Assembly: GCF_001543145.1 (NCBI RefSeq)
Contig: NZ_CP014160.1
Coordinates: 1,612,001-1,676,000 of the forward strand
Length of the DNA stretch: 64,000 nucleotides
Direction of reading: 5' to 3'
Source: Aerococcus sanguinicola
GTDB taxonomy: Bacteria > Bacillota > Bacilli > Lactobacillales > Aerococcaceae
Shown here: positions 1 to 64,000 of the stretch, in pieces
Layout: each line of letters opens with the position of its first letter
Position numbering within the stretch: position 1 is the first letter of the stretch
Translations under genes and position numbers: made by a program
The notes under the pieces: model-generated
Told to the model about the DNA's origin: nothing
Database searches by the model: none
Seen by the model: only the letters and a program-made list of their open reading frames with translations

Positions 1-2
1 TC

Positions 3-125
3 AACGCCCTCCCTGTGGCCTTGCTTGAGATGACTGATCCCAATGGCGTCATCAAGCGCCAGTTGCCTTTTGCCCTTATTATGATCGTGGTCCATATTGT
101 GCTCTTATATATTTGGGCCTTTTAA
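3..125 (+). CDS. DUF979 family membrane protein, C-terminal end (5' part outside window)
   Basis: An open frame enters at the left edge and ends at TAA 123-125, giving 40 residues that begin NALPVALLEMTD and finish with a hydrophobic segment (FALIMIVVHIVLLYIW). The VALLEMTDPNGVIK stretch and the closing transmembrane helix resemble the end of DUF979 membrane proteins, which often sit with DUF969 and pyroglutamyl peptidase genes in Gram-positive bacteria. The next gene here is pcp, 21 bp downstream, so the two are probably co-transcribed. The function of DUF979 proteins is not established; a peptide or amino acid transport role is only guessed from this neighbourhood. Confidence 0.6.
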   Translation, partial: NALPVALLEMTDPNGVIKRQLPFALIMIVVHIVLLYIWAF

Positions 126-146
126 TAAAAGAAAGGAGCTTTATCG

Positions 147-797
147 ATGAAAATTTTAGTTACAGCTTTTGATCCTTTTGGTGAAGATAAGATCAACCCG
201 GCCACTGAAGCCGTCAAAACACTTCCTGACCAAATTGCCGGAGCAGAAGTCATTAAGTTAGAAATTCCGACAGTCTTTGTGAAAAGTGCGGAGGTTGTGA
301 GCCAGGCCATCGCAGACCATCAACCTGACTATGTGGTCAATGTGGGCCAGGCAGGGGGACGCTATGCCTTAACCCCAGAACGGGTGGCTATTAACTGGGA
401 TGATGCCCGGATTGCGGATAACGAGGGCAAGCAACCCATCGACCAGCCTATCCAAGCGGACGGCCCAGCAGCCTACTTCTCCAGCCTCCCTATCAAAGCT
501 ATGGTAGCGGCTATTAAGGAAGCCCAACTGCCTGCAGAAGTCTCTAATACAGCCGGCACCTTCGTCTGCAACCACATCATGTACCAGACCCTCTACCTGA
601 TCGACAAGACTTATCCCGAAGTTAAGGGCGCCGGCTTCATCCATATCCCTTACCTTCCCGAACAAGTCGTGGACCGTCCCAACACCCCATCTATGGGCCT
701 CACCGACATCAGCCGAGGCCTAGAAGCCGCCATCTCAGCCATCGTCGCCTATGACGGCAAAGAAGACCTCCACAGCGTCGGAGGAAAAACGCATTAA
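147..797 (+). CDS. pcp: Pyroglutamyl-peptidase I (pyrrolidone-carboxylate peptidase)
   Basis: This cytosolic cysteine peptidase removes N-terminal pyroglutamate from peptides. The 216-residue product has the family length. It opens with the diagnostic [12 protein letters not shown], has the NVGQAGGR segment around the catalytic glutamate, the cysteine motif [10 protein letters not shown] near residue 143, and the histidine motif [12 protein letters not shown] near 167, so the Glu-Cys-His triad is complete. An AAAGGAG site lies just before the ATG. It follows the DUF979 gene by 21 bp, an arrangement common in lactic acid bacteria. A family A repeat starts 4 bp after the stop codon. Confidence 0.96.
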
Positions 798-801
798 ATA
801 A

Positions 802-919
802 GGGTGAGAGCAGTTGCGCCTAGACTTGAATGACTGGAGCCCAATCGGAAAAGAGCGGCTTTAGCCGATCGTTCCGATTGGGTGAAGTCACTTCAAGTCT
901 GCAACTGCGAACCCGACTA
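802..919 (+). repeat. Family A structured repeat, unit 1 of the pcp array
   Basis: The unit begins GGGTGAGAG and ends CGAACCCGACTA. Inside, successive arms pair outward-in: CAGTTGC with GCAACTG, AGACTTGAA with TTCAAGTCT, CCCAATCGGAA with TTCCGATTGGG, and CGGCT with AGCCG at the tip. It begins 4 bp after the pcp stop codon and is followed in the same orientation by two more units with different arm sequences. Confidence 0.85.
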
Positions 920-921
920 TA

Positions 922-1037
922 GGGTGTGAGGGAGCGCGGGTAGAAGTGGACCGCTGGAGCAAAGCGACAGAGAAGACTGAAAGTCTTCGACGGCGCTTTG
1001 TGAAGAGGAGCCACTTCTGCGCGACCGAACCCGACTA
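922..1037 (+). repeat. Family A structured repeat, unit 2 of the pcp array
   Basis: Same ends (GGGTGTGAG ... CGAACCCGACTA) as unit 1 but different pairing arms: GCGCG with CGCGC, GAAGTGG with CCACTTC, CAAAGCG with CGCTTTG, and a tip GAAGACT with AGTCTTC. The change of sequence with retained pairing indicates that structure rather than sequence is kept. Confidence 0.85.
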
Positions 1038-1042
1038 GGAAA

Positions 1043-1158
1043 GGGTGAGAGGGCTGGCGGTTAGCTTTACTTCACTGGAGCAAGTCGCCAGAGCAGTCTG
1101 CAAGACTGCGGCGGAGACTTGCGAAGTGACAGGAAAGCTGCTAGCACGAACCCGACTA
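1043..1158 (+). repeat. Family A structured repeat, unit 3 of the pcp array
   Basis: Ends as in the other units. Arms are AGCTTT with AAAGCT, CACTTC-type flanks, GCAAGTC with GACTTGC, and a tip GCAGTC with GACTGC. Its core is nearly identical to the middle unit of the mecA locus (16696-16812). A truncated fourth unit (GGGTGCGGGGGCTGGCGGTTA) starts at 1161 and loses similarity after about 1181. Confidence 0.85.
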
Positions 1159-1286
1159 AAGGGTGCGGGGGCTGGCGGTTAAATTGACCAAGATCCAATT
1201 AAATGCTGTGATTGTGGGTCAATGATGACCAACATTCAAATAGAGCTTTCGATTGTGGGTTGACATACTGAATAAAACCATCCCCA

Positions 1287-1356
1287 AAAAGCGGTGGGAG
1301 TCCAAAGCCTATCCAGCGACTCTTCTCGATAGGCAGATAGGACTTCCATCGCTTTT
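1287..1356. terminator. Long bidirectional hairpin, probable Rho-independent terminator
   Basis: AAAAAGCG-TGG-AGTCC at 1287-1304 pairs with GGACTTCCATCGCTTTTT at 1339-1356, with a second arm CCTATC/GATAGG in the interior. The flanking A and T runs allow it to work in either direction. It separates the repeat array from the downstream promoter. Confidence 0.7.
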
Positions 1357-1361
1357 TAATA

Positions 1362-1389
1362 TTGAAACGTTTTCACAAACTGTTATAAT
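1362..1389 (+). promoter_or_regulatory. Strong sigma-A type promoter upstream of a small RNA or broken small gene
   Basis: TTGAAA at 1362-1367, 16 bp spacer, then an extended -10 element TGTTATAAT ending at 1389. Transcription would begin near 1396. No good open reading frame begins immediately downstream, so the transcript itself deserves attention. Confidence 0.75.
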
Positions 1390-1420
1390 GAATAGAGAAA
1401 GTTATTATAGAAAGGTCCTT

Positions 1421-1548
1421 GTTAGGAAGACAAAGCGGTTGCGCCTAACACCTGGGACTTTGTCTTAGCGATTGGCCTTCTCTTGTTGCTAGTGGTTGGG
1501 ACAGCCTTTCTTACCAAATACATGCGCCAGCCGGAAGATAAGGACTAG
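1421..1548 (+). pseudogene. Possible remnant of a small single-helix membrane peptide gene, with overlapping RNA pairings
   Basis: Downstream of the promoter, a frame open from 1426 to TAG 1546-1548 encodes ...TWDFVLAIGLLLLVVG and ends LTKYMRQPEDKD, a hydrophobic helix with a charged tail. There is no ATG, GTG or TTG before the helix in that frame, and TAG 1423-1425 closes it upstream. The same RNA holds two interleaved perfect pairings: GTTAGG (1421-1426) with CCTAAC (1444-1449), and AAGACAAAG (1427-1435) with CTTTGTCTT (1457-1465). These form either an H-type pseudoknot or two alternative hairpins. It could be a decayed small gene, a type I toxin-like peptide with an unusual start, or a structured RNA. 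I do not recognise it. Confidence 0.35.
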
Positions 1549-1631
1549 CTTTTCGCTTTCATCTCTGGGTAAAATTTTGTACACTTGACTTGAAGCTTGG
1601 GACGGTCAGATTCAATGAAAGGGGGCTTAGG

Positions 1632-2525
1632 GTGCTGAGTGCTTATTATCAATCTAAATTGGGAGTCATCCAACTGACTTATCAAGGGGACCACTTATAT
1701 GGGCTCAGCTTTGACGATGACCTGCCCCAGGATAGTCAACCGGCAGATAGCTGCCCTGAGCTGGAGGAAGTCTGCCAGGCCTTAGATGCTTATTTCGCCG
1801 GGCAAGCCGTCCAGCTAGCGCCTGAGAGCCTGGTTCTCCAGGGAACACCCTTCCAGGAGCGGGTTTGGGCCTTATTAAGGGAGATTCCCTATGGCCAGGT
1901 AACGACTTATGGCGACCTGGCTAAGACCTATGAAGTCCGTTACCAGACCTCCATGTCTGCCCAGGCAATCGGCGGCGCAGTGGGCCGCAATCCCATTGCC
2001 GTACTGGTCCCTTGCCACCGGGTGGTCTCGAGTCGGGGCCAGCTGACGGGTTATGCTTATGGTCCCCAGCGTAAGCAGGCCCTCTTAGAAGGGGAAGGTC
2101 TGACTTTCGATGACCGGGGGCAAGTCATTAATTTTTCGCCAATCAACTTAAAAAATAAAGGAGCTGAAGAAATGGAAAAAAAGGATAAATATTTGGTCAA
2201 GTATGACCGGTCGCGCGAATTAGATAGCTTCAAAGTCGAGGGCTTTCGCTACTATGACGGTTTGGATGTGATTGATGATCTGAAAGTGGGGACGTCGGTG
2301 GATCTCTTGGTAGAAGCGGATAATCCTTATGATTCAGATGCTGTCCAAGTGGCTTATAAGGGGTATCAGTTAGGCTATCTCCCGGCAGATAACAATCACT
2401 TCATTAGCCAGTTGCTTTATTTTGGCCATGGGAATATTTTAGAGGCACGAATTTTAAGCCTAAACTTTGACCAGGGCATAGAGCCTCTGATCACCATTCA
2501 AGTTCGTATCAAAGATAAACGTTAA
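1632..2525 (+). CDS. ogt: Methylated-DNA--cysteine S-methyltransferase fused in frame to a HIRAN domain
   Basis: Residues 1-180 are an O6-alkylguanine-DNA alkyltransferase, which repairs O6-methylguanine by suicidal transfer to its cysteine. The active-site motif PCHRV and the upstream TPFQERVWALLREIPYGQVTTYG segment are intact. Residues 181-297 form a HIRAN domain (SFKVEGFRYYDGLDV ... ADNPYDSDAVQV ... LGYLP), a DNA-end-binding module found in replication and repair proteins. I prefer GTG 1632 because AAAGGGGG lies 6 bp before it; the TTG at 1590 has no such site. The two domains are joined where a stop would be expected, and a perfect internal AAAGGAG site precedes an ATG at 2172, so a free HIRAN protein is probably also made. 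Confidence 0.85.
   Translation: MLSAYYQSKLGVIQLTYQGDHLYGLSFDDDLPQDSQPADSCPELEEVCQALDAYFAGQAVQLAPESLVLQGTPFQERVWALLREIPYGQVTTYGDLAKTYEVRYQTSMSAQAIGGAVGRNPIAVLVPCHRVVSSRGQLTGYAYGPQRKQALLEGEGLTFDDRGQVINFSPINLKNKGAEEMEKKDKYLVKYDRSRELDSFKVEGFRYYDGLDVIDDLKVGTSVDLLVEADNPYDSDAVQVAYKGYQLGYLPADNNHFISQLLYFGHGNILEARILSLNFDQGIEPLITIQVRIKDKR
2172..2525 (+). CDS. HIRAN-domain protein from an internal start (117 residues)
   Basis: An AAAGGAG Shine-Dalgarno sequence at 2157-2163 sits 8 bp before ATG 2172, in frame with the upstream alkyltransferase gene. The product starts MEKKDKYLVKYDRSRELDSF and is a complete HIRAN domain. The run of six A residues at 2150-2155 just upstream is critical: with seven, the alkyltransferase frame would read TTA AAA AAA TAA and stop immediately before this ribosome binding site. 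This is therefore best read as a gene that is, or recently was, separate. Confidence 0.5.
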   Translation: MEKKDKYLVKYDRSRELDSFKVEGFRYYDGLDVIDDLKVGTSVDLLVEADNPYDSDAVQVAYKGYQLGYLPADNNHFISQLLYFGHGNILEARILSLNFDQGIEPLITIQVRIKDKR

Positions 2526-2553
2526 AGCAGAATACAAAGGAGGATATTATATT

Positions 2554-3300
2554 ATGTTATTAGAAAATAAAGTTGCCTTAATTACGGGTGCCGGTTCTGG
2601 TTTTGGTCGGGCGACGGCCTTACTTTTCGCCAAGGAAGGGGCCAAAGTTGCTGCGGTCGATATTAATCGTGAAGCGGCTGAAGAAACCGTCAGTCAAATT
2701 GAAGCAGCAGGGGGCCAAGCCCTGGCTATCCAAGCTGATGTGGCTGACGAAGCGGCTGTCAAAGCCATGGTTGAAGAAACTGTTGAGGCCTACCAAAGCA
2801 TTGACATTCTCTTCAATAATGCGGGCATCTATGTTCCAGGCAATGTGGAAGAAACACCGCTCGATGCCTTCCAGAAGAGTTTGGCCATCAATGTTACAGC
2901 GGCTTTCCTAGCTTCTAAATTTGCTATGCCTTATCTCAAGGAAAACAAGGGGAATATCATTAATACGGCGTCCGCTGCCGGTCTGATCGGCTTCCCTGAT
3001 GCGGTCTCTTATGCCGCTACTAAGGGGGCAGTGGTGTCTATGACCCAGGCGATTGCCGTGGACTATGCCAGTGCGGGGATTCGCTGCAATGCCATTTGTC
3101 CAGGCACAGGTAAAACGGGGATGACTAATGAACTCTTGGAAGACCCTGACATTGCTCAAGGCTTCCTAGCACCTATCCCTATGCAACGCTTTGGGGAAGC
3201 GGAAGATGTGGCTAAGGCAGCTCTTTTCTTAGCTTCGGACCTTGGTTCTTATACGACGGGGCATGCCCTCCCTGTTGACGGCGGCTGGACCATGAGCTAA
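2554..3300 (+). CDS. Short-chain dehydrogenase/reductase (SDR family)
   Basis: This 248-residue cytosolic NAD(P)-dependent oxidoreductase has classical SDR features: TGAGSGFG cofactor loop near residue 12, an acidic residue at the end of beta-2 (AAVDINR) suggesting NAD preference, NNAG near residue 88, the catalytic Ser in NTASAAG, and YAATK near 155. The C-terminal ALPVDGGW is typical of FabG-like members. AGGAGG precedes the ATG. Substrate cannot be told from sequence. A terminator follows, so it closes a transcription unit. Confidence 0.9.
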   Translation: MLLENKVALITGAGSGFGRATALLFAKEGAKVAAVDINREAAEETVSQIEAAGGQALAIQADVADEAAVKAMVEETVEAYQSIDILFNNAGIYVPGNVEETPLDAFQKSLAINVTAAFLASKFAMPYLKENKGNIINTASAAGLIGFPDAVSYAATKGAVVSMTQAIAVDYASAGIRCNAICPGTGKTGMTNELLEDPDIAQGFLAPIPMQRFGEAEDVAKAALFLASDLGSYTTGHALPVDGGWTMS

Positions 3301-3327
3301 TCCACCAGGTTTAACTATAAAATTAGA

Positions 3328-3370
3328 AAGGACCTCCCTCATCTTCTTGTTTGATGAGGAAGGTCCTTTA
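3328..3370. terminator. Bidirectional terminator between the SDR gene and the ECF S-component gene
   Basis: AAAGGACCTCCCTCATC pairs with GATGAGGAAGGTCCTTT around a short loop. It lies between convergent genes and has A/T runs on both sides. Confidence 0.85.
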
Positions 3371-3372
3371 GT

Positions 3373-3873
3373 TTAGTCTTCTATAAAAGCTTGGAGGGCA
3401 GGTAGGCGAAGGCGACGGATGCTGCGGTTGAGGGGGATAGCTACGAGGATACCGAAGATATTTTGCAGGGAGTTGCCAGGAATGGATGGGATGGCTGCGG
3501 CCCAGTTATAGAGGATCCCTGTCCCAATGGCATAGCCGACCATCATCCAGATACTAGCTAGGATGAGCGCTGTCCAGTTGCCACCGGGTAATTTTTTCTT
3601 AGCTAAGTAGCCGGCAATATAACCTTGGAGGCCGTGGATGATAAAGGAAAAGATAATCCACTGGGGATAGCCGGAGATGAGGTCGATAAGGGCCCCGCTG
3701 GCTGCACCCACGATGCCGCCAGCTACTGGGCCAAGCAGGAGGGCAGAGGCATAGATGCCTGCATCACAGAGGGTAAAGATCCCGCTAGTGGCTGGAATAG
3801 GGATAACGACTAGGATCGATAGGGCAGTGGTGAGTGCCGTCAGAACGGCGATTAAGGGAAGCTTAGTTTTCAT
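3373..3873 (-). CDS. ECF transporter S component (substrate-specific subunit)
   Basis: This 166-residue integral membrane protein has about five to six hydrophobic helices and the ECF S-component pattern: an N-terminal LTALTTALSILVVIPIP helix, then a small-residue-rich GPVAGGIVGAASGALIDLISG segment and FIIHGLQGYIAGYLAKK. It would bind a vitamin or other micronutrient and deliver it to a shared ECF energy-coupling module, whose genes are not in the window. The substrate is not evident; no known riboswitch was recognised in its leader. The gene is solitary, on the opposite strand to its neighbours. Confidence 0.8.
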   Translation of the reverse strand: MKTKLPLIAVLTALTTALSILVVIPIPATSGIFTLCDAGIYASALLLGPVAGGIVGAASGALIDLISGYPQWIIFSFIIHGLQGYIAGYLAKKKLPGGNWTALILASIWMMVGYAIGTGILYNWAAAIPSIPGNSLQNIFGILVAIPLNRSIRRLRLPALQAFIED

Positions 3874-4130
3874 GCAAAGGACTCCTTTATCTTAATATTT
3901 CTTTAATCTTTAGTATAAGGAGTTTTGGGCTAAACTGCAAATTTTTGTGTAAGGGTTCACATGTTTGAACTTTAAGTCAAAGGGAGACTCGCCTTCAAAT
4001 AATAGGGACTAAGCGAAGCTTCTGCTGAGCCTTGGCAGTGGCCAGTGAAGTATTGGTAGATGCTTTCGTCTTCTAGCTTAGAAATGTTATAATAAAGAAA
4101 GTAAAAGCGAACAAGGAGCGACTAGAGACA

Positions 4131-5618
4131 ATGGAAAAAATTGCGATTATCGGTTTAGGGATTTCTGGCTCGGCTTGTTTGGCAGCCTACCAGCACTTGG
4201 CTCAGTCCCATGACTTTGACTTAGTTGTTTTTGACCGTGAGCCTTATTTGGGACGGGGGATCCCCTTCACGGAGTCTTATGAAGGGGCCCTGATGAATAC
4301 ACGAAATGCCGGTCTGACCTATGACCAAGCTTATCCCGGTGATTTTGAAACTTGGCTTAAGGTCAAGGATCCCGACCGCGACTGGCCTGAATATAGCTCC
4401 CGCTATCTCTTTGGCAGCTATTTAAGAGACCGGGTGGAGACGCTCTTGGAGAAGCTCCAGGCCCAGCTGGTGAAGGAGTATGTGGCTAAAGTCAACTTCG
4501 ACCAAGAGGCGGAGACTTGGTGTCTTGAGACCGAATCCGGCCAGGTCTATACGGGCTTCGACCGCATCCATCTTTGCTGTGGGGACTTGGGGACTAGTGA
4601 CTTCTATCGATTGGAAGGAACGCCCCGCTATCTCAACCAAGCCTATCCCCTAGAGGCTGACCGTTATCAGATGGATGAGGAAGGCTTGCGACGGGTGGCT
4701 GTGATTGGGACGAGCTTGTCCGCTATCGATGTGATTAAATATTTGGCCGACATTTGCCAGCCCAATCAAATTTTGGCCTTCTCCCGGGGCAATCAATTTC
4801 CGATTGTGAGCGGTAAGGAGGCCGAAGACCTGGCCTGGGCTTATCTCAGTGAGGAGAATTTTCAAGCAGCCCAGGAAGCGGAAGAGGGGTTGACCTACCA
4901 GCAGGTCGACCAGTGGATCCAGGCAGAATGCCAGAACATAGGCCTAGATTGGGCAGAATGCCAGGAAGTGAGTCTCAGCCAAGGCATTGAAGGGATCCGA
5001 CGTGCTCTGGATTGGACCAGCCAAGGAGCGCTTTTGGAGGCCTTGGCCACCCGGGTGACCCGTCTCCTCTTCCATTACTGGCAGTATCTGAGCCTAAGCG
5101 ACCGTCAGCAATTCGCGGACAAGTACGACAAGGTCTTTTCCCTGGCCAAGGGTAAGATGCCCCTGGATTCAGCTCAGCGCTTGTTAGACCTAGCCGATGA
5201 AGGCTGCCTCAGCTCCTGTTCGGGTGTTGAAGAAATTGTTTATGATAAGCAGACTGGGCTCTACTACCTGCTCGACCAGGAGGGCATGATTATTGAAGAA
5301 GTGGACTATATTGTCAATGCGACAGGGATCAATCTCGATTTAAGGCAAGCTTTACCCCAAGATAGCCTCCTCTATAACCTGCGTGACAAGGGCTGGTTGA
5401 ATCCTGATCCAGCCCAGGGAGTTAGCCTAGATGTCAACCGCTACCAGCTAATTTCGCCGCGCTTTGGCCGCTTAGACCATGTCCATCCCCACGGCCTCTT
5501 AATTGCTCCCTCGGTCTACCACAATAATTCAACGACCACCATCCAACGCTATGCCCAGGATGTGATCAACTGGCACTATTGCGGCCAAGACTACCGACAA
5601 TCAGGACTCTGGCCTTAG
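4131..5618 (+). CDS. FAD/NAD(P)-binding protein (NAD_binding_9 type)
   Basis: This 495-residue protein begins with a Rossmann dinucleotide-binding motif, IAIIGLGISGSACLAAY, followed by an acidic residue in VVFDREPYLGRGIPF. A second nucleotide-binding segment, VAVIGTSLSAIDVIKYL, occurs near residue 190, and a VNATGIN motif near 400. This matches FAD/NAD(P)-binding proteins resembling lysine/ornithine N-monooxygenases and HI0933-like proteins, whose reactions are mostly unknown. The next gene, a hexapeptide acetyltransferase, begins 9 bp after its stop, so the two are very likely co-transcribed. Reaction and substrate cannot be assigned. Confidence 0.75.
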   Translation: MEKIAIIGLGISGSACLAAYQHLAQSHDFDLVVFDREPYLGRGIPFTESYEGALMNTRNAGLTYDQAYPGDFETWLKVKDPDRDWPEYSSRYLFGSYLRDRVETLLEKLQAQLVKEYVAKVNFDQEAETWCLETESGQVYTGFDRIHLCCGDLGTSDFYRLEGTPRYLNQAYPLEADRYQMDEEGLRRVAVIGTSLSAIDVIKYLADICQPNQILAFSRGNQFPIVSGKEAEDLAWAYLSEENFQAAQEAEEGLTYQQVDQWIQAECQNIGLDWAECQEVSLSQGIEGIRRALDWTSQGALLEALATRVTRLLFHYWQYLSLSDRQQFADKYDKVFSLAKGKMPLDSAQRLLDLADEGCLSSCSGVEEIVYDKQTGLYYLLDQEGMIIEEVDYIVNATGINLDLRQALPQDSLLYNLRDKGWLNPDPAQGVSLDVNRYQLISPRFGRLDHVHPHGLLIAPSVYHNNSTTTIQRYAQDVINWHYCGQDYRQSGLWP

Positions 5619-5627
5619 GAGGTATAT

Positions 5628-6221
5628 ATGTTAAGTCACTATGAAAAAATGCGCGCCGGCCAATGGTACGACGCCAATTATGATCCGGATATCCTCGCCA
5701 AGCGAGAAGCAGCAAAAAGCAGGGCCCATCGTTTCAACCAGGTCGATCCTGCTGATCGCAAAGAAGCTGAGGCTGCCTTAGCTAAGCTGCTAGGGGACCT
5801 AAGTGAAGGCCTGGAAGTCATGGCACCGCTTTATGTGGACTACGGCGACAATATTCACTTCGGCAAGCACTGCTTTGTCAATCACGCCTGTTACTTTATG
5901 GATGGGGCCCGAATTGAATTCGGGGACCATGTCTTTATTGGCCCTTATTGTGGCTTCTATACGGCAGCCCATCCCCTGAGGGCAGAAGCCCGCAATGCCG
6001 GCTTGGAGCAAGCCCGACCTATTAAGGTTGGTTCTGACTGCTGGTTCGGGGCTAATGTCTCCGTGATGCCAGGCGTCAGTATCGGTTCGGGCTCTGTGAT
6101 TGGGGCCGGGTCGGTGGTTACCAAGGATATCCCAGAGAACTCTCTCGTCATGGGGGTCCCCGGCCGGGTGATTAAGACGATCGACCAGGACCAGGGCAAT
6201 TCATTTACAAATGAGCCTTAG
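5628..6221 (+). CDS. Maltose/galactoside-type O-acetyltransferase
   Basis: The 197-residue protein has the Maa/LacA layout: an N-terminal helical segment (MLSHYEKMRAGQWYDANYDP), then left-handed beta-helix hexapeptide repeats and the catalytic histidine in FYTAAHPL. The end GVSIGSGSVIGAGSVVTKDI is typical of acetyl-CoA binding. It would acetylate a hydroxyl of a sugar or similar acceptor in the cytosol. AGGAGG lies before the ATG, which follows the flavoprotein gene closely. Acceptor identity is unknown. Confidence 0.88.
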   Translation: MLSHYEKMRAGQWYDANYDPDILAKREAAKSRAHRFNQVDPADRKEAEAALAKLLGDLSEGLEVMAPLYVDYGDNIHFGKHCFVNHACYFMDGARIEFGDHVFIGPYCGFYTAAHPLRAEARNAGLEQARPIKVGSDCWFGANVSVMPGVSIGSGSVIGAGSVVTKDIPENSLVMGVPGRVIKTIDQDQGNSFTNEP

Positions 6222-6280
6222 AATGTTAGAGTTAAAAAGCGAGATCTTGAAAACGACAACAAAATAGTAAGGAGTTTGTC

Positions 6281-6745
6281 ATGCCAGCAATCCAGGAGAT
6301 TTTAAGCCAATTATTTAAAGAAATGAAGGTCCCTGTAGAATACCGGCCTTTAGATGATGGCCAGCACCTCTTTGCCTTAGCTTATCAGTTAGGGGAAGAC
6401 AAGGTCGTGCCTTGCCATATCATTGCCCGGGACTTTAACGAGGGAGAAGCCACTACGGACTTTCAAATTAACTACCGCCAGCTCTGCCAGGTGGAAGATT
6501 ACCAACAGACGGCCAAGGCCCTCGAAGTCATCAATGATTTGAACCGCGAAAGGAGCGGCTATTACAACCTGATCCTCTCGGGCGATGGGGAAATCTATAC
6601 GCGTTGCCTATCGCGGACCGGTGAGGACGTCCGGGTACTCTATGAGCTCATGACTTTGGGTGCTAGCGTTGCCCGGGACCTCTATCCGCGACTGGAGCAA
6701 GCCATCAATAATAAGACCGTCAAAGTCGCTGAACGATCCGAATAA
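6281..6745 (+). CDS. YbjN-like protein of unknown function
   Basis: This soluble 154-residue acidic protein has no signal peptide or membrane helix. It shows a two-layer pattern (QLFKEMKVPVEYRPLDDGQHLFALAYQL ... VINDLNRERSGYYNLILSGDGEIYTRC) that resembles YbjN/type III chaperone-like folds. The resemblance is by pattern only. AAGGAG precedes the ATG. The next gene, a MIP18-family protein, starts 15 bp downstream, suggesting co-expression, but no specific role can be inferred. Confidence 0.5.
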   Translation: MPAIQEILSQLFKEMKVPVEYRPLDDGQHLFALAYQLGEDKVVPCHIIARDFNEGEATTDFQINYRQLCQVEDYQQTAKALEVINDLNRERSGYYNLILSGDGEIYTRCLSRTGEDVRVLYELMTLGASVARDLYPRLEQAINNKTVKVAERSE

Positions 6746-6760
6746 AGAAAGGAAGTTTAT

Positions 6761-7120
6761 ATGAGTGAAGAAAATTTTACCGACCTTTCCAAATTTGAAG
6801 ACTTGAAACTTATGGACGAAGCCCTCTATGAGGAGTGCATCCAGGCCTTAGAGCAAGTCATTGACCCAGAACTTGGCATTGATATTGTTAACCTGGGTCT
6901 GATTTATGACTTGCTCTATGACGGGGAGGGCCATCTCCTGATTAAGATGACCCTAACCACTATGGGCTGTCCTCTCCAGGATGTGCTCATGGAATCGGCA
7001 GCCATTGCCCTGGATGATGTCGATGCGATTAAAGAAATGAAGATTGACTTGGTTTGGGTGCCTGCTTGGACAACCAAACGTCTTTCGCGTTACGCCCGCA
7101 TCGCTTTAGGGATCCGCTAA
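6761..7120 (+). CDS. MIP18/DUF59 family metal-sulfur cluster assembly protein
   Basis: This 119-residue protein has the family core VIDPELGIDIVNLGLIYD followed by TLTTMGCPLQDVL, which carries the conserved cysteine. A C-terminal VDLVWVPAWTTKRLSRYARIALG completes the SufT/PaaD-like domain. Such proteins help assemble or deliver Fe-S clusters to target proteins. No suf genes are visible nearby. AAAGGAAG precedes the ATG. Confidence 0.88.
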   Translation: MSEENFTDLSKFEDLKLMDEALYEECIQALEQVIDPELGIDIVNLGLIYDLLYDGEGHLLIKMTLTTMGCPLQDVLMESAAIALDDVDAIKEMKIDLVWVPAWTTKRLSRYARIALGIR

Positions 7121-7160
7121 TTGATTGAAGGAAGGGGCCGACTTGGAAGCTCCCTCGCTT

Positions 7161-7182
7161 GGTCCAGAAAAGCTGGACCGAT
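7161..7182. other. Small hairpin in the MIP18-ydcF gap
   Basis: TTGGTCCA pairs with TGGACCGA around a short loop (GAAAAGC). It has no T run on either side, so it is not a clear terminator; it may lie within a read-through transcript to ydcF. Confidence 0.35.
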
Positions 7183-7255
7183 GGAAAGCCTAGGGGAGGG
7201 CACTGTGAGGACTTAGGTCTCTTAAGGAATCACGACTAGGCTTGGAAAGGTGCAT

Positions 7256-7846
7256 ATGAAACGATTTTTTTTAGGAGCCATTCTAGCTCTCGGGCTAGCT
7301 TTGGCTTTTATTTCTTTGTCATATTTTGTGATCATGGATCATTTAATTGTGGATGAGACGCCCAAGCAAGCTGATGTGATTATTGTGCCAGAAGGGATGA
7401 TTACAGAGGAGCGGGCCGAACGGGCGGCTAACCTTTACCGGGGAGGCTATAGCCGGTCTGGTAAGCTGATTGTGTCGCCCTATGACCAAATTAATGGCGC
7501 ATACTATGCCGAGCATGGGGTGCCAGAGTCCGCTATTGTCAATGATGCCACAGCGACCTCTACCTATGAGAATGCGACCCATAGCTTGAAGATGATGGAA
7601 GAGGCAGGCTATAGCTCCGCTTTGGTTGTTTCTTCAGACTATCATATGCTGAGGACCAAGATGATCTTCGAGCGGGTCAACCGTCGCTATGGCTTCGACC
7701 TTACCTTCGTTGCCGCCTACCACCGCCAGGGCGACCACTGGGTGACTTGGAAGGAAGGACCGGACTATATCCAAGACTTTGCCCAGCAAGAATTCTACAA
7801 GTACTGGGCTTATCTCTTGTATCTTTATCATTTTGTGAACCATTAG
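7256..7846 (+). CDS. YdcF family (DUF218) membrane-anchored protein
   Basis: The protein has one N-terminal transmembrane helix (FFLGAILALGLALAFISL) and a DUF218 domain: ADVIIVPEG, AERAANLYRGGY, DATATSTYENATHSLKMM and VVSSDYHMLRTKMIFER. DUF218 proteins act at the cell envelope, with members linked to vancomycin sensitivity (SanA) and to undecaprenol metabolism (ElyC). I choose ATG 7256 because AAAGG at 7246-7250 is 5 bp before it; GTG 7250 overlaps that site. The second motif is VPEG rather than the usual LGGG-type loop. A family B element starts directly after the stop codon. Confidence 0.85.
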   Translation: MKRFFLGAILALGLALAFISLSYFVIMDHLIVDETPKQADVIIVPEGMITEERAERAANLYRGGYSRSGKLIVSPYDQINGAYYAEHGVPESAIVNDATATSTYENATHSLKMMEEAGYSSALVVSSDYHMLRTKMIFERVNRRYGFDLTFVAAYHRQGDHWVTWKEGPDYIQDFAQQEFYKYWAYLLYLYHFVNH

Positions 7847-8068
7847 GAGGCTGGGACAAAAGTTCCGGCCTCTTTTTAAAAAGCAAACATTTTTCAAAAA
7901 CGTGTTCCAAAAGTCAGACCTGACATCCACTTCACGAACTATGTCCAATCGTTTACCAACGATTTCCCATAGTTTGTGGACAGTTGCTATAGCTGTTCGA
8001 AGCGCAGCGAGTTACAGATATAGTATGCGTTAGCTGGTTCAGGCCTGATCGACTTTTATCACACTCTC
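7847..8068 (-). repeat. Family B long interrupted hairpin element, extended copy
   Basis: The element has inverted ends, GAGGCTGGGACAAAAGT at 7847 and ACTTTTATCACACTCTC at 8068. Read on the minus strand it matches the copy at 52014-52189 almost throughout, including the arm AATCGTT/AACGATT. It differs by an extra insert of roughly 60 nt carrying its own pairing, CTATATCTGT with ACAGCTATAG. It begins immediately after the ydcF stop codon and its first 35 bp also form a compact GAGGC/GGCCTC hairpin with a T run. Confidence 0.8.
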
Positions 8069-8093
8069 TTTGCTTTTTTAACAAATTGTGCTT

Positions 8094-8120
8094 GGGAGCA
8101 TGCTTTGCGCTTTTGAATTT
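8094..8120 (+). repeat. Family C short repeat, copy 1
   Basis: GGGAGCATGCTTTGCGCTTT followed by TGAATTT. It resembles the copies at 17741 and 19775, which share GAGCAT, a C/G-rich centre and GCTTTTGA. Confidence 0.5.
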
Positions 8121-8288
8121 GGACCTTAAAATTTTATTGGATACCATGATTTTATCTTCAAGAATAGGAGAAAATGATAGGATAGAGATAGTGCCAGCCT
8201 TATCCTCATTATAAAATAATTTAAGTGCCTTTGATTTATGCTAAAATTTTAATCATTGGTATAAATTTGCGAAAGAGGAGTGATTGCA

Positions 8289-9620
8289 TTGAAGAATCAA
8301 CACCAGACTTTGAGTTGGCGTCAGTCAACCGTCATCGGGTCTATGTTATTTGGTTTATTTTTTGGGGCCGGGAATCTGATTTTTCCCGTTCAAATGGGGC
8401 AGGAAGCTGGAGCTAATCTCTGGCCGGCTGCTCTCGGTTTTGTGGTAACAGCGGTGGGTTTGCCCCTCCTATCTGTGGTAGCTATTGGAGTATCCGGATC
8501 TAAGGGACTCAATGATATGTCGGAGCGGGTCCTTCCCAAGTACGGGCATATCTTTACGGCACTCTTGTACTTTGTCCTTGGGCCGCTCTTATCGATTCCC
8601 AGGACAGCGACGGTGTCTTATGAAATTGGCTTTAGTCAGTTTACCCAACATCCGCTCTTACTCTTTGCTTATTCGATTTTCTTTTTTATTTGTGTGGCTT
8701 ATTTTTCTCTCAAGCCATCAGGGATTATGACCTGGGTGGGCAAGTGGATGAACCCGGTCTTTCTCATTTTTCTAGCCTTGATTTTAGCGGGCGTCCTATT
8801 GACTGGGGATAGTTTTTCCTTTACCGCTTTTCCGGTTGCTCCTAAGTACCAGGAGGCGCCCTTTCTTCAAGGTTTCTTAAATGGTTACAATACCATGGAT
8901 GTGATTGCTGGCTTGATCTTTGGCATCTTGGTCGTGCGGTCCATCCACCAAGTTGGGGTGACAGAAGACCGGGACGTAGCCATGGGAACCATTAAGAGTG
9001 GGGCCTTGAGCATGGGCTTGATGGCTGTGATCTATTTCCTCCTGACCATGTTGGGGGCCCGGAGCTTGGAAGACATTGGCCTGGCCCAAAACGGGGGCGA
9101 AGCCTTGATCCAAATTGTATCCACTAAGTTTGGCGTCTTTGCGGGGATCCTGCTCTTCGTGGTTATGTTTGTGGCCTGCCTCAAGACCGCCATTGGCCTC
9201 ATCGTCTCCTGTGCGGAAACCTTTGCGGAGATCTATCCCAATGTGCTCGACCAGGAGAAATGGACCTATGTTTTTATCGGGATTTCCTTTGTGATTGCTA
9301 ATGCGGGCTTGAATGCGATTTTGGCTTGGGCAGTCCCCTTCTTGGCCTTTATGTACCCCCTCTCGATTGTGATTGCCCTCCTTCACTTGGTGCCAGCTTG
9401 GACGAAGCGACCAGTGATTATGCGCTGGACCCTGGGCTTTACCCTGGTTCCTGCTTGCTTTGACCTCCAGCATGCCCTGCCTACAGGGTCAATTCCAGCT
9501 TTAGATCATTTTGCCACGGCCGTTTTTCCATTCTATAGCTATGGTTTTGCCTGGGTCCTCCCCGCCATTCTTGGCCTCTTCATTGGTCTCGTTCATTCCT
9601 ATGTTATTAGAAAAGATTAA
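8289..9620 (+). CDS. brnQ: Branched-chain amino acid transport system II carrier protein
   Basis: This LIVCS-family permease imports leucine, isoleucine and valine with a cation. The protein has about twelve hydrophobic helices over 443 residues and the family signature GSMLFGLFFGAGNLIFPVQ near the N-terminus. Start TTG 8289 is chosen because AGAGGAG ends at 8280, 8 bp earlier; the GTG at 8280 overlaps that site. It is monocistronic, with a weak promoter (TTTAAG-16-TAAAAT at 8220-8247) and a clear terminator after it. Confidence 0.93.
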   Translation: MKNQHQTLSWRQSTVIGSMLFGLFFGAGNLIFPVQMGQEAGANLWPAALGFVVTAVGLPLLSVVAIGVSGSKGLNDMSERVLPKYGHIFTALLYFVLGPLLSIPRTATVSYEIGFSQFTQHPLLLFAYSIFFFICVAYFSLKPSGIMTWVGKWMNPVFLIFLALILAGVLLTGDSFSFTAFPVAPKYQEAPFLQGFLNGYNTMDVIAGLIFGILVVRSIHQVGVTEDRDVAMGTIKSGALSMGLMAVIYFLLTMLGARSLEDIGLAQNGGEALIQIVSTKFGVFAGILLFVVMFVACLKTAIGLIVSCAETFAEIYPNVLDQEKWTYVFIGISFVIANAGLNAILAWAVPFLAFMYPLSIVIALLHLVPAWTKRPVIMRWTLGFTLVPACFDLQHALPTGSIPALDHFATAVFPFYSYGFAWVLPAILGLFIGLVHSYVIRKD

Positions 9621-9631
9621 GCGATTTATCC

Positions 9632-9663
9632 AAAACTCCAGTTGGCAGTGACTGGAGTTTTTT
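9632..9663 (+). terminator. Terminator after brnQ
   Basis: AAAACTCCAGT pairs with ACTGGAGTTTT, ending in a run of six T residues. Confidence 0.9.
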
Positions 9664-9671
9664 GATTATAA

Positions 9672-9700
9672 TTGTACTGTTGACCAAAACGCTTTATAAT
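9672..9700 (+). promoter_or_regulatory. Promoter of the LCP gene
   Basis: TTGTAC at 9672-9677, 17 bp spacer, TATAAT at 9695-9700, about 32 bp before the start codon region of the LCP gene. Confidence 0.7.
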
Positions 9701-9732
9701 AAAAGTAGAATACGATGATAGAAAGGAAGGGT

Positions 9733-10683
9733 ATGATGCCTCAACGTGACCACTACCGACGACACAAGAGGAGAATATGGCCTTGGATCCTGGCCGGTCT
9801 TGCCCTCTTGGTCCTAATTGTTCTAGGGGGGGCTTACTTTGGTGCTAAGCAGGTAGCAGACGACCTCTATGCGCCAACTCAGGGGAGAGACCAGGCCAAA
9901 GAATCTGCTGAACGCAATCCGAAATTAGGAGAAGATCCCATCTCTGTCCTCTTGGTAGGTATGGACTCAGGCAATGGCCGGACTACTGGAGAACAGAATA
10001 CGGATGCCCTCATCCTGCTGACTCTCAATCCCAAGACAGGGTCCGCTAAAATGCTGAGTATTCCCCGGGATACCTACAGCGAACAAGTTGGCACGAAGAT
10101 CAATGCAGCCTACGGACAAGGGGGGATTGAGGCGACCATTGGAGCTGTCCAAGAGCTCTTGAATGTTCCTGTTGATTACTATGCCTTGGTCAATATGACA
10201 GGCCTAGTGAATATTGTGGATAGCCTAGGTGGCATCCAGGTCGATAACCCGCTCAGCTTCAGCAACATGGGCTATAGCTTCCCCCAAGGTCGTATTACCC
10301 TCCACGATGGTCAGGAAGCCATGGCCTATATCCGCATGCGCTACGAAGATCCGGAAGGGGACTTTGGCCGGGCCCGGCGTGAACAAGTGGTTCTCAGAGG
10401 AATCCTAGATTCTCTGCGTTCCGTTCAAAGCCTGACCCACCTCAAAGACCTATCGGATATCGTCCGTCAAAACGTCCGCACAGACCTCCAGCTGTCCGAT
10501 ATGATGGTCCTGGCCAAGGACTACCGCAATACGGCTGATGCCATTGAGCAGGGGGTCCTCAAGGGGACGGACGATATGTCAACAGGAACTTATCTGAGCA
10601 TTGTCTCAGAAGAAGACCGCCAAGAGGCTTCCAACCGTCTGCGCCAACACCTGGAACTGCCTAAAGCATCTCTAAGTGACTAA
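9733..10683 (+). CDS. LytR-CpsA-Psr (LCP) family cell-wall glycopolymer ligase
   Basis: LCP enzymes transfer teichoic acid or polysaccharide from a lipid carrier to peptidoglycan on the outer membrane face. The protein has a basic N-terminus, one membrane anchor (PWILAGLALLVLIVLGGAYF) and an extracellular LCP domain: SVLLVGMDSG, DALILLTLNPKTG, MLSIPRDTY, INAAYGQGG, and the arginine-rich YIRMRYEDPEGDFGRARRE. All key Arg and Asp residues are present. The Shine-Dalgarno AAAGGAAGG at 9722-9730 points to ATG 9733 or 9736 as the start rather than the upstream ATG 9715. Confidence 0.92.
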   Translation: MMPQRDHYRRHKRRIWPWILAGLALLVLIVLGGAYFGAKQVADDLYAPTQGRDQAKESAERNPKLGEDPISVLLVGMDSGNGRTTGEQNTDALILLTLNPKTGSAKMLSIPRDTYSEQVGTKINAAYGQGGIEATIGAVQELLNVPVDYYALVNMTGLVNIVDSLGGIQVDNPLSFSNMGYSFPQGRITLHDGQEAMAYIRMRYEDPEGDFGRARREQVVLRGILDSLRSVQSLTHLKDLSDIVRQNVRTDLQLSDMMVLAKDYRNTADAIEQGVLKGTDDMSTGTYLSIVSEEDRQEASNRLRQHLELPKASLSD

Positions 10684-10737
10684 GGGCAAGCTTCCAGCTA
10701 ACCGTACACTTTGCAAGCCATTAAGGAGGCAATTCAA

Positions 10738-11649
10738 ATGAAACTTGACCTAAGTAATCGAACCATCCGTCAGCACGAAAAACCCATCAGTCACAGTAAT
10801 TTTTGGCGCATTTTAGGGGATATGGTGATTGGCTTTCTTGTTGTTTTTGCCCTCGACTATTTGATTGACCAGTTGATCAGCTTGGATCCCCAGCAAGGCT
10901 TGACCATTCGCTTTGGCTTGACTCCCTTGCTCAACCTGATCTCAACGCTAGCTTCCAGTCTTTTCTCTATGGGGATCATGTGGGGCTTAGTGCGTCTGGT
11001 TCGCCATGGCGGCTCCTATGACCAGGGAAGCTTGGTTCAGCCCTTTAAAGAAAAATTGGGCCGCAATATCTTAGCCCTCTTCTTGCTTGCCTTAATTGGC
11101 TTAATTCCAACGATAGTAGTGGGGGTTCTCTCTGGCTTCGGTTTTATGAGCGCTATCATACTGTCTACTGAAGAATGGCAAGGCTATGCAGCCTTCTTTG
11201 GAATTTTTATTTTAGCAGGGATCATACTAGGGATTATCGCCACTTGGTTGGACTTGTCCCTAGCTATGGTTTCGCCGCTCTTGGGTGATTATCCCGAGAT
11301 GGGAGCTTGGCAAGTGATGAAGGAAAGCTTCCGTATGATGAAGGGCAACCGCTGGAAACTTTTAGGCTTAATCCTAACTTATATCTGGATTCCAATCCTA
11401 ATCGTCATCGTCAGCATTGTCGCTTTCTTTGCTTACGCCATTGCTACAAGTCCTGTGCAAGGGCCTAGCTATGTCCTGGCTTTCTCACTCTTCTTCTTTG
11501 CCCTCTTAGTAGCGGCCTTAATTGGACTCTATTACAGTCTGCGCCTGAATGTGGCCAAGGCCCTCTTCTACACCGCCCTAGAAGATAAGGAAAAGGGAAC
11601 GTCTTGCTTCCCTGGACAAGGTTTAGCTGGGCAAGGCGAAGCCCTCTAA
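10738..11649 (+). CDS. DUF975-like polytopic membrane protein
   Basis: The 303-residue protein has about six hydrophobic helices. The segment YPEMGAWQVMKESFRMMKGNRWKLLGLILTYIW, split here by an amphipathic stretch, resembles the DUF975 signature found in Gram-positive membrane proteins of unknown function. The start ATG 10738 has AAGGAGG 8 bp upstream. It lies 54 bp after the LCP gene with no terminator between, so they may be co-transcribed and both act at the envelope. Confidence 0.6.
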   Translation: MKLDLSNRTIRQHEKPISHSNFWRILGDMVIGFLVVFALDYLIDQLISLDPQQGLTIRFGLTPLLNLISTLASSLFSMGIMWGLVRLVRHGGSYDQGSLVQPFKEKLGRNILALFLLALIGLIPTIVVGVLSGFGFMSAIILSTEEWQGYAAFFGIFILAGIILGIIATWLDLSLAMVSPLLGDYPEMGAWQVMKESFRMMKGNRWKLLGLILTYIWIPILIVIVSIVAFFAYAIATSPVQGPSYVLAFSLFFFALLVAALIGLYYSLRLNVAKALFYTALEDKEKGTSCFPGQGLAGQGEAL

Positions 11650-11663
11650 GCGATTCAATTAAG

Positions 11664-11690
11664 CTCAAGGCCTTGTGCCTTGGGTTTTTT
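11664..11690 (+). terminator. Terminator after the DUF975-like gene
   Basis: CTCAAGGC and GCCTTGGG form a short stem with a CTTGT loop, followed by TTTTTT. Confidence 0.85.
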
Positions 11691-11985
11691 AGTGATCATG
11701 AATAAAATTTCACAATAAGCTAAGAAAAGCTTGTCTTAAATGATAAAACGATGTGCAATCTCCGTGTTTTATCATTATATAGTGATCGTTTCAATCGATC
11801 AAAGGCTATTGGAAATCAATGCTTTCTAAAAGCTAAAAAAATGATAAAATAAATTAGTATAGATACTTGTCTACTTTTCTTAAAAAAAGCAGATGAAAAA
11901 TGAATCGCTGAGGTTCATTGGCAGTTAAGGAGCCAGCCATGTATTTGGACTGAGGCTTCAATTGAGAGAGTAAAGGATGATAGCT
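11691..11985 (+). promoter_or_regulatory. metNIQ leader with hairpin and repeated ATGATAAAA motifs
   Basis: The leader contains ATGATAAAACG near 11739 pairing with CGTGTTTTATCAT near 11775, a second small hairpin TGATCG/CGATCA, and a further direct ATGATAAAAT copy near 11840 that overlaps a possible -10 element. I found no S-box, SMK box or T-box conserved sequence. The motif may be an operator or part of an uncharacterised leader. Confidence 0.4.
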
Positions 11986-13038
11986 ATGATTGATTTACAA
12001 AATGTCGATGTCACCTTTGATACAGCAAGTGGTAAAGTCCATGCCGTTCGAGATGTGAGCTTGTCGATTGCTAAGGGTGAAATCTTTGGTGTGATTGGTT
12101 ATTCTGGGGCCGGGAAGTCGACCTTAGTCCGTACCATTAACATGCTCCAAGCTCCAACTAGTGGGACGGTGCGGGTGAGTGACTATGAAATGACCGCACT
12201 CAACAATAGTGACTTAAGAAAGGCCCGCAAAAATATCGGGATGATCTTCCAACACTTCAACCTGATGAATGCGCGGACGATTGCCGGTAATGTGGCCTTC
12301 CCCCTCCAGGATTCAGGCTTATCCAAGGAAGAAATTCGTGAAAAAGTAGACCGGCTCTTAGAACTGGTTAATTTATCGGATCGTCGGGATGCTTATCCTT
12401 CCCAATTATCTGGGGGACAAAAGCAGCGGGTAGCGATTGCTCGGGCCCTAGCCAATGACCCTGACGTTCTCCTCTGTGACGAGGCAACGTCAGCCTTGGA
12501 CCCTAAGACAACCCGGTCGATTTTGCAATTGTTAAAGACTGTCAATGAACAGCTCGGAGTCACCATTGTCATTATTACCCACGAGATGAGCGTGATTAAA
12601 GAAATTTGTGACCGGGTAGCGGTCATGCAGGATGGTTATGTGATGGAAGAAGGGTCAATCTTTGATATCTTCTCCAATCCACAGACTGAATTAACTAGAA
12701 ACTTTATTGAGTCAGCGAGTCCGACTGAGAAGGGAATTGCTTCCGTCCTAGCTAATTCCCAGTTGGTCGATGTGAACTCTTCTGATCGAATTATCCGCAT
12801 TGACTTTGCGGGTGCGGATACAGGAGACCCTCTGGTAGCCCGGCTAGCACGCGATTTCGGCGTTCTTCCAAGTATTCTTTATGCGAATATTGAAGTGCTC
12901 CAAGGCATTCCGACAGGGACCATGTTGGTATCGATTAGTGGGGATGACCAAGCCATGGCTGATGCCGTTAAGTTTATTGACGACAATGGCGTTAAATGGC
13001 GGGAATATCAAGTTGAAGGAAATGGTGGTGTTGAATAA
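11986..13038 (+). CDS. metN: Methionine ABC transporter ATP-binding protein MetN
   Basis: This ATPase energises import of methionine. Walker A GYSGAGKST lies at residues 38-46, the signature LSGGQKQRVAIARALA near 140, Walker B DVLLCDEATSALD after it, and ITHEM holds the switch histidine. A C-terminal NIL domain (about residues 270-345) is the regulatory methionine-sensing domain found in MetN. ATG 11986 is preferred because AAAGG is 9 bp before it, while ATG 11977 abuts the site. Its TAA overlaps the metI ATG by one base. Confidence 0.95.
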   Translation: MIDLQNVDVTFDTASGKVHAVRDVSLSIAKGEIFGVIGYSGAGKSTLVRTINMLQAPTSGTVRVSDYEMTALNNSDLRKARKNIGMIFQHFNLMNARTIAGNVAFPLQDSGLSKEEIREKVDRLLELVNLSDRRDAYPSQLSGGQKQRVAIARALANDPDVLLCDEATSALDPKTTRSILQLLKTVNEQLGVTIVIITHEMSVIKEICDRVAVMQDGYVMEEGSIFDIFSNPQTELTRNFIESASPTEKGIASVLANSQLVDVNSSDRIIRIDFAGADTGDPLVARLARDFGVLPSILYANIEVLQGIPTGTMLVSISGDDQAMADAVKFIDDNGVKWREYQVEGNGGVE

Positions 13039-13715
13039 TGGATTTTTTAACGAATTTATTGCCTAATGTGAGTGAAATTCCAGACGAATTTGTCACAGCG
13101 ACGATTGAAACGATTTATATGACCATCCTGACCTGTATCATCGGTTTTGCCCTGGGGATTGTGGTGGGGATCTTCCTCGTTCTGACCATGCCGGGTGGCT
13201 TGAAGGAAAATCGTGTGGCTTATAGCATTCTGGATAAGATAGTGAACATCTTCCGTTCCATTCCTTTTGTTATTATGATGGCCCTCTTAGTGGGCGTTAC
13301 CCGCTTTATCGTAGGGACTTCAATCGGGACAACTGCCGCTATTGTGCCACTTGTTGTGGCCACAGTGCCTTTCTTCGCCCGTCAGATTCAGAATGCCTTG
13401 ATCGAAGTGAATCCGGGTGTGATTGAAGCCGCCCTCTCTATGGGTTTGAGCACTTGGCAAATCGTTAGTCGTGTTTATCTTAAAGAAGCACTGCCAGGTA
13501 TTATCCGGGTTTCTGCCTTATCGATCATTAATGTGATTGGCTTAACCGCTATGGCCGGTACCATCGGGGGTGGGGGCTTGGGTAACCTGGCTATCACCCG
13601 GGGTTACAACCGTTTCCAAACCGACGTGACGATTGTTTCAACTATCATTATTCTGATTATTGTCTTTATTTCCCAAGCGGTTGCTGACTGGTATGTCCGC
13701 CGCATTGAGCATTAG
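13038..13715 (+). CDS. metI: Methionine ABC transporter permease MetI
   Basis: This 225-residue permease has five to six hydrophobic helices and a central coupling-helix region, EAALSMGLSTWQIVSRVYLKEALPGI, that contacts MetN. MAGTIGGGGLGNLAITRGYNRF near the C-terminus is typical of MetI. Translation is coupled to metN by a one-base overlap (TAATG). Confidence 0.95.
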   Translation: MDFLTNLLPNVSEIPDEFVTATIETIYMTILTCIIGFALGIVVGIFLVLTMPGGLKENRVAYSILDKIVNIFRSIPFVIMMALLVGVTRFIVGTSIGTTAAIVPLVVATVPFFARQIQNALIEVNPGVIEAALSMGLSTWQIVSRVYLKEALPGIIRVSALSIINVIGLTAMAGTIGGGGLGNLAITRGYNRFQTDVTIVSTIIILIIVFISQAVADWYVRRIEH

Positions 13716-13741
13716 ATTAACAATTAAAGGAGAATTTATTT

Positions 13742-14659
13742 ATGAAAGCAAGTTTTAAAAAATTAGGGCTCTTAACAGCGGCTGCCTTTGCCTTGGTAGC
13801 TTGTTCGAACGGGGCTAGCAGTGATGACCAAGCAAGCAGCGGTTCATCCGCTGAGCCAACCAAGCTCAAGGTAGGGGTAGTTGGCGATGTGGAACGCGAA
13901 GTATGGGAAGATGTTGCGGAGCGTGCTAAGGACAAGGGGGTTGACCTAGATGTCCAAGTCTTTACCGACTATGTTCAACCTAACAAGGCTTTAGCTGATG
14001 GATCACTCGACCTTAACGCCTTCCAACACATGGCCTTCTTGCATGACTTCAATGGCAGTGAACAACAAGACCTCCAACCTGTCGGCTATACTTATATTTC
14101 AGCCATGGCGGCTTATTCCGACAAGGTTGAGTCATTGGATGATCTCAAAGATGGCGCTGAAATTGCTATCCCTAATGATGCAACCAATGGCGGTCGGGCC
14201 TTGCTCCTCTTAGAATTAGCAGGCGTGATTGAAATTGATGACAATGCTGGCATTTCACCAACCCCTAATGACATCACCGAGAATCCAAAGAATGTTAAGA
14301 TTACGGAATTGGATGCGGCTCAAGTGCCACGTTCACTTGGGGATGCCGATGCGGTTGTTGCCAACACTAACTATGCCGTAGATGCTGGTTTGAATCCCTT
14401 CAAGGACGGGATCTTCATCGATACCGAAGATTTAGCCAAGGTTGGGACCCAGTACAAGTGTATCATTGCCACCCAGAAAGACCGTGCCAATGATGAAGCC
14501 ATTAAGAAGGTTGTTGAAACCTATCAAACGCCTGAAACAGAGGCCAAGATTAAGGAAGTAACCGATGGCGCTGACCAAAAGGCTTGGTCTGATAATGATA
14601 ATATCTCTGCAGATTACAAGGCTCTCGATGAGCAAGTGAAGGCTGCCAAAAAGAAATAG
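13742..14659 (+). CDS. metQ: Methionine-binding lipoprotein MetQ (NlpA family)
   Basis: The 305-residue precursor has a lipoprotein signal peptide: basic N-terminus, LGLLTAAAFALVAC with cysteine near residue 21. The mature part begins with a low-complexity SSDDQASSGSSAEPT linker. The NlpA core includes LKVGVVGDVEREVWEDV, DLNAFQHMAFL and VPRSLGDADAVVANTNYAVDAGL. It captures methionine outside the cell for MetNI. It follows metI by 26 bp with its own AAAGGAG and is followed by a terminator. Confidence 0.95.
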   Translation: MKASFKKLGLLTAAAFALVACSNGASSDDQASSGSSAEPTKLKVGVVGDVEREVWEDVAERAKDKGVDLDVQVFTDYVQPNKALADGSLDLNAFQHMAFLHDFNGSEQQDLQPVGYTYISAMAAYSDKVESLDDLKDGAEIAIPNDATNGGRALLLLELAGVIEIDDNAGISPTPNDITENPKNVKITELDAAQVPRSLGDADAVVANTNYAVDAGLNPFKDGIFIDTEDLAKVGTQYKCIIATQKDRANDEAIKKVVETYQTPETEAKIKEVTDGADQKAWSDNDNISADYKALDEQVKAAKKK

Positions 14660-14666
14660 TATTGAT

Positions 14667-14720
14667 TAGCTGGTTTCCCAGTATTACTTTGGAAGAAGTG
14701 TGCTGGGAGCTAGCTTTTTT
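14667..14720 (+). terminator. Terminator after metNIQ
   Basis: TAGCTGG-TTCCCAGTA pairs imperfectly with TGCTGGGAGCTAGC, followed by a run of T residues. Confidence 0.75.
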
Positions 14721-14797
14721 CTTGGCTTGGCTCGGTCTAGATGAAAGCCTTATCTTTTGCTATAATGTAAGTATCTTATTAGGAAAGAAGGCCAACT

Positions 14798-15313
14798 ATG
14801 GAAAGTGTAGCTTATCGCAAGGCCAGCTTGGCTGATCTCGATCGATTAGAAGATATTTTGAAGGCCAGCATCCAATACTTGGCCGACCAGGGAGTGGACC
14901 AGTGGCAGAATGGGGAAGTAACTATTGATCACATTCGCTCAGTGATTGAGGCTGACCAGGCCTATGTCTGCTTAGATGAAGGAAAGAACATTTTGGCCTT
15001 TTTCGTGCTAGCTGATGAAGACCCAGCCTATGATGACTTAGCTGAGGGGGCTTGGCAGACAGAGGCCCCTTACTATGCGATCCACCGGGTGATGATCAGC
15101 CTTAAGCAAAGAGGCCAGGGGCTCAGCAGGACTGTCTTCACAACGATCAAAAACATTGCTAAAGCAGATGGGAAGCGGTCGCTGCGGGTGGATACCCATC
15201 CAGATAATCGGGTCATGCAGCATATCCTTGAACGGGAGGGCTTTAAGCGCACGGGGTCGACTTACTTAGCCAATGGGGGCTTTCGCTGGACCTATGACTA
15301 TGCATTAATTTAA
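14798..15313 (+). CDS. GNAT family N-acetyltransferase
   Basis: This 171-residue protein has the GNAT acetyl-CoA-binding region ISLKQRGQGLSRTVFTTI, preceded by a beta strand ending AIHRVM, and a C-terminal LRVDTHPDNRVMQHILEREGFKRTG typical of the fold. A -10 element TATAATG at 14761 precedes it. The substrate is not evident. It lies 10 bp before lplA and is probably co-transcribed with it. Confidence 0.85.
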   Translation: MESVAYRKASLADLDRLEDILKASIQYLADQGVDQWQNGEVTIDHIRSVIEADQAYVCLDEGKNILAFFVLADEDPAYDDLAEGAWQTEAPYYAIHRVMISLKQRGQGLSRTVFTTIKNIAKADGKRSLRVDTHPDNRVMQHILEREGFKRTGSTYLANGGFRWTYDYALI

Positions 15314-15323
15314 GGAGGAAACG

Positions 15324-16343
15324 ATGTATTACGTAAAGAATGAATACCAAGGTGAAGAAATCTATGATCCTAGGCTTAATTTAGCCATTGAATATTATTT
15401 ACTCAATGAGAAACGTTTAGATGAGCCCATTCTTCTTTTTTATATTAATGAGCCTTCTATTATTATTGGTAAAAACCAGAACACCCGGGCCGAAATTAAC
15501 CAGGACTATGTGCGTGACCATAATATCCATGTCGTCCGCCGCTTTTCAGGTGGGGGAGCGGTCTACCATGACCTAGGAAATATTTCTTTCTGCTTTATCA
15601 CCGATGATGACGGCAATTCCTTCCGCAATTTCAAGAAGTTTACAGACCCTGTGATTGATGCCTTGCACAAGATGGGGGTTGAGGGCGCAGAGTTACGTGG
15701 CCGCAATGACTTGGTGATTGATGGCAAGAAGTTCTCTGGTAATGCCATGTACAGCCACAAGGGCCGGATGACCGCCCACGGGACCCTGATGTTTGATGTG
15801 GATATTTCGGTAACAACAGAGGTCTTAAAGCCTAAAAAAGAAAAATTAACGTCTAAGGGCGTTAAATCCGTTCGCAGCCGGGTGACGAACATTAAACCTT
15901 TCTTGAACGATGATTATCAAAATATTTCTATCCATGAATTCCGTGAAATTCTCCTGAAATTTATCTTTGATGTGGATAGCTTAGACCAAGTCAAAGAGTA
16001 CCAATTGACGGATGAAGACTGGGAAGAAATCTTCCGCTTTAGAGACCGTTACACTGGGAATAATGACTGGAATTATGGCAAGGATCCAGACTATGAGCTG
16101 ATCCGCGAAGGCCGGACGCCAGCTGGCCAAATTGAATTTCAATTCAATATCTCTAAAGGAAAAATTCAAGAAATTTCAATTTATGGGGACTTCTTCGGCT
16201 TGGGCGAAATCTCCGATGTAGAAGATGCCCTCAGAGGCTCGGACTATACGGAAGAGGGGCTAAGAGAGACTTTCTCAGCCCTTGATATTAATAAATATTT
16301 TGGCAATATCTCCGTCGAAGACTTGATTGACTTGATTTATTAG
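15324..16343 (+). CDS. lplA: Lipoate--protein ligase
   Basis: The enzyme activates lipoate with ATP and attaches it to lysines of E2 subunits or GcvH. The 339-residue protein has the LplA/BPL fold: RRFSGGGAVYHDLGNISFCF near residue 72, the catalytic lysine region DGKKFSGNAM near 138, and a C-terminal accessory domain. AAGGAGG lies 6 bp before the ATG. No lipoate synthesis genes are in the window, consistent with scavenging. Confidence 0.93.
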   Translation: MYYVKNEYQGEEIYDPRLNLAIEYYLLNEKRLDEPILLFYINEPSIIIGKNQNTRAEINQDYVRDHNIHVVRRFSGGGAVYHDLGNISFCFITDDDGNSFRNFKKFTDPVIDALHKMGVEGAELRGRNDLVIDGKKFSGNAMYSHKGRMTAHGTLMFDVDISVTTEVLKPKKEKLTSKGVKSVRSRVTNIKPFLNDDYQNISIHEFREILLKFIFDVDSLDQVKEYQLTDEDWEEIFRFRDRYTGNNDWNYGKDPDYELIREGRTPAGQIEFQFNISKGKIQEISIYGDFFGLGEISDVEDALRGSDYTEEGLRETFSALDINKYFGNISVEDLIDLIY

Positions 16344-16415
16344 TTGGTCAGGGAAGTGGCAGGTGTGAGTGACTTTGCCTGTCTTGGTTTGGTTCTCAAA
16401 TTTCATAAAGAAGGG

Positions 16416-16460
16416 AAAAGCCCCAAAACGATCCGCTGAGTGATGGTTTTGGGGCCTTTG
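16416..16460 (+). terminator. Terminator after lplA
   Basis: AAAGCCCCAAAACGATC pairs with GATGGTTTTGGGGCCTTT. Confidence 0.85.
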
Positions 16461-16578
16461 TTATGCTGTGAGAGGATTTATTTTGTGGGCGATGGGTTGA
16501 AGGAGGAGGGTCAGCTAATTGGTCTCCTGAGGGCTCGCCTCGCGATAGTTTATCTAAAGAATATGTATTTTAGTAAAA

Positions 16579-16618
16579 AAGAAGCTAGCCAGACTGTATT
16601 ATAGCTGGCTAGCTTCTT
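16579..16618 (-). terminator. Perfect 14-bp hairpin terminator reading on the minus strand
   Basis: AAGAAGCTAGCCAG at 16579-16592 pairs perfectly with CTGGCTAGCTTCTT at 16605-16618. The A run at 16575-16580 gives a T run on the minus strand, so it can end the mecA transcript after the three repeat units. Confidence 0.8.
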
Positions 16619-16619
16619 G

Positions 16620-16695
16620 GTCGGGTGCTTATGTGGTCAAAGTCTTATTCCAACTTACTTTAATCATCTAAGCCTAAGCGCCAAGTCTCACACCC
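16620..16695 (-). repeat. Family A repeat, degenerate unit of the mecA array
   Basis: On the minus strand this starts GGGTGTGAGACTTGGCGCTT and keeps about 40 bp of similarity, then decays; the expected 3' arm (TCCAAG ... CGAACCCGACTA) is largely lost. Confidence 0.6.
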
Positions 16696-16812
16696 TTAAT
16701 CGGGTTCGGTCTGGCAGCTTTCGTGTCACTTCACAAGTCTCCGCCGCAGTCTTGCAGACTGCTCTGGCGACTTGCTCCAGTGAACGAAAGCTAAACGCCA
16801 AACCTCACACCC
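16696..16812 (-). repeat. Family A repeat, middle unit of the mecA array
   Basis: Read on the minus strand: GGGTGTGAG ... CGAACCCGATTAA, with arms AGCTTTCG/CGAAAGCT, GCAAGTC/GACTTG and tip GCAGTC/GACTGC. Its core matches unit 3 of the pcp array almost exactly although the two loci are 15 kb apart. Confidence 0.85.
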
Positions 16813-16815
16813 TTA

Positions 16816-16932
16816 TAGTCGGGTTCGACTTGGCAGACTTGGAGTGATTTCACAAATAAGAAACGAGCGAATGCTTCGCTCTTATCCTTATTTGCTCCAA
16901 TCATCCAAGTCTAATCGCCAAGTCTCACACCC
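16816..16932 (-). repeat. Family A repeat, unit adjoining the mecA stop codon
   Basis: Read on the minus strand the unit begins one base after the mecA stop. Pairings are GACTTGGC/GCCAAGTC, AGACTTGGA/TCCAAGTCT, CAAATAAG/CTTATTTG and GAGCGAA/TTCGCTC. Compared with the unit at 60219, paired positions change together (CAAGTCAG/CTGACTTG and AGGCTTGGA/TCCAAGCCT there). Confidence 0.88.
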
Positions 16933-16933
16933 T

Positions 16934-17581
16934 TTATTTAAAGTTATTGGCGATGGTTTGGTTGGCGCGGCCTTCTGCTAGGATTTGGCCGTGTTCTCTT
17001 AGAACCGCCTGATTGATGGAAGGAAGTTGTCCGTATTCGAGGGCACAATAGATGGCGTTCTCGATGGTTCCAGGATCATATTCAGTCGGGTTAAAGGTTA
17101 AAAGATAATAGAATTGGCCGCCTAGCTGGTAGAGGTCGACTTGGACGTCTCTTAGGGGATAGGCGTGGCTGAAGGCGATGAGGTCATCGAATTTTTGGAA
17201 GCCAAGAATGACCTGGTTCCAGTCTTCTTGATCCCAGTCCTTGCTCAAGATGCTATCTTCCTGTTCTAATTTGGCTTCGCCCTCTTCGATGATATCGAGC
17301 AATTTCTTATAAGCTCGGCGCTCTTCTTCAGGGGAAGTTTCAGGTCCCGTCTTGCTGATATAGAGATCAATTCCTCCCTTTTTAGGCATCACTTGGAAGG
17401 TGAGGGCTTCCGAGTCTTGGAAGCGCCGGGAGGTATCCATTTCTTCCAAGACAGATAGGAAGAAACTTTCGACAGCCTTCTGGTCGCTAATAATATCGGT
17501 GAAGGAAATTCCTCGGTCAACGAGGTCTTCTGACGCGATAAAGACACGCATAGTATTTTCATTGATATATTCCATTTCCAT
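16934..17581 (-). CDS. mecA: Adaptor protein MecA
   Basis: MecA hands substrates such as ComK/ComX or Spx-like factors to ClpC-type unfoldases. The 215-residue protein has an N-terminal substrate-binding domain beginning MEMEYINENTMRVFIASEDLVDRGI split by a linker (about residues 85-115, rich in acidic residues) from a C-terminal Clp-binding domain containing FQKFDDLIAFSHAY and EYGQ. It is monocistronic and a family A repeat lies one base after its stop. Confidence 0.94.
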   Translation of the reverse strand: MEMEYINENTMRVFIASEDLVDRGISFTDIISDQKAVESFFLSVLEEMDTSRRFQDSEALTFQVMPKKGGIDLYISKTGPETSPEEERRAYKKLLDIIEEGEAKLEQEDSILSKDWDQEDWNQVILGFQKFDDLIAFSHAYPLRDVQVDLYQLGGQFYYLLTFNPTEYDPGTIENAIYCALEYGQLPSINQAVLREHGQILAEGRANQTIANNFK

Positions 17582-17740
17582 TTGGTCTCACCTCAATCTC
17601 TTGCTGTTTATTCTAGTCTATCGTAAAAAGCAAGAATAGTAAATTGATTCTGATTGAAAAATGCGAAAAGAAGCAATTTTAAGCTTTTTTGCTTGAATGT
17701 CACAAAAATCTTTGCAAGAATAAAAATGTATAGCCTGTAA

Positions 17741-17768
17741 GTGAGCATCCGCTCCGCTTTTGAATTTG
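17741..17768 (+). repeat. Family C short repeat, copy 2
   Basis: GTGAGCATCCGCTCCGCTTT then TGAATTTG, in the gap between spxA and mecA. Confidence 0.55.
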
Positions 17769-17813
17769 TTTGTAAGGCCTAGTTGTCAATGCTAATTAGT
17801 TAGAGAAGTAAAT

Positions 17814-17840
17814 AAAAAAGAGTGCGTAAAACACACTCCT
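17814..17840 (-). terminator. Terminator after spxA
   Basis: On the minus strand GAGTGTGT and ACGCACTC pair with one mismatch and are followed by TTTTTTATTT. Confidence 0.75.
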
Positions 17841-17851
17841 TAGATGAATTA

Positions 17852-18247
17852 TTAGCCCATCTTACGTAAAGCTTCATGCAGTTCAATCTTACGAACTTTG
17901 CGAGGTAGGAAGCGACGAATTTCATCTTCGTTGTATCCTACTTGCAGGCGCTTCTCATCCATAATAATTGGACGGCGAAGTAAGCCTGGCGTTGTTTGAA
18001 TTAAATCAAACAGTTCATTCAAACCGATTTCTTCAAGATTTAGGTCCAATTCTTGGAAAGCCTTAGATCTTGTTGAAATAATTTCTTCAGTCCCATTTTC
18101 AGTCATACGTAAAATGTCTTTGATTTCATCTGAACTGAGGGGTTCGGAAAAGATATTGCGCTCTTCATAAGCTATCTCGTTCTCTTCTAGCCAAGCGCGC
18201 GCTTTACGGCATGAAGTGCAACTTGGTGACGTGTATAATTTTACCAT
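17852..18247 (-). CDS. spxA: Regulatory protein Spx (redox-sensing RNA polymerase-binding factor)
   Basis: Spx binds the alpha C-terminal domain of RNA polymerase and switches transcription during disulfide stress. The 131-residue ArsC-like protein begins [20 protein letters not shown], so the redox switch CXXC is at Cys10 and Cys13. The RPI segment ([18 protein letters not shown]) is also present. I chose the second ATG (18247) because AAGGAGA lies 7 bp upstream. It has its own promoter with a palindrome just upstream. Its proteolytic adaptor SpxH is encoded at 22802-23539. Confidence 0.95.
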
Positions 18248-18293
18248 TTGCATCTCTCCTTAAGAAATGACTAATGCATCATTCAACATACTT

Positions 18294-18338
18294 ATTATAA
18301 CAATTATTAAAATCCATTTAAAGCTACTTTCGAAAGTA
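18294..18338 (-). promoter_or_regulatory. spxA promoter with upstream palindrome
   Basis: On the minus strand TTTAAA (18322-18317), 17 bp spacer and an extended -10 TGTTATAAT (TATAAT at 18299-18294). Two bases upstream of the -35 lies the perfect 14-bp palindrome TACTTTCGAAAGTA (18325-18338), a candidate operator. Confidence 0.65.
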
Positions 18339-18339
18339 A

Positions 18340-19689
<1,350 letters not shown>

Positions 19690-19705
19690 TGCAAGTTTTA
19701 TAGTC

Positions 19706-19748
19706 AAAAAAAAGCAAGTTTCCTATCAAAAAGGGAACTTGCTTTTTT
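19706..19748 (+). terminator. Terminator after trpS
   Basis: AAAGCAAGTTTCC pairs with GGGAACTTGCTTTTTT. Confidence 0.9.
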
Positions 19749-19774
19749 ATCTGCTTGTTATTTAAATCGTATGG

Positions 19775-19799
19775 GTGAGCATGCGTTCCGCTTTTGATC
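19775..19799 (+). repeat. Family C short repeat, copy 3
   Basis: GTGAGCATGCGTTCCGCTTT then TGATC, in the trpS-coiA gap. Confidence 0.55.
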
Positions 19800-19897
19800 A
19801 AAATTAGCTCCTACTAACTTTTTGGCTTCCTATTTTCTAAATAAACTTTCGTGAATTTGGCATGCTTTGGTTTATATATCTATAGGAGGTGCGTGAG

Positions 19898-20917
19898 ATG
19901 TTTTTTGCACATATCGAAAATAATCAATTGATTGCAGCGAGCCAGGTGGGGACTTTGGAGAGCCAGCCGCGCTTTTATTGTCCGACTTGCCACCAGCAAG
20001 TAAACTTCTGCCAACCGCGGCGAGGTCGCCCTTACTTCGCCCACCAAGCTAAGCGCTCTACTGGGGGAGGGGAATCTGACCGCCACCGGGCTTCTAAGGA
20101 GCAGATGGCAGAGATCCTAAGGGCAGGAGGCTATGAGGTCTTGACGGAACTGCCTATTGACACAATTAAACGACGGGCTGACTTATGCGTAGATAAGCGC
20201 TGGGTTTTAGAGATCCAATATGCGCAAATGTCAGCTGAGGAAGCGGGGAAGCGGACCAGTGATTATCATTTGGCAGGATTTAATTTGCTCTGGTTGCTCG
20301 GCCACCAGTCACCCCACTTCAAGCTTCGACCAGCTTATTTAAAGCGTTTGTGGCCCTTCCTCAAGCCCTTTGCTCAGCTAGGCCTCTGCCTGCCTTATTG
20401 GCACGAGGAAGCGGCTGATGTTCGTCTATATGCTCTTGATTATTATGGGAGGCTCGGGACTGTCTACCGGCTATCGCTCCCGGACTACCTCGCACTCTGT
20501 CAGTTGACGGGCTGGGAGGAGGGTTTCAACTTTAGCCAACTGATCCCTAAGCAGGCCATCCATAGTCTGCCTCCCACGTATTACCAAGGTCGCTTACTGG
20601 AGATCCTAAGGCGGCCCAGCCAGTCAGAGCGTCGCTTGCTCAATTGCCTCTACCAGGTCGGCCTTTCCCTCATGGATTTGCCCCAGATCTTGGTCTTAGT
20701 CACAGACAAATCTTTACTCACTGAAGAGCCCTTTTGGCTAGTTTTAGCCTATACTTACTTGGTTGACCAGGGCTTTTTGACTAGAGATGACTTGGACCAA
20801 GTCTTGACTTGGCGACCGCATCCTGTTTTTGAATTAGCATTAAGAGAAGCTTTTTTGAACCATCTCTTCCAAAGCTTGCCTCAGTTTTTGAAGGCGGGTG
20901 AGACTATGCTAGAATAG
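19898..20917 (+). CDS. coiA: Competence protein CoiA family
   Basis: CoiA is a competence-associated protein with a nuclease-like fold that supports recombination of imported DNA. The 339-residue protein begins MFFAHIENNQLIAASQ and has a zinc-finger-like CPTCHQQ and RRGRPYFAHQ segment, then the nuclease-like core DRHRASKEQMAEIL ... RRADLCVDKRWVLEIQYAQMSAEE. AGGAGG is 8 bp before ATG 19898; the upstream GTG 19889 overlaps it. pepF follows 26 bp downstream, the usual arrangement in Lactobacillales. comN-like is the only other competence-linked gene in the window. Confidence 0.9.
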   Translation: MFFAHIENNQLIAASQVGTLESQPRFYCPTCHQQVNFCQPRRGRPYFAHQAKRSTGGGESDRHRASKEQMAEILRAGGYEVLTELPIDTIKRRADLCVDKRWVLEIQYAQMSAEEAGKRTSDYHLAGFNLLWLLGHQSPHFKLRPAYLKRLWPFLKPFAQLGLCLPYWHEEAADVRLYALDYYGRLGTVYRLSLPDYLALCQLTGWEEGFNFSQLIPKQAIHSLPPTYYQGRLLEILRRPSQSERRLLNCLYQVGLSLMDLPQILVLVTDKSLLTEEPFWLVLAYTYLVDQGFLTRDDLDQVLTWRPHPVFELALREAFLNHLFQSLPQFLKAGETMLE

Positions 20918-20943
20918 AAAGAGAGAATAAAGGAGGATATCAG

Positions 20944-22740
20944 ATGTCAGAAATTAAAGAAGCCCAAGCTAGAGAGGCTATGGATCCTGCCTACCAGTGG
21001 GATCTGAGCTCGATTTATGCCCAAGATGAAGACTTTGAAAAAGATTTAGCTAACTTTAGCCAACATTTAGATCGTCTAGCCCCTTACCAGAGGCAGCTCC
21101 ATGAGGGGGAGGACCAGGTGATTAGCGCCCTCGAGGTTCTTTTAGAGATTAGCCGGCAACTGGAACGGCTCTATGTCTATGCCCATCTCAAGCACGACCA
21201 GGATACGACCAACGCCAAGTATTTGGACTATAACAACAAAGCCAGTGGTCTCTTGACTGAGGTCTCGAGTGCTCTGTCTTGGTTTGAGCCTGAAGTCTTG
21301 GCCTTGCCCGATGACAGTTTGGACCGCCTCGCTGAGCGTGAGGACTACGGGCAATTCTTTAAGGAATTGAGAGACCAGAAGGCCCATGTCCTGGACCCTG
21401 ATTTGGAAAAAGCCTTAGCAGCAGCGGGGGAAATCTTCTCTAGCCCAGGACGAATCTTTAGCATGATTAATAACGCTGATTTAACTTTTGATCCGGTTGA
21501 AGCGGCGGATGGTCAGAAAATTTCCTTAACCCATGGGAGTTATGGCCGCTTATTAGAACACTCGGACCGCAACTTGCGCCGCCAGGCCTTCCACAATCTC
21601 TACCAGGGCTATGAAGGCTTGATCCATACCCTGGCCGAGAATATGAGTAATAATGTGAAGAGCCACAATTACAAGGCTAAGCTCCGCCACTATGACAGTG
21701 CACGGGAAGCAGCCCTGGCCCAAAACCATATTCCTGTGGCTGTCTATGAACGCCTGGTAGAAAAGGTGAATGACCACTTAGGAGACTTCCACGACTACTT
21801 AAACTTCCGCAAAGACCAGCTCGGCTTGAAAAAGATGCAGATGTATGATCTCTATACGCCCCTAGCTGGTGAGGCGCCTATCCGCTTTACTTTTGAAGAG
21901 GCTAAGGACCTTACCCGCAAGGCCCTAGCCCCCCTTGGCCAAGCTTATTTGGCTGATCTGGAACAGGCCTTTGAGGAAGGCTGGATTGATGTCTATGAGA
22001 ATATCGGCAAACGGTCAGGGGCTTATTCATCTGGTGCCTATGACACCAAGCCTTATGTCCTCCTCAACTGGCAAGATTCTTTAAACGATGTCTATACCCT
22101 GGTCCATGAACTGGGCCACAGTATGCACTCTTACTACACCCGCAAGCACCAGCCTTATGTTTATGGAGATTATTCGATCTTCTTGGCTGAGATTGCTTCG
22201 ACCACGAATGAAAATCTCTTAACTGAATATCTCTTAGCGACGGTGGAAGATACAGAGACCCGGATCTATATCCTCAACCAATACCTGGATAGCGTGAAGG
22301 GGACGCTCTTTAGACAGACCCAGTTCGCAGAATTCGAACAGTGGATGCATGAAGAGGCAGCTGCAGGGCGGAGTTTGACGGCAGAGACCCTCAACCAGGC
22401 CTATTTTGAACTCAACCAGCGCTATTACGGATCGGCTGTTGACCCTGAAGATAAGACGATTGCTATGGAATGGGCACGGATTCCGCATTTCTATTACAAT
22501 TTCTATGTCTACCAGTATGCGACGGGCTTTTCTGCTGCTAATCGTTTGGCTGAACGGATTAGTCGTGGGGAAGAGGGGGCTGTTAGTGCCTACCTAAGCT
22601 ACTTATCAGCGGGCTCTAGCGATTACCCGATTCAGGTGATGCAGCGCGCTGGTGTGGATATGACCCAGGGGGACTACTTGGATTCTGCCTTTGACCAATT
22701 CAAGACCCGCCTCCAAGAACTGAAACAATTAATGGCTTAA
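20944..22740 (+). CDS. pepF: Oligoendopeptidase F
   Basis: This cytosolic M3-family zinc metallopeptidase hydrolyses medium-length oligopeptides. The 598-residue protein contains the zinc motif HELGHSMHSYY, followed by the third ligand region FLAEIASTTNE. The N-terminal oligoendopeptidase F domain (YQWDLSSIYAQDEDFEKDL) is present. AAAGGAGG lies before the ATG. It is likely co-transcribed with coiA and ends at a terminator shared with spxH. Confidence 0.95.
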   Translation: MSEIKEAQAREAMDPAYQWDLSSIYAQDEDFEKDLANFSQHLDRLAPYQRQLHEGEDQVISALEVLLEISRQLERLYVYAHLKHDQDTTNAKYLDYNNKASGLLTEVSSALSWFEPEVLALPDDSLDRLAEREDYGQFFKELRDQKAHVLDPDLEKALAAAGEIFSSPGRIFSMINNADLTFDPVEAADGQKISLTHGSYGRLLEHSDRNLRRQAFHNLYQGYEGLIHTLAENMSNNVKSHNYKAKLRHYDSAREAALAQNHIPVAVYERLVEKVNDHLGDFHDYLNFRKDQLGLKKMQMYDLYTPLAGEAPIRFTFEEAKDLTRKALAPLGQAYLADLEQAFEEGWIDVYENIGKRSGAYSSGAYDTKPYVLLNWQDSLNDVYTLVHELGHSMHSYYTRKHQPYVYGDYSIFLAEIASTTNENLLTEYLLATVEDTETRIYILNQYLDSVKGTLFRQTQFAEFEQWMHEEAAAGRSLTAETLNQAYFELNQRYYGSAVDPEDKTIAMEWARIPHFYYNFYVYQYATGFSAANRLAERISRGEEGAVSAYLSYLSAGSSDYPIQVMQRAGVDMTQGDYLDSAFDQFKTRLQELKQLMA

Positions 22741-22804
22741 AAAAGAGACCCGATCTTGAAGAGCTGGCGAGTTAAGCTGGCTTTTCAAGGGGTCTCCTTT
22801 TTTA
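22741..22804. terminator. Bidirectional terminator between pepF and spxH
   Basis: GAGACCCGATCTTGAA pairs with TTCAAGGGGTCTC around a large loop, with A residues before and T residues after. Confidence 0.8.
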
Positions 22805-23539
22805 TTTATTGAGTAGGCGCAGGTTGCCGGTGTTAATGGTGGACACTTGGCTTTTGTTGGCCTTGTTATGATAATGGCTGGCTTGGTAATTGAATAAACT
22901 GTCTTCTGTTGGATGAATCATTTGGTCGGTGATATAGTCCAGGTTGTCCTTCGTGATATCCTGGTCTAATTTAAGACCGTAGCGAAAATCCAAATTGTCG
23001 AAGATGACCAGGCTAGGGTTTGAACGAATCTTCATCTGCTGGGCGATTTTGAGATCTGTATGGTAGGACTTAAGGGCAGAACCCGAATCAATATCTTCCT
23101 GCCACATCTCCAGGTCGACGCGAGCTTCTTTGGCGAGTTCAAGCATTCGTTCTTTGGTAAATTCTTCTTCGGCGAGACCAAAGTGCTCCTGCATGGTCAT
23201 GAGAAATTGCCGGCCAACTTTCTTGCCTTGGAGCAAGGCAGCCTTGTAGCCTACTGCAATCTGGTGCATGTGGCAGTAGAGGCGGTTGCGCTCTCCCAGG
23301 CTAAGCTTGGTCCAGTTTTTTTGTTTTAAGTATTCGTTGAATAAGCGGAAGTCATTACAGGCAATGAAGCGATAGTACACTCGCTTGTCGGTATGCTCCA
23401 TAAAGTCTAGAACTTCCTCTTCACAAGAATGGCAATTACTTCCCATTGGATTAACGAATAGGAAGAGCTCGAAGACATGGTCGTGGTCTTCTGCGGTTAG
23501 GTCGGTCGTCTGCTTGTGAGAATACTGAAATTGCTTCAT
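22802..23539 (-). CDS. spxH: ClpXP adaptor protein SpxH (YjbH), DsbA-like thioredoxin fold
   Basis: SpxH presents Spx to ClpXP for degradation. The 245-residue protein has a DsbA-like layout with FVNPMGSNCHSCEEEVLDF, so a CXXC is at Cys36 and Cys39. The central helical insert (LGERNRLYCHMHQIAVGYKAALLQGKKVG) and the segment KIRSNPSLVIFDNLDFRYG fit the family. It overlaps no neighbour and sits 33 bp downstream of the CYTH gene, as in Bacillus yjbH-yjbK. Its substrate SpxA is encoded 4.6 kb away. Confidence 0.88.
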   Translation of the reverse strand: MKQFQYSHKQTTDLTAEDHDHVFELFLFVNPMGSNCHSCEEEVLDFMEHTDKRVYYRFIACNDFRLFNEYLKQKNWTKLSLGERNRLYCHMHQIAVGYKAALLQGKKVGRQFLMTMQEHFGLAEEEFTKERMLELAKEARVDLEMWQEDIDSGSALKSYHTDLKIAQQMKIRSNPSLVIFDNLDFRYGLKLDQDITKDNLDYITDQMIHPTEDSLFNYQASHYHNKANKSQVSTINTGNLRLLNK

Positions 23540-23572
23540 AAGGCTGATAACCTCCTTCCAATTGAGCCTATG

Positions 23573-24163
23573 CTAAAATGTATAATCGGGGACAGTCGCT
23601 TGCATACGGGCAACTTTGACGGCAGCAGGTCGCCGTTCAATCTGACGCTCTTCTAAAAAGTTTTGGAAAACTTGCCAGCCTCTTTGGGAATTGTTGACCT
23701 CCATCTCAAGTTCATAGTCTTGGTAGTGGTCGAATTGGCAGGCATCGAGGACAAGGAGCTGGCCTTGGTAGGGGAGCTCACGCCTCAAAGTTTTGAACTG
23801 CCCAATCATTTCCAAGTTTTGCCAGGCGATACCAGCCTGGGCGAGGACGTGTTTGAGGCTCTCTTTGATGACGGGGCGTCCCTGGGCTAGACTGGCTGTA
23901 AGATCTTCTACTGAGAGTCTCTCCGTATATTCCCGCATCTCTTGGTCAGCTTGGCGGACCTTGAGGGTGAGGTGCTGGTAGTTATCCGCTTGGCGAATAC
24001 GTAAGCCCATTCCTCCGGCTTTGAGTTGCCGGTCAGCCGTGTCATAATACATATTGTGTAAGTGTTTGATCCTTTGCTCGCAATCTTCAAATTCGCTGAT
24101 AAGCGCCTGGTACTCAGTTGGGGAAAGGATATTCTTATATTCGATTTCGACTTCTTCTTCCAT
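23573..24163 (-). CDS. CYTH domain protein (YjbK-like triphosphate tunnel enzyme)
   Basis: The 196-residue protein begins MEEEVEIEYKNILSPTEY, containing the ExExK signature (EIEYK) of CYTH proteins that bind or hydrolyse triphosphates inside a beta tunnel. Later tunnel strands with paired charged residues are visible: YYDTADRQLKAGGMGLRIRQ, LTLKVR, LVLDACQFDHYQDYELEMEV. Start 24163 is chosen because AAAGGAG is 8 bp upstream on the minus strand. In many Firmicutes a small (p)ppGpp synthetase gene (yjbM/relQ) follows; here it is absent. Confidence 0.85.
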   Translation of the reverse strand: MEEEVEIEYKNILSPTEYQALISEFEDCEQRIKHLHNMYYDTADRQLKAGGMGLRIRQADNYQHLTLKVRQADQEMREYTERLSVEDLTASLAQGRPVIKESLKHVLAQAGIAWQNLEMIGQFKTLRRELPYQGQLLVLDACQFDHYQDYELEMEVNNSQRGWQVFQNFLEERQIERRPAAVKVARMQATVPDYTF

Positions 24164-24520
24164 TTGATCGCTCCTTTCCTTCCCTGTTTCAAGGCCATTA
24201 TAGCAATTCTCAGGGGAGATAGAAACTAATGTGCTTGGCTGAAGTCTCATAAGATTAAATTTAGGATGACCAAAAAATAATCTTTAACCATATGAATTGT
24301 AACTGATAAAGAAGGACTAGGCAAGGTTTTGCACTTATTATAATTGGATATAAAGTTTATAGATAAAGGCTATTGCTTAGGGCTGTAGGGGAAAATGGGC
24401 TAACAGAAAGCTAGTTTGTCACGGTTTATGTCTTCATGAGAGAGGGATTTTTTATAGCTTATTAAGCTTTTTATGATAAAATAGGGGTGTTTGTTTGAAA
24501 AGAAAGGGGGACTGGCTCGC
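24164..24520. other. Gene-free divergent region between the CYTH gene and nadK
   Basis: This AT-rich stretch of 357 bp must hold the outward promoters for both genes. A -10-like TAAAAT lies near 24478-24483 for nadK and a TATAAT near 24341. No open frame, repeat family or riboswitch was recognised. Confidence 0.4.
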
Positions 24521-25315
24521 ATGAAAGTTGCTATTGTAAATAATCCAAAGACACAGTCCTTGGCAGTAAAAGAAAAAATACTAGAATTGTTTTTAGAGCG
24601 GGGGATCTTGCTTGATCAAGACCAACCGGATATTGTGATCAGTATAGGCGGGGATGGCACCTTGCTCCATGCCTTCCATGCCTACCAAGACCAGCTTGAC
24701 CGGGTGCGTTTTATCGGCTTACATACTGGCCACCTAGGTTTCTATACGGATTGGAAGGACAACCAAGTGGCCGAACTGGTCGACGCCATTAGCCGGGACC
24801 AGGGTGAGCATGTCTCCTACCCTCTCTTGGAAGTGCGCCTTGTTCATAGTGATGGGCTGAGCAGCCGACGCTTGGCTCTGAATGAATCGGCTATTCGACG
24901 CTATGAGGGGACCATGACTTGCGAAGTTTATATCCGCGATGAGCTCTTTGAAGTCTTTCGAGGGGATGGCCTTTGTGTATCGACTCCCACCGGCTCAACC
25001 GGGCTCAATAAGTCCTTAGGGGGAGCCGTGGTCCATCCGCGTTTGCAGACCCTCCAGCTGACAGAGATCGCCTCGCTCAACAACCGGGTCTTCCGTACCT
25101 TGAGCTCTTCGATGTTGATTGCACCGGATGAATGGATTGTGCTCCGACCAGGTGATGGGGAGATTTCAGGCGTCTACTTATTTGTTGACCAATACTCAGC
25201 CCCTCTTGAGGAGGTTAAGCAGATTGAATTTCGGATTGCCGAAGAGCGGATTCATTTTGCCCGTTACCGTCACTTACACTTTTGGAACCGTGTCAAGACA
25301 AGCTTTATTGGTTAG
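24521..25315 (+). CDS. nadK: NAD kinase
   Basis: This enzyme phosphorylates NAD to NADP with ATP or polyphosphate. The 264-residue protein has the GGDGTLL motif with the catalytic Asp45, the LNESAIRR motif near 125, and STPTGSTGLNKSLGGAVVHP near 155. ATG 24521 is preferred over the upstream frame start because AAAGGGGG lies 10 bp upstream and the protein then begins MKVAIVNNPK as in homologues. It is followed within 35 bp by the pseudouridine synthase gene. Confidence 0.95.
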   Translation: MKVAIVNNPKTQSLAVKEKILELFLERGILLDQDQPDIVISIGGDGTLLHAFHAYQDQLDRVRFIGLHTGHLGFYTDWKDNQVAELVDAISRDQGEHVSYPLLEVRLVHSDGLSSRRLALNESAIRRYEGTMTCEVYIRDELFEVFRGDGLCVSTPTGSTGLNKSLGGAVVHPRLQTLQLTEIASLNNRVFRTLSSSMLIAPDEWIVLRPGDGEISGVYLFVDQYSAPLEEVKQIEFRIAEERIHFARYRHLHFWNRVKTSFIG

Positions 25316-25349
25316 CTCTGCACAGGACACAAGGGAGGAATGAAGCACT

Positions 25350-26273
25350 GTGTTATCTTTTGAATGGACGGTCCACCAAGACATGTATGTTCGCACATTT
25401 TTGCGGGGGAAGGGGATTTCGCGCCGTCTTCTAGCGCGAATTAAATACCATGGTGGGGAGGTCCTCTTGAATGATGAACCTCGCTATGTGGGGACCCAGG
25501 CCGTGGTGGGCGATCGGATTAAGGTCTTAATCCCAGATGAAGGGAAGCAGGAGGAGATTGAAGGGTTGCCAGGGCCCTTGGACATTCTCTTTGAGGATGA
25601 CCATTACCTAGCCGTCAATAAGCCGGCTTATTATACTTCCATTCCTTCTTTCCACAATCCCCAGGGGTCGATGGCGAATATCTTAAAGGCCTATTACCAA
25701 GCACAGAATTATGATAACCAGGTCATCCATGTGGTGACGCGCTTGGACCGGGATACTAGCGGCGTGATGCTTTTTGCCAAGCACCAATTTGCCCACTCGC
25801 TCCTGGACCAGAGCCTGCGTCAGGGCGGGATTGATAAGCGTTATTGGGCCTTTACTCCTGACCCTCTCCAGCCCAAGGACCAAGGTTTTATTGAAGCAGC
25901 AATTGGTCGGAAGCCGGGCTCGATCATTGAGCGCCGGGTTGATCCAGATGGTAAGCCGGCCTTGACGGAATACCAGCTCTTGCGGGAGACGGCAGCTGGT
26001 TACCTCTATGGGGTCCGCCTCCATACCGGGCGCACCCATCAGATCCGTGTCCACTTTGCCCATGCAGGGGCGCCTTTGTATGGAGACAGTCTCTATGGAG
26101 GAGAGATGGCAGCCGGTCTTGACCGCCAGGCCCTCCACTGCCGGAGCTTATCCTTTGACCATCCCTTGACCGGTGACCACTTGCAGATTATTGCCCCTTT
26201 AGCTGATGAATTGTCGGATTGGCAGACGCGCTACTTTGAAGCCCAAGAGAAAGAGTGTGAAAATGGTAGATAA
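25350..26273 (+). CDS. RluA/RluD family pseudouridine synthase
   Basis: The enzyme isomerises specific uridines in RNA, probably 23S rRNA. The 307-residue protein carries the catalytic aspartate motif VTRLDRDTSGVMLFAK and RTHQIRVHFAHAGAPLYGD. The N-terminal S4-like region (FLRGKGISRRLLARIKYHGGEVLLN) is present. It begins with GTG, with GGAGGAA upstream. Its last codons overlap the mgtE start by 11 bp. The order spxH, CYTH, nadK, rluD-like, mgtE matches a conserved Firmicutes cluster. Confidence 0.92.
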   Translation: MLSFEWTVHQDMYVRTFLRGKGISRRLLARIKYHGGEVLLNDEPRYVGTQAVVGDRIKVLIPDEGKQEEIEGLPGPLDILFEDDHYLAVNKPAYYTSIPSFHNPQGSMANILKAYYQAQNYDNQVIHVVTRLDRDTSGVMLFAKHQFAHSLLDQSLRQGGIDKRYWAFTPDPLQPKDQGFIEAAIGRKPGSIIERRVDPDGKPALTEYQLLRETAAGYLYGVRLHTGRTHQIRVHFAHAGAPLYGDSLYGGEMAAGLDRQALHCRSLSFDHPLTGDHLQIIAPLADELSDWQTRYFEAQEKECENGR

Positions 26274-27675
26274 AAAAGAAGTCCAAAACGCTGAAAATCC
26301 AGAAATCTATGAAAGCCAACAAATGACTGATGAAGAGGTTTTTGAAGGGGTCATGGCCTGCTTGAGGCGAAATGACCGGGTGGCTTTTCGCGAAGAATTC
26401 TTCAAAAACCATACCTTTGTTCAAGCGCAGATTTATTTGAATTTGGAATTTGCTGACCGCCAGCTCGTCCATGAATTCCTAGAACCCCAGGAGCTGGCTG
26501 AAATCTATGATATTATCGATGATGAAGATGAAAGCCTGATCTTAGCCTTCCTGAATGAAATGAATGACGAGTATTCGGCAGTGGTCCTGGGCGAGATGTA
26601 CACCGATAATGCTGCGGATATCTTGAATGACCTGAAACCGGAGAAGATGCGAACCTATCTGCGTTTGATGCCGAAAGCGCGGGCGGATGAACTTAAGGTC
26701 CTGATGAATTATGGCGATGAAACGGCCGGGGGGATTATGACCACGGAGTTTGTCTCGATTAAGGCCAACCAAACCATCCGTTCCGCTATGACCCTGCTTC
26801 GAGCCAAGGCCGAAAATGCGGAGAGTATCTACTATCTCTATATTGTCGACGATGATAACCGCTTAGTGGGCGTTCTCTCTCTGCGTGATCTCATCCTCAG
26901 TGAAGGCCATGTCTTGGTCTCTGATGTCATGTCTAGCCGGGTGATCTCGGTGGATGTCGATGAGGAGCAGAGCCAGGTGGCCCGAACCATTAAGGACTAT
27001 GATTTCTTCGCCATTCCAGTGGTAGAAGCAACCGGCGAATTGCTGGGGATTATTACTGTTGATGATATCCTTGATGTTATGGATGACGAAGCCATGGCTG
27101 ATTATTCCGGTCTGGCAGGGGTGGACGTGGATGAGCAGTATGAGAGTCCATCCAAGTCTGCCAAGTCCCGCTTACCCTGGTTGATTACCTTGCTTTGCCT
27201 GGGAATGGGGACATCGAGCTTGATTAGCCAATTTGAAGGCATGATTTCAGAAGTCGCTACCCTGTCCCTCTTTATTACCCTGATCACAGGGACGGCTGGG
27301 AATGCGGGGACCCAGTCCTTGGCCGTGGCGGTTCGCAAGCTTGCCCTGCCTGATGACCAATCGACCTCGCTTTTTTCGATGATTATGCGAGAAATTGTAA
27401 CGGGGCTCCTCTGTGGGGCGATTACGGGACTGACCATTATGTTGATCGTTGGTTTCTGGCAGTCTAACTTTGTCTTAGGAGCTGTGGTTGGAATTGCTAT
27501 GCTCTGTGCCATTACCGTAGCCAACTTAGCGGGGAGCTTGATCCCCATCTTAATGGACCGTTTGGGCTTCGATCCCGCCGTTGCTTCGGGTCCCTTTATT
27601 ACGACTTTGAGTGACTTGACTTCGGTATTGATTTACTTTACGATCGCAGCGCAGTTCCTGCCTTTGTTGATGTAA
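26263..27675 (+). CDS. mgtE: Magnesium transporter MgtE
   Basis: MgtE is a Mg2+-gated channel. The 470-residue protein has a cytosolic N domain of helical hairpins, two CBS domains (about residues 155-275; VSIKANQTIRSAMTLLR and VISVDVDEEQSQVARTI), and five C-terminal transmembrane helices with the pore region TGTAGNAGTQSL. ATG 26263 is taken as start, which begins MVDKKEVQNAENPE; its ribosome binding site is weak (AGAAAGAG), consistent with coupling to the preceding gene. Confidence 0.94.
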   Translation: MVDKKEVQNAENPEIYESQQMTDEEVFEGVMACLRRNDRVAFREEFFKNHTFVQAQIYLNLEFADRQLVHEFLEPQELAEIYDIIDDEDESLILAFLNEMNDEYSAVVLGEMYTDNAADILNDLKPEKMRTYLRLMPKARADELKVLMNYGDETAGGIMTTEFVSIKANQTIRSAMTLLRAKAENAESIYYLYIVDDDNRLVGVLSLRDLILSEGHVLVSDVMSSRVISVDVDEEQSQVARTIKDYDFFAIPVVEATGELLGIITVDDILDVMDDEAMADYSGLAGVDVDEQYESPSKSAKSRLPWLITLLCLGMGTSSLISQFEGMISEVATLSLFITLITGTAGNAGTQSLAVAVRKLALPDDQSTSLFSMIMREIVTGLLCGAITGLTIMLIVGFWQSNFVLGAVVGIAMLCAITVANLAGSLIPILMDRLGFDPAVASGPFITTLSDLTSVLIYFTIAAQFLPLLM

Positions 27676-27697
27676 TTATCGAGCTAGGACCGGAAAC

Positions 27698-27726
27698 TTG
27701 ACCTTACTTTATAAATAGATTAAAAT
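27698..27726 (+). promoter_or_regulatory. Promoter of the metA T-box leader
   Basis: TTGACC at 27698-27703, 17 bp spacer, TAAAAT at 27721-27726. Confidence 0.75.
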
Positions 27727-27734
27727 AGTGATAG

Positions 27735-28016
27735 TTTAGTGATATCAAGATTAAAGCGAAGAACAGATGAGTAGATGGTGGCGCGGCACAGAGAATCCGG
27801 TAAGCTGAGAACGGATGCGTTGAAGCGATTGAATATGGTCTGTGAGCAGGGAAGGATAGAATAAGCCGTATTTAGGCTTGTGAGTCCTTCTGTTTAGTGC
27901 CCATTAAAGCACTGCCATAGCTTATGGCGAATGAGGCAGGCTGTCTAAGCCTGTAAACTAAGGTGGTAACACGTTATCAACGTCCTTACAGTGGGGTACT
28001 GTAGGGACGTTTTTAT
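27735..28016 (+). promoter_or_regulatory. T-box riboswitch leader controlling metA
   Basis: The diagnostic T-box sequence AAGGTGGTAACACG is at 27959-27973, followed by the terminator AACGTCCTTACAGT/ACTGTAGGGACGTTTTT at 27979-28015. Upstream lies a stem I region with an AG-bulge-like AGAGAATCCGG and TAAGCTGAGAACGGA. An ATG triplet at 27835-27837 (context GAATATGG) is the likely specifier for uncharged tRNA-Met. When tRNA-Met is uncharged, antitermination would allow metA expression. Confidence 0.9.
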
Positions 28017-28140
28017 TTGATAGGAAGCTCAAAAACTGCTCGACTCTTTAGCCTGGCTAGCTAGTGGTTAAAGAATAATTTTCATATCAATGAGTTGTGA
28101 GCAGTAGCGACGTTTCGAATGATATTAGGAGGTTGAGGAT

Positions 28141-29079
28141 ATGCCGATTAAAGTTGCGGGTAATTTACCAGCGATTCACCGTTTAGCAGAGGAAAATATT
28201 TTTGTTATGAATGATCGACGGGCGGAGATGCAAGACTTCCGTACCCTTGAAATTGTGATTGTGAATCTGATGCCGACTAAGGAAGCAACCGAAGAGCAGC
28301 TGCTCCGTCTATTAAGTAACTCGCCCTTGCAGGTCAATATCACTTTTCTTCATACGGCTAGTCACACTTCCAAGCATATTTCGGAAAAGCACTTGCGAAC
28401 TTTCTATCGGACCTTTGAAGATATTAAGGACCGTTACTTTGATGGGATGATCATCACGGGGGCGCCGGTGGAAACTATGCCCTTTGAAGCTGTTAATTAT
28501 TGGGAAGAATTAGAAGCGATTATGAATTGGAGCGAGGGCCATGTTTTCTCCACCATGCACATTTGTTGGGGAGCCCAAGCTGCCCTTTATCATCATTATG
28601 GGATCAATAAGTTTCCGCTTAAGGATAAGCTCTTTGGTATCTACGAGCAGCGGCTGAATGACCGAGAAAACAGTCTAGGGCGGGGCTTAGATGATGTCTT
28701 CCTCATGCCTCATTCCCGGCACACAGAAGTTCGCCGCGAAGATATTGAAGCCCAGGATGAGCTGGAAGTTCTTGCCTATTCGGAGGACGGTAGTGTGAGT
28801 GTGGCCTACAGCAAGGACCAGCGTTTCGTCTTTATCTTTGGGCACGTGGAATATGATGCTGAGACCTTGGATAAGGAATACCGCCGCGACCTTGACGCGG
28901 GTAAGACCATCCAGATGCCCCGTAATTACTATCCGAACGATGATCCCAAGCAAGCTCCGCCATTGAAGTGGCGGACAGCTGCTAATATGCTCTTTAGCAA
29001 CTGGCTGAACTATTATGTCTACCAAGATACGCCATTTGTTATTGAACAGATTCCAGAGAAATGGCGGGTTGAAAAATAG
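28141..29079 (+). CDS. metA: Homoserine O-acyltransferase MetA, probably acetyl-CoA specific
   Basis: MetA acylates homoserine in the first committed step of methionine synthesis. The 312-residue protein has NLMPTKEATE near residue 42, the nucleophile Cys142 in STMHICWGAQAALY, and the catalytic HVEYDAETL. Residue 111 is Glu (TGAPVE), the residue that favours acetyl-CoA over succinyl-CoA in the Bacillus cereus enzyme; E. coli has Gly there. I therefore infer homoserine O-acetyltransferase activity. AGGAGG precedes the ATG and a Met T-box lies upstream. Confidence 0.95.
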   Translation: MPIKVAGNLPAIHRLAEENIFVMNDRRAEMQDFRTLEIVIVNLMPTKEATEEQLLRLLSNSPLQVNITFLHTASHTSKHISEKHLRTFYRTFEDIKDRYFDGMIITGAPVETMPFEAVNYWEELEAIMNWSEGHVFSTMHICWGAQAALYHHYGINKFPLKDKLFGIYEQRLNDRENSLGRGLDDVFLMPHSRHTEVRREDIEAQDELEVLAYSEDGSVSVAYSKDQRFVFIFGHVEYDAETLDKEYRRDLDAGKTIQMPRNYYPNDDPKQAPPLKWRTAANMLFSNWLNYYVYQDTPFVIEQIPEKWRVEK

Positions 29080-29114
29080 GCTCTGCTATATGTCACCGTA
29101 ATGATAGCAACAAG

Positions 29115-29144
29115 AAAAGGAAGCCTGGTTGTGGCTTCCTTTTT
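29115..29144 (+). terminator. Terminator after metA
   Basis: AAAAGGAAGCC pairs with GGCTTCCTTTTT around TGGTTGT. Confidence 0.9.
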
Positions 29145-29162
29145 GTATGTCAATTTTTAGCT

Positions 29163-29972
29163 TTAAAGCAGTTCGAGTAAGTGTTCGATTTCAGAACCAC
29201 TTTCTTCAATGGACTTGTATTCAATGGAGATTTCCTGGACACCGAGTTCTTGGTAGATGGACCGGGCATGTTGGAGTTCGTGCTTGATACGGTCTAGCTG
29301 GCTATAAGGAGCCTCCCCGGTCAAGCCCAGGTCTTTCAAGCGGTGGGTACGCACATTGAGGATATAGCGCGGGGAAGCAATCAGACCAAAGAGTTTCTTA
29401 GGGGGCGCTTGACGGAGGGTTTCCGGGAGCTGGACTTCTGGCATGAGAGGGAAGTTGGCAACCTTCCAGGAATGGTTAGCCAGGTACATGGAAAGGGGCG
29501 TTTTACCTGAGCGCGAGACGCCGAGCAGGATAATATCTGCTTCCAGCAGGCTCTTCTGACTGAGCTTGCCGTCGTCATGCTTGATGGCGTATTCCATGGC
29601 GGCCATGCGGTTGAAGTAATCTTGATTGACCCGGCGCTGGGCTCCAATTTCTTGGCTCGGCGCTAACTGGGTGGTCTGGCTGACTTGGTCAATCATCTCC
29701 TGCATAAAGTTGACATAAGCCAGGCCTTGGTCTTGGGCAAAGTTCCGGGCACAGTGGTCGAGCGTTTGATTCACAAAGGTGGCGGCCAAAAGAGCCTCTT
29801 CTTTCTTAGCATCTTCCAGGATGGGGAGGAGGTCTTCTGTCTCCTGGATGAAGGGGTAGCGTTTAATCTGGGGCTTGAGACCGTGCTGGAACTGGGCAAG
29901 AACAGCTTGGGCCATGAGGCGGGCGCTTTCGCCAACAGCATCTGATAATATATAGATATTTTTGTGAATCAT
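29163..29972 (-). CDS. Pyruvate, phosphate dikinase regulatory protein (DUF299)
   Basis: This bifunctional kinase/phosphorylase inactivates PPDK by ADP-dependent phosphorylation of a threonine and reactivates it by phosphate-dependent removal. The 269-residue protein begins IYILSDAVGESARLMAQAVLAQF and carries the P-loop GVSRSGKTPLSMYLAN near residue 152. It overlaps the CcpN-like gene by 4 bp and lies in the same operon as its target ppdK, which makes the assignment firm. Confidence 0.94.
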   Translation of the reverse strand: MIHKNIYILSDAVGESARLMAQAVLAQFQHGLKPQIKRYPFIQETEDLLPILEDAKKEEALLAATFVNQTLDHCARNFAQDQGLAYVNFMQEMIDQVSQTTQLAPSQEIGAQRRVNQDYFNRMAAMEYAIKHDDGKLSQKSLLEADIILLGVSRSGKTPLSMYLANHSWKVANFPLMPEVQLPETLRQAPPKKLFGLIASPRYILNVRTHRLKDLGLTGEAPYSQLDRIKHELQHARSIYQELGVQEISIEYKSIEESGSEIEHLLELL

Positions 29973-30601
29973 AAATCTTCCTCGCTAACTAGGGATTGAA
30001 CAAATAAACGGACAAGATGGGTTTTGGATAGTTTTCCCAAAATTTTAAAGTGTTCCAGGTCTTCGACCACGGGCAAGGAGTCCACCTCGTGTTTAACTAG
30101 GATTTTGGCCGCTTCGATGAGGGGGGTGTCCGCACGGGTGACCAGAATATTGGGCATCCGGGTCATAATGACCGCTAGAGCCGTTTGACCTTGGTCGCCT
30201 CCTGAAAGGCTGGCCCGCAGGAGGTCCTTGCGCGAGACAATCCCTAAGAGCTCTTGGTCTTCGGGAAGGCTCACATAGAGCGAACCGGAATCATAGAGGA
30301 AGAGCAGGGTGATTGCCTCTTGGACGGAACTATCTGGGCTCACTTGGATAGCAGACCCCATCACATCCGCCACTGTCAAGTCAGAAAATTGGTCGGACCA
30401 GAGCGGTTCAACATTTTGCCCGGTATAGAAGTAACCAATTTTTGGTTTAGCGTCTAGTATCCCGACCATGGTGAGGACAGCTAGGTCGCTACGCAGGGTA
30501 GACTTGGTAAGTTGGAAATGGTCAGCAATGGCATCAGCTGTGATGGGCTGTTTTTTCTTGACAATGCGGATAATTTCCTCTTGGCGTTGGCTAAATTTCA
30601 T
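29969..30601 (-). CDS. ccpN: CcpN-like transcriptional regulator (HTH plus two CBS domains)
   Basis: The 210-residue protein has an N-terminal DNA-binding domain (FSQRQEEIIRIVKKKQPITADAIADHFQLTKSTLRSDL, a winged helix) and two CBS domains (TVADVMGSAIQVSPDSSVQEAI and ALAVIMTRMPNILVTRADTPLIEA) that likely sense adenine nucleotides. In Bacillus subtilis CcpN represses gluconeogenic genes on glucose and is encoded beside the same DUF299 protein. Here it sits between that gene and ppdK, so ppdK is the likely target. An inverted operator candidate is found at the ppdK promoter. Confidence 0.88.
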   Translation of the reverse strand: MKFSQRQEEIIRIVKKKQPITADAIADHFQLTKSTLRSDLAVLTMVGILDAKPKIGYFYTGQNVEPLWSDQFSDLTVADVMGSAIQVSPDSSVQEAITLLFLYDSGSLYVSLPEDQELLGIVSRKDLLRASLSGGDQGQTALAVIMTRMPNILVTRADTPLIEAAKILVKHEVDSLPVVEDLEHFKILGKLSKTHLVRLFVQSLVSEEDL

Positions 30602-30641
30602 GCATCTTCCTCAATTTCTAATTCTTAGCGACGACAAATGG

Positions 30642-33272
30642 TTAGGCCCGGTTTAGAAGACTGGCTTGGGCGGCTGCTAATTGGGCAATGGGGAGGCGGA
30701 AGGGCGAGCAGGAGATATAGTCGAGTCCAATCGCATCAAAGAAGGCGATCGAAGCAGGGTCTCCGGCTACTTCACCGCACACCCCAATCGGAATATCAGG
30801 CTTAGCGGACCGGGCTTTTTGGCAGGCAAGCTTGATCAAGGCGCCCACGCCTTCTTGATCGAGACTTTGGAAAGGATCCTTGGCTAGGGTGCCATCTGCC
30901 AGGTATTGGTGGATAAACTTGCCAGCATCGTCCCTGGAATAGCCAAAAGTCATTTGGGTCAGGTCATTAGTCCCAAAGCTCATAAAGTCGGCATCCTGGG
31001 CAATTTGGTCAGCCGTTAGACAAGCCCTTGGAATCTCTATCATTGTACCAATTTTATAAGATAAAGTCATCTGGTGTTCAGCTAGATAGCGGTCTGCTGT
31101 TTCCTCTAGTCTTTGTTTTAAAAGCTGTAATTCTTTGGCTAGGCTAACCAGGGGAATCATAATTTCCACTTTTAAGTCCTGACCACCGGCTTCTTGGCTG
31201 GACCTGGAACCGGCTAGGATAGCGTGAACCTGCATTTCATAAAGTTCGGGATAGGTCATAGCGAGCCGGCAGCCCCGGTGACCCAGCATCGGGTTAACTT
31301 CCTTCAATTGTTGGATTCGGTCCTTGAGGGCTTCTTCAGAAAGTTCAAGCGACTGGGCCAGGCTTAGAATTTCTTGTTCATCCTGGGGCAAGAATTCATG
31401 GAGGGGAGGGTCAAGTAAGCGGATGACCGTTTTTTGCCCCTGGCTGAGATCAAAGATAGCTTTAAAGTCTGCTTCTTGGTAGCCGGCAATTCTTTCTAGT
31501 GCCGCATGGCGGTCGTTGTCATTTGAAGAAAGGATAAAGCGGCGAATTTCTAAGAGGCGTTCAGCCTGGAAGAACATGTGCTCAGTGCGTACGAGACCGA
31601 TCCCTTGCGCCTTGAAGTCAAAACCTGTTTGGATGTCTTGGGGATTTTCAGCATTCATGCGAACGGCGAGGCGGCTCTCTTCACGGGCCCAGGTCATTAA
31701 GGCTTCGAAGTCAGCTCCGGCCTTGCTGGGGCTGCTTGGAACATGGCCCAGGTAGACCTTGCCTGTATTGCCGTCGACGGATATGCTATCACCTTCGTGG
31801 AGCAAGCGGTCGCCACAGTGGAGGAGGCCTTGACCTTCATCAACATTCAAGTCATGGCAGCCAGTCACGCAGCACTTGCCCATGCCGCGAGCGACAACCG
31901 CTGCGTGGGAGGTCATACCGCCATGGCAGGTGAGGATAGCTTGGGCAGCCGTCATGCCTTCAATATCTTCAGGCGAGGTTTCTTGACGGACGAGGATGCA
32001 AGCTTTGCCAGCTTCGGCCCAGTCCTTGGCCTTGTCTGCTGTGAATACAATCGCCCCACTGGCGGCTCCTGGGCTGGCTGCTAGTCCAGCTTCTGATAGG
32101 AGTTCTGCCTGGCTTAAGTTTTCTTCTGTAAAGCTAGGGTGGAGCAACTGGTCAAGGCTCTTGGCATCGACTTGTTGGAGGGCCTCGGCCTTGGTGATGA
32201 GCCCTTCCTTGACCATGTCTACCGCAATTTTAACCGCAGCCTTGGCGGTCCGCTTCCCATCCCGGGTTTGGAGGAAGTAGAGCTTGCCTTCCTCGATCGT
32301 AAATTCGATATCTTGCATATTATGGTAGTGGGCCTCGAGTTTATTCGCTAGGCTTTCAATTTCTTGGTAGATCTGAGGGGCTTGCTGATTGATTTCATCG
32401 AGGGCTTGGGGGGTTCGGATACCGGCTACCACGTCTTCTCCCTGAGCATTGACTAGGAATTCACCAAAAAGTTCCTTTTCTCCGCTTGCAGGATGGCGGG
32501 TAAAGAGGACACCCGTGCCTGAATGGGGCCCCAGATTACCAAAGACCATTTCTTGGATGTTGACAGCTGTACCCAGGTCATCAGGAATATCGTGGAGCTG
32601 GCGGTAGACGCGGGCCCGCTTGTTGTTCCAAGATTTAAAGACCGCCTCTACCGCATCATAGATTTGTTGGTGGACATCTTGGGGGAAGGGGAAGTTCAAT
32701 TCTTCTTGGTAGATGGTTTTGAAGTCTGCCACTAAGTCTCTTAGAGCCTGGCTGCTGAGCTCGTAATCGGCAGTGACCTTTTCTTTGCGGCGGGCCTGGC
32801 TGAGTCGGTCTTCAAATAATTGACTGTCCAAGCCGTAGACCACATCGGCGTACATCTGTAAGAGCCGCCGGTAGCAGTCATAGGCGAAGTGGGGGTTATC
32901 CGTCATTTGGGCCAAAGCCTCCACATTCTCGTCGTTTAAGCCCACATTCAGGATGGTATCCATCATCCCTGGCATGGAGATTTTAGCCCCACTGCGGACA
33001 GAAACCAGTAAGAGTTGGTCTTTTTGGTTAAATTGCTTGTGGGTTTGTGCTTCCAATTCTTGGATGGCTTTTTGAATATCCGTTTTAAGGTCAGTACTTA
33101 GCCCTTGCTTAGGGTCTTTAAGATAGTCGAGACAAGCTTGGGTCGTGATGGTAAAACCTTGGGGAACAGGCAGTCCCAAACGACAGAGTTCGGCTAAGTT
33201 AGCTCCCTTGCCGCCCAGTAAATCGCGCATTCCAGCATGACCTTCTGTGAAAGCATAAACATTTTGTGACAT
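30642..33272 (-). CDS. ppdK: Pyruvate, phosphate dikinase
   Basis: PPDK interconverts pyruvate, ATP and phosphate with PEP, AMP and pyrophosphate. The 876-residue protein has an N-terminal ATP-grasp domain (FTEGHAGMRDLLGGKGANLAEL), the swivelling phosphohistidine domain with CHGGMTSHAAVVARGMG near residue 455, and a C-terminal TIM barrel with the catalytic GVCGEVAGDP. The threonine two residues before the histidine is the target of the regulatory protein encoded downstream. The three-gene operon reads ppdK, ccpN-like, regulatory protein. Confidence 0.96.
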   Translation of the reverse strand: MSQNVYAFTEGHAGMRDLLGGKGANLAELCRLGLPVPQGFTITTQACLDYLKDPKQGLSTDLKTDIQKAIQELEAQTHKQFNQKDQLLLVSVRSGAKISMPGMMDTILNVGLNDENVEALAQMTDNPHFAYDCYRRLLQMYADVVYGLDSQLFEDRLSQARRKEKVTADYELSSQALRDLVADFKTIYQEELNFPFPQDVHQQIYDAVEAVFKSWNNKRARVYRQLHDIPDDLGTAVNIQEMVFGNLGPHSGTGVLFTRHPASGEKELFGEFLVNAQGEDVVAGIRTPQALDEINQQAPQIYQEIESLANKLEAHYHNMQDIEFTIEEGKLYFLQTRDGKRTAKAAVKIAVDMVKEGLITKAEALQQVDAKSLDQLLHPSFTEENLSQAELLSEAGLAASPGAASGAIVFTADKAKDWAEAGKACILVRQETSPEDIEGMTAAQAILTCHGGMTSHAAVVARGMGKCCVTGCHDLNVDEGQGLLHCGDRLLHEGDSISVDGNTGKVYLGHVPSSPSKAGADFEALMTWAREESRLAVRMNAENPQDIQTGFDFKAQGIGLVRTEHMFFQAERLLEIRRFILSSNDNDRHAALERIAGYQEADFKAIFDLSQGQKTVIRLLDPPLHEFLPQDEQEILSLAQSLELSEEALKDRIQQLKEVNPMLGHRGCRLAMTYPELYEMQVHAILAGSRSSQEAGGQDLKVEIMIPLVSLAKELQLLKQRLEETADRYLAEHQMTLSYKIGTMIEIPRACLTADQIAQDADFMSFGTNDLTQMTFGYSRDDAGKFIHQYLADGTLAKDPFQSLDQEGVGALIKLACQKARSAKPDIPIGVCGEVAGDPASIAFFDAIGLDYISCSPFRLPIAQLAAAQASLLNRA

Positions 33273-33310
33273 AATAGCCTCCTTTGACTGCTAAGTGATA
33301 CGTCACAAAG

Positions 33311-33348
33311 ATTATATAATGCAACACATATAATTGCAAGCGCTTTTT
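33311..33348 (-). promoter_or_regulatory. ppdK promoter with cre site and candidate CcpN operator
   Basis: On the minus strand TTGCAA (33339-33334), 17 bp spacer, TATAAT (33316-33311). A cre-like TTGCAAGCGCTTTTT (33334-33348, one mismatch to the WTGNAANCGNWNNCW consensus) covers the -35. The 14-mer TGTGTTGCATTATA (33328-33315 on the minus strand) fills the spacer; a 13/14 inverted copy, TGTGATGCATTATA, lies on the plus strand at 33460-33473. Confidence 0.65.
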
Positions 33349-33428
33349 TGATTGTGAATAGCTACTTAGGGGGCGGAATAGCTTTTTAAATGCAGATCTA
33401 TGAAGGAAAAATTCTTTTTTCACAAATG

Positions 33429-33473
33429 TTTTATATGATATTAGAGCTTTTATATGATATGTGATGCATTATA
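33429..33473. repeat. Direct repeats and second operator-like copy upstream of ppdK
   Basis: TTTTATATGATAT occurs at 33429-33441 and again at 33448-33460 (19 bp apart), running straight into TGTGATGCATTATA at 33460-33473. This lies about 130 bp upstream of the ppdK promoter. Confidence 0.6.
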
Positions 33474-33493
33474 GATGAAAATACATCCTCAAA

Positions 33494-33533
33494 GAAAAAC
33501 AGGAAAGCAGTCAGTTTAACTGTTTTCCTGTTT
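33494..33533 (-). terminator. Terminator after the GNAT gene
   Basis: AAACAGGAAAGCAGT pairs with ACTGTTTTCCTGTTT; A residues at the left give the T run for the minus-strand transcript. Confidence 0.8.
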
Positions 33534-33536
33534 ACT

Positions 33537-33977
33537 CTATTTTTCAGCTAAGGAGAGGCGCATTTGCAGGTGGGGGATGCCAGCTTCTTCAAAGTAGTCG
33601 CCTTCCCCTTGGTAGCCGCATAGCTGGTAGAAGTTCTCGCGACCGACCTGGGCATGGAGGATGAGTTCTTTAAAGCCTTGTTCTTGGCTATAAGCTTGGC
33701 ATTCAGCCATCAGCTCTCGCCCAATCCCATGGTCTCTTTGGGCCTTCAAGACAGCGACGCGTTGGACCTTGGCCGTCTCTTGGGAGAGGGGGAGGAGTCG
33801 GGCGCAGGCTAAGGGCTCACCAGCTCGATAGGCCACCAGGTGTCTAGCTAGCCTTTCCTTGTCATCGATTTCCAGTGCGGGGTCGATCCCTTGTTCACCG
33901 ATAAAAACGGCTTTGCGGATAGCCAGGGCATCCTGGTAAGTTTGGGAGTTAAGGTCTTGGGTCCATTTAAATTTCAT
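33537..33977 (-). CDS. GNAT family N-acetyltransferase
   Basis: The 146-residue protein has the ElaA/YjcF-like start DALAIRKAVFIGEQGIDPALEIDDKE and the acetyl-CoA motif VAVLKAQRDHGIGRELMAECQAYSQEQG. Its C-terminal NFYQLCGYQGEGDYFEEAGIPH is typical of this subgroup. I prefer the third methionine (33977) because AAAGGA lies 9 bp upstream. Substrate unknown. Confidence 0.85.
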   Translation of the reverse strand: MKFKWTQDLNSQTYQDALAIRKAVFIGEQGIDPALEIDDKERLARHLVAYRAGEPLACARLLPLSQETAKVQRVAVLKAQRDHGIGRELMAECQAYSQEQGFKELILHAQVGRENFYQLCGYQGEGDYFEEAGIPHLQMRLSLAEK

Positions 33978-34129
33978 GCGCATCATTCCTTTTTTTGCTT
34001 AATTCTAGCACTAAAGCTGTGGGTAAAGCTAATAAAATATCTAGCGGCTAATATTTTACTTGCTTAGAAGTTATGATAGAATGAGGGGATGTAAAAAACA
34101 GTTAGAGTTAAATATAAAGGATGAAGAAG

Positions 34130-35695
34130 ATGAATCTTAAAGAAGAAGTTCAAAAACGGCGCACTTTTGCCATTATTTCCCACCCAGATGCGGGGAAAAC
34201 AACGATTACTGAGCAGCTCCTACTATTCTCTGGGGCCATCCGCCAAGCCGGGACCGTCAAAGGGAAAAAGACTGGTCAATATGCCAAGTCTGACTGGATG
34301 GATATTGAGAAGAAACGGGGAATTTCCGTTACTTCTTCCGTTATGGAGGTCGATTATGACGGTCACCAGGTCAATATTGTAGATACCCCTGGCCACGAGG
34401 ATTTCTCTGAAGATACTTACCGAACTTTGATGGCTGTGGATGCGGCTGTCATGGTGATCGATTCGGCTAAGGGGATCGAACCCCAGACTAAAAAACTTTT
34501 CCAGGTTTGTGCCATGCGGGGCATTCCTATCTTTACTTTTATGAATAAGTTGGACCGCGATGGCCGTGAGCCCATGGACTTGGTGGCCGAATTGGAGGAT
34601 ATCTTAGGGATTGATGCCTATCCAATGAATTGGCCAATCGGCATGGGCAAGAGCCTGGAAGGCATTTATGATATCTATAATCAACGGATCGAGCTCAACC
34701 ATCCAGAAGCGGAGGATCCTTTCCTCGCCTTGGATGAATCCGGCGACCTCGCCCAAAGTCACCCGATCCAGTCTTCTATTTTCTATGAAGAAGCCTTGGA
34801 GAATGTCCAATTGCTCCAGGAAGCTGGCAATGACTTTGACAAGGAAGCCATCCTTAACGGGAAGCTGACTCCTGTCTTCTTTGGCTCTGCCCTGACTGGT
34901 TTTGGCGTCCAAACCTTCCTGGATAGCTTTGTTGATTTTGCACCAGCACCGGGTCCAGTGGAAACCCAGGATGGCGAAGTGGTCAGCCCTTTAGATCCAG
35001 AGATGTCTGGTTTTATCTTCAAAATCCAAGCTAATATGGATCCCCGGCACCGCGACCGAATTGCCTTTGTTCGGATTTGTTCGGGGAGTTTCGAAGAGGG
35101 GATGACGGTCAAATTGGCCCGCAATGATAAGAAGCTGAAACTCAATAATACGACCCGCTTTATGGCCGACAGCCGGGAGAACGCGAGCGAAGCGGTTGCA
35201 GGGGACATTATCGGCCTCTATGATACCGGCAATTTCCAGATCGGAGACTCTATTTATGCAGGCAGCCAGAAGGTTCAGTTCAAGCCCCTGCCCCAGTTTA
35301 CGCCAGAGCTCTTTATGAAGGTGACACCTAAGAATGTGATGAAGCAAAAATCCTTCCACAAGGGAGTAGAGCAGCTGGTCCAAGAAGGGGCCATCCAACT
35401 CTATAAGACCTGGTTTACTGAAGAATATATCCTGGGAGCTGTAGGTCACTTGCAGTTTGAAGTCTTCGAAGATCGCTTGAAAAATGAATACAATTCTGAA
35501 GTGATTATGTCTTCTATGGGCTCTAAGACCGCGCGCTGGATTGACGAAGACGACCTCGATCCCAATATGTCATCGAGCCGGAACCTGCTCTGCAAGGACC
35601 GCTACGGCCAGCCTGTCTTCCTCTTTGAAAATAATTTCGCTGAGCGCTGGTTCCAAGACAAGTATCCGGATGTCGAATTGAAGAGCTTGCTTTAA
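34130..35695 (+). CDS. prfC: Peptide chain release factor 3
   Basis: This translational GTPase recycles RF1/RF2 after termination. The 521-residue protein has G1 [18 protein letters not shown]2 [13 protein letters not shown]3 [14 protein letters not shown] and G4 [13 protein letters not shown], and the C-terminal domain of RF3 rather than EF-G. ATG 34130 is chosen because AAAGG is 9 bp upstream; ATG 34121 abuts that site. It is monocistronic with a strong terminator. Confidence 0.95.
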
Positions 35696-35720
35696 GAAAA
35701 AAACAATATTTATAACAATC

Positions 35721-35757
35721 AAAAAGTGCAGTCCCGAATTTTCAGGACTGCACTTTT
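35721..35757. terminator. Bidirectional terminator between prfC and clpE
   Basis: AAAAGTGCAGTCC pairs with GGACTGCACTTTT around CGAATTTTCA, between convergent genes. Confidence 0.9.
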
Positions 35758-35768
35758 ATCTTTTGAAG

Positions 35769-38027
35769 TTATTCACTTTCTTCGTCATCACTCACACTAT
35801 CAACATCTGATTCCGAGTCAGACGCATTATTTTCCTTCAGTTCACTGACGGTAATCTTCTTGTCATCATCCAGGTCAAAGCTGATTTCCTTCAACTCTGG
35901 GTGCTTGAGATAGGCATCCGCGATTTGGTCTTCGATGTGTTCTTGGAGGACACGGCGGAGGGGCCGGGCGCCTAGTTTAGGATTATAACCCAGTTCCACG
36001 AGTTCATCCTTGGCTTCTGGACTCACTTGGACCTGAATGCCTTGACCTTTGAGCAGGTGATTCATTTCTTTGAGCATGAGGTCAATAATGACAATGAGCT
36101 CTTCTTTAGTCAATGGTTCAAATTCGACAATGGCGTCGAAGCGGTTAAGGAATTCCGGCTTGAAGTAGTCGTCCAGCTTGTCGAGAACCGTCTTGGTCTT
36201 ACCTTGCTGGCTGGCGGCGAAACCGACGCTGGATTCGACACCGGCTGATCCCGCATTAGAGGTCATAATGATGATGGTGTCTTTAAAGGAAACCACCCGG
36301 CCTTGGGAGTCAGTGAGTCGGCCGTCATCCATGATCTGCAAGAAGAGGTTGAGGACATCGGGGTGGGCCTTTTCAATCTCGTCGAGAAGGATCAGGGAGT
36401 AAGGGCGGCGCCGGACTTGTTCGGTTAAACGACCAGCTTCTTCGTAGCCCACATAGCCAGGTGGTGAACCGATCAGCTTGCTGACACTGTGTTTCTCCAT
36501 GTATTCACTCATATCAAAGCGCACCATGGCATCCTTGCTACCGAAGAGTTCGCGGGCGAGTTGACGGGCAAGTTCTGTCTTACCAACACCAGTCGGCCCA
36601 ACGAAGAGGAAGCTACCGATAGGACGTTCACCAGCAGTCAAGCCGACCCGGTTGCGGCGGATAGCCCGACTGACAGCTTCAATCGCTTCATCCTGTCCGA
36701 TGACACGGGACTGCAAGTTTTCCTCTAAGTTGATGAGCTGGTTTTGTTCTTGCTCTTGGAGGTCAGAGACAGGGATGCCGGTCTTTTCTTCCACAATGGA
36801 TTGAATGTCTTCGACTTCCACCCGGGGGCGTTTTTCAGGGACATCCACATGGTTGTCGCGCATTTCTTGGTATTTGGCTAATTGGTCCCGGTAGTAGGCC
36901 GCTTTTTCATAGTCTTCGGCTTCGGTTGCCATTTGCTTCAGGTCATTCAATTGCGTAATTTGCTTGTCCAGCGATTCCAAGTCCACAAAAGGAATGGTAA
37001 GATTCTTGCGCGAGCCTGATTCATCTAAGAGGTCGATGGCTTTGTCCGGGAGCTGACGGTCAGTGATGTAGCGGTCAGATAGGCGGACAGTGGCTTCAAT
37101 GGCCTCTGGGCTGTAGATAACATTGTGGTATTTCTCATACTTATCCGTAATGCCCTGGATAATTTCAAGGGTTTCTTCCACGCTTGGTTCTTCCACATAA
37201 ACGGGTTGGAGGCGACGGGCGAGGGCCCCATCTTTTTCGATTTGGCGGAATTCATTGAGGGTGGTTGCCCCAACTAATTGGAGCTCACCCCGGGCTAGGG
37301 CTGGCTTGAGGATATTTCCTGCGTCCATGGAGCCTTCAGCGCTACCGGCACCGACAATTTCATGAATTTCATCAATGAAAAGGATAATGTCATCATTGGC
37401 ACTGACTTCTTGGATTAATTGTTGCATTTTTTCCTCGAATTGCCCGCGCACACCGGTTCCTTGGACCAAGGAGGCTACATCTAAGGAAATCACTTCCTTA
37501 TTTTGAAGTTTTTCAGGGACCTCCTTCGCCACAATTTTTTGGGCGAGGCCTTCAACTACCGCCGTTTTCCCAACACCGGCTTCCCCGATCAGGACGGGAT
37601 TGTTTTTGTTCCGACGGTTGAGGATTTCGATCACTCGGCGAATTTCATTGTCGCGTCCAATTATGGGATCGAAGTGGTCATTCTGAGCCAGGTTCGTCAT
37701 ATTCGTGCCATAAGTTGACAGCAGGCTCTGTTCATTATTTGTACTTTGCCCTTGACCAGCGGTGAAGTTAGCAAAAGGATTCTCTCCCTGCTTGGAAGAG
37801 GCCTGGAAGCCTGCCGGGTTCTGGCGGAGGCTTCTAAAAATACTATCAAGGTCATTCCAAGGGAGGTCTTGGTTTGGGTTATTTTGTTGGTGGTTTTCTT
37901 GGGAGCCGCCATCATTGATGACTTCGCGATAACAATGTTGGCAGAGGTTGATGGCTTGGCGCTTGCCGTTAACATTGGCATACATATGGATCGCGGCTTG
38001 GCGCTTGCCACAGCGTTGACAAATCAT
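35769..38027 (-). CDS. clpE: ATP-dependent Clp unfoldase ClpE
   Basis: ClpE is a HSP100 unfoldase that partners ClpP in heat and protein-damage stress. The 752-residue protein has the ClpE-specific N-terminal zinc finger (Cys3, Cys6, Cys29, Cys32), two AAA+ domains with Walker [10 protein letters not shown] and GPTGVGKTE, and a UVR-like coiled segment between them ([22 protein letters not shown]). The tail is very acidic ([15 protein letters not shown]). Two tandem CtsR-type boxes lie at its promoter. Confidence 0.95.
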
Positions 38028-38081
38028 AGGGTCACTCCTTTATCTTTACAAATACTTGGTCAAGTAGTGAGTCAAGATATC

Positions 38082-38134
38082 TTGACCAATACTGACTATA
38101 TCTACATTATACATTGACCTTTACTGACTTTCAA
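38082..38134 (-). promoter_or_regulatory. clpE promoter with two CtsR-like boxes
   Basis: On the minus strand TTGAAA (38134-38129), 17 bp spacer, TATAAT (38111-38106). AGTCAGTAAAGGTCAAT (38130-38114) lies in the spacer and AGTCAGTATTGGTCAAG (38098-38082) downstream; both keep the RGTCA/GGTCAA half-sites 10 bp apart that CtsR recognises. A perfect palindrome GTCAAGATATCTTGAC (38071-38086) adjoins the second. Confidence 0.8.
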
Positions 38135-38222
38135 GTTTTAAGCCTTAAATTTATCCCAGAAAGTGTACAAATTAGCTGGCAAAAAATAAAGATGTGAATC
38201 TGCTAAAAATTTAGGTAAAGAC

Positions 38223-38306
38223 TTGCATAAAAAAACTGATAGCGGTATCATATGATTAAGTAATCTTTACCACAGGGCCTTGTTTCAAGTGCGCAAACGT
38301 GGTAAA
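38223..38306 (+). promoter_or_regulatory. ptsH promoter and leader stem
   Basis: TTGCAT (38223-38228), 17 bp spacer, TATCAT (38246-38251). Downstream, TTTACCAC (38266-38273) is exactly complementary to GTGGTAAA (38299-38306), giving a possible 8-bp leader stem or a split operator. The ptsH start codon is another 90 bp on, so the 5' leader is long. Confidence 0.5.
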
Positions 38307-38395
38307 TTATTATTTAGGAGTATGTTCATCTCTCTTGAGTTTGAGTATTCTGCTACGAAGTGAAGTCAATAATATAGATTAAGGAGATATTTATT

Positions 38396-38662
38396 ATGCA
38401 AAAAGAAACTTTCAATATTACTGCTGAAACTGGTATCCACGCACGTCCAGCTACTTTATTAGTTCAAACTGCTAGCAAGTTTGAATCTGAAATCAACTTG
38501 GAATATAAAGGTAAATCTGTTAACCTTAAATCCATCATGGGCGTTATGTCTTTAGGTGTTGGTAAAGGCGCAGATGTTGAAATTACAGCTGAAGGTAGCG
38601 ACGAAGAAGAAGCTATCGCAGCTATTAAAGAAACAATGTCAAACGAAGGTTTGTCTGAATAA
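38396..38662 (+). CDS. ptsH: Phosphocarrier protein HPr
   Basis: HPr relays phosphate from enzyme I to sugar-specific EIIA domains and, when phosphorylated on serine, is the CcpA co-repressor. The 88-residue protein has the active His15 in [11 protein letters not shown] and the regulatory Ser46 in [18 protein letters not shown] is upstream. Unusually it is alone: enzyme I is encoded 11.6 kb away behind the fructose operon. Its codon use is notably biased to highly expressed patterns. Confidence 0.97.
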
Positions 38663-38677
38663 TTGAAAACTTTCACT

Positions 38678-38706
38678 AACCGGTGCTCGCACCGGTTATT
38701 TTTTTT
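38678..38706 (+). terminator. Terminator after ptsH
   Basis: Perfect stem AACCGGTGC/GCACCGGTT with a TC loop, then eight T residues. Confidence 0.95.
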
Positions 38707-38719
38707 GTTTCTTTATAAA

Positions 38720-38818
38720 GAGTGAGACTGTTCCAAAAGTCGTTCAGGACTGACTTTTGGAACAGATTTTCGAAACAAGCTCCTTTTTAAGAGGCTGGGG
38801 CTTTTGTCCCATCCTCTT
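38720..38818 (+). repeat. Family B element, short copy
   Basis: Starts GAGTGAGACTGTTCCAAAAG and ends GGCTTTTGTCCCATCCTCTT, with the inner arm TTCCAAAAGTC/GACTTTTGGAA. It lacks the central arms of the 52 kb copy. Confidence 0.7.
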
Positions 38819-38987
38819 CGACTTCACAAACTCTATTCATTCAATTGTCAACTTTTATCGCAAGAGCTTTTTTAATAATTTAGGGATTTTTTCATGCATT
38901 GTTCAAGAAGTCTCTGGGAGACTATGCTAGAATAAAGTAAGACGCTAGAGGAATGGATAGCTCTGGCTAAGAAATTTAGAATAATTG

Positions 38988-39016
38988 TTCACAGGAGCAA
39001 GGAATTAGTGTACAAT
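38988..39016 (+). promoter_or_regulatory. Promoter of the YkuJ-like gene
   Basis: TTCACA (38988-38993), 17 bp spacer, TACAAT (39011-39016). Confidence 0.6.
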
Positions 39017-39077
39017 TTTAGCTAAGTTACTTTATATTTAATAGGGTAATTTGGGATATAGTGAAAGGAGTTTTCTT

Positions 39078-39305
39078 ATGAAAACATCACAGTTAAAAGC
39101 GATTCTTAACCGTTTAGAAGCGATGACGGCAGATGATTCTGAGATTGAGGTAAGACGTTTCGAATTTGAAGGTCAGGAACGCTGCCAAGTTCGTTACGAT
39201 CGTGAAACTGAGAGCTTTGAATTGCATGACCATACAATTAATGAAAGCTTCCAATTTGACGATATTGACTTAGTTGCCATTGAAATCTTTGAATTGTTGC
39301 AATAG
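39078..39305 (+). CDS. YkuJ/DUF1797 family protein
   Basis: This 75-residue cytosolic protein starts MKTSQLKAILNRLEAMTADD and ends FDDIDLVAIEIFELLQ, matching the small YkuJ family of unknown function conserved in Bacilli. AAAGGAG precedes ATG 39078. It is monocistronic with its own promoter and a short terminator. Confidence 0.88.
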   Translation: MKTSQLKAILNRLEAMTADDSEIEVRRFEFEGQERCQVRYDRETESFELHDHTINESFQFDDIDLVAIEIFELLQ

Positions 39306-39345
39306 AACGAAATCCGATTATCGGCAGTTAGCTGCTGAAACGCTG

Positions 39346-39372
39346 GGTCGTGTTTGGCACGGCTCTTTTTTT
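39346..39372 (+). terminator. Terminator after the YkuJ-like gene
   Basis: GTCGTG and CACGGC pair around TTTGG and are followed by a run of seven T residues. Confidence 0.7.
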
Positions 39373-39402
39373 GAAGCGGATAAGGAAGGGTGAAGAGCGG
39401 TA

Positions 39403-40938
39403 GTGAATGCATTGAACTTGGATAAGCTGGCAGATAGACTAGCTGAAGCAGATGAAATTGTGGACTTGAATTGGCCGGGAGCTTTGGAAGTTAAGCAAAT
39501 TAGCTATGATTCCAGAGAGGTTGAGCCGGGCTGCTTGTTCTTTTGTAAGGGGGCACACTTTGATCCGAAGTTTCTTGACCAGGCTAAGGCCAAGGGAGCG
39601 GTCGCTTATATAGCGGAAGATCATTATCCCCAAGTTGACCTTCCTTACTGCCAGGTGCGCGATGTCCGCCGGGCAATGCCCTTAGTGGCTGACGCTTTTT
39701 ATGGGTCTCCCTACCAGGACTTTGACTTGATTGGGATTACGGGAACCAAGGGCAAGACGACGACCACAGCCTATCTCCATGCCATCCTCGATGCCTACCA
39801 AGAGGACCAAGGCAAGCCAGCAACAGCCTTCCTCTCCTCTAATCGTTTCGATGATGGGATTGATCGGGGCGCTTCCCAGCTAACGACGCCGGAATCCTTG
39901 CCATTGTTTAAGCACTTTGACCATGCCCGTCAGAGCCAGCGCGATTTCATGACCATGGAAGTGTCCAGCCAGGCTTTGAAGTATCGTCGGGTCGATCAAG
40001 TCCTATTTGATGTGGCAGCCTTTTTAAATATTTCAAGAGACCATATCAGCCCTAATGAACACCCTAATTTTGAGGATTATTTTGAAAGCAAGCTTAAAAT
40101 TTTTGACCGGGCCAAGTGTGCCGTTCTCGTTAAAGATAGCGACCACTACGACCGTATTCTAGACCGTGCCCAAAGGAGTCCCGAAGTCGAAGAGATTATA
40201 ACAGTGAGTCTCAATGATGCGAGCGCTGATTACTATGCGACAGATATCCAGGCGCAAGCGGACGGCCAGCGCTTTACCCTCCACGATCCGGAAGGGCAGG
40301 AAGAAATGACTATGAGTATGCAGGGAATCTTCAACGTGGAAAATGCCCTGGTCGCTATAGCCATTGCCCGTCATTACGGTGTTCCTTATGCCTTGATTAA
40401 CCAAGCCTTGGCTCAAATTAAGGCACCAGGACGCATGGAGGTCTTTCAGTCAGCTGATGGCCAGCTGAAGGCTATCGTGGACTTTGCCCACAATCTCTTG
40501 AGTTTTGAGCAGCTTTTCCATGCTGCTAAGCAGATGTTCCCTGACCACCGCTACCGGATTGTCTTTGGGGCACCGGGAAATCGCGGGATCGGTCGGCGCG
40601 AAGACTTGCCCCAGGTTGCTGCCCAGGAGGCGGACGCCATTTACTTGACCATGGATGACCCAGGTACCGAGTCTGTTGAAACGATCTGTCAAACTCTCCA
40701 CCAGCATGTCTTAGAGGCTGGTGGCCAAGCAGAGATTATATTGGACCGACCTCAAGCCATCCACCAAGCTTTTGTGGATGCAGCGGCAGACCAAGCGCCA
40801 AATGTGGTTCTTTTAGCCGGTAAGGGCGATGAATGTTTTATGAAGATTAATGGTAATAAGGAAGACTATTTAGGGGATGTGCACTATGCCCAGGCTGAAT
40901 TGAAAGTCTATGACAAAGCGCAGTCAACTTCTAAGTAA
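39403..40938 (+). CDS. murE: UDP-N-acetylmuramoyl-L-alanyl-D-glutamate--L-lysine ligase (MurE type)
   Basis: MurE adds the third amino acid of the peptidoglycan stem. The 511-residue protein has the ATP motif GITGTKGKTTTTAYL, the central-domain NISRDHISPNEH, and the C-terminal VFGAPGNRGIGRREDL. The residue-selecting loop reads TMDDPGTES rather than the DNPR motif of diaminopimelate enzymes, which indicates L-lysine. It starts with GTG and a rather distant GGAAGGG site. hom starts 21 bp after its stop, suggesting a shared transcript. Confidence 0.9.
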   Translation: MNALNLDKLADRLAEADEIVDLNWPGALEVKQISYDSREVEPGCLFFCKGAHFDPKFLDQAKAKGAVAYIAEDHYPQVDLPYCQVRDVRRAMPLVADAFYGSPYQDFDLIGITGTKGKTTTTAYLHAILDAYQEDQGKPATAFLSSNRFDDGIDRGASQLTTPESLPLFKHFDHARQSQRDFMTMEVSSQALKYRRVDQVLFDVAAFLNISRDHISPNEHPNFEDYFESKLKIFDRAKCAVLVKDSDHYDRILDRAQRSPEVEEIITVSLNDASADYYATDIQAQADGQRFTLHDPEGQEEMTMSMQGIFNVENALVAIAIARHYGVPYALINQALAQIKAPGRMEVFQSADGQLKAIVDFAHNLLSFEQLFHAAKQMFPDHRYRIVFGAPGNRGIGRREDLPQVAAQEADAIYLTMDDPGTESVETICQTLHQHVLEAGGQAEIILDRPQAIHQAFVDAAADQAPNVVLLAGKGDECFMKINGNKEDYLGDVHYAQAELKVYDKAQSTSK

Positions 40939-40959
40939 GAGAAAGAGGAGGTCCGAAAG

Positions 40960-42240
40960 ATGGATAAACTATATATTGGATTACTAGGTTTAGGGACAGT
41001 AGGGGGAGGGACGGCAGAAATTATCCTCCAACACCAGGAGAAGATGCAAGCTATCCTCGGTAAGGAAGTTGTTGTGAAGACGGCCTTGGTGAAGTCTGTG
41101 GATGAAGTCACTGGAGACTTAGCTGAACAAATTCCTCTAACAGAATCGCTGGATGACATCCTAAATGATCCTGAGATTGCAATTGTGGCAGAATTGATGG
41201 GGGGAATTGATTTCCCTAAACACTGCATTGAAGCAGCCCTTAATGCCGGCAAGCATGTGGTGACAGCGAATAAAGACTTGATCGCTGTCCATGGGGCAAG
41301 CCTCAGCCACTTAGCCCAGGAAAAAGGCCTCGATCTTTATTACGAAGCGGCGGTTGCTGGGGGAATTCCCATTCTCCGTGCCCTATCTAATTCGCTTGTG
41401 GCTGATGAATTGGTCCAAGTGCGGGGAATTCTCAATGGAACCACGAATTATATCCTCAGCCGGATGACCCAAGAGGGGGCAGACTATGCAAAGGTTTTAA
41501 AGGATGCCCAAGAACTTGGCTTCGCAGAAGCTGACCCAACAGCTGATGTCGAAGGTCTGGATGCAGGCCGTAAGGTAGTTATTCTGACTAAGATGGCTTT
41601 TGGAGCAGAGATTAGCCTAGATGACCTTCCTATTCAAGGGATTAGTCAAATTAAACAAGCTGATATCCAAGTAGCTAAGCAGCTCGGTTATATCATCAAA
41701 TTATTAGGTTCGACCTCTTGCCAGGATGGCCAGGTCTATGCTGAAGTAGCGCCTACCCTTGTTCCTAATAGCCATCCTCTAGCTACGGTTAATGCAGAAA
41801 TGAATGCTGTTTATACGGTTGGCCAAGCTAGTGGGGAATTGATGTTCTATGGTGCGGGGGCTGGCGCCTTACCAACAGGCTCTGCCGTCGTGGCTGATAT
41901 TATTGCGATTGGTCGCAACATGAATGAAAGCACAGTTGGCGCACCTTTTGCCCGTTTTAACCGGGAAAGCACTTGGTCAAAGGCCAAGGATGTAACAGGA
42001 CGGGCCTTCTTCCGCTTTAAATTGGTCAACCAAACCGGCGCTTTTGCCCGTTTGACGGAACTTTTTGCCAAGGCAAATATCAGCCTTGCCCATGTCCTTC
42101 AACTGCCTAGCGACAGTGAAGAAGCTGAGGTAGTTGTGGTGACGGATTTGATGACTATGGAAGAGAAGGCATATTTGCTTGAACTCGTAGAGGAAGCTGA
42201 CCAGATGGCATGCGCTGCTTCTTATAATGTCTTAGACTAG
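40960..42240 (+). CDS. hom: Homoserine dehydrogenase
   Basis: This enzyme reduces aspartate semialdehyde to homoserine. The 426-residue protein has the NAD(P)-binding GLLGLGTVGGGTAEII, the catalytic core VVTANKDLIAVHG and RGILNGTTNYILSRM with EADPTADVEG, and a C-terminal ACT domain (about residues 345-425) for threonine feedback. GAGGAGG lies before the ATG. thrB follows by 12 bp. Confidence 0.95.
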   Translation: MDKLYIGLLGLGTVGGGTAEIILQHQEKMQAILGKEVVVKTALVKSVDEVTGDLAEQIPLTESLDDILNDPEIAIVAELMGGIDFPKHCIEAALNAGKHVVTANKDLIAVHGASLSHLAQEKGLDLYYEAAVAGGIPILRALSNSLVADELVQVRGILNGTTNYILSRMTQEGADYAKVLKDAQELGFAEADPTADVEGLDAGRKVVILTKMAFGAEISLDDLPIQGISQIKQADIQVAKQLGYIIKLLGSTSCQDGQVYAEVAPTLVPNSHPLATVNAEMNAVYTVGQASGELMFYGAGAGALPTGSAVVADIIAIGRNMNESTVGAPFARFNRESTWSKAKDVTGRAFFRFKLVNQTGAFARLTELFAKANISLAHVLQLPSDSEEAEVVVVTDLMTMEEKAYLLELVEEADQMACAASYNVLD

Positions 42241-42252
42241 AGGAGGCGGACG

Positions 42253-43128
42253 ATGACACGTTTACTTGTACCTGCGACGTCAGCTAACCTGGGCCCTGGT
42301 TTTGATTCAATTGGTGTAGCGGTCAGCCTCTACTTAACCATGGATGTGTTAGAGCCAGCTGATGCTTGGTGGATTGACCATGACTTGGGCGATGACATTC
42401 CTCACGGTGAGGACAACCTGATCATCCAAACCATCCAAAAATTGGCCCCAGAAGTGCCTGCCCATAAACTCGCTATGCATTCCGATATTCCTTCAGCGCG
42501 AGGCCTAGGATCAAGTTCTAGCGCTATTATTGCAGGGATTGAATTAGCCGACCGTTTAGGACAAAAAGGCTGGTCAGAAGAAGAGAAGATTAATATGGCC
42601 AATGCGATTGAAGGGCACCCGGATAATGTGGCGCCTGCCTTGGCAGGAGGCTTAGTGATAGGGGTGGCCCTGGAAGCCGACCGGGTCTTATGGACCAAGC
42701 ATACCTTCCCCCACATTGCCTTTGTGGTGACCATTCCTAATAAGCAGCTCCTGACTAGTCAGGCAAGGGCTGTCCTCCCCAAGCAATTGGACTTCGCCCA
42801 AGCTGTGAGAGCCAATGGTATCGGCAATGTCCTAGCTAGTAAGCTAGCTGTCGGCGAATTGGAAGAAGCTGGCCATCTTATGGAGATGGACCTCTTGCAT
42901 GAGACCTACCGTAGCCCCTTGGTTCCTGAACTTAAGCAAGTGCGCCAAAGCTTAGACGGACAGGCTGGTGTTTATGGCACTTACTTAAGTGGCGCTGGGC
43001 CAACTATCATGACCCTGGCCCATAAGGAAAATGCTGAAGACTTAGCTGACATACTCAGCCATGATATCCAAGATGCTCAGATTCGTGTACTGGACCTCGA
43101 CGAAGAGGGCGCACGCTGGCTAGATTAA
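42253..43128 (+). CDS. thrB: Homoserine kinase
   Basis: This GHMP kinase phosphorylates homoserine on the path to threonine. The 291-residue protein starts TRLLVPATSANLGPGFDSIGVAV and has the GHMP motif PSARGLGSSSSA near residue 85, plus the C-terminal GTYLSGAGPTIM. AGGAGG precedes the ATG. It ends the murE-hom-thrB series; thrC is not in the window. Confidence 0.95.
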   Translation: MTRLLVPATSANLGPGFDSIGVAVSLYLTMDVLEPADAWWIDHDLGDDIPHGEDNLIIQTIQKLAPEVPAHKLAMHSDIPSARGLGSSSSAIIAGIELADRLGQKGWSEEEKINMANAIEGHPDNVAPALAGGLVIGVALEADRVLWTKHTFPHIAFVVTIPNKQLLTSQARAVLPKQLDFAQAVRANGIGNVLASKLAVGELEEAGHLMEMDLLHETYRSPLVPELKQVRQSLDGQAGVYGTYLSGAGPTIMTLAHKENAEDLADILSHDIQDAQIRVLDLDEEGARWLD

Positions 43129-43132
43129 ATGA

Positions 43133-43171
43133 AAAAAGGCAGCCCGCAGAAAATTTGCGGGCTGCCTTTTT
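43133..43171. terminator. Bidirectional terminator after thrB
   Basis: AAAAAAGGCAGCCCGCA pairs perfectly with TGCGGGCTGCCTTTTT; it also serves the convergent nagB. Confidence 0.95.
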
Positions 43172-43187
43172 AATCGCCTATTAAGTT

Positions 43188-43895
43188 TTACTTTAGATAT
43201 TTAGCGGCAGCTTGGTCGAGGATGAAGAGGGCATTGGGGTGGTTTTGAAGGACGCTGGCTGGCACTTCTTCAGTCACTGGCCCTTCTAATGCCGCTTGGA
43301 CGATTTTGGATTTTTCTTCACCGAAGGCCATAAGGATAACTTTGTCCGCCTTCATAATGCTCGCAATCCCCATGCTCAAAGCCTGGGTGGGGACCTCGTC
43401 AATGCTATCGAAGAAGCGTTGGTTAGCTTCGATGGTCGACTGAGTGAGGTCAACTAGGCGGGTTAGACTATCGAAAGGTGATCCAGGTTCATTGAAGCCA
43501 ATGTGGCCATTGTGACCGATGCCTAGGATTTGGACCTGGATGGGGTTTTGGTCAATAATGGCTTCATAGGCCTTAACTTCCGCTTGAGGGTTATCTGTAC
43601 TACCGTCAGGAAGGTAGGAGGCGCGGAATGGCTTGGCAGCAAAAAGTTCTTTTTGCATGAAATAATGGTAGGATTGGGGATGGTCAGCCGGTAGACCATA
43701 GTATTCATCCAGGTTGATTGAAGTGGCCTGGCTGAAATCAAGATCAGATTCTCTAAGTAACTGGTAGAGTTTTTCTGGCGTTGAGCCGGTTGCTAAGCCA
43801 AAGACGGTCTGCGGATTAGTGCTGAGCTCTTCCTTAAAAAGCTCAAATACGGCTTGTGAGGCACTTTCTTTGTCGGCATATACTTGGTAGGGCAT
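43188..43895 (-). CDS. nagB: Glucosamine-6-phosphate deaminase
   Basis: NagB converts glucosamine 6-phosphate to fructose 6-phosphate and ammonia. The 235-residue protein has FGLATGSTPEKLYQLL, SINLDEYYGLPADHPQSYHYFM with the catalytic Asp, and GIGHNGHIGFNEPGSPFDSLTR. The short length is typical of the Gram-positive monomeric form. It is divergent from nagA, which supplies its substrate. Confidence 0.95.
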   Translation of the reverse strand: MPYQVYADKESASQAVFELFKEELSTNPQTVFGLATGSTPEKLYQLLRESDLDFSQATSINLDEYYGLPADHPQSYHYFMQKELFAAKPFRASYLPDGSTDNPQAEVKAYEAIIDQNPIQVQILGIGHNGHIGFNEPGSPFDSLTRLVDLTQSTIEANQRFFDSIDEVPTQALSMGIASIMKADKVILMAFGEEKSKIVQAALEGPVTEEVPASVLQNHPNALFILDQAAAKYLK

Positions 43896-43950
43896 GTCTA
43901 AGTCCTTCTTTCTATTTTAAGCTTTAGGACTATTTTACCATGAATGCCGG

Positions 43951-43964
43951 TGAAAAAACTTTCA
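43951..43964. promoter_or_regulatory. Palindromic operator candidate between nagB and nagA
   Basis: TGAAAAAACTTTCA has cre-like arms (TGAAA/TTTCA) but lacks the central CG. It would overlap the nagB -35 region (the nagB -10 is TAAAAT on the minus strand near 43932-43937). Confidence 0.4.
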
Positions 43965-44003
43965 TTCTTTAATTAAAAGAAATTTAGCGGACTGAAAGAG
44001 TCT

Positions 44004-44031
44004 TGAATTTCTAGGGGGACAGAGTAAAATA
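44004..44031 (+). promoter_or_regulatory. nagA promoter
   Basis: TTGAAT (44004-44009), 16 bp spacer, TAAAAT (44026-44031). Confidence 0.6.
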
Positions 44032-44098
44032 AAGGTCAGTAATAAGCTCTGCCATGTGATAAGTGATTGGGGCAGATATGAGAAAGGAATGAACAGAG

Positions 44099-45247
44099 AT
44101 GTCAGAAATTTACAAGGCCAAGCGGGTGATCCTCAGCCAGGAAGACCTAAGTGATGCCTATGTTGAAGTAGCAGACGGCAAATTTGTTGGCATTTACACC
44201 GAACTTGAGGAGGGGCGGGATTATGTGGATCTAGGGGAAGTTACCCTGGCACCAGGCCTCTTTGACCTCCATATCCATGGCTTCTTGGGCCATGATGTAA
44301 TGGACGCAGATCCCCAAGGCCTGGCAGCGATTGCGGAAGGCTTATTGTCTTGTGGGGTCACTTCTTGGTTGCCAACAACCCTGACTGCACCAACGGAAGA
44401 GCTCAACCAAGTCTGCCAGATGATTGGTGATACAGCACCTCACTTAAGTGGAGCCAAGGTCCAAGGAATTTTCCTAGAAGGTCCTTTTTTTACCGAGAAA
44501 TACAAGGGCGCACAGAACCCCAATTACATGTTAGATCCAGAAATTGACCAGCTGAAAAATTGGCGGCAACTTTCCAAGGGCTTAGTTAACCGGATCGGGA
44601 TTGCGCCAGAACGTGAAGGGGCAGTTGACTTTGTCAAAGCTGCCAAAGATCTGGGCGTCCATGTCGGCTTAGGCCACTCTAATGCGAGCTATGACCAGGC
44701 CAAGGCCTGCCATGAAGCGGGGGCTGACTTCTTTGTCCACACCTACAATGGTATGTCTGGTCTCCACCACCGCGAACCGGGTATGGTGGGAGCAGCGCTC
44801 AGCTTCAAGGAGGTCTATGCTGAACTCATCTGTGACGGTTACCATGTCCATCCGCGCGCTGCTCAAATTCTAGTCGACCAACGTGGGCCAAAAGAAAGCC
44901 TCCTCGTGACCGACTGCATGCGAGCAGGGGGCTTAGCAGATGGGCCTTCCAAGCTAGGTGAGTTTGAAGTCATCGTTAAAGATGGAGCTGCCCGCTTGAA
45001 GGAGGGCGGTAACTTAGCTGGTTCCATCCTAGAATTAAAGACAGCTGTCAAGCATGTGGTGGAATGGGGCTTAGCGTCGGTCTCCGAAGCTGTCCGGATG
45101 GCTTCCTATTACCCAACCAAATCGCTAGGTTTGGAAAATGTCTGTGGTCAAATTAAGCCTGGCCTGGATGCGGACTTCATTATTCTGGACGAAAACTTGG
45201 ATCTTAAAGCCACCTATCTCAAAGGGGAATGCCGCTACCAAGCCTAG
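44099..45247 (+). CDS. nagA: N-acetylglucosamine-6-phosphate deacetylase
   Basis: NagA removes the acetyl group from GlcNAc-6-phosphate. The 382-residue amidohydrolase has the metal motif LFDLHIHGFLGHDVMD near residue 56, EGPFFTEKYKGAQNP, VGLGHSNASYDQA and FVHTYNGMSGLHHREPG, and the catalytic aspartate in LLVTDCMRAGG. AGAAAGGA precedes the ATG. Acting with divergent nagB it recycles amino sugars. Confidence 0.95.
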   Translation: MSEIYKAKRVILSQEDLSDAYVEVADGKFVGIYTELEEGRDYVDLGEVTLAPGLFDLHIHGFLGHDVMDADPQGLAAIAEGLLSCGVTSWLPTTLTAPTEELNQVCQMIGDTAPHLSGAKVQGIFLEGPFFTEKYKGAQNPNYMLDPEIDQLKNWRQLSKGLVNRIGIAPEREGAVDFVKAAKDLGVHVGLGHSNASYDQAKACHEAGADFFVHTYNGMSGLHHREPGMVGAALSFKEVYAELICDGYHVHPRAAQILVDQRGPKESLLVTDCMRAGGLADGPSKLGEFEVIVKDGAARLKEGGNLAGSILELKTAVKHVVEWGLASVSEAVRMASYYPTKSLGLENVCGQIKPGLDADFIILDENLDLKATYLKGECRYQA

Positions 45248-45275
45248 CCTGGCCGCCCTAAAAAGGAGCTCATTT

Positions 45276-46346
45276 ATGATCACTTGCCTGCTTTGTCTCG
45301 TCCTCGTCTTCGCTTTTCTCTATATTTATCGAAAGGTCAACCAGCGTCTCTACCGAGCTGAACTGGCTGAGGACTTGGTATTTGACCTCGGACCCCGGGC
45401 TTACCGGCAGGCGGTCCAGGTGCGGGGGCAAGATCGGACCAAGCCCCTTATCTTATGGGTTCACGGAGGGCCAGGTCTCCCTAATCCGGCGCTTACTTAT
45501 AGCTACCAGAAAGCATTGGAAGACGATTTTATTATCTGCTACTGGACCCAGGCTGGTTCAGGGCGGTCTTACTACCTTAATCCGGACCGCTATCAGGAGG
45601 GCCCCAGCTACCAGGAATTGGAAGCGAGCCTGGATGACTTAGTCGATAAACTTTGCCAGCGTTACGGTAAGGAGAGGCTGATCTTGGTCGGCCATTCTTT
45701 TGGGTCCATCTTGGGCCTAGGCTATGCCAAGGCCCATCCAGGCAAGCTCTTAGCCTATGTGGGGATCAGTCAGATTACGGACATGATTGCCGGTAATTTC
45801 CTCATCTTGGATATGGCTGAGGGGGTCATCAACCGTCTTGGTGACCGCCAGGCCCTGGCTTCCTTGACTAAGGCCAAGCGAGCTACCCGCCATGCCCTCC
45901 AGTCTCGCTATATTGAAGCAAAGAATTATCTTAAGGTGGAGCGCTTGGCCCAAGATTATCTGCGGACGATTCCCTGGAAGGCCCAAGCAAAGGTTGTTTG
46001 GCAAGTTCTCAGCTCACCTGATCTAAGCTGGGCCGACCTGCGTTGGTATGGGCTTATGGCCTGCCAAGGGACGCGCTTTACCCAGATTCAAGCTGACCTG
46101 ATGGAAGAGGCCCAGCGTATGGACTTATCAGCTATCGATCGCTTGGAGGTCCCTCTGCTCCTAGTCTCAGGATCCCTGGACTGGCAAGCCCCCCTAGACC
46201 AAGTCTTTGACTTCTTTGACCAAGTCCAAGCTCCCCAGAAGGCTTTCCGTATTATCCCTGGAGCCGGCCACAGCCCTTTCCTCTCGCATAAGAAGCTCTT
46301 TAGCCAGTGCCTGAAGGATTATTTATACTATCATTTGAAAGATTGA
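45276..46346 (+). CDS. Membrane-anchored alpha/beta hydrolase
   Basis: The 356-residue protein has an N-terminal membrane helix (MITCLLCLVLVFAFLYIY) and an alpha/beta hydrolase domain resembling proline iminopeptidases: oxyanion loop HGGPGLPNPALTY, WTQAGSGRSY, nucleophile elbow GHSFGS, a late Asp in LLVSGSLDWQAP and His in IPGAGHSPF. AAAAAGGAG precedes ATG 45276; the upstream in-frame start inside nagA is out of place. It follows nagA by 28 bp and is probably co-transcribed. Substrate unknown. Confidence 0.85.
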   Translation: MITCLLCLVLVFAFLYIYRKVNQRLYRAELAEDLVFDLGPRAYRQAVQVRGQDRTKPLILWVHGGPGLPNPALTYSYQKALEDDFIICYWTQAGSGRSYYLNPDRYQEGPSYQELEASLDDLVDKLCQRYGKERLILVGHSFGSILGLGYAKAHPGKLLAYVGISQITDMIAGNFLILDMAEGVINRLGDRQALASLTKAKRATRHALQSRYIEAKNYLKVERLAQDYLRTIPWKAQAKVVWQVLSSPDLSWADLRWYGLMACQGTRFTQIQADLMEEAQRMDLSAIDRLEVPLLLVSGSLDWQAPLDQVFDFFDQVQAPQKAFRIIPGAGHSPFLSHKKLFSQCLKDYLYYHLKD

Positions 46347-46370
46347 GGCTGAAATTTTCAGCCTCTTTTT
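46345..46370 (+). terminator. Terminator after the nagA operon
   Basis: GAGGCTGAAA pairs with TTTCAGCCTC, followed by five T residues; the hydrolase stop codon lies inside its start. Confidence 0.85.
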
Positions 46371-46453
46371 ACATAATTTTCTTTTGGTTTGGCGAGATAA
46401 ATGATTGATGGTGACCATAATTGACCAGTTAAGGGTATTAATATCAAAAAAAG

Positions 46454-46505
46454 TGATCGAATATGATCGAAAATGATTGAAACGATCCTTCGAACATGGT
46501 ATTCT
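46454..46505 (+). promoter_or_regulatory. fru operon promoter with three direct operator repeats
   Basis: Three contiguous 10-bp repeats, TGATCGAATA, TGATCGAAAA and TGATTGAAAC, occupy 46454-46483. The last contains the -35 TTGAAA (46477-46482), which is 17 bp from TATTCT (46500-46505). DeoR-type regulators bind such direct repeats, so this is the likely FruR operator. Confidence 0.75.
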
Positions 46506-46520
46506 ATTAATTGAGAGGGG

Positions 46521-47282
46521 GTGTTGAAAACGCTTGCGACAGAAAGAAGGCAACTCATTGTGGAGATGCTCGAGAAAGAATCCCTAGTCAAGGTAACCAG
46601 TCTGGTTGACCAACTCGGGGCTTCTGAGGCGACTATCCGCCGTGACTTATCCACTTTAGAAGATGAAGGGAAGCTAACCCGCGTTCATGGTGGCGCCAGA
46701 CGGCACTATTCATTGGATAATGAGAAGTCACTCGACGAGAAATTGACCCAACATATTGAAGAGAAGGAAGCGATTGCCAAGGCAGCGGCTAACTTAGTTC
46801 AAGACAAGGATATTATTTATTTAGATGCTGGGACAACCACCCTACAGATGGTTCCCCATTTAGCGGGCCTCGATATTTTGGTGGTTACCAATGGAATTGA
46901 ACAAGCCATGGCTTTGAATGCTTTAGCCATCGATACGATTATGTTGGGCGGTAATCTGAAGAAAAATACGCGGGCTGTCGTCGGTTCCCAAGCTTTTCAG
47001 CAACTTGCGAATTATCACTTTAACAAGGTCTTCATGGGGATCAATGCTATCCACCCCGATTTTGGCATGACGACTCCAGATATCGAGGAGGCTAATATTA
47101 AGCAAGAGGCGATCAGCCAAGGCGGCCAGGTGTATTTCCTCGCTGACAGCAGCAAATTGGACAAGATGTCTTTTGCCAAGGTGGCCGATGCGGACACAGG
47201 AATTGTGATAACGAGTGAGCTGAGCCCTGAGCTCAAGCAACAATGCAGCGAACAAATTAATTTAAGAGAGGTGAAGGGATGA
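46521..47282 (+). CDS. fruR: DeoR family fructose operon repressor
   Basis: The 253-residue protein has an N-terminal DeoR HTH (TERRQLIVEMLEKESLVKVTSLVDQLGASEATIRRDLSTLE) followed by a sugar-phosphate sensing domain with LDAGTTTLQMVPHL and VVTNGI. It likely senses fructose 1-phosphate. The start (GTG 46521 or TTG 46524) is uncertain because the GAGAGGGGG site abuts it. fruK begins before its stop codon (4-bp overlap). Confidence 0.9.
   Translation: MLKTLATERRQLIVEMLEKESLVKVTSLVDQLGASEATIRRDLSTLEDEGKLTRVHGGARRHYSLDNEKSLDEKLTQHIEEKEAIAKAAANLVQDKDIIYLDAGTTTLQMVPHLAGLDILVVTNGIEQAMALNALAIDTIMLGGNLKKNTRAVVGSQAFQQLANYHFNKVFMGINAIHPDFGMTTPDIEEANIKQEAISQGGQVYFLADSSKLDKMSFAKVADADTGIVITSELSPELKQQCSEQINLREVKG
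46524..46538 (+). promoter_or_regulatory. cre-like site over the fruR start
   Basis: TTGAAAACGCTTGCG matches WTGNAANCGNWNNCW except for the final base. CcpA bound here would act as a roadblock or repress initiation of the fru operon. Confidence 0.6.
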
Positions 47283-48205
47283 TTTATACAATTACTTTTA
47301 ATCCGGCCGTCGACATGGTCTACCAGCTCGATCAATTAGTTGAAGGCGGATTGAATCGCTCAGCTGAAGAAAGTTATGTCGCTGGGGGTAAAGGGGTTAA
47401 TGCGTCCATTCTTTTACGACGTTTAGGCCACGAGAACCGAGCAACGGGCTTTCTAGGCGGCTTTACCGGTCAGTTCATTAAAGACGAACTCCAGGCTGAA
47501 GGAATCGACCCCTACTTTATCGAGGTCGATGGCTTTACCCGGATTAATGCGAAGATCAATACCCGTCAAGCAACGGCAACAGAGGTTAACGGCGAAGGCC
47601 CTCAAATTCCACAAGCAAAACGCGCGGAACTTGCAGCCTTCTTCCAACAAGAACTCCAGGCCGGTGATGTGGTCTTCTTAATGGGCAACAAGGCACCTGG
47701 GATGACAGCCGATGACTTTAAGCAAATTGCCGATATTTGCTTGGACAAGGGCGCCCGTTTTGTCTTAGATACTAACCGCGATCTCTTGCGTGCCTGCCTC
47801 GCTTCTAAGCCATTCATTATTAAGCCGAATAATGAAGAGTTGAGTGAAATTTTCAATGTCAAGATTGAAAGTGTTGAAGACATCATCTACTATGCTAAGA
47901 AGCTTCAAGAGGAAGGCGCAGAGAATGTGCTGGTTTCCTTAGGGGCTAAGGGTGCCCTCCTGGTAGCAGCTAATGGGGAAGTTTACCAGTCTGACGTACC
48001 GAATGGTCAAGTGGTCAACCCAACTGGTGCCGGGGATTCCATGCTGGCTGGCTTTATGGCCAAGTATCTGGAAACAGAAGACTATGCCCAAAGCTTGCAA
48101 CAAGGTGCGGCCTCTGGATCTGCCACCACTTATTCCGCAGGGATTGCAACAGCCGACAAAGTTTATGCACTTTACCAAGAAATTAATGTCAAAGAAATTA
48201 AATAG
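47279..48205 (+). CDS. fruK: 1-phosphofructokinase
   Basis: FruK phosphorylates fructose 1-phosphate to fructose 1,6-bisphosphate. The 308-residue PfkB-family protein starts MIYTITFNPAVDMVYQ, has the first signature VAGGKGVNASILLRRLG, and the second signature NPTGAGDSMLAGFMAKYL with the catalytic Asp. It overlaps fruR by 4 bp and is followed by fruA after 22 bp. Confidence 0.95.
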   Translation: MIYTITFNPAVDMVYQLDQLVEGGLNRSAEESYVAGGKGVNASILLRRLGHENRATGFLGGFTGQFIKDELQAEGIDPYFIEVDGFTRINAKINTRQATATEVNGEGPQIPQAKRAELAAFFQQELQAGDVVFLMGNKAPGMTADDFKQIADICLDKGARFVLDTNRDLLRACLASKPFIIKPNNEELSEIFNVKIESVEDIIYYAKKLQEEGAENVLVSLGAKGALLVAANGEVYQSDVPNGQVVNPTGAGDSMLAGFMAKYLETEDYAQSLQQGAASGSATTYSAGIATADKVYALYQEINVKEIK

Positions 48206-48227
48206 AAGCATTTGAGGGGAGTTATTT

Positions 48228-50189
48228 ATGGCATTAGCAGATTTATTTATCCAAGACGCAATGGACTTGGACTTACAGACAACAACGAAGACCGACACGC
48301 TCAAGCACCTGGCAGAAAAATTTGCCCAAGCTGGCGGCGTGACCAATGTCGATGAGTATGTGGCGAAATTAGAGGCCCGCGAAGAAATGTCAACCACTGG
48401 GGTGGGCGATGAGATCGCGATTCCGCATGCCCAACATCCTTCCATTAAGCAAGCAGCGGTTATCTTTGGCCGCAGCAAGGAAGGGATCGAATGGGAATCT
48501 ATGGACGGGCAACCGGCTAAATTAATCTTCATGATTGCAGCACCTGAAGGCGAAGGCAATGAACACTTACAAGCCCTCTCTAAATTATCTGGTGTCTTGA
48601 TGAAACCGGAAGCCAAGGCAGCCTTACTTGAAGCTGAAACGACTACCGATGTGGTTGCTATCATGGACCAATTTGATCCGGATAAGGAAGAAGAGGCTGA
48701 AGAAGAAGAGGAAGTGGAAGCAGCACCAGCTGTTGCTGACGATGATGTTTACATCTTAGCTGTCACCGCCTGCCCAACCGGGATTGCCCACACCTATATG
48801 GCTGAAGAAAAGCTCAAACAAGCGGCTGAAAAAGCTGGCTACAAGATCAAAGTTGAAACCAATGGCCAGGGTGGGGTCAACCACCGCTTGACCAAGGCGG
48901 ATATCGATGCAGCCACAGCTATTATTGTAGCTGCTGACCGTAAAGTAGAAATTAATCGCTTCGATGGTAAACCTGTCATCTTCCGTAAGGTAGCGGATGG
49001 GATTAACATGGCAGATGAATTGATTCGTCAAGCAGCAGAAGGGGAAGCGAAGACCTTCCATGCTAGTGAATCCGCCCATGAGGAAGAGGAAGATTCAAGT
49101 AATGAATCACTGGGCCGTCAAATCTACAAACACTTGATGAATGGGGTTTCCCACATGTTGCCATTTGTCGTGGCAGGGGGGATGTTAATTGCTATTTCCT
49201 TCTTCTGGGGCATTAATTCCGCTAACCCAGCAGACCCAAGCTTTAATGAGATTGCCCACTTCTTAAATACCCTAGGTAGTTTAGCCTTTGCCATGATGCT
49301 TCCAGTCTTGGCTGGTTTTATCGGGCAATCCATCGCTGATACGCCAGGTTTAGTTGTAGGGGCTATGGGGGGCGTCTTTGCCAATCCAGGAATCTTGACT
49401 GCCTTTAACCAAGAAGGCTACTTCGCCAATGCAGCGCCATCTGGCTTCTTGGGTGCTTTAGTTGCCGGTTTCTTAGCTGGTGGAATTATTTGGCTCTTGA
49501 AGAAAGCCTTTGCTTGGTTGCCTAAGTCCTTGGAAGGGATGAAACCAATCTTCATCTACCCACTCTTCGGTGTCCTGCTCATGGGCTTAGCTATGTTCTT
49601 TGTTGTCAATACCCCAATGGGCATGATCATGGATGCCTTAACCAATGGCCTGGCTTCCATTCCTAGTGAACTCGGCGTCGTTCTCGGCTTCATCGTCGGT
49701 GCCATGATGTCTATTGACATGGGTGGTCCTTTAAACAAGGCAGCCTATGTGACTGGTACAGCTTTAGTTACCCAAGCCAACGGGGCAGGTTCAGATGTTA
49801 TGGCTGCTGTTATGGTCGGTGGGATGGTACCACCAATGGCCATCGCCATCTCTGCTACCCTAAACCGTAACTTATGGCCAGAAGCCCAACGCAACTCTGC
49901 TATGGTTAACTATGTGATGGGGGCAGCCTTCATTACCGAAGGGGCCATTCCTTTTGCAGCCTCTAATCCAGTCCGCGTAATTCCTTCACTAGCTATTGGT
50001 GCTGGTGTGGCTGGTGCCTTGAGCATGTTCTTTGGCTGTGTCAGCTATGTGCCACACGGTGGGATCTTTGCCGTATTAACCAATGGGGTAACCCACCCTG
50101 TTCAATATGTGATTGCTTGGTTGGTTGGTTCTGTAGTGGGAGCTCTACTCTTAAACTTCTTCCTCAAACGCGACCAAAAAGCTAAGTAA
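48228..50189 (+). CDS. fruA: PTS fructose transporter subunit IIABC
   Basis: This membrane protein imports fructose and phosphorylates it to fructose 1-phosphate. EIIA covers about residues 1-150 with the active His67 in IAIPHAQH; an acidic linker follows (rich in Glu, 153-165); EIIB has the active Cys182 in AVTACPTGIAHTYM; EIIC (about 300-653) has around ten helices and carries a GIPHG-like VPHGGIFAVL region. AAG-GGGAG precedes the ATG. Phosphate comes from HPr and enzyme I. Confidence 0.95.
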   Translation: MALADLFIQDAMDLDLQTTTKTDTLKHLAEKFAQAGGVTNVDEYVAKLEAREEMSTTGVGDEIAIPHAQHPSIKQAAVIFGRSKEGIEWESMDGQPAKLIFMIAAPEGEGNEHLQALSKLSGVLMKPEAKAALLEAETTTDVVAIMDQFDPDKEEEAEEEEEVEAAPAVADDDVYILAVTACPTGIAHTYMAEEKLKQAAEKAGYKIKVETNGQGGVNHRLTKADIDAATAIIVAADRKVEINRFDGKPVIFRKVADGINMADELIRQAAEGEAKTFHASESAHEEEEDSSNESLGRQIYKHLMNGVSHMLPFVVAGGMLIAISFFWGINSANPADPSFNEIAHFLNTLGSLAFAMMLPVLAGFIGQSIADTPGLVVGAMGGVFANPGILTAFNQEGYFANAAPSGFLGALVAGFLAGGIIWLLKKAFAWLPKSLEGMKPIFIYPLFGVLLMGLAMFFVVNTPMGMIMDALTNGLASIPSELGVVLGFIVGAMMSIDMGGPLNKAAYVTGTALVTQANGAGSDVMAAVMVGGMVPPMAIAISATLNRNLWPEAQRNSAMVNYVMGAAFITEGAIPFAASNPVRVIPSLAIGAGVAGALSMFFGCVSYVPHGGIFAVLTNGVTHPVQYVIAWLVGSVVGALLLNFFLKRDQKAK

Positions 50190-50228
50190 TTCCTATAGGT
50201 TTTTAAGCAAATCTATAGTACAATAAGT

Positions 50229-50243
50229 ATGTAAACGCATTAA
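50229..50243 (+). promoter_or_regulatory. cre-like site and -10 element before ptsI
   Basis: ATGTAAACGCATTAA matches the WTGNAANCGNWNNCW consensus except at position 14. It lies just after a -10-like TACAAT (50219-50224), so ptsI may have its own CcpA-responsive promoter as well as read-through from fruA; no terminator separates them. Confidence 0.55.
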
Positions 50244-50267
50244 CAAGCTTTTAACTAAGGAGGACCT

Positions 50268-51995
50268 ATGACCTTACAATTAACAGGTATTGCAGCAAGT
50301 GATGGGATCGCAATTGCTAAGGCCTATTCACTGGCTGAACCAGACCTAAGTTTTGAAGAAAAAACGATTGAAGATGCCAAAGCTGAACAAGCGCGCTTTG
50401 AAGAGGCTCGTTTAGAGGCTCGTCAAGAGATTGAAAAAGTTTACGAATCAGCTCTGGAAAATGTTGGCCCTGAGGCAGCAGCTGTTTTTGATGCTCACTT
50501 ACAGATGATCGATGACCCTGAATTTAACGGTCAGATCACAGCTAAGATTGAAAGCGACAAAGTTAACGCTGAAGCAGCTCTACGCCAAGTGGCAGATTTC
50601 TTTATCCAAACTTTTGAAGCAATGGTGGATAACGCCTATATGCAAGAACGGGCAGCTGACGTGCGTGATGTTTCTAACCGGATCCTAGCTAAGTTATTAG
50701 GGGTGAACATCCCCAATGCAGCGACGATCGATGAAGAAGCCATTGTGATCGCCCGCGACTTAACTCCAAGTGATACGGCCCAATTGAACAAGCAATACGT
50801 GCTCGGTTTTGCGACCGATATTGGGGGCCGGACTTCTCACTCCGCGATTATGGCCCGCTCTTTAGAAATTCCTGCTGTCGTAGGGACGGCTAAGATTTCC
50901 CAATCCGTAAATGATGGCGATATCGTTGTCATTGACGGTTTAGACGGGGAAGTTATTGTTAACCCGACTGAAGAAGAGCTTGCCACTTACCGTGAAAAGG
51001 CGGCTGCTTTTGAAGAAAAACGCAAGCAATGGGCACTCCTAAAAGATGCTGAAACCGTAACGAAAGACGGTCAACATTTTGAACTCTGCGCTAATATTGG
51101 GACCCCTAAGGATGTGGACGGGGCCCTCAATAATGGGGCAGAAGGGATCGGCCTCTACCGGACAGAATTCCTCTATATGGATTCTGATGAGATGCCAACA
51201 GAAGAAGCCCAGTATGAATCCTACAAGAAAGTCCTGGAAGCTATGGGCGACAAGGCGGTTGTGATCCGGACTATGGATATCGGTGGCGATAAGGAATTGC
51301 CTTACATGGACCTGCCTGAAGAGATGAACCCCTTCTTGGGCTACCGGGCCATTCGGATTGCCCTCGACCAAAAGGACCTCTTCCGCACCCAACTTCGGGC
51401 CTTGCTCCGTGCTTCAGCACACGGCCACTTGAAGATCATGTTCCCAATGATTGCTAGCCTGCAAGAGTTCCGTGAAGCTAAATCCTTCCTAGAAGAAGTG
51501 CGCCAAGAACTTGAAGGGGAAGGCCATGAAGTGGCTTCAGATATTGAAGTCGGTATCATGATTGAAATTCCTGCAGCAGCTGTGCTTGCTGATCAGTTCG
51601 CTAAGGAAGTCGACTTCTTCTCTATCGGGACCAATGACTTGATCCAATACACTATGGCAGCAGACCGGATGAATGAGCATGTGTCTTATCTCTACCAACC
51701 CTACAACCCATCTGTCCTTCGTCTGATTAAGCATGTGATTGATTCATCACATAAAGAAGGTAAATGGACCGGGATGTGTGGGGAAATGGCTGGCGACCAA
51801 ATCGCTGCCCCATTGCTCGTTGGTATGGGCTTGGATGAATTCTCCATGTCTGCTTCAAGCATCCTGAGAACCAAGGCCTTGATGGCGGAATTAGATACTA
51901 AGGAAATGGCAGCTTTAGCTGATAAAGCCTTAAATGAAGCTACAACAGCAGATGAAGTTGTGGCTCTGGTCAAGCAAGCCGTTAAAATTGATTAA
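50268..51995 (+). CDS. ptsI: PTS enzyme I (phosphoenolpyruvate-protein phosphotransferase)
   Basis: Enzyme I takes phosphate from PEP and gives it to HPr. The 575-residue protein has the phosphohistidine motif [15 protein letters not shown] with His191, the PEP-binding barrel with [11 protein letters not shown] and [17 protein letters not shown], and the catalytic Cys in [16 protein letters not shown] precedes the ATG. Its location directly behind fruA, not behind ptsH, is unusual. Confidence 0.96.
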
Positions 51996-52013
51996 GTAGC
52001 GCCAAAGCGCGAA

Positions 52014-52189
52014 GAGAGTGTGACAAAAGTCGATCAGGCCTGAACCACTGGAACGAACTATGGGAAATCGTTGGTAAACGATTGGACATAGTTCGTGAAG
52101 TGGATGTCAGGCCTGACTTTTGGAACACGTTTTTGAAAAATGTTCGCTTTTTTAAAAGAGGCCGGAACTTTTGTCCCAGTCTCTTTTTT
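52014..52189 (+). repeat. Family B element, full copy after ptsI (also a terminator)
   Basis: Ends GAGAGTGTGACAAAAGT and ACTTTTGTCCCAGTCTC are inverted copies. Inside pair TCAGGCCTGA-type arms, CGAACTATG with CATAGTTCG, and AATCGTT with AACGATT. The 3' end runs into TTTTTT, so it can end the ptsI transcript. Confidence 0.8.
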
Positions 52190-52285
52190 CTTATACATAT
52201 TGTTCCAAGCTTGCAGCTAGGGCTTGGAATGTGGTAGGATTAAATGATGATTGAAGCAATGAATGCTAGGCTTTAGCTTTGATAG

Positions 52286-53440
<1,155 letters not shown>

Positions 53441-53532
53441 GAATTAAAGGGCTAATTAGCCTCTTAGGAGACGAGCTATGTTAGAATAGACGTATTAACG
53501 GTATTTACTTTTGAAAGGAGCGACTAATTAGA

Positions 53533-53994
53533 ATGAATTCATACTATATTGCAGCATCTGGCGGAGGCTTAATGAGTCTCTTGTTATACTTTATTGTTTT
53601 TGGTGGGATTATGTACTTTTTAATGATCCGTCCACAGAAAAAACGCCAAGAGCAGCATAAGGACATGTTATCCTCTATGGGCGTCGGTGACCATGCGGTA
53701 ACGATCGGCGGCCTTCATGGTGTCATCTATGAGATCGATGAAGTGAAGAACACCATTACCTTAGATTGTGAAGGGGTCCTGCTCGTATTCGAACGTTCAG
53801 CGATTGCTCGGACACAGAAGGCGGATCCAGCAGGGACTGAAGCGGCTAATGCAGCTATTTCTAATGCTGCTGAGGCTCAAGCTGCTGAAGAAGCAGAAGA
53901 AGAAACAGTCCAAACTCAGGAAGCCGACCAAGTAGAAGAAAAGGATGGACTTGAAGTGCGCGAAGGTCAAGCGGATCCTCAAGACGAGGAATAG
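53533..53994 (+). CDS. yajC: Preprotein translocase subunit YajC
   Basis: YajC is a small inner-membrane partner of SecDF-YidC. The 153-residue protein has one N-terminal helix (LMSLLLYFIVFGGIMYFLMI) followed by the family signature RPQKKRQEQHKDMLSSMGVGDHAVTIGGLHG. It carries a long acidic, alanine/glutamate-rich tail (about residues 95-153) beyond the usual 90-110 residue length. GAAAGGAG precedes the ATG. Confidence 0.93.
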   Translation: MNSYYIAASGGGLMSLLLYFIVFGGIMYFLMIRPQKKRQEQHKDMLSSMGVGDHAVTIGGLHGVIYEIDEVKNTITLDCEGVLLVFERSAIARTQKADPAGTEAANAAISNAAEAQAAEEAEEETVQTQEADQVEEKDGLEVREGQADPQDEE

Positions 53995-54000
53995 GGAAAC

Positions 54001-54297
54001 ATGCCACTAGCGGAAGCGATCGCACTTAGTGACTGGGAACGCTTCTGGCTGAAAGCAGCCTTTGAGCGTAAGGCCAAGCAATTTCAAGAAGAAGGCTATC
54101 CAGAGATTAGGAGTCAGGATATTGAAGCCTACTTTACGACTTATGCCTGGAAGAAGGAGAAACCCAAACGTATTCGTCAGAAACGCCAAGCTGTGAACGC
54201 GCTCACAGCCAATGACTACTTCGATTACGCCTATCTGGAAGCGTCCACACTGTCGGTTCCTAAGCTTGATGATATGGATATCTCTAATCTTTTATAG
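54001..54297 (+). CDS. ComN-like post-transcriptional regulator
   Basis: This 98-residue basic protein starts 6 bp after the yajC stop. It shows the ComN/YrzD pattern: WERFWLKAAFERKAKQFQEEGYPEIRSQDIEAYFTTYAWKKEK and ALTANDYFDYAYLEAS. In Bacillus subtilis ComN promotes accumulation of late competence mRNA. With coiA it hints at residual competence functions, but no other com gene is in view. Confidence 0.7.
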   Translation: MPLAEAIALSDWERFWLKAAFERKAKQFQEEGYPEIRSQDIEAYFTTYAWKKEKPKRIRQKRQAVNALTANDYFDYAYLEASTLSVPKLDDMDISNLL

Positions 54298-54302
54298 TCG
54301 GA

Positions 54303-54351
54303 AACAGGATGCCAGAAGGAAGCTTTTGCCAGCTGGTTATCCTGTTTTTTT
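54303..54351 (+). terminator. Terminator after the comN-like gene
   Basis: AACAGGAT-GCCAG pairs with CTGG-ATCCTGTT, followed by seven T residues. Confidence 0.8.
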
Positions 54352-54484
54352 CTTGGTTAAATTTCAAGACGGAGGAAATTTCTATCATTCTGAAAATTAT
54401 TAATTTCATGTATAATAGAGGTTAGATAATTTATGGGCTTGGCCAAGTTGAACCAGATCAAATGAGGGAGTGAATGAAGGTCTT

Positions 54485-55141
54485 ATGTCTAGAAGTAAAG
54501 ATGATTACATGAAAGCAATCTACCAATTGAAGGGTGATGAGCGTAATATCTCCAATAAGGAAATTAGTCAAGCGCTCCATGTCTCAGCTGCTTCCGTCAC
54601 TGAGATGTTGAACAAGCTGCAGGCTGAAGGCTATCTTGTCTATGTTCCCTACCAGGGCGTTCGTTTAACGGAGGAAGGAAGCTATTTTGCCTCGCAGATT
54701 ATTCGCCGCCACCGGCTCTGGGAAGTTTTCTTACACGATGAATTGCGTTACCCTTGGGATGAAGTCCACCCCGAAGCCGAAGTCTTAGAGCACTATGTTT
54801 CGGATGACTTCATCAACCGCTTAGAGGCCTATCTGGGTTATCCAAAGTACTGTCCTCATGGTGGTGCGATTCCTGACCAAGCAGGGCATTCAGAACACGA
54901 AGCCATGGAGGCCTTGGCAAATATTCACTTAGGGACTTCCTTTATCGTGCGCCGGGTGGTAGATGATGACCAGCTCCTGGCCTATTTGGATGAACATGGC
55001 CTGCGCATGAATAAAGCTTATGAACTCGTTGACCGGGAAGCCTATAGTAATGACCTGGTCCTGAAAGATTTAGACCAAGGCCAGAGCTTACGTTTAAATG
55101 CTGGCGCGAGTCAAAATATATTTGTGGAAGTCAGCGTGTGA
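54485..55141 (+). CDS. DtxR/MntR family metal-dependent transcriptional regulator
   Basis: The 218-residue protein has an N-terminal winged helix (SRSKDDYMKAIYQLKGDERNISNKEISQALHVSAASVTEMLNKL), a dimerisation and metal-binding domain (HRLWEVFLHDEL, HYVSDDFINRLEAYLGYPKYCPHGGAIP) and a C-terminal SH3-like domain, as in SloR/ScaR-type manganese regulators. It likely represses metal uptake genes elsewhere; sodA in this window is a possible related function. ATG 54485 gives the family start. The stop codon lies inside the end of a family B repeat. Confidence 0.85.
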   Translation: MSRSKDDYMKAIYQLKGDERNISNKEISQALHVSAASVTEMLNKLQAEGYLVYVPYQGVRLTEEGSYFASQIIRRHRLWEVFLHDELRYPWDEVHPEAEVLEHYVSDDFINRLEAYLGYPKYCPHGGAIPDQAGHSEHEAMEALANIHLGTSFIVRRVVDDDQLLAYLDEHGLRMNKAYELVDREAYSNDLVLKDLDQGQSLRLNAGASQNIFVEVSV

Positions 55142-55265
55142 TAAAAATCGCTTAGGCCTGAACCATTGGAGCCTACTATGGAACTGGATGTCAGGACTGC
55201 TTTTTGGAACAGCTTTTTGCTAAAAAGTTCCTTAGTCAAAAAAGAGGCCGAAGTTTTTAAGTCTA
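55136..55265 (+). repeat. Family B element, decayed copy overlapping the end of the MntR-like gene
   Basis: GTGTGATAAAAATCG at 55136 matches the family end, and AGGCCTGAACCATTGGA, GGATGTCAGGACTG and AAGAGGCCGAAGTTTTT match inner and far segments, but the central arms are shortened. The regulator's TGA stop (55139-55141) falls within the repeat end. Confidence 0.7.
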
Positions 55266-55284
55266 GGGAGAATGGAGGGCTAGT

Positions 55285-56454
55285 ATGCGGACGATTGGGA
55301 TTCTAGAATTTGAGGAACCCAAAATTGAAGCCAAAAGAAAAATTTTACACGTCGACATGGATGCCTTCTATGCTTCCATCGAGCAGCGGGATGAACCCAG
55401 CTACCGCGGTAAGCCCTTAGTGATTGCCCGCCATCCCAAAGAGAATAGCGGTAAGGGAGTGGTCGCAACAGCCAGCTATGAAGCACGTAAATTTGGCATT
55501 CATTCGGCCATGAGTGCGGCAGAAGCCTACCGACTATGTCCTCAGGCGATTTTTGTTCCTGCCCGTCATGCTTATTACCGGGAGGTTTCAGCCCAAGTCC
55601 GGGAAATCTTTGCCCGCTATACGGATTTAATTGAGCCCTTGTCCATTGACGAGGCCTTCCTAGATGTGACGGAGAATAAGCTCAACCAGCCCTATGCTAT
55701 GTATTTGGCCCGTGATATCCAAGAAAGTATCTACCAGGAGCTCCGATTGACAGCCAGTATCGGTGTTTCTTATAACAAGTTCTTAGCTAAACTCGCTTCA
55801 GATTATCGGAAGCCGGGGGGGATGACGGTAATTACGCCCAAGCGAGCGCTGGCCTTTTTGGACCAGCTGCCCGTCGATGACTTCTATGGCATCGGCAAGA
55901 AGTCAGCTGAGCGTCTCCATGAGCGAGGGGTTCATAAGGGAAGCGATTTGCGGGCCTTGAGTCAGGAAGAATGCCTGGAAATTTTTGGGAAGCTTGGCTT
56001 GCGGATCTACGAACGGGTCCGGGGCGTTGACGACCGGCCAGTCCGGGTCAAGCGCCAACGCAAGTCAATTAGTAAGGAAACCACACTCTATCCCTTCCTC
56101 TATCATGAAGATGAGGTTCGCCAGCAGCTCCAGCGACTAGCAGCTGAGGTCAGTCAATCGGCAGAAGATAAAGGGCTCCACGGCCAGGTGGTCACCCTCA
56201 AATTCCGTTACCCAGACTTTGCTACTATGACCAGGCAGCGGTCTTTGCAGACGCCTATCTATGATGCGGAGGAGATCGCCTTCCACGCCGAAGATTTATG
56301 GGAGGAATTTGGCCAAGTTGACCAGGGCATCCGCCTCTTGGGGGTCGGTTTGTCTGAACTTACTGCTCAAGATTTTGAAAATCTGAGCCTGCCCCTTAAG
56401 CCGCCAACTCCAGACTATCAAGCAGAAACAAAGGAGAAGAAAGATGACGACTAA
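55285..56454 (+). CDS. dinB: DNA polymerase IV
   Basis: This Y-family polymerase performs error-prone translesion synthesis. The 389-residue protein has an N-terminal extension of about 18 residues, then HVDMDAFYASIEQRDEP with the first catalytic Asp, YEARKFGIHSAMSAAEAYRLCP, and LSIDEAFLDVT with the second Asp-Glu pair. The little-finger domain follows. GGAGGG precedes the ATG. Its end overlaps the ytoI-like start by 11 bp. No C-terminal beta-clamp motif was checked. Confidence 0.95.
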   Translation: MRTIGILEFEEPKIEAKRKILHVDMDAFYASIEQRDEPSYRGKPLVIARHPKENSGKGVVATASYEARKFGIHSAMSAAEAYRLCPQAIFVPARHAYYREVSAQVREIFARYTDLIEPLSIDEAFLDVTENKLNQPYAMYLARDIQESIYQELRLTASIGVSYNKFLAKLASDYRKPGGMTVITPKRALAFLDQLPVDDFYGIGKKSAERLHERGVHKGSDLRALSQEECLEIFGKLGLRIYERVRGVDDRPVRVKRQRKSISKETTLYPFLYHEDEVRQQLQRLAAEVSQSAEDKGLHGQVVTLKFRYPDFATMTRQRSLQTPIYDAEEIAFHAEDLWEEFGQVDQGIRLLGVGLSELTAQDFENLSLPLKPPTPDYQAETKEKKDDD

Positions 56455-57766
56455 GCATGAGCAAATATTGAATTATATCCGCGATTTACCAATTGATACG
56501 AAGATTTCCGTGCGGCGTATTGCTCGTGATTTGAAGGTATCCGATGGTACCGCCTATCGGGCCATCAAAGAGGCCGAAAATCAAAATCTCGTCCGGACTG
56601 TCGAACGGGTTGGTACGGTTCGGATTGAACCCTATGATTACGACCAAACCAAGCGCTTGACCATCCGTGAAATTGTCCGCTTAACTGATTGTACCGTCCA
56701 TGGGGGCGAGCGGGGACTGGATGGCGAAATCACCAAATTCATTATTGGTGCCATGCAAGAGGAAGCCGTGATGACCTATCTGAGACCTGAAGCCCTGATG
56801 ATTGTTGGGGACCGGGAAGATATCCAACGAGTGGCCCTAGAGCACGGAATGGCCGTCCTGATTACCGGGGGCTTCCAACCCTCCCAAGCCAATATCGACC
56901 TGGCCAACCAGAAGCAGATCCCTATCATGAGTGTGGCTTTTGACACCTATTCCACAGCGACAGTCATTAATAAGGCCATGATTGAGCGGGCTATCCAGCA
57001 AGATATTGTCTTAGTTGAAGACATCTTTATTCCTTTTGAGAAGACCTTTTATCTTTTTACCGATAGCCATGTGGTTGACTATCGTAAGCTCAATGAGAAA
57101 ACCCGCCACAGTCGTTTTCCAGTGGTTAATAAGAATTATGAATTGCAGGGGATTGTAACAGCTAAGGACTTGCTCGGGAAGGAAGACCGGGAAGTTATTG
57201 AATCTTGTATGACCGCTGACCCCTTGGTGGCCAAGCTCTCTATGAGTGTGGTCAGTGTGACCCATATGATGGTCTGGGACGGCTTGGAACTCCTACCTGT
57301 AGTGGACGACAATAACCATCTTCTGGGTATCGTTTCCCGCCAGGATGTTTTACGGACCTTGGAATATAAGCAGCACCATGTCAACCGCAATAGCCGGCTC
57401 GAATCCATGCTTGAAGAGAAGCTTGAGTGTCTCGATGACAGCCTCGATAGTCCCCGCTACCGGATGCTTTCAGATGCGACCATGTCTAACCAATTAGGCA
57501 CCCTTTCAACAGGACTCTTGCTTGGGGTGATCCAATTAGTCGTTGAAAAATACTTTGCTGATGTTGTCCAAAAGACCGCCATCATTGAAAGTGTCCACTT
57601 CCTCAATTTGCGCTTAGTGCAATTGAATAGTACACTGGAAATCCATCCCCGCGTCCTGACCTTGGGCCGACGCCATGCTTATGTTGAAGTCCATGTCTAT
57701 CATGGGCAACAATTGATGGCCAAGGCCACTCTGACCATGCAAATTCCCTTGGATATGAAGGAGTAG
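56444..57766 (+). CDS. YtoI-like protein: HTH, DRTGG, two CBS domains and hotdog domain
   Basis: The 440-residue cytosolic protein has an N-terminal HTH (RRIARDLKVSDGTAYRAIKEAE), a DRTGG domain (about 80-180; LTDCTVHGGERGLDGEI), a CBS pair (about 195-315; VMTYL region then CMTADPLVAKLSMSVVSVTHMMV and VVDDNNHLLGIVSRQDVL) and a C-terminal hotdog fold. In Bacillus the homologue lies next to nrnA, as here (7-bp gap). Function is unknown; the domains suggest a nucleotide-sensing regulator. Confidence 0.88.
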   Translation: MTTKHEQILNYIRDLPIDTKISVRRIARDLKVSDGTAYRAIKEAENQNLVRTVERVGTVRIEPYDYDQTKRLTIREIVRLTDCTVHGGERGLDGEITKFIIGAMQEEAVMTYLRPEALMIVGDREDIQRVALEHGMAVLITGGFQPSQANIDLANQKQIPIMSVAFDTYSTATVINKAMIERAIQQDIVLVEDIFIPFEKTFYLFTDSHVVDYRKLNEKTRHSRFPVVNKNYELQGIVTAKDLLGKEDREVIESCMTADPLVAKLSMSVVSVTHMMVWDGLELLPVVDDNNHLLGIVSRQDVLRTLEYKQHHVNRNSRLESMLEEKLECLDDSLDSPRYRMLSDATMSNQLGTLSTGLLLGVIQLVVEKYFADVVQKTAIIESVHFLNLRLVQLNSTLEIHPRVLTLGRRHAYVEVHVYHGQQLMAKATLTMQIPLDMKE

Positions 57767-57773
57767 ATCATTT

Positions 57774-58733
57774 ATGGAAGAAATTTTACAAGCCATTGCT
57801 GCTTACGATACGGTGATTATCCACCGCCACCAGCGCCCCGACCCTGATGCTTTAGGCTCCCAGCTCGGCTTAAAGGCTGTCTTGGAAGCGACTTATCCTG
57901 ACAAAAAAATCTATGCAGTTGGGCAAACGGAGCCTTCCTTAGCTCAATTTGCGGCTATGGACCAGGTGGATGATGAGACCTTTAATCAGGCCCTAGTGAT
58001 TGTTAATGACACAGCCAATACGGCTCGTATCGATGATGACCGCTATAGCTCTGGCGAACGCTTGGTCAAAGTTGACCACCATCCCAATAATGAACCCTAT
58101 GGTGATCTCTCTTATGTGGATACCACAGCGAGCTCTTGCTCAGAAATATGGGCGCGGACGGTCTTAGACCCACAAAATGCTTTAAAAATGACGGCTCGAG
58201 CTGCTCAGAATTTCTTCTTAGGGATCGTAGGAGATACCGGACGTTTCCTCTTCGACAACACAAGTCCTGAAACCTTAGCTATAGCAGGTAAACTTTTGGC
58301 CTTTGACTTCCCGGCCAGTCAATTGATGCAGGCCTCCATGGAGATTACGCCTGGTCAAGCCCGGCTCCAAGCCTATGTCCTCGACCATACACAAAGAAGT
58401 CAAGATGGTCTCGTTGTCAGTGTCAGCCTGAGCCAGGCCACTCTTAGCGAACTTGGTTTAAGCGAAGCGGAGAGCCACAGCATTGTGCAAATGCCTGGAC
58501 AAATCAAAGGCGTTCTGGCCTGGGTGGTTTTCGTCGAACAAGCTGATGGCACTTACCGCTGCCGAATTCGCTCGAAGGGTCCGACCATTAATACGGTAGC
58601 CCAGGCCTTTGATGGTGGCGGCCATCCCAAAGCCAGTGGGGCGAGCATCCCTTCAGCTGCAGATCAGGATAAAGTCGTCCAAGCCCTCCATGATGCTGCC
58701 CAGACTTACCAGGACCAGCTAGGCCAAGCTTAG
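57774..58733 (+). CDS. nrnA: Bifunctional oligoribonuclease and pAp phosphatase NrnA
   Basis: NrnA degrades short oligoribonucleotides and 3',5'-phosphoadenosine phosphate. The 319-residue DHH-family protein has HRHQRPDPDALGSQLGL, VIVNDTANTARIDD, the DHH motif VKVDHHPNNEPYG, and a C-terminal DHHA1 domain with FDGGGHPKASGASI. It follows the ytoI-like gene by 7 bp and precedes the helicase gene by 21 bp, so an RNA-turnover operon is likely. Confidence 0.93.
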   Translation: MEEILQAIAAYDTVIIHRHQRPDPDALGSQLGLKAVLEATYPDKKIYAVGQTEPSLAQFAAMDQVDDETFNQALVIVNDTANTARIDDDRYSSGERLVKVDHHPNNEPYGDLSYVDTTASSCSEIWARTVLDPQNALKMTARAAQNFFLGIVGDTGRFLFDNTSPETLAIAGKLLAFDFPASQLMQASMEITPGQARLQAYVLDHTQRSQDGLVVSVSLSQATLSELGLSEAESHSIVQMPGQIKGVLAWVVFVEQADGTYRCRIRSKGPTINTVAQAFDGGGHPKASGASIPSAADQDKVVQALHDAAQTYQDQLGQA

Positions 58734-58754
58734 CCCGAGTGAAAGGAGTCCATA

Positions 58755-60107
58755 ATGACATTTTCAGACTATAATTTTGCGCCTTATATTGAAGAAGCCA
58801 TCCAAGACTTAGGCTTCCATGAAGCTACCCCGATTCAAGAAGAGGTCATCCCCCTGATCCAAGCAGACAAGAGCTTGGTGGCACAGAGCCAGACGGGATC
58901 GGGAAAGTCCCATGCCTTCCTACTGCCTCTTTTCGATAAGCTTGAAGACCGGGACCGGACCCAGTTAGTGATTACGGCGCCGTCTCGCGAATTAGGCGAG
59001 CAGCTCTATAAGAATGCCAGTCAAATCAGCCAATTTGCCCCCTTTGATTTGCGGATAGAGCGGGCCTTCGGGGGGACAGATACCAAGCGTCAGGCTGAAC
59101 GCCTAACCCACCGCGCCCCCCATGTGATTGTGGGGACGCCCGGAAGAATTTTAGATTTGGTTCAACAGCAACTAGTCAACCTCCATCATTGCCAGCACTT
59201 TGTTGTGGATGAAGCGGATATGACTCTGGATATGGGCTTTCTAGAAACCGTTGACCAAATTGCTAGCCGGATGCCTGAAGACTTGCATATGTATGTCTTC
59301 TCGGCCACTATTCCAGAGAAGCTCCATCCTTTTCTAAGAAAGTATATGGCTGCTCCGGAATGGGTGACGATTGCGAATGAAGGATTGATCTCACCAACCA
59401 TCCGTAACATCCTCCTCCCAGTCCGTGGGCGCAAGCGCGAAGACTTGCTCTATGAGGCCTTGACGGTAGGCCAACCCTATTTAGCTCTGGTCTTCGCCAA
59501 TACGATTGACAAGGTTGACCAGGTCTATGAGGCCTTGCGCCAACGTGGGCTGTCGGTGGCTAAGATCCACGGCGATATGTCTGCCCGCGACCGCCGCCGT
59601 GTCATGCGGCAAATCCAGCAATTAGACTTCCAATACGTGGTAGCTACGGACCTAGCTGCTCGGGGGATTGATATCGATGGAGTTTCCCATGTTATTAATT
59701 ATGAAATCCCTCATGAATTGGAATTCTTCATCCACCGGGTAGGTCGGACCGGCCGGCAAGGCTTGCCTGGCACCGCAATCACCTTCTACGAACCCGACCA
59801 ACAGCCTGCAGTTGAATGGTTGGAGAAGAAGGGTATCCAATTTGAAGTGATGGACTTGAAGAACGGCGAGTGGCGAGATGTTAGTCACCATGACCAAAGT
59901 CGCCAACGCAAGGAACACCACCAAGAAGAAACGGACCATACAGTGAAGGGCATGATTGCCAAAAACAAACGAAAGAAAGTCAAACCAGGTTACAAGAAGA
60001 AATTGGACCGGCAAATTAAGAAGCATAAGTCTACCAAGGCTAGGGAGAAACGCCGCCAACAACTCCGGGCCCAACGCAAGGCCAATAAGGACCGCAATTC
60101 TTTTTAA
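58755..60107 (+). CDS. cshB: DEAD-box RNA helicase (CshB-like)
   Basis: This ATP-dependent helicase unwinds RNA duplexes. The 450-residue protein has the Q motif (ATPIQEEVIPLI), Walker A AQSQTGSGKSHAF, VVDEADMTLDMGF, SATIP, and HRVGRTGRQG. A strongly basic C-terminal tail (about 390-450, rich in Lys, Arg and Gln) may bind RNA. GAAAGGAG precedes the ATG. The symbol is by resemblance to CshB in architecture; the gene order nrnA-helicase supports a role in RNA decay or cold response. Confidence 0.85.
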   Translation: MTFSDYNFAPYIEEAIQDLGFHEATPIQEEVIPLIQADKSLVAQSQTGSGKSHAFLLPLFDKLEDRDRTQLVITAPSRELGEQLYKNASQISQFAPFDLRIERAFGGTDTKRQAERLTHRAPHVIVGTPGRILDLVQQQLVNLHHCQHFVVDEADMTLDMGFLETVDQIASRMPEDLHMYVFSATIPEKLHPFLRKYMAAPEWVTIANEGLISPTIRNILLPVRGRKREDLLYEALTVGQPYLALVFANTIDKVDQVYEALRQRGLSVAKIHGDMSARDRRRVMRQIQQLDFQYVVATDLAARGIDIDGVSHVINYEIPHELEFFIHRVGRTGRQGLPGTAITFYEPDQQPAVEWLEKKGIQFEVMDLKNGEWRDVSHHDQSRQRKEHHQEETDHTVKGMIAKNKRKKVKPGYKKKLDRQIKKHKSTKAREKRRQQLRAQRKANKDRNSF

Positions 60108-60119
60108 TCTAGTCTAATC

Positions 60120-60215
60120 CATAAAAAACGCCCTTCAGTTCATACTGAGAAGGCTGTAGGCCTTCGACGTCCTTTTGCGAAGAGGAGCCCTTTCTGCATC
60201 CTCGAACCCGACTAC
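60120..60215 (+). repeat. Family A repeat, 3' part only, after cshB
   Basis: A partial unit with the tip GAAGGC/GCCTTC and the end CGAACCCGACTA but no GGGTGTGAG start. Confidence 0.6.
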
Positions 60216-60218
60216 TAA

Positions 60219-60335
60219 AGGTGTGAGACTTGGCGCTTAGGCTTGGATGATTGGGGCAAGTCAGAATAAGAGCGAAGCATTCGCTCGTTTCTGACTTGTG
60301 AAATCACTCCAAGCCTGACAAGTCGAACCCGACTA
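60219..60335 (+). repeat. Family A repeat, complete unit of the cshB locus
   Basis: AGGTGTGAGACTTGGC ... CGAACCCGACTA with arms AGGCTTGGA/TCCAAGCCT, CAAGTCAGAA/TTCTGACTTG and GAGCGAA/TTCGCTC. A further truncated unit starts GGGTGCGAAGGC at about 60339. Confidence 0.88.
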
Positions 60336-60437
60336 GAAGGGTGCGAAGGCTAGCGGGAGAAAGGGGCTTCTGTACTAAAAGGACAGAGAAGAGAGTGAAC
60401 AAAACTCGCAAAGTTTAGTGGTCTAATCGGCTAAAAC

Positions 60438-60485
60438 AAAAAATCCTAAAGGCGCTCTAGAAGGAGCTAGCCTTTAGGATTTTTC
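60438..60485. terminator. Bidirectional terminator between cshB and the DUF1189 gene
   Basis: AAAAATCCTAAAGGC pairs with GCCTTTAGGATTTTT, an excellent stem with A and T runs. Confidence 0.92.
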
Positions 60486-61334
60486 TTATTTATTCTTATC
60501 GTCAAAATATTTTTCAATTTCTTTAATTTTTGCTTTGAGCTCATCTTCGCTTAATTTTACCACATGGGTTCTCAAAGTCATAATCCAGAAACGGAAGAGG
60601 GCTAGAAGGATGATGAGCTCCGATTGGAAGGGGACCATCAGGCCTAAGAGATTAAGCAAGCTGAAGACTACCAGGGACTGGGTCATGCTGAAGAGTCCGA
60701 GGTTAAATCGATCTGCAAAGTTTAAATGGAGGGGCCTTCCTAATTTCAGGATCTGTGCGATCAGACTGATCATTAGGGCTAGGAAGGCGACATAGAAGAA
60801 TGAAGAAATATATAAGCTGGCAAATAGGAGAACCATGGTGAGGCCAGTAACCTGGGTCAGTTGGCGGATGAGCGCTTGGCTATTGGCTTGGTTTAAGTCC
60901 TTGCCCTGTCCAGCAAGGTCCTGGTAGGGAAGCTGGTAGTTTTGGTTGAGGGCAGCAATCGTGACCTGATCTTTTTGGGCATGAATAACCAGTTTGGGTT
61001 TCTTCTCAATGTTTTGCATTTCTTGGTCAGAAATCTGGTTTTTAGGGTCATAGGCGAAGGTGATGAGGTCCGTCTTATTGACGAAACCATCCGATTCCGA
61101 CTGACTAATCTCGCCATCCTTTACCTGGAAGGCCGGAATAGACTGGGCTACCTGCTCGCCATTGTCTTCGATCAGTTCAAGAACGGGGAAAATATTGGCG
61201 AAGAGGGCTGCTGCGCTGACCAGGGTCAGGAGGGCTAAGTAGGCGATTTTCTTGCCTAGTTTCATAGTTAGAGCTGGGATGGTGCGCTCAATTTTAAAGA
61301 TACTGTAGATAAATAATTTCCAAGTTGCTATCAT
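60486..61334 (-). CDS. DUF1189 family membrane protein
   Basis: The 282-residue protein has an N-terminal helix (about 30-50), a periplasm-facing soluble segment (about 55-165) and three to four C-terminal helices, ending in a charged coiled tail (SEDELKAKIKEIEKYFDDKNK). It begins MIATWKLFIYSIFKIERTIPALTM, a start found in DUF1189 proteins. The minus-strand AGAGG lies before ATG 61334. Function is unknown. Confidence 0.8.
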   Translation of the reverse strand: MIATWKLFIYSIFKIERTIPALTMKLGKKIAYLALLTLVSAAALFANIFPVLELIEDNGEQVAQSIPAFQVKDGEISQSESDGFVNKTDLITFAYDPKNQISDQEMQNIEKKPKLVIHAQKDQVTIAALNQNYQLPYQDLAGQGKDLNQANSQALIRQLTQVTGLTMVLLFASLYISSFFYVAFLALMISLIAQILKLGRPLHLNFADRFNLGLFSMTQSLVVFSLLNLLGLMVPFQSELIILLALFRFWIMTLRTHVVKLSEDELKAKIKEIEKYFDDKNK

Positions 61335-61445
61335 AGGATGCCTCTTTCTAGCTTCTGTACTTCTTATTAAGTATAGCAAAATCCTAGCCAGACGACCAAA
61401 AAACTTAGTTCCTTAACTGAAATTTAAAAGCCTTGAGCGGATATT

Positions 61446-61474
61446 TTGAATCTCGGGCTAAGACTTGTTACACT
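61446..61474 (+). promoter_or_regulatory. sodA promoter
   Basis: TTGAAT (61446-61451), 17 bp spacer, TACACT (61469-61474). Confidence 0.55.
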
Positions 61475-61506
61475 TTAAGAAGAATAGAAAAAGGAGGAAG
61501 TTAAAT

Positions 61507-62115
61507 ATGCCATTTGAGTTACCAGAATTACCTTATGCTTATGATGCTTTAGAACCTTACATTGATGAAGAAACAATGAAATTGCACCATGACAAACACC
61601 ACAACACTTATGTGACCAATGCCAACAAAGCTTTGGAAGGGCATGATGAATTTGCCGACAAGTCTGCTAAAGAAATTTTAGCCAATATCGACCAAGTGCC
61701 AGAAGACATTCGTCAAGCTGTCATCAATAATGTAGGTGGCCACGACAACCACAGTGAATTTTGGAAGATGCTTGCTCCTAATGCTGGTGGTGAAGCGACT
61801 GGCGAAATCAAAGAAGCTATTGACAAGACTTTCGGTTCTTTCGACAAGTTCAAGGAAGAATTTGCCAGTGCAGCTAGCGGTCGCTTTGGTTCAGGTTGGG
61901 CTTGGCTCGTTGTTGAAAACGGTGAATTGAAGATCGTTTCAACCCCTAACCAAGATTCACCTGTTATGAATGGTCAAGCGCCTGTTTTAGGTTTGGATGT
62001 TTGGGAACATGCTTACTATCTCAAATACCGCAATGTACGTGCTGACTATATCGATGCATTCTGGCATCTTGTGAATTGGGACTACGTTAACGAATTATAT
62101 GCAGCTGCTAAATAG
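61507..62115 (+). CDS. sodA: Superoxide dismutase [Mn/Fe]
   Basis: This cytosolic enzyme converts superoxide to hydrogen peroxide and oxygen. The 202-residue protein starts [20 protein letters not shown], with metal ligands His in [11 protein letters not shown] and [10 protein letters not shown], and Asp/His in [18 protein letters not shown] precedes ATG 61507. Mn versus Fe cannot be settled from the motif alone, though Mn is usual in lactic acid bacteria. It is monocistronic with a terminator after it. Confidence 0.96.
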
Positions 62116-62130
62116 TTCATTCTTTATTGA

Positions 62131-62161
62131 GAAGCTAGGTTTGACCCTGGCTTCTTTTTTT
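62131..62161 (+). terminator. Terminator after sodA
   Basis: GAAGCTAGG pairs with CCTGGCTTC (one wobble), followed by seven T residues. Confidence 0.85.
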
Positions 62162-62215
62162 GACCCTTTTGTAAGAGAATTTAGTCAGGTATAATCAATG
62201 CAAGGGAGGGATTAG

Positions 62216-62821
62216 ATGTCAAAATGGATGAAATGGGCCAAGGAGCTCCAGGCTCTAGGCCAGGCAGGATGTTATTATACCGAGAATGATTTTGACTTGG
62301 AACGATTCGAAAGGATCCGAGCCATTTCACAGGAGATGTTTGACCAGCTGACGGATGCCTCAGCAGATGAGATTGCCATGGTTTTTAGCGAGGAGGAGGG
62401 CTATCAGACGCCTAAGATTGACACCCGGGCGGTTATCTGGCAAGACGATGAAATTCTCTTGGTTAAGGAAAGAAACCAGCAATGGGCCCTGCCCGGGGGT
62501 TGGATGGATATTACAGAAACCTTGGCTTCAAATTGCGAGAAAGAAGCCTGGGAGGAAGCGGGAGCCAAGGTCCATGCTGACCGCCTGCTCTTTCTTGAAA
62601 CTAGTCATGCTAATGATACCTTCTTTACGGTGGTGAAGGTATTCGTCGAGTGCCAGTTGGAGAGCGTGGATTTTCAGGCCAATAATGAAACCTCTGCTTG
62701 TGCCTTCTTTGCTTTGGATGATTTGCCAGATCTATCAGTCTACCGCACCTCTCCTGCTCATTTGGCTAAGTGCTATGAGGCTAAAGAGGCAGGCCAGGAC
62801 TGGCAGGTTGCATTTGACTAG
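62216..62821 (+). CDS. NUDIX hydrolase with N-terminal Nudix_N domain
   Basis: The 201-residue protein has an N-terminal helical domain (MSKWMKWAKELQALGQAGCYYTEN, about 1-65) typical of Gram-positive NUDIX proteins and a NUDIX domain with GGWMDITETLASNCEKEAWE followed by EAGAKV. In the box G-x5-E-x7-RE-U-x-EE-x-G-U the usual Arg is Lys (KE). Such proteins hydrolyse nucleoside diphosphate derivatives. Substrate unknown. GGAGGG precedes the ATG. Confidence 0.88.
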   Translation: MSKWMKWAKELQALGQAGCYYTENDFDLERFERIRAISQEMFDQLTDASADEIAMVFSEEEGYQTPKIDTRAVIWQDDEILLVKERNQQWALPGGWMDITETLASNCEKEAWEEAGAKVHADRLLFLETSHANDTFFTVVKVFVECQLESVDFQANNETSACAFFALDDLPDLSVYRTSPAHLAKCYEAKEAGQDWQVAFD

Positions 62822-62858
62822 CTTAGCAAGTTTCCTTTTTCTTTAATTGATAGACAGG

Positions 62859-62906
62859 AAAAGTCGCCTCGATTCTCTTAAGTTTTAGAGAAGGGGGCGA
62901 CTTTTT
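62859..62906. terminator. Bidirectional terminator between the NUDIX and YfhO genes
   Basis: AAAAGTCGCC pairs with GGCGACTTTT, with an inner arm TTCTCTTAA/TTAGAGAA. Confidence 0.85.
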
Positions 62907-62913
62907 GTCGTTT

Positions 62914-64000
62914 TTATTTTTTCTTGTCTCTGCGGTAGAGGGGGATGAGGAAGCCTGCTGTTGTTGCAGAGACGACCAGGCCGGTAGTTAGGGCGCTAGG
63001 CCAGAAAGATAAGCTAATCTGGTGCTTACCCGCCTTGCCAAGGGGGATGGCTGTGAATCCGCCGTCTAGGACAGGCTGGCTAGCGACTTTCTTGCCGTCG
63101 ACGGTGAAGGTCCAGTTCTGGTTATAAGGAAGGGTGAAGACCAGCCAATCTTGGTCTTCCTGGCTTTCGACCTGTCCCTGGATTTGGCGGTTGCTGAAGC
63201 GGTCTATCTTGAGGCCGGAAGCCTGGAGTCGACTGGCACTTTGACTGACCAGGTCTGGGTTGAGACGGTAGAGGTTGACATTGTTTAAGTCCAGGTCATC
63301 CGCTAGCAGTTTGATGGAGAAACGGTGGCTCTGACCGGCTTCATTGGCTGCTAGGTTATAGACTTGGACACTATTGAAGCTTTTCTCATAGGCCAGGGGC
63401 TCGCCATCCAGGTAGAAGACTAGGTCATCTTCGCTCAGATGGCCAGGTACCGTCAAGTAATAGGAGTCATTGGAATTAAGCTGGATATCGAAATGAATCC
63501 AGGCATCGCCCTTATCTGAAGTTTTTCGGTAGTGAGTATTGATCTGTTTGGGATCTGCACTCTCTACCTTATCTAATTCCAGACCAGCAAAAGAGGCCAC
63601 TTGGAAATACTGGTAGTAGTCCTTAACGGCTTGGCGGTTGGCAACTTGCAGGAGCTGGTCCTGGAGCAAAATGGGATAGGCATTGTGGAGCTTAAGGTCT
63701 AAGATCTCCCTAGGTAGACTATAAGCTAAGGGGAGGGCACTATCGTTTTCGTAAGCCATTAAATAAGGGTCAGATTGGACTAAAGGATAGCGTTTAATAT
63801 CGGGCCGATGACTAGCTGCTTGGAGATGGAGCTGGTTACTGCTTTGGTCTGTCGTCTGAGATTTACTTTCGACCAAGTAACGGACACCAAAGAAGGCATC
63901 GGTAATCAGAGTTCCGTTATTATAGGACACAAAACCTTCACTGGTTGGCAGGCCCAGATAGCGGAAGAGCTCAGTGGTTGACTTTTCGATGGTGGAGTTG
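62914..64000 (-). CDS. YfhO family membrane protein, C-terminal part (5' end outside window)
   Basis: The frame is open from the right edge (reading ...TIEKSTTELFRYLGLPTS upstream of the first listed Val) to a stop at 62914, about 361 residues. It contains GVRYLVESKSQ, a beta-rich extracellular part with LVFYLDGEPLAYE and WTFTVDGKKVASQPVLDGGFTAIPL, and one final transmembrane helix ending RRDKKK. These are features of YfhO-type proteins, which are large multi-helix membrane proteins linked to glycosylation of lipoteichoic acid or other cell-surface glycans. The substrate is not known here. Confidence 0.85.
   Translation of the reverse strand, partial: NSTIEKSTTELFRYLGLPTSEGFVSYNNGTLITDAFFGVRYLVESKSQTTDQSSNQLHLQAASHRPDIKRYPLVQSDPYLMAYENDSALPLAYSLPREILDLKLHNAYPILLQDQLLQVANRQAVKDYYQYFQVASFAGLELDKVESADPKQINTHYRKTSDKGDAWIHFDIQLNSNDSYYLTVPGHLSEDDLVFYLDGEPLAYEKSFNSVQVYNLAANEAGQSHRFSIKLLADDLDLNNVNLYRLNPDLVSQSASRLQASGLKIDRFSNRQIQGQVESQEDQDWLVFTLPYNQNWTFTVDGKKVASQPVLDGGFTAIPLGKAGKHQISLSFWPSALTTGLVVSATTAGFLIPLYRRDKKK

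Follow-up and report, generated by a model that had tools for sequence, protein, structure and literature searches.

A dispersed family of hairpin-forming repeats in Aerococcaceae, mostly placed at stop codons and differing in content between sister species

The array downstream of pcp

Behind the pcp-like gene of Aerococcus sanguinicola, three stretches of DNA with common ends and nearly equal length stand one after the other and have different interiors. The window (the whole stretch of 64,000 nucleotides that was analysed) had been the subject of a preliminary description, from which the name pcp is taken as a predicted, ORF-based label and in which the stretches were described as complete units of a tandem array of a ~117-bp repeat. 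The array limits, unit ends and unit length given there are correct: three complete units (118, 116 and 116 nt) lie head to tail (Table 1), with the 5' end GGGTGAGAG or GGGTGTGAG and the 3' end CGAACCCGACTA, and are joined by the linkers TA (units 1 and 2) and GGAAA (units 2 and 3). Their interiors are unlike each other, as had been stated, yet each unit is predicted to fold into one long RNA hairpin, with energies of -68.5, -55.0 and -55.7 kcal/mol and z values of -9.96, -6.42 and -5.07 for units 1, 2 and 3. Further units are found elsewhere in the window, among them those behind the minus-strand gene at 16934-17581, which we take to be mecA-like.

The array was not listed by Tandem Repeats Finder. 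Rfam gave 0 matches at the gathering threshold over the whole window, and the sole match of a lenient Rfam search of positions 780-1300 was to a miRNA model (E 0.91) and is not credible. The array had been described as different from CRISPR, which holds, since the stems of the units vary, the linkers measure 0-6 nt in 114/116 cases and there is no constant repeat with unique spacers of equal length.

Table 1. Coordinates of repeat units and associated features in the window
Feature	Position	Strand	Basis and remarks
pcp-like gene, 216 codons	147-797	+	ORF list; stop TAA 4 nt upstream of unit 1
Unit 1, P2 stem CAGTTGC/GCAACTG	802-919	+	Covariance model 120.9 bits; fold -68.5 kcal/mol
Unit 2, P2 stem GGAGCGC/GCGCGAC	922-1037	+	Covariance model 109.0 bits; fold
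Unit 3, P2 5' arm GGCTGGC, 3' arm partly mismatched	1043-1158	+	Covariance model 108.7 bits; fold
22-nt 5' fragment of an additional unit, adjoining other hairpin repeats	1161-1182	+	Sequence by eye; best fragment match begins at the unit's first base
Inverted repeat and T-run 3' of the array, likely a transcription terminator	1286-1357	+	By eye; limits approximate
Unit, 1 nt past the stop of the minus-strand gene 16934-17581	16816-16932	-	Covariance model match
Second unit of the 16816-16932 array	16697-16812	-	~53-nt fragment behind it, found in the sister genome too
Unit with the 3' part of another unit (60147-60214) before it	60219-60335	+	Covariance model match

A dispersed repeat family

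The units are members of a dispersed, non-coding repeat family of Aerococcaceae. The earlier interpretation of a selected structure that is not CRISPR stood, whereas the dispersal over the genome, the starts at stop codons and the differing content in a sister species had been overlooked. In the 2.03-Mb genome of the organism itself (G000) the 12-nt tail CGAACCCGACTA was counted 132 times and the reversed control once, and a covariance model built from 34 units has at least 150 matches there. In 56 stretches plus the window the model gave 240 matches, which after removal of 9 weak ones (35 bits or less) and 4 duplicates from overlapping stretches left 227 in 108 clusters; 71 of these clusters hold two to six units and 3 are of mixed orientation. 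Eleven of the 227 matches belong to another, MITE-like family (two of them assigned from sequence alone), so that 216 units in 100 clusters remain; the eleven are still inside the counts of neighbour pairs, unit pairs, units shared by sister arrays, starts at 0-7 nt, fragments and terminators given below. The general form of a unit is GGGTG...GACTA over about 115-119 nt. The 5' arm of the P2 stem exists in eight variants, each found 12 to 33 times, and the stem is broken in 23/216 units.

Building a covariance model and searching related genomes with it, which had been suggested as a check, gave matches in relatives whose stems covary as well. Under strict filters, and with no more than 61 matches scored in any genome, 19/60 genomes searched contain the family, G000 included: 11/15 Aerococcus genomes, 7/21 from other genera of the family and 1/24 from other families of the order. 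Under the same filters no match was obtained in the Aerococcus genomes G003, G004, G007 and G011. The exact pattern was found in Aerococcus sp. HMSC062A02, A. suis and Aerococcus sp. UBA6277 and, backed by a model match, in one Streptococcus record (L078); no model match backs the pattern matches in records of Caulobacter, Paenibacillus and Paracoccaceae, which were taken as chance. No family match was found in phages. Among plasmids a single record has matches, Aerococcus tenax CP127381.1, and at the one site read the unit lies 216 nt past mscL, within another repeat and away from a stop codon. Although deposited as a plasmid, this record (L297; 591 kb) may be a piece of chromosome, since core genes such as tuf, fusA and the operons for ribosomal proteins lie on it. 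The literature searched, which included few subscription journals, yielded no description of the family.

Fold, covariation and strand preference

The units encode one long hairpin in which the internal loops are constrained while the stems change and are compensated. In the alignment of 147 distinct units 97.7% of cells are paired, and both sides change in 27 of the 34 pairs. The covariation score of these own-genome units is 0.698 against 0.177 when shuffled (0/500 shuffles as high), and that of 72 distinct units of other genomes is 0.767 against 0.191; the alignments had in both cases been fitted to the model, a procedure favouring structure, and the shuffles leave the relatedness of the units in place. 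Slid controls gave 0.05-0.20. RNAalifold applied to a sequence-only alignment of 34 units also returned 34 pairs, 25 of them with double changes. This strong covariation bears out the claim that the array reflects a selected structure and not a plain duplication. Among the invariant positions of the 34-unit alignment are several in loops (for example G5, A8, G35, G-A-A around column 84, G-A around column 109), and we infer that these loops form tandem sheared G-A pairs.

The mismatches point to the sense strand. With the pairs at columns 38 and 39 excluded, GU was counted in 53 cells and AC in 16 (p 9e-6), and private single changes from Watson-Crick pairs led 34 times to GU, 10 times to AC and 28 times to other mismatches. 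A bias from C to T does not account for this excess, because the unpaired columns show 36 changes of G to A and 20 of C to T. In other genomes the excess of GU over AC is slight (40 to 23, p 0.04) or absent (56 to 52), depending on the exclusion rule. The preliminary description had named as a refuting case an inactive MITE with random changes in its arms; what is seen are arm changes that are mostly compensated and, in G000, more GU than AC mismatches. In all four units compared, the sense fold is better than the antisense fold by 8.6-11.4 kcal/mol, but shuffled sense strands likewise fold 2.5-7.4 kcal/mol better, so that the advantage is partly one of composition. The antisense strand also folds well (z -4.4 to -8.4), and the same strand preference could come from a single DNA strand.

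Position relative to stop codons

The arrays lie in the sense orientation and mostly begin at a stop codon. With gene ends taken from a simple ORF caller (at least 70 codons), 86/108 clusters have a same-strand gene upstream, and 66/108 start between -58 and +7 nt from its stop (TAA 43, TAG 13, TGA 10). At the offsets -8, -22 and -6 the stop codon lies within the unit, and at -1 it is formed at the junction. Once the other family is removed, 65/100 clusters start at the stop, within 7 nt past it or run into the stop of the same-strand gene, while 35/100 lie away from a stop codon. A start at 0-7 nt past the stop, seen in 47 clusters, is expected for 1.9% of non-coding position-strand pairs. 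Starts abutting a stop were also seen elsewhere (HMSC062A02 35/63, A. suis 6/7, UBA6277 2/4, the Streptococcus locus 1/1).

Fragments of units are found within 200 nt downstream of 45/108 clusters, and in 36 of these the best match starts at the 5' end of the unit (first three bases); upstream fragments were seen in five clusters.

Neighbouring repeats

Several other repeats accompany the arrays. A second kind of hairpin repeat, ~41 bp long and in tandem, occupies positions 1183-1262 of the window; its ends covary (AACCCACA...TGTGGGTT and AAGCCACA...TGTGGCTT), and it is also present 3' of many arrays (clusters 30, 32, 35, 36 and 73), often behind a truncated unit head. A tandem hairpin family around AATTTGC...GCAAATT is found 3' of several arrays (clusters 20, 68, 91 and 94). 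The MITE-like family starting with GAGTGTGACAAAAGTCG, which gives a weak model match, was seen in the window at 52016-52133 and at L143:7261-7378 and L134:1651-1768. L001, L006, L012, L097 and L296 contain a longer repeat that exists in multiple copies (...AGCAAGC followed by GATGTGAATTA or a variant), and units sit at one identical point of it in several copies and species. Five copies of the tail CGAACCCGACTA, with a period of 15 nt, make up a small satellite of the unit end at G000:C1:996400-996471. In L133 the arrays in clusters 24 and 26 are followed closely by similar regions, including the terminator, as if the 3' region had been copied between loci.

Sites compared between Aerococcus genomes

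The pcp orthologs of 10/15 Aerococcus genomes end at a matching residue. Arrays start 4 nt past the stop of this gene in G000 and in G001, which is taken to be the sister assembly HMSC062A02. Inspection by eye revealed a diverged relative right after the stop in G002, G006, G010 and G013, with a weak covariance model match at the site in the last two as well, and no unit after the stop in G007, G008, G009 and G011. In the first 210 nt past the stop, also read by eye, the greA slot is filled in 2/15 genomes, the mecA slot in 2/14 inspected and the mgsA slot in 2/11, in each case in G000 and G001; at def a unit was seen in G000 and none in G001 or the 12 others inspected. Within a syntenic region of 380 kb, 7/9 clusters of G001 and 6/7 mappable clusters of G000 are filled in both genomes, 6/13 G000 clusters there being unmappable.

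The sister species often have the same slot (the stop, the linker and in some cases a 3' fragment) with a unit of another subfamily in it. Thirty-seven orthologous arrays of G000 and G001 have flanks that are 80-99% identical, and only in 2 does the identity of the first unit exceed 85%. Two of the 37 pairs are unusable because of N runs or overlong matches; among the other 35 the first unit differs in 33 and is more than 85% identical in 2, and the P2 5' arm is common to both genomes in 3. The 16-nt 5' junction is conserved in 24/35 (23/37 by a stricter ungapped count), and in 22 of those 24 the first unit differs. The sister assembly is of draft quality and some of its arrays contain N runs, so that mosaic interiors may be assembly errors; in its arrays the first stem arm lies at most 16 nt from unique flank. 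The content is not wholly renewed, because in 8/37 sister arrays some unit recurs in the other genome at an identity of at least 93%, where 40 shuffled pairings gave 4.35 on average and never more than 7. One site has a different first unit, whereas its second unit and its linkers, with one base excepted, are conserved, and at the mecA site a 3' fragment is conserved between G000 and G001.

Units seem to be copied as a block without their linkers, since in 54 near-identical unit pairs at different loci the upstream 4 nt are the same in 1 and the downstream 4 nt in 1 (chance 5.3% and 3.4%); linkers travelling with the units are thus unsupported. Only two insertions are clearly readable. In the filled and empty pair L097 and L130, possibly paralogous copies of another repeat, TTAA and one unit were inserted without target duplication, and in the second ~25 nt were replaced. 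At two sites one genome has only a 5' fragment and the other has full units and the fragment.

A different picture is given by G010 and G013, where 15/30 and 15/35 matches were examined. The same units are kept at 5/5 orthologous sites, with identities of 114/115, 114/114, 103/115, 114/115 and 115/115 in surrounding alignments of about 90-97%. The units are more conserved than their surroundings at four sites and less at the fifth (103/115 against 97%). As these genomes keep the same units, exchange cannot be general; it may occur only in the many-copy lineage, or the units may be selected where they stand.

Discussion

We consider as the best reading, with about an even chance of being right, that the units are mobile, REP-like repeats under selection for the fold of the sense strand and are copied into slots in 3'-UTRs. 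The form recognised during copying would be the folded sense strand, as RNA of the 3'-UTR or as single-stranded DNA of the same strand, and since the fold would be what is recognised, well-folded units would act as donors. In a slot right past the stop codon a unit would be transcribed and left untranslated, and the gene would be spared. By analogy with the REPs of E. coli, a strong hairpin near the stop may affect the release of ribosomes or the decay of the mRNA. A rather doubtful proposal is that of interchangeable hairpin cassettes, in which the stop-codon slots would receive new units out of a pool spread over the genome, with at least eight subfamilies, through an undescribed exchange that reads the mRNA-sense fold together with the two short constant ends.

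The main rival of the mobile-repeat reading is a function in cis on the mRNA, which we regard as possible but somewhat unlikely. The unit would be a 3'-UTR RNA element, and any intact unit past the stop would serve its mRNA through stalling or release of ribosomes or through protection from exonucleases; the units would be interchangeable modules, in which gene conversion replaces the letters and leaves slot and fold as they are. The spacing from the stop codon, the sense orientation and the excess of GU are in agreement with this, and so are the terminator-like hairpin downstream of 38/65 arrays, the syntenic clusters filled in both sister genomes and the four units of 114-115 nt that are near-identical in G010 and G013 while their surroundings reach about 90-95%. 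Moreover, in PMC12306157 E. coli REPs at most 15 nt from a stop are described as stalling ribosomes. Against it speak the slots, which are not conserved across the genus (greA, mecA and mgsA are filled in two genomes each and def in 1/14), the four Aerococcus genomes in which the strict filters left no match, the 35 of 100 clusters that lie elsewhere than at a stop codon, and the fifth unit of G010 and G013, which has diverged more than its surroundings.

That the units are an ordinary DNA MITE or REP moved by a transposase, of the IS200/IS605 or RAYT type or by cut and paste, is improbable. Their high copy number and palindromic form would be expected of such an element, and Y1 transposases (PF01797) are present in 14/40 genomes overall and in 5/11 of the unit-bearing Aerococcus genomes. 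However, PF01797 was not found in G000 itself or in G001, G009, G012, G013 and G014, all of which bear units, the one clean filled and empty pair has no target duplication, and the mismatches are biased to the sense strand. The distribution of the Y1 transposase does not follow that of the units, and it was rejected as their partner. A reverse transcriptase with an RVT_1 domain was rejected as the copier in the same way, being found in 5/15 members of the genus and absent from 6/11 of those with units. The RVT_1 (PF00078) match of G000, at about 1350-2410 of L256, lies beside the inverted repeat AAGTGCATGATAT/ATATCATGCACTT and appears retron-like by eye.

Transcription terminators made of hairpin clusters would also be placed after stop codons, and it is argued in PMC8355165 that hairpin clusters without U-tracts can terminate. 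We think it very improbable that the units act in this way, as a hairpin with a T-run lies within only 4/227 model matches, whereas a separate one follows 38/65 stop-abutting arrays within 400 nt (3/65 in shuffles), and orthologous genes that have no unit often show a hairpin and T-run soon past the stop (many genomes, by eye). Tandem duplication of one sequence followed by drift can hardly be upheld for G000 despite the regular spacing, the common orientation and one array of G010 and G013 (L317 and L312) with neighbours 93% and 97% identical in both genomes (2/13 neighbour pairs), because 0/119 neighbouring pairs of G000 reach 90% identity against 5.3% of random pairs, the same P2 5' arm is shared by 5/119 where 10.6 are expected, and the linkers differ.

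The family is classed as a variant within the structured interspersed repeats, outside REP/RAYT, from which it is kept apart because the transposase test failed in its own genome. The resemblance to the attC arrays of integrons, which are same-orientation arrays of folded units, is one of working principle only; the Aerococcus arrays are without cassettes, have variable linkers and occupy ~100 loci. EFAR and Efa-1 of Enterococcus faecalis, a relative among the lactic acid bacteria, are likewise structured repeats with alternative sequence types, and the target of EFAR is a stem-loop that is lost. According to PMC2267715, Efa-1 is a pair of adjacent stem-loops. The Aerococcus unit differs from EFAR and Efa-1 in being one continuous hairpin with a stop codon as its usual neighbour. 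BOX and RUP of Streptococcus pneumoniae, both named in PMC2267715, are short structured intergenic repeats of the same order, and the module layout of BOX is not seen in the Aerococcus units.

The nearest analogue is provided by the REPs of E. coli that lie near stop codons, as described in PMC12306157. The REP/BIME repeats are alike in being palindromic intergenic units, many in number, dispersed and often near stop codons. According to PMC12306157, an earlier study proposed that 260/496 E. coli REPs act on translation, and those at most 15 nt from a stop are counted as 446/4,072 in PMC12306157 itself. The Aerococcus units differ from them in their length of ~117 nt, their constrained internal loops and covarying subfamilies, their single orientation in all but 3 clusters and the lack of a Y1 transposase in their own genome.

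The family offers hundreds of alternative sequences for one fold at defined positions of mRNAs, and it permits testing whether structures abutting the stop codon affect the termination of ribosomes in Gram-positive bacteria. Should swapping be borne out in more strains, the arrays would in addition distinguish strains sensitively. Moreover, the family points to a so far undescribed means by which short structured DNA is copied or exchanged from one fixed slot to another.
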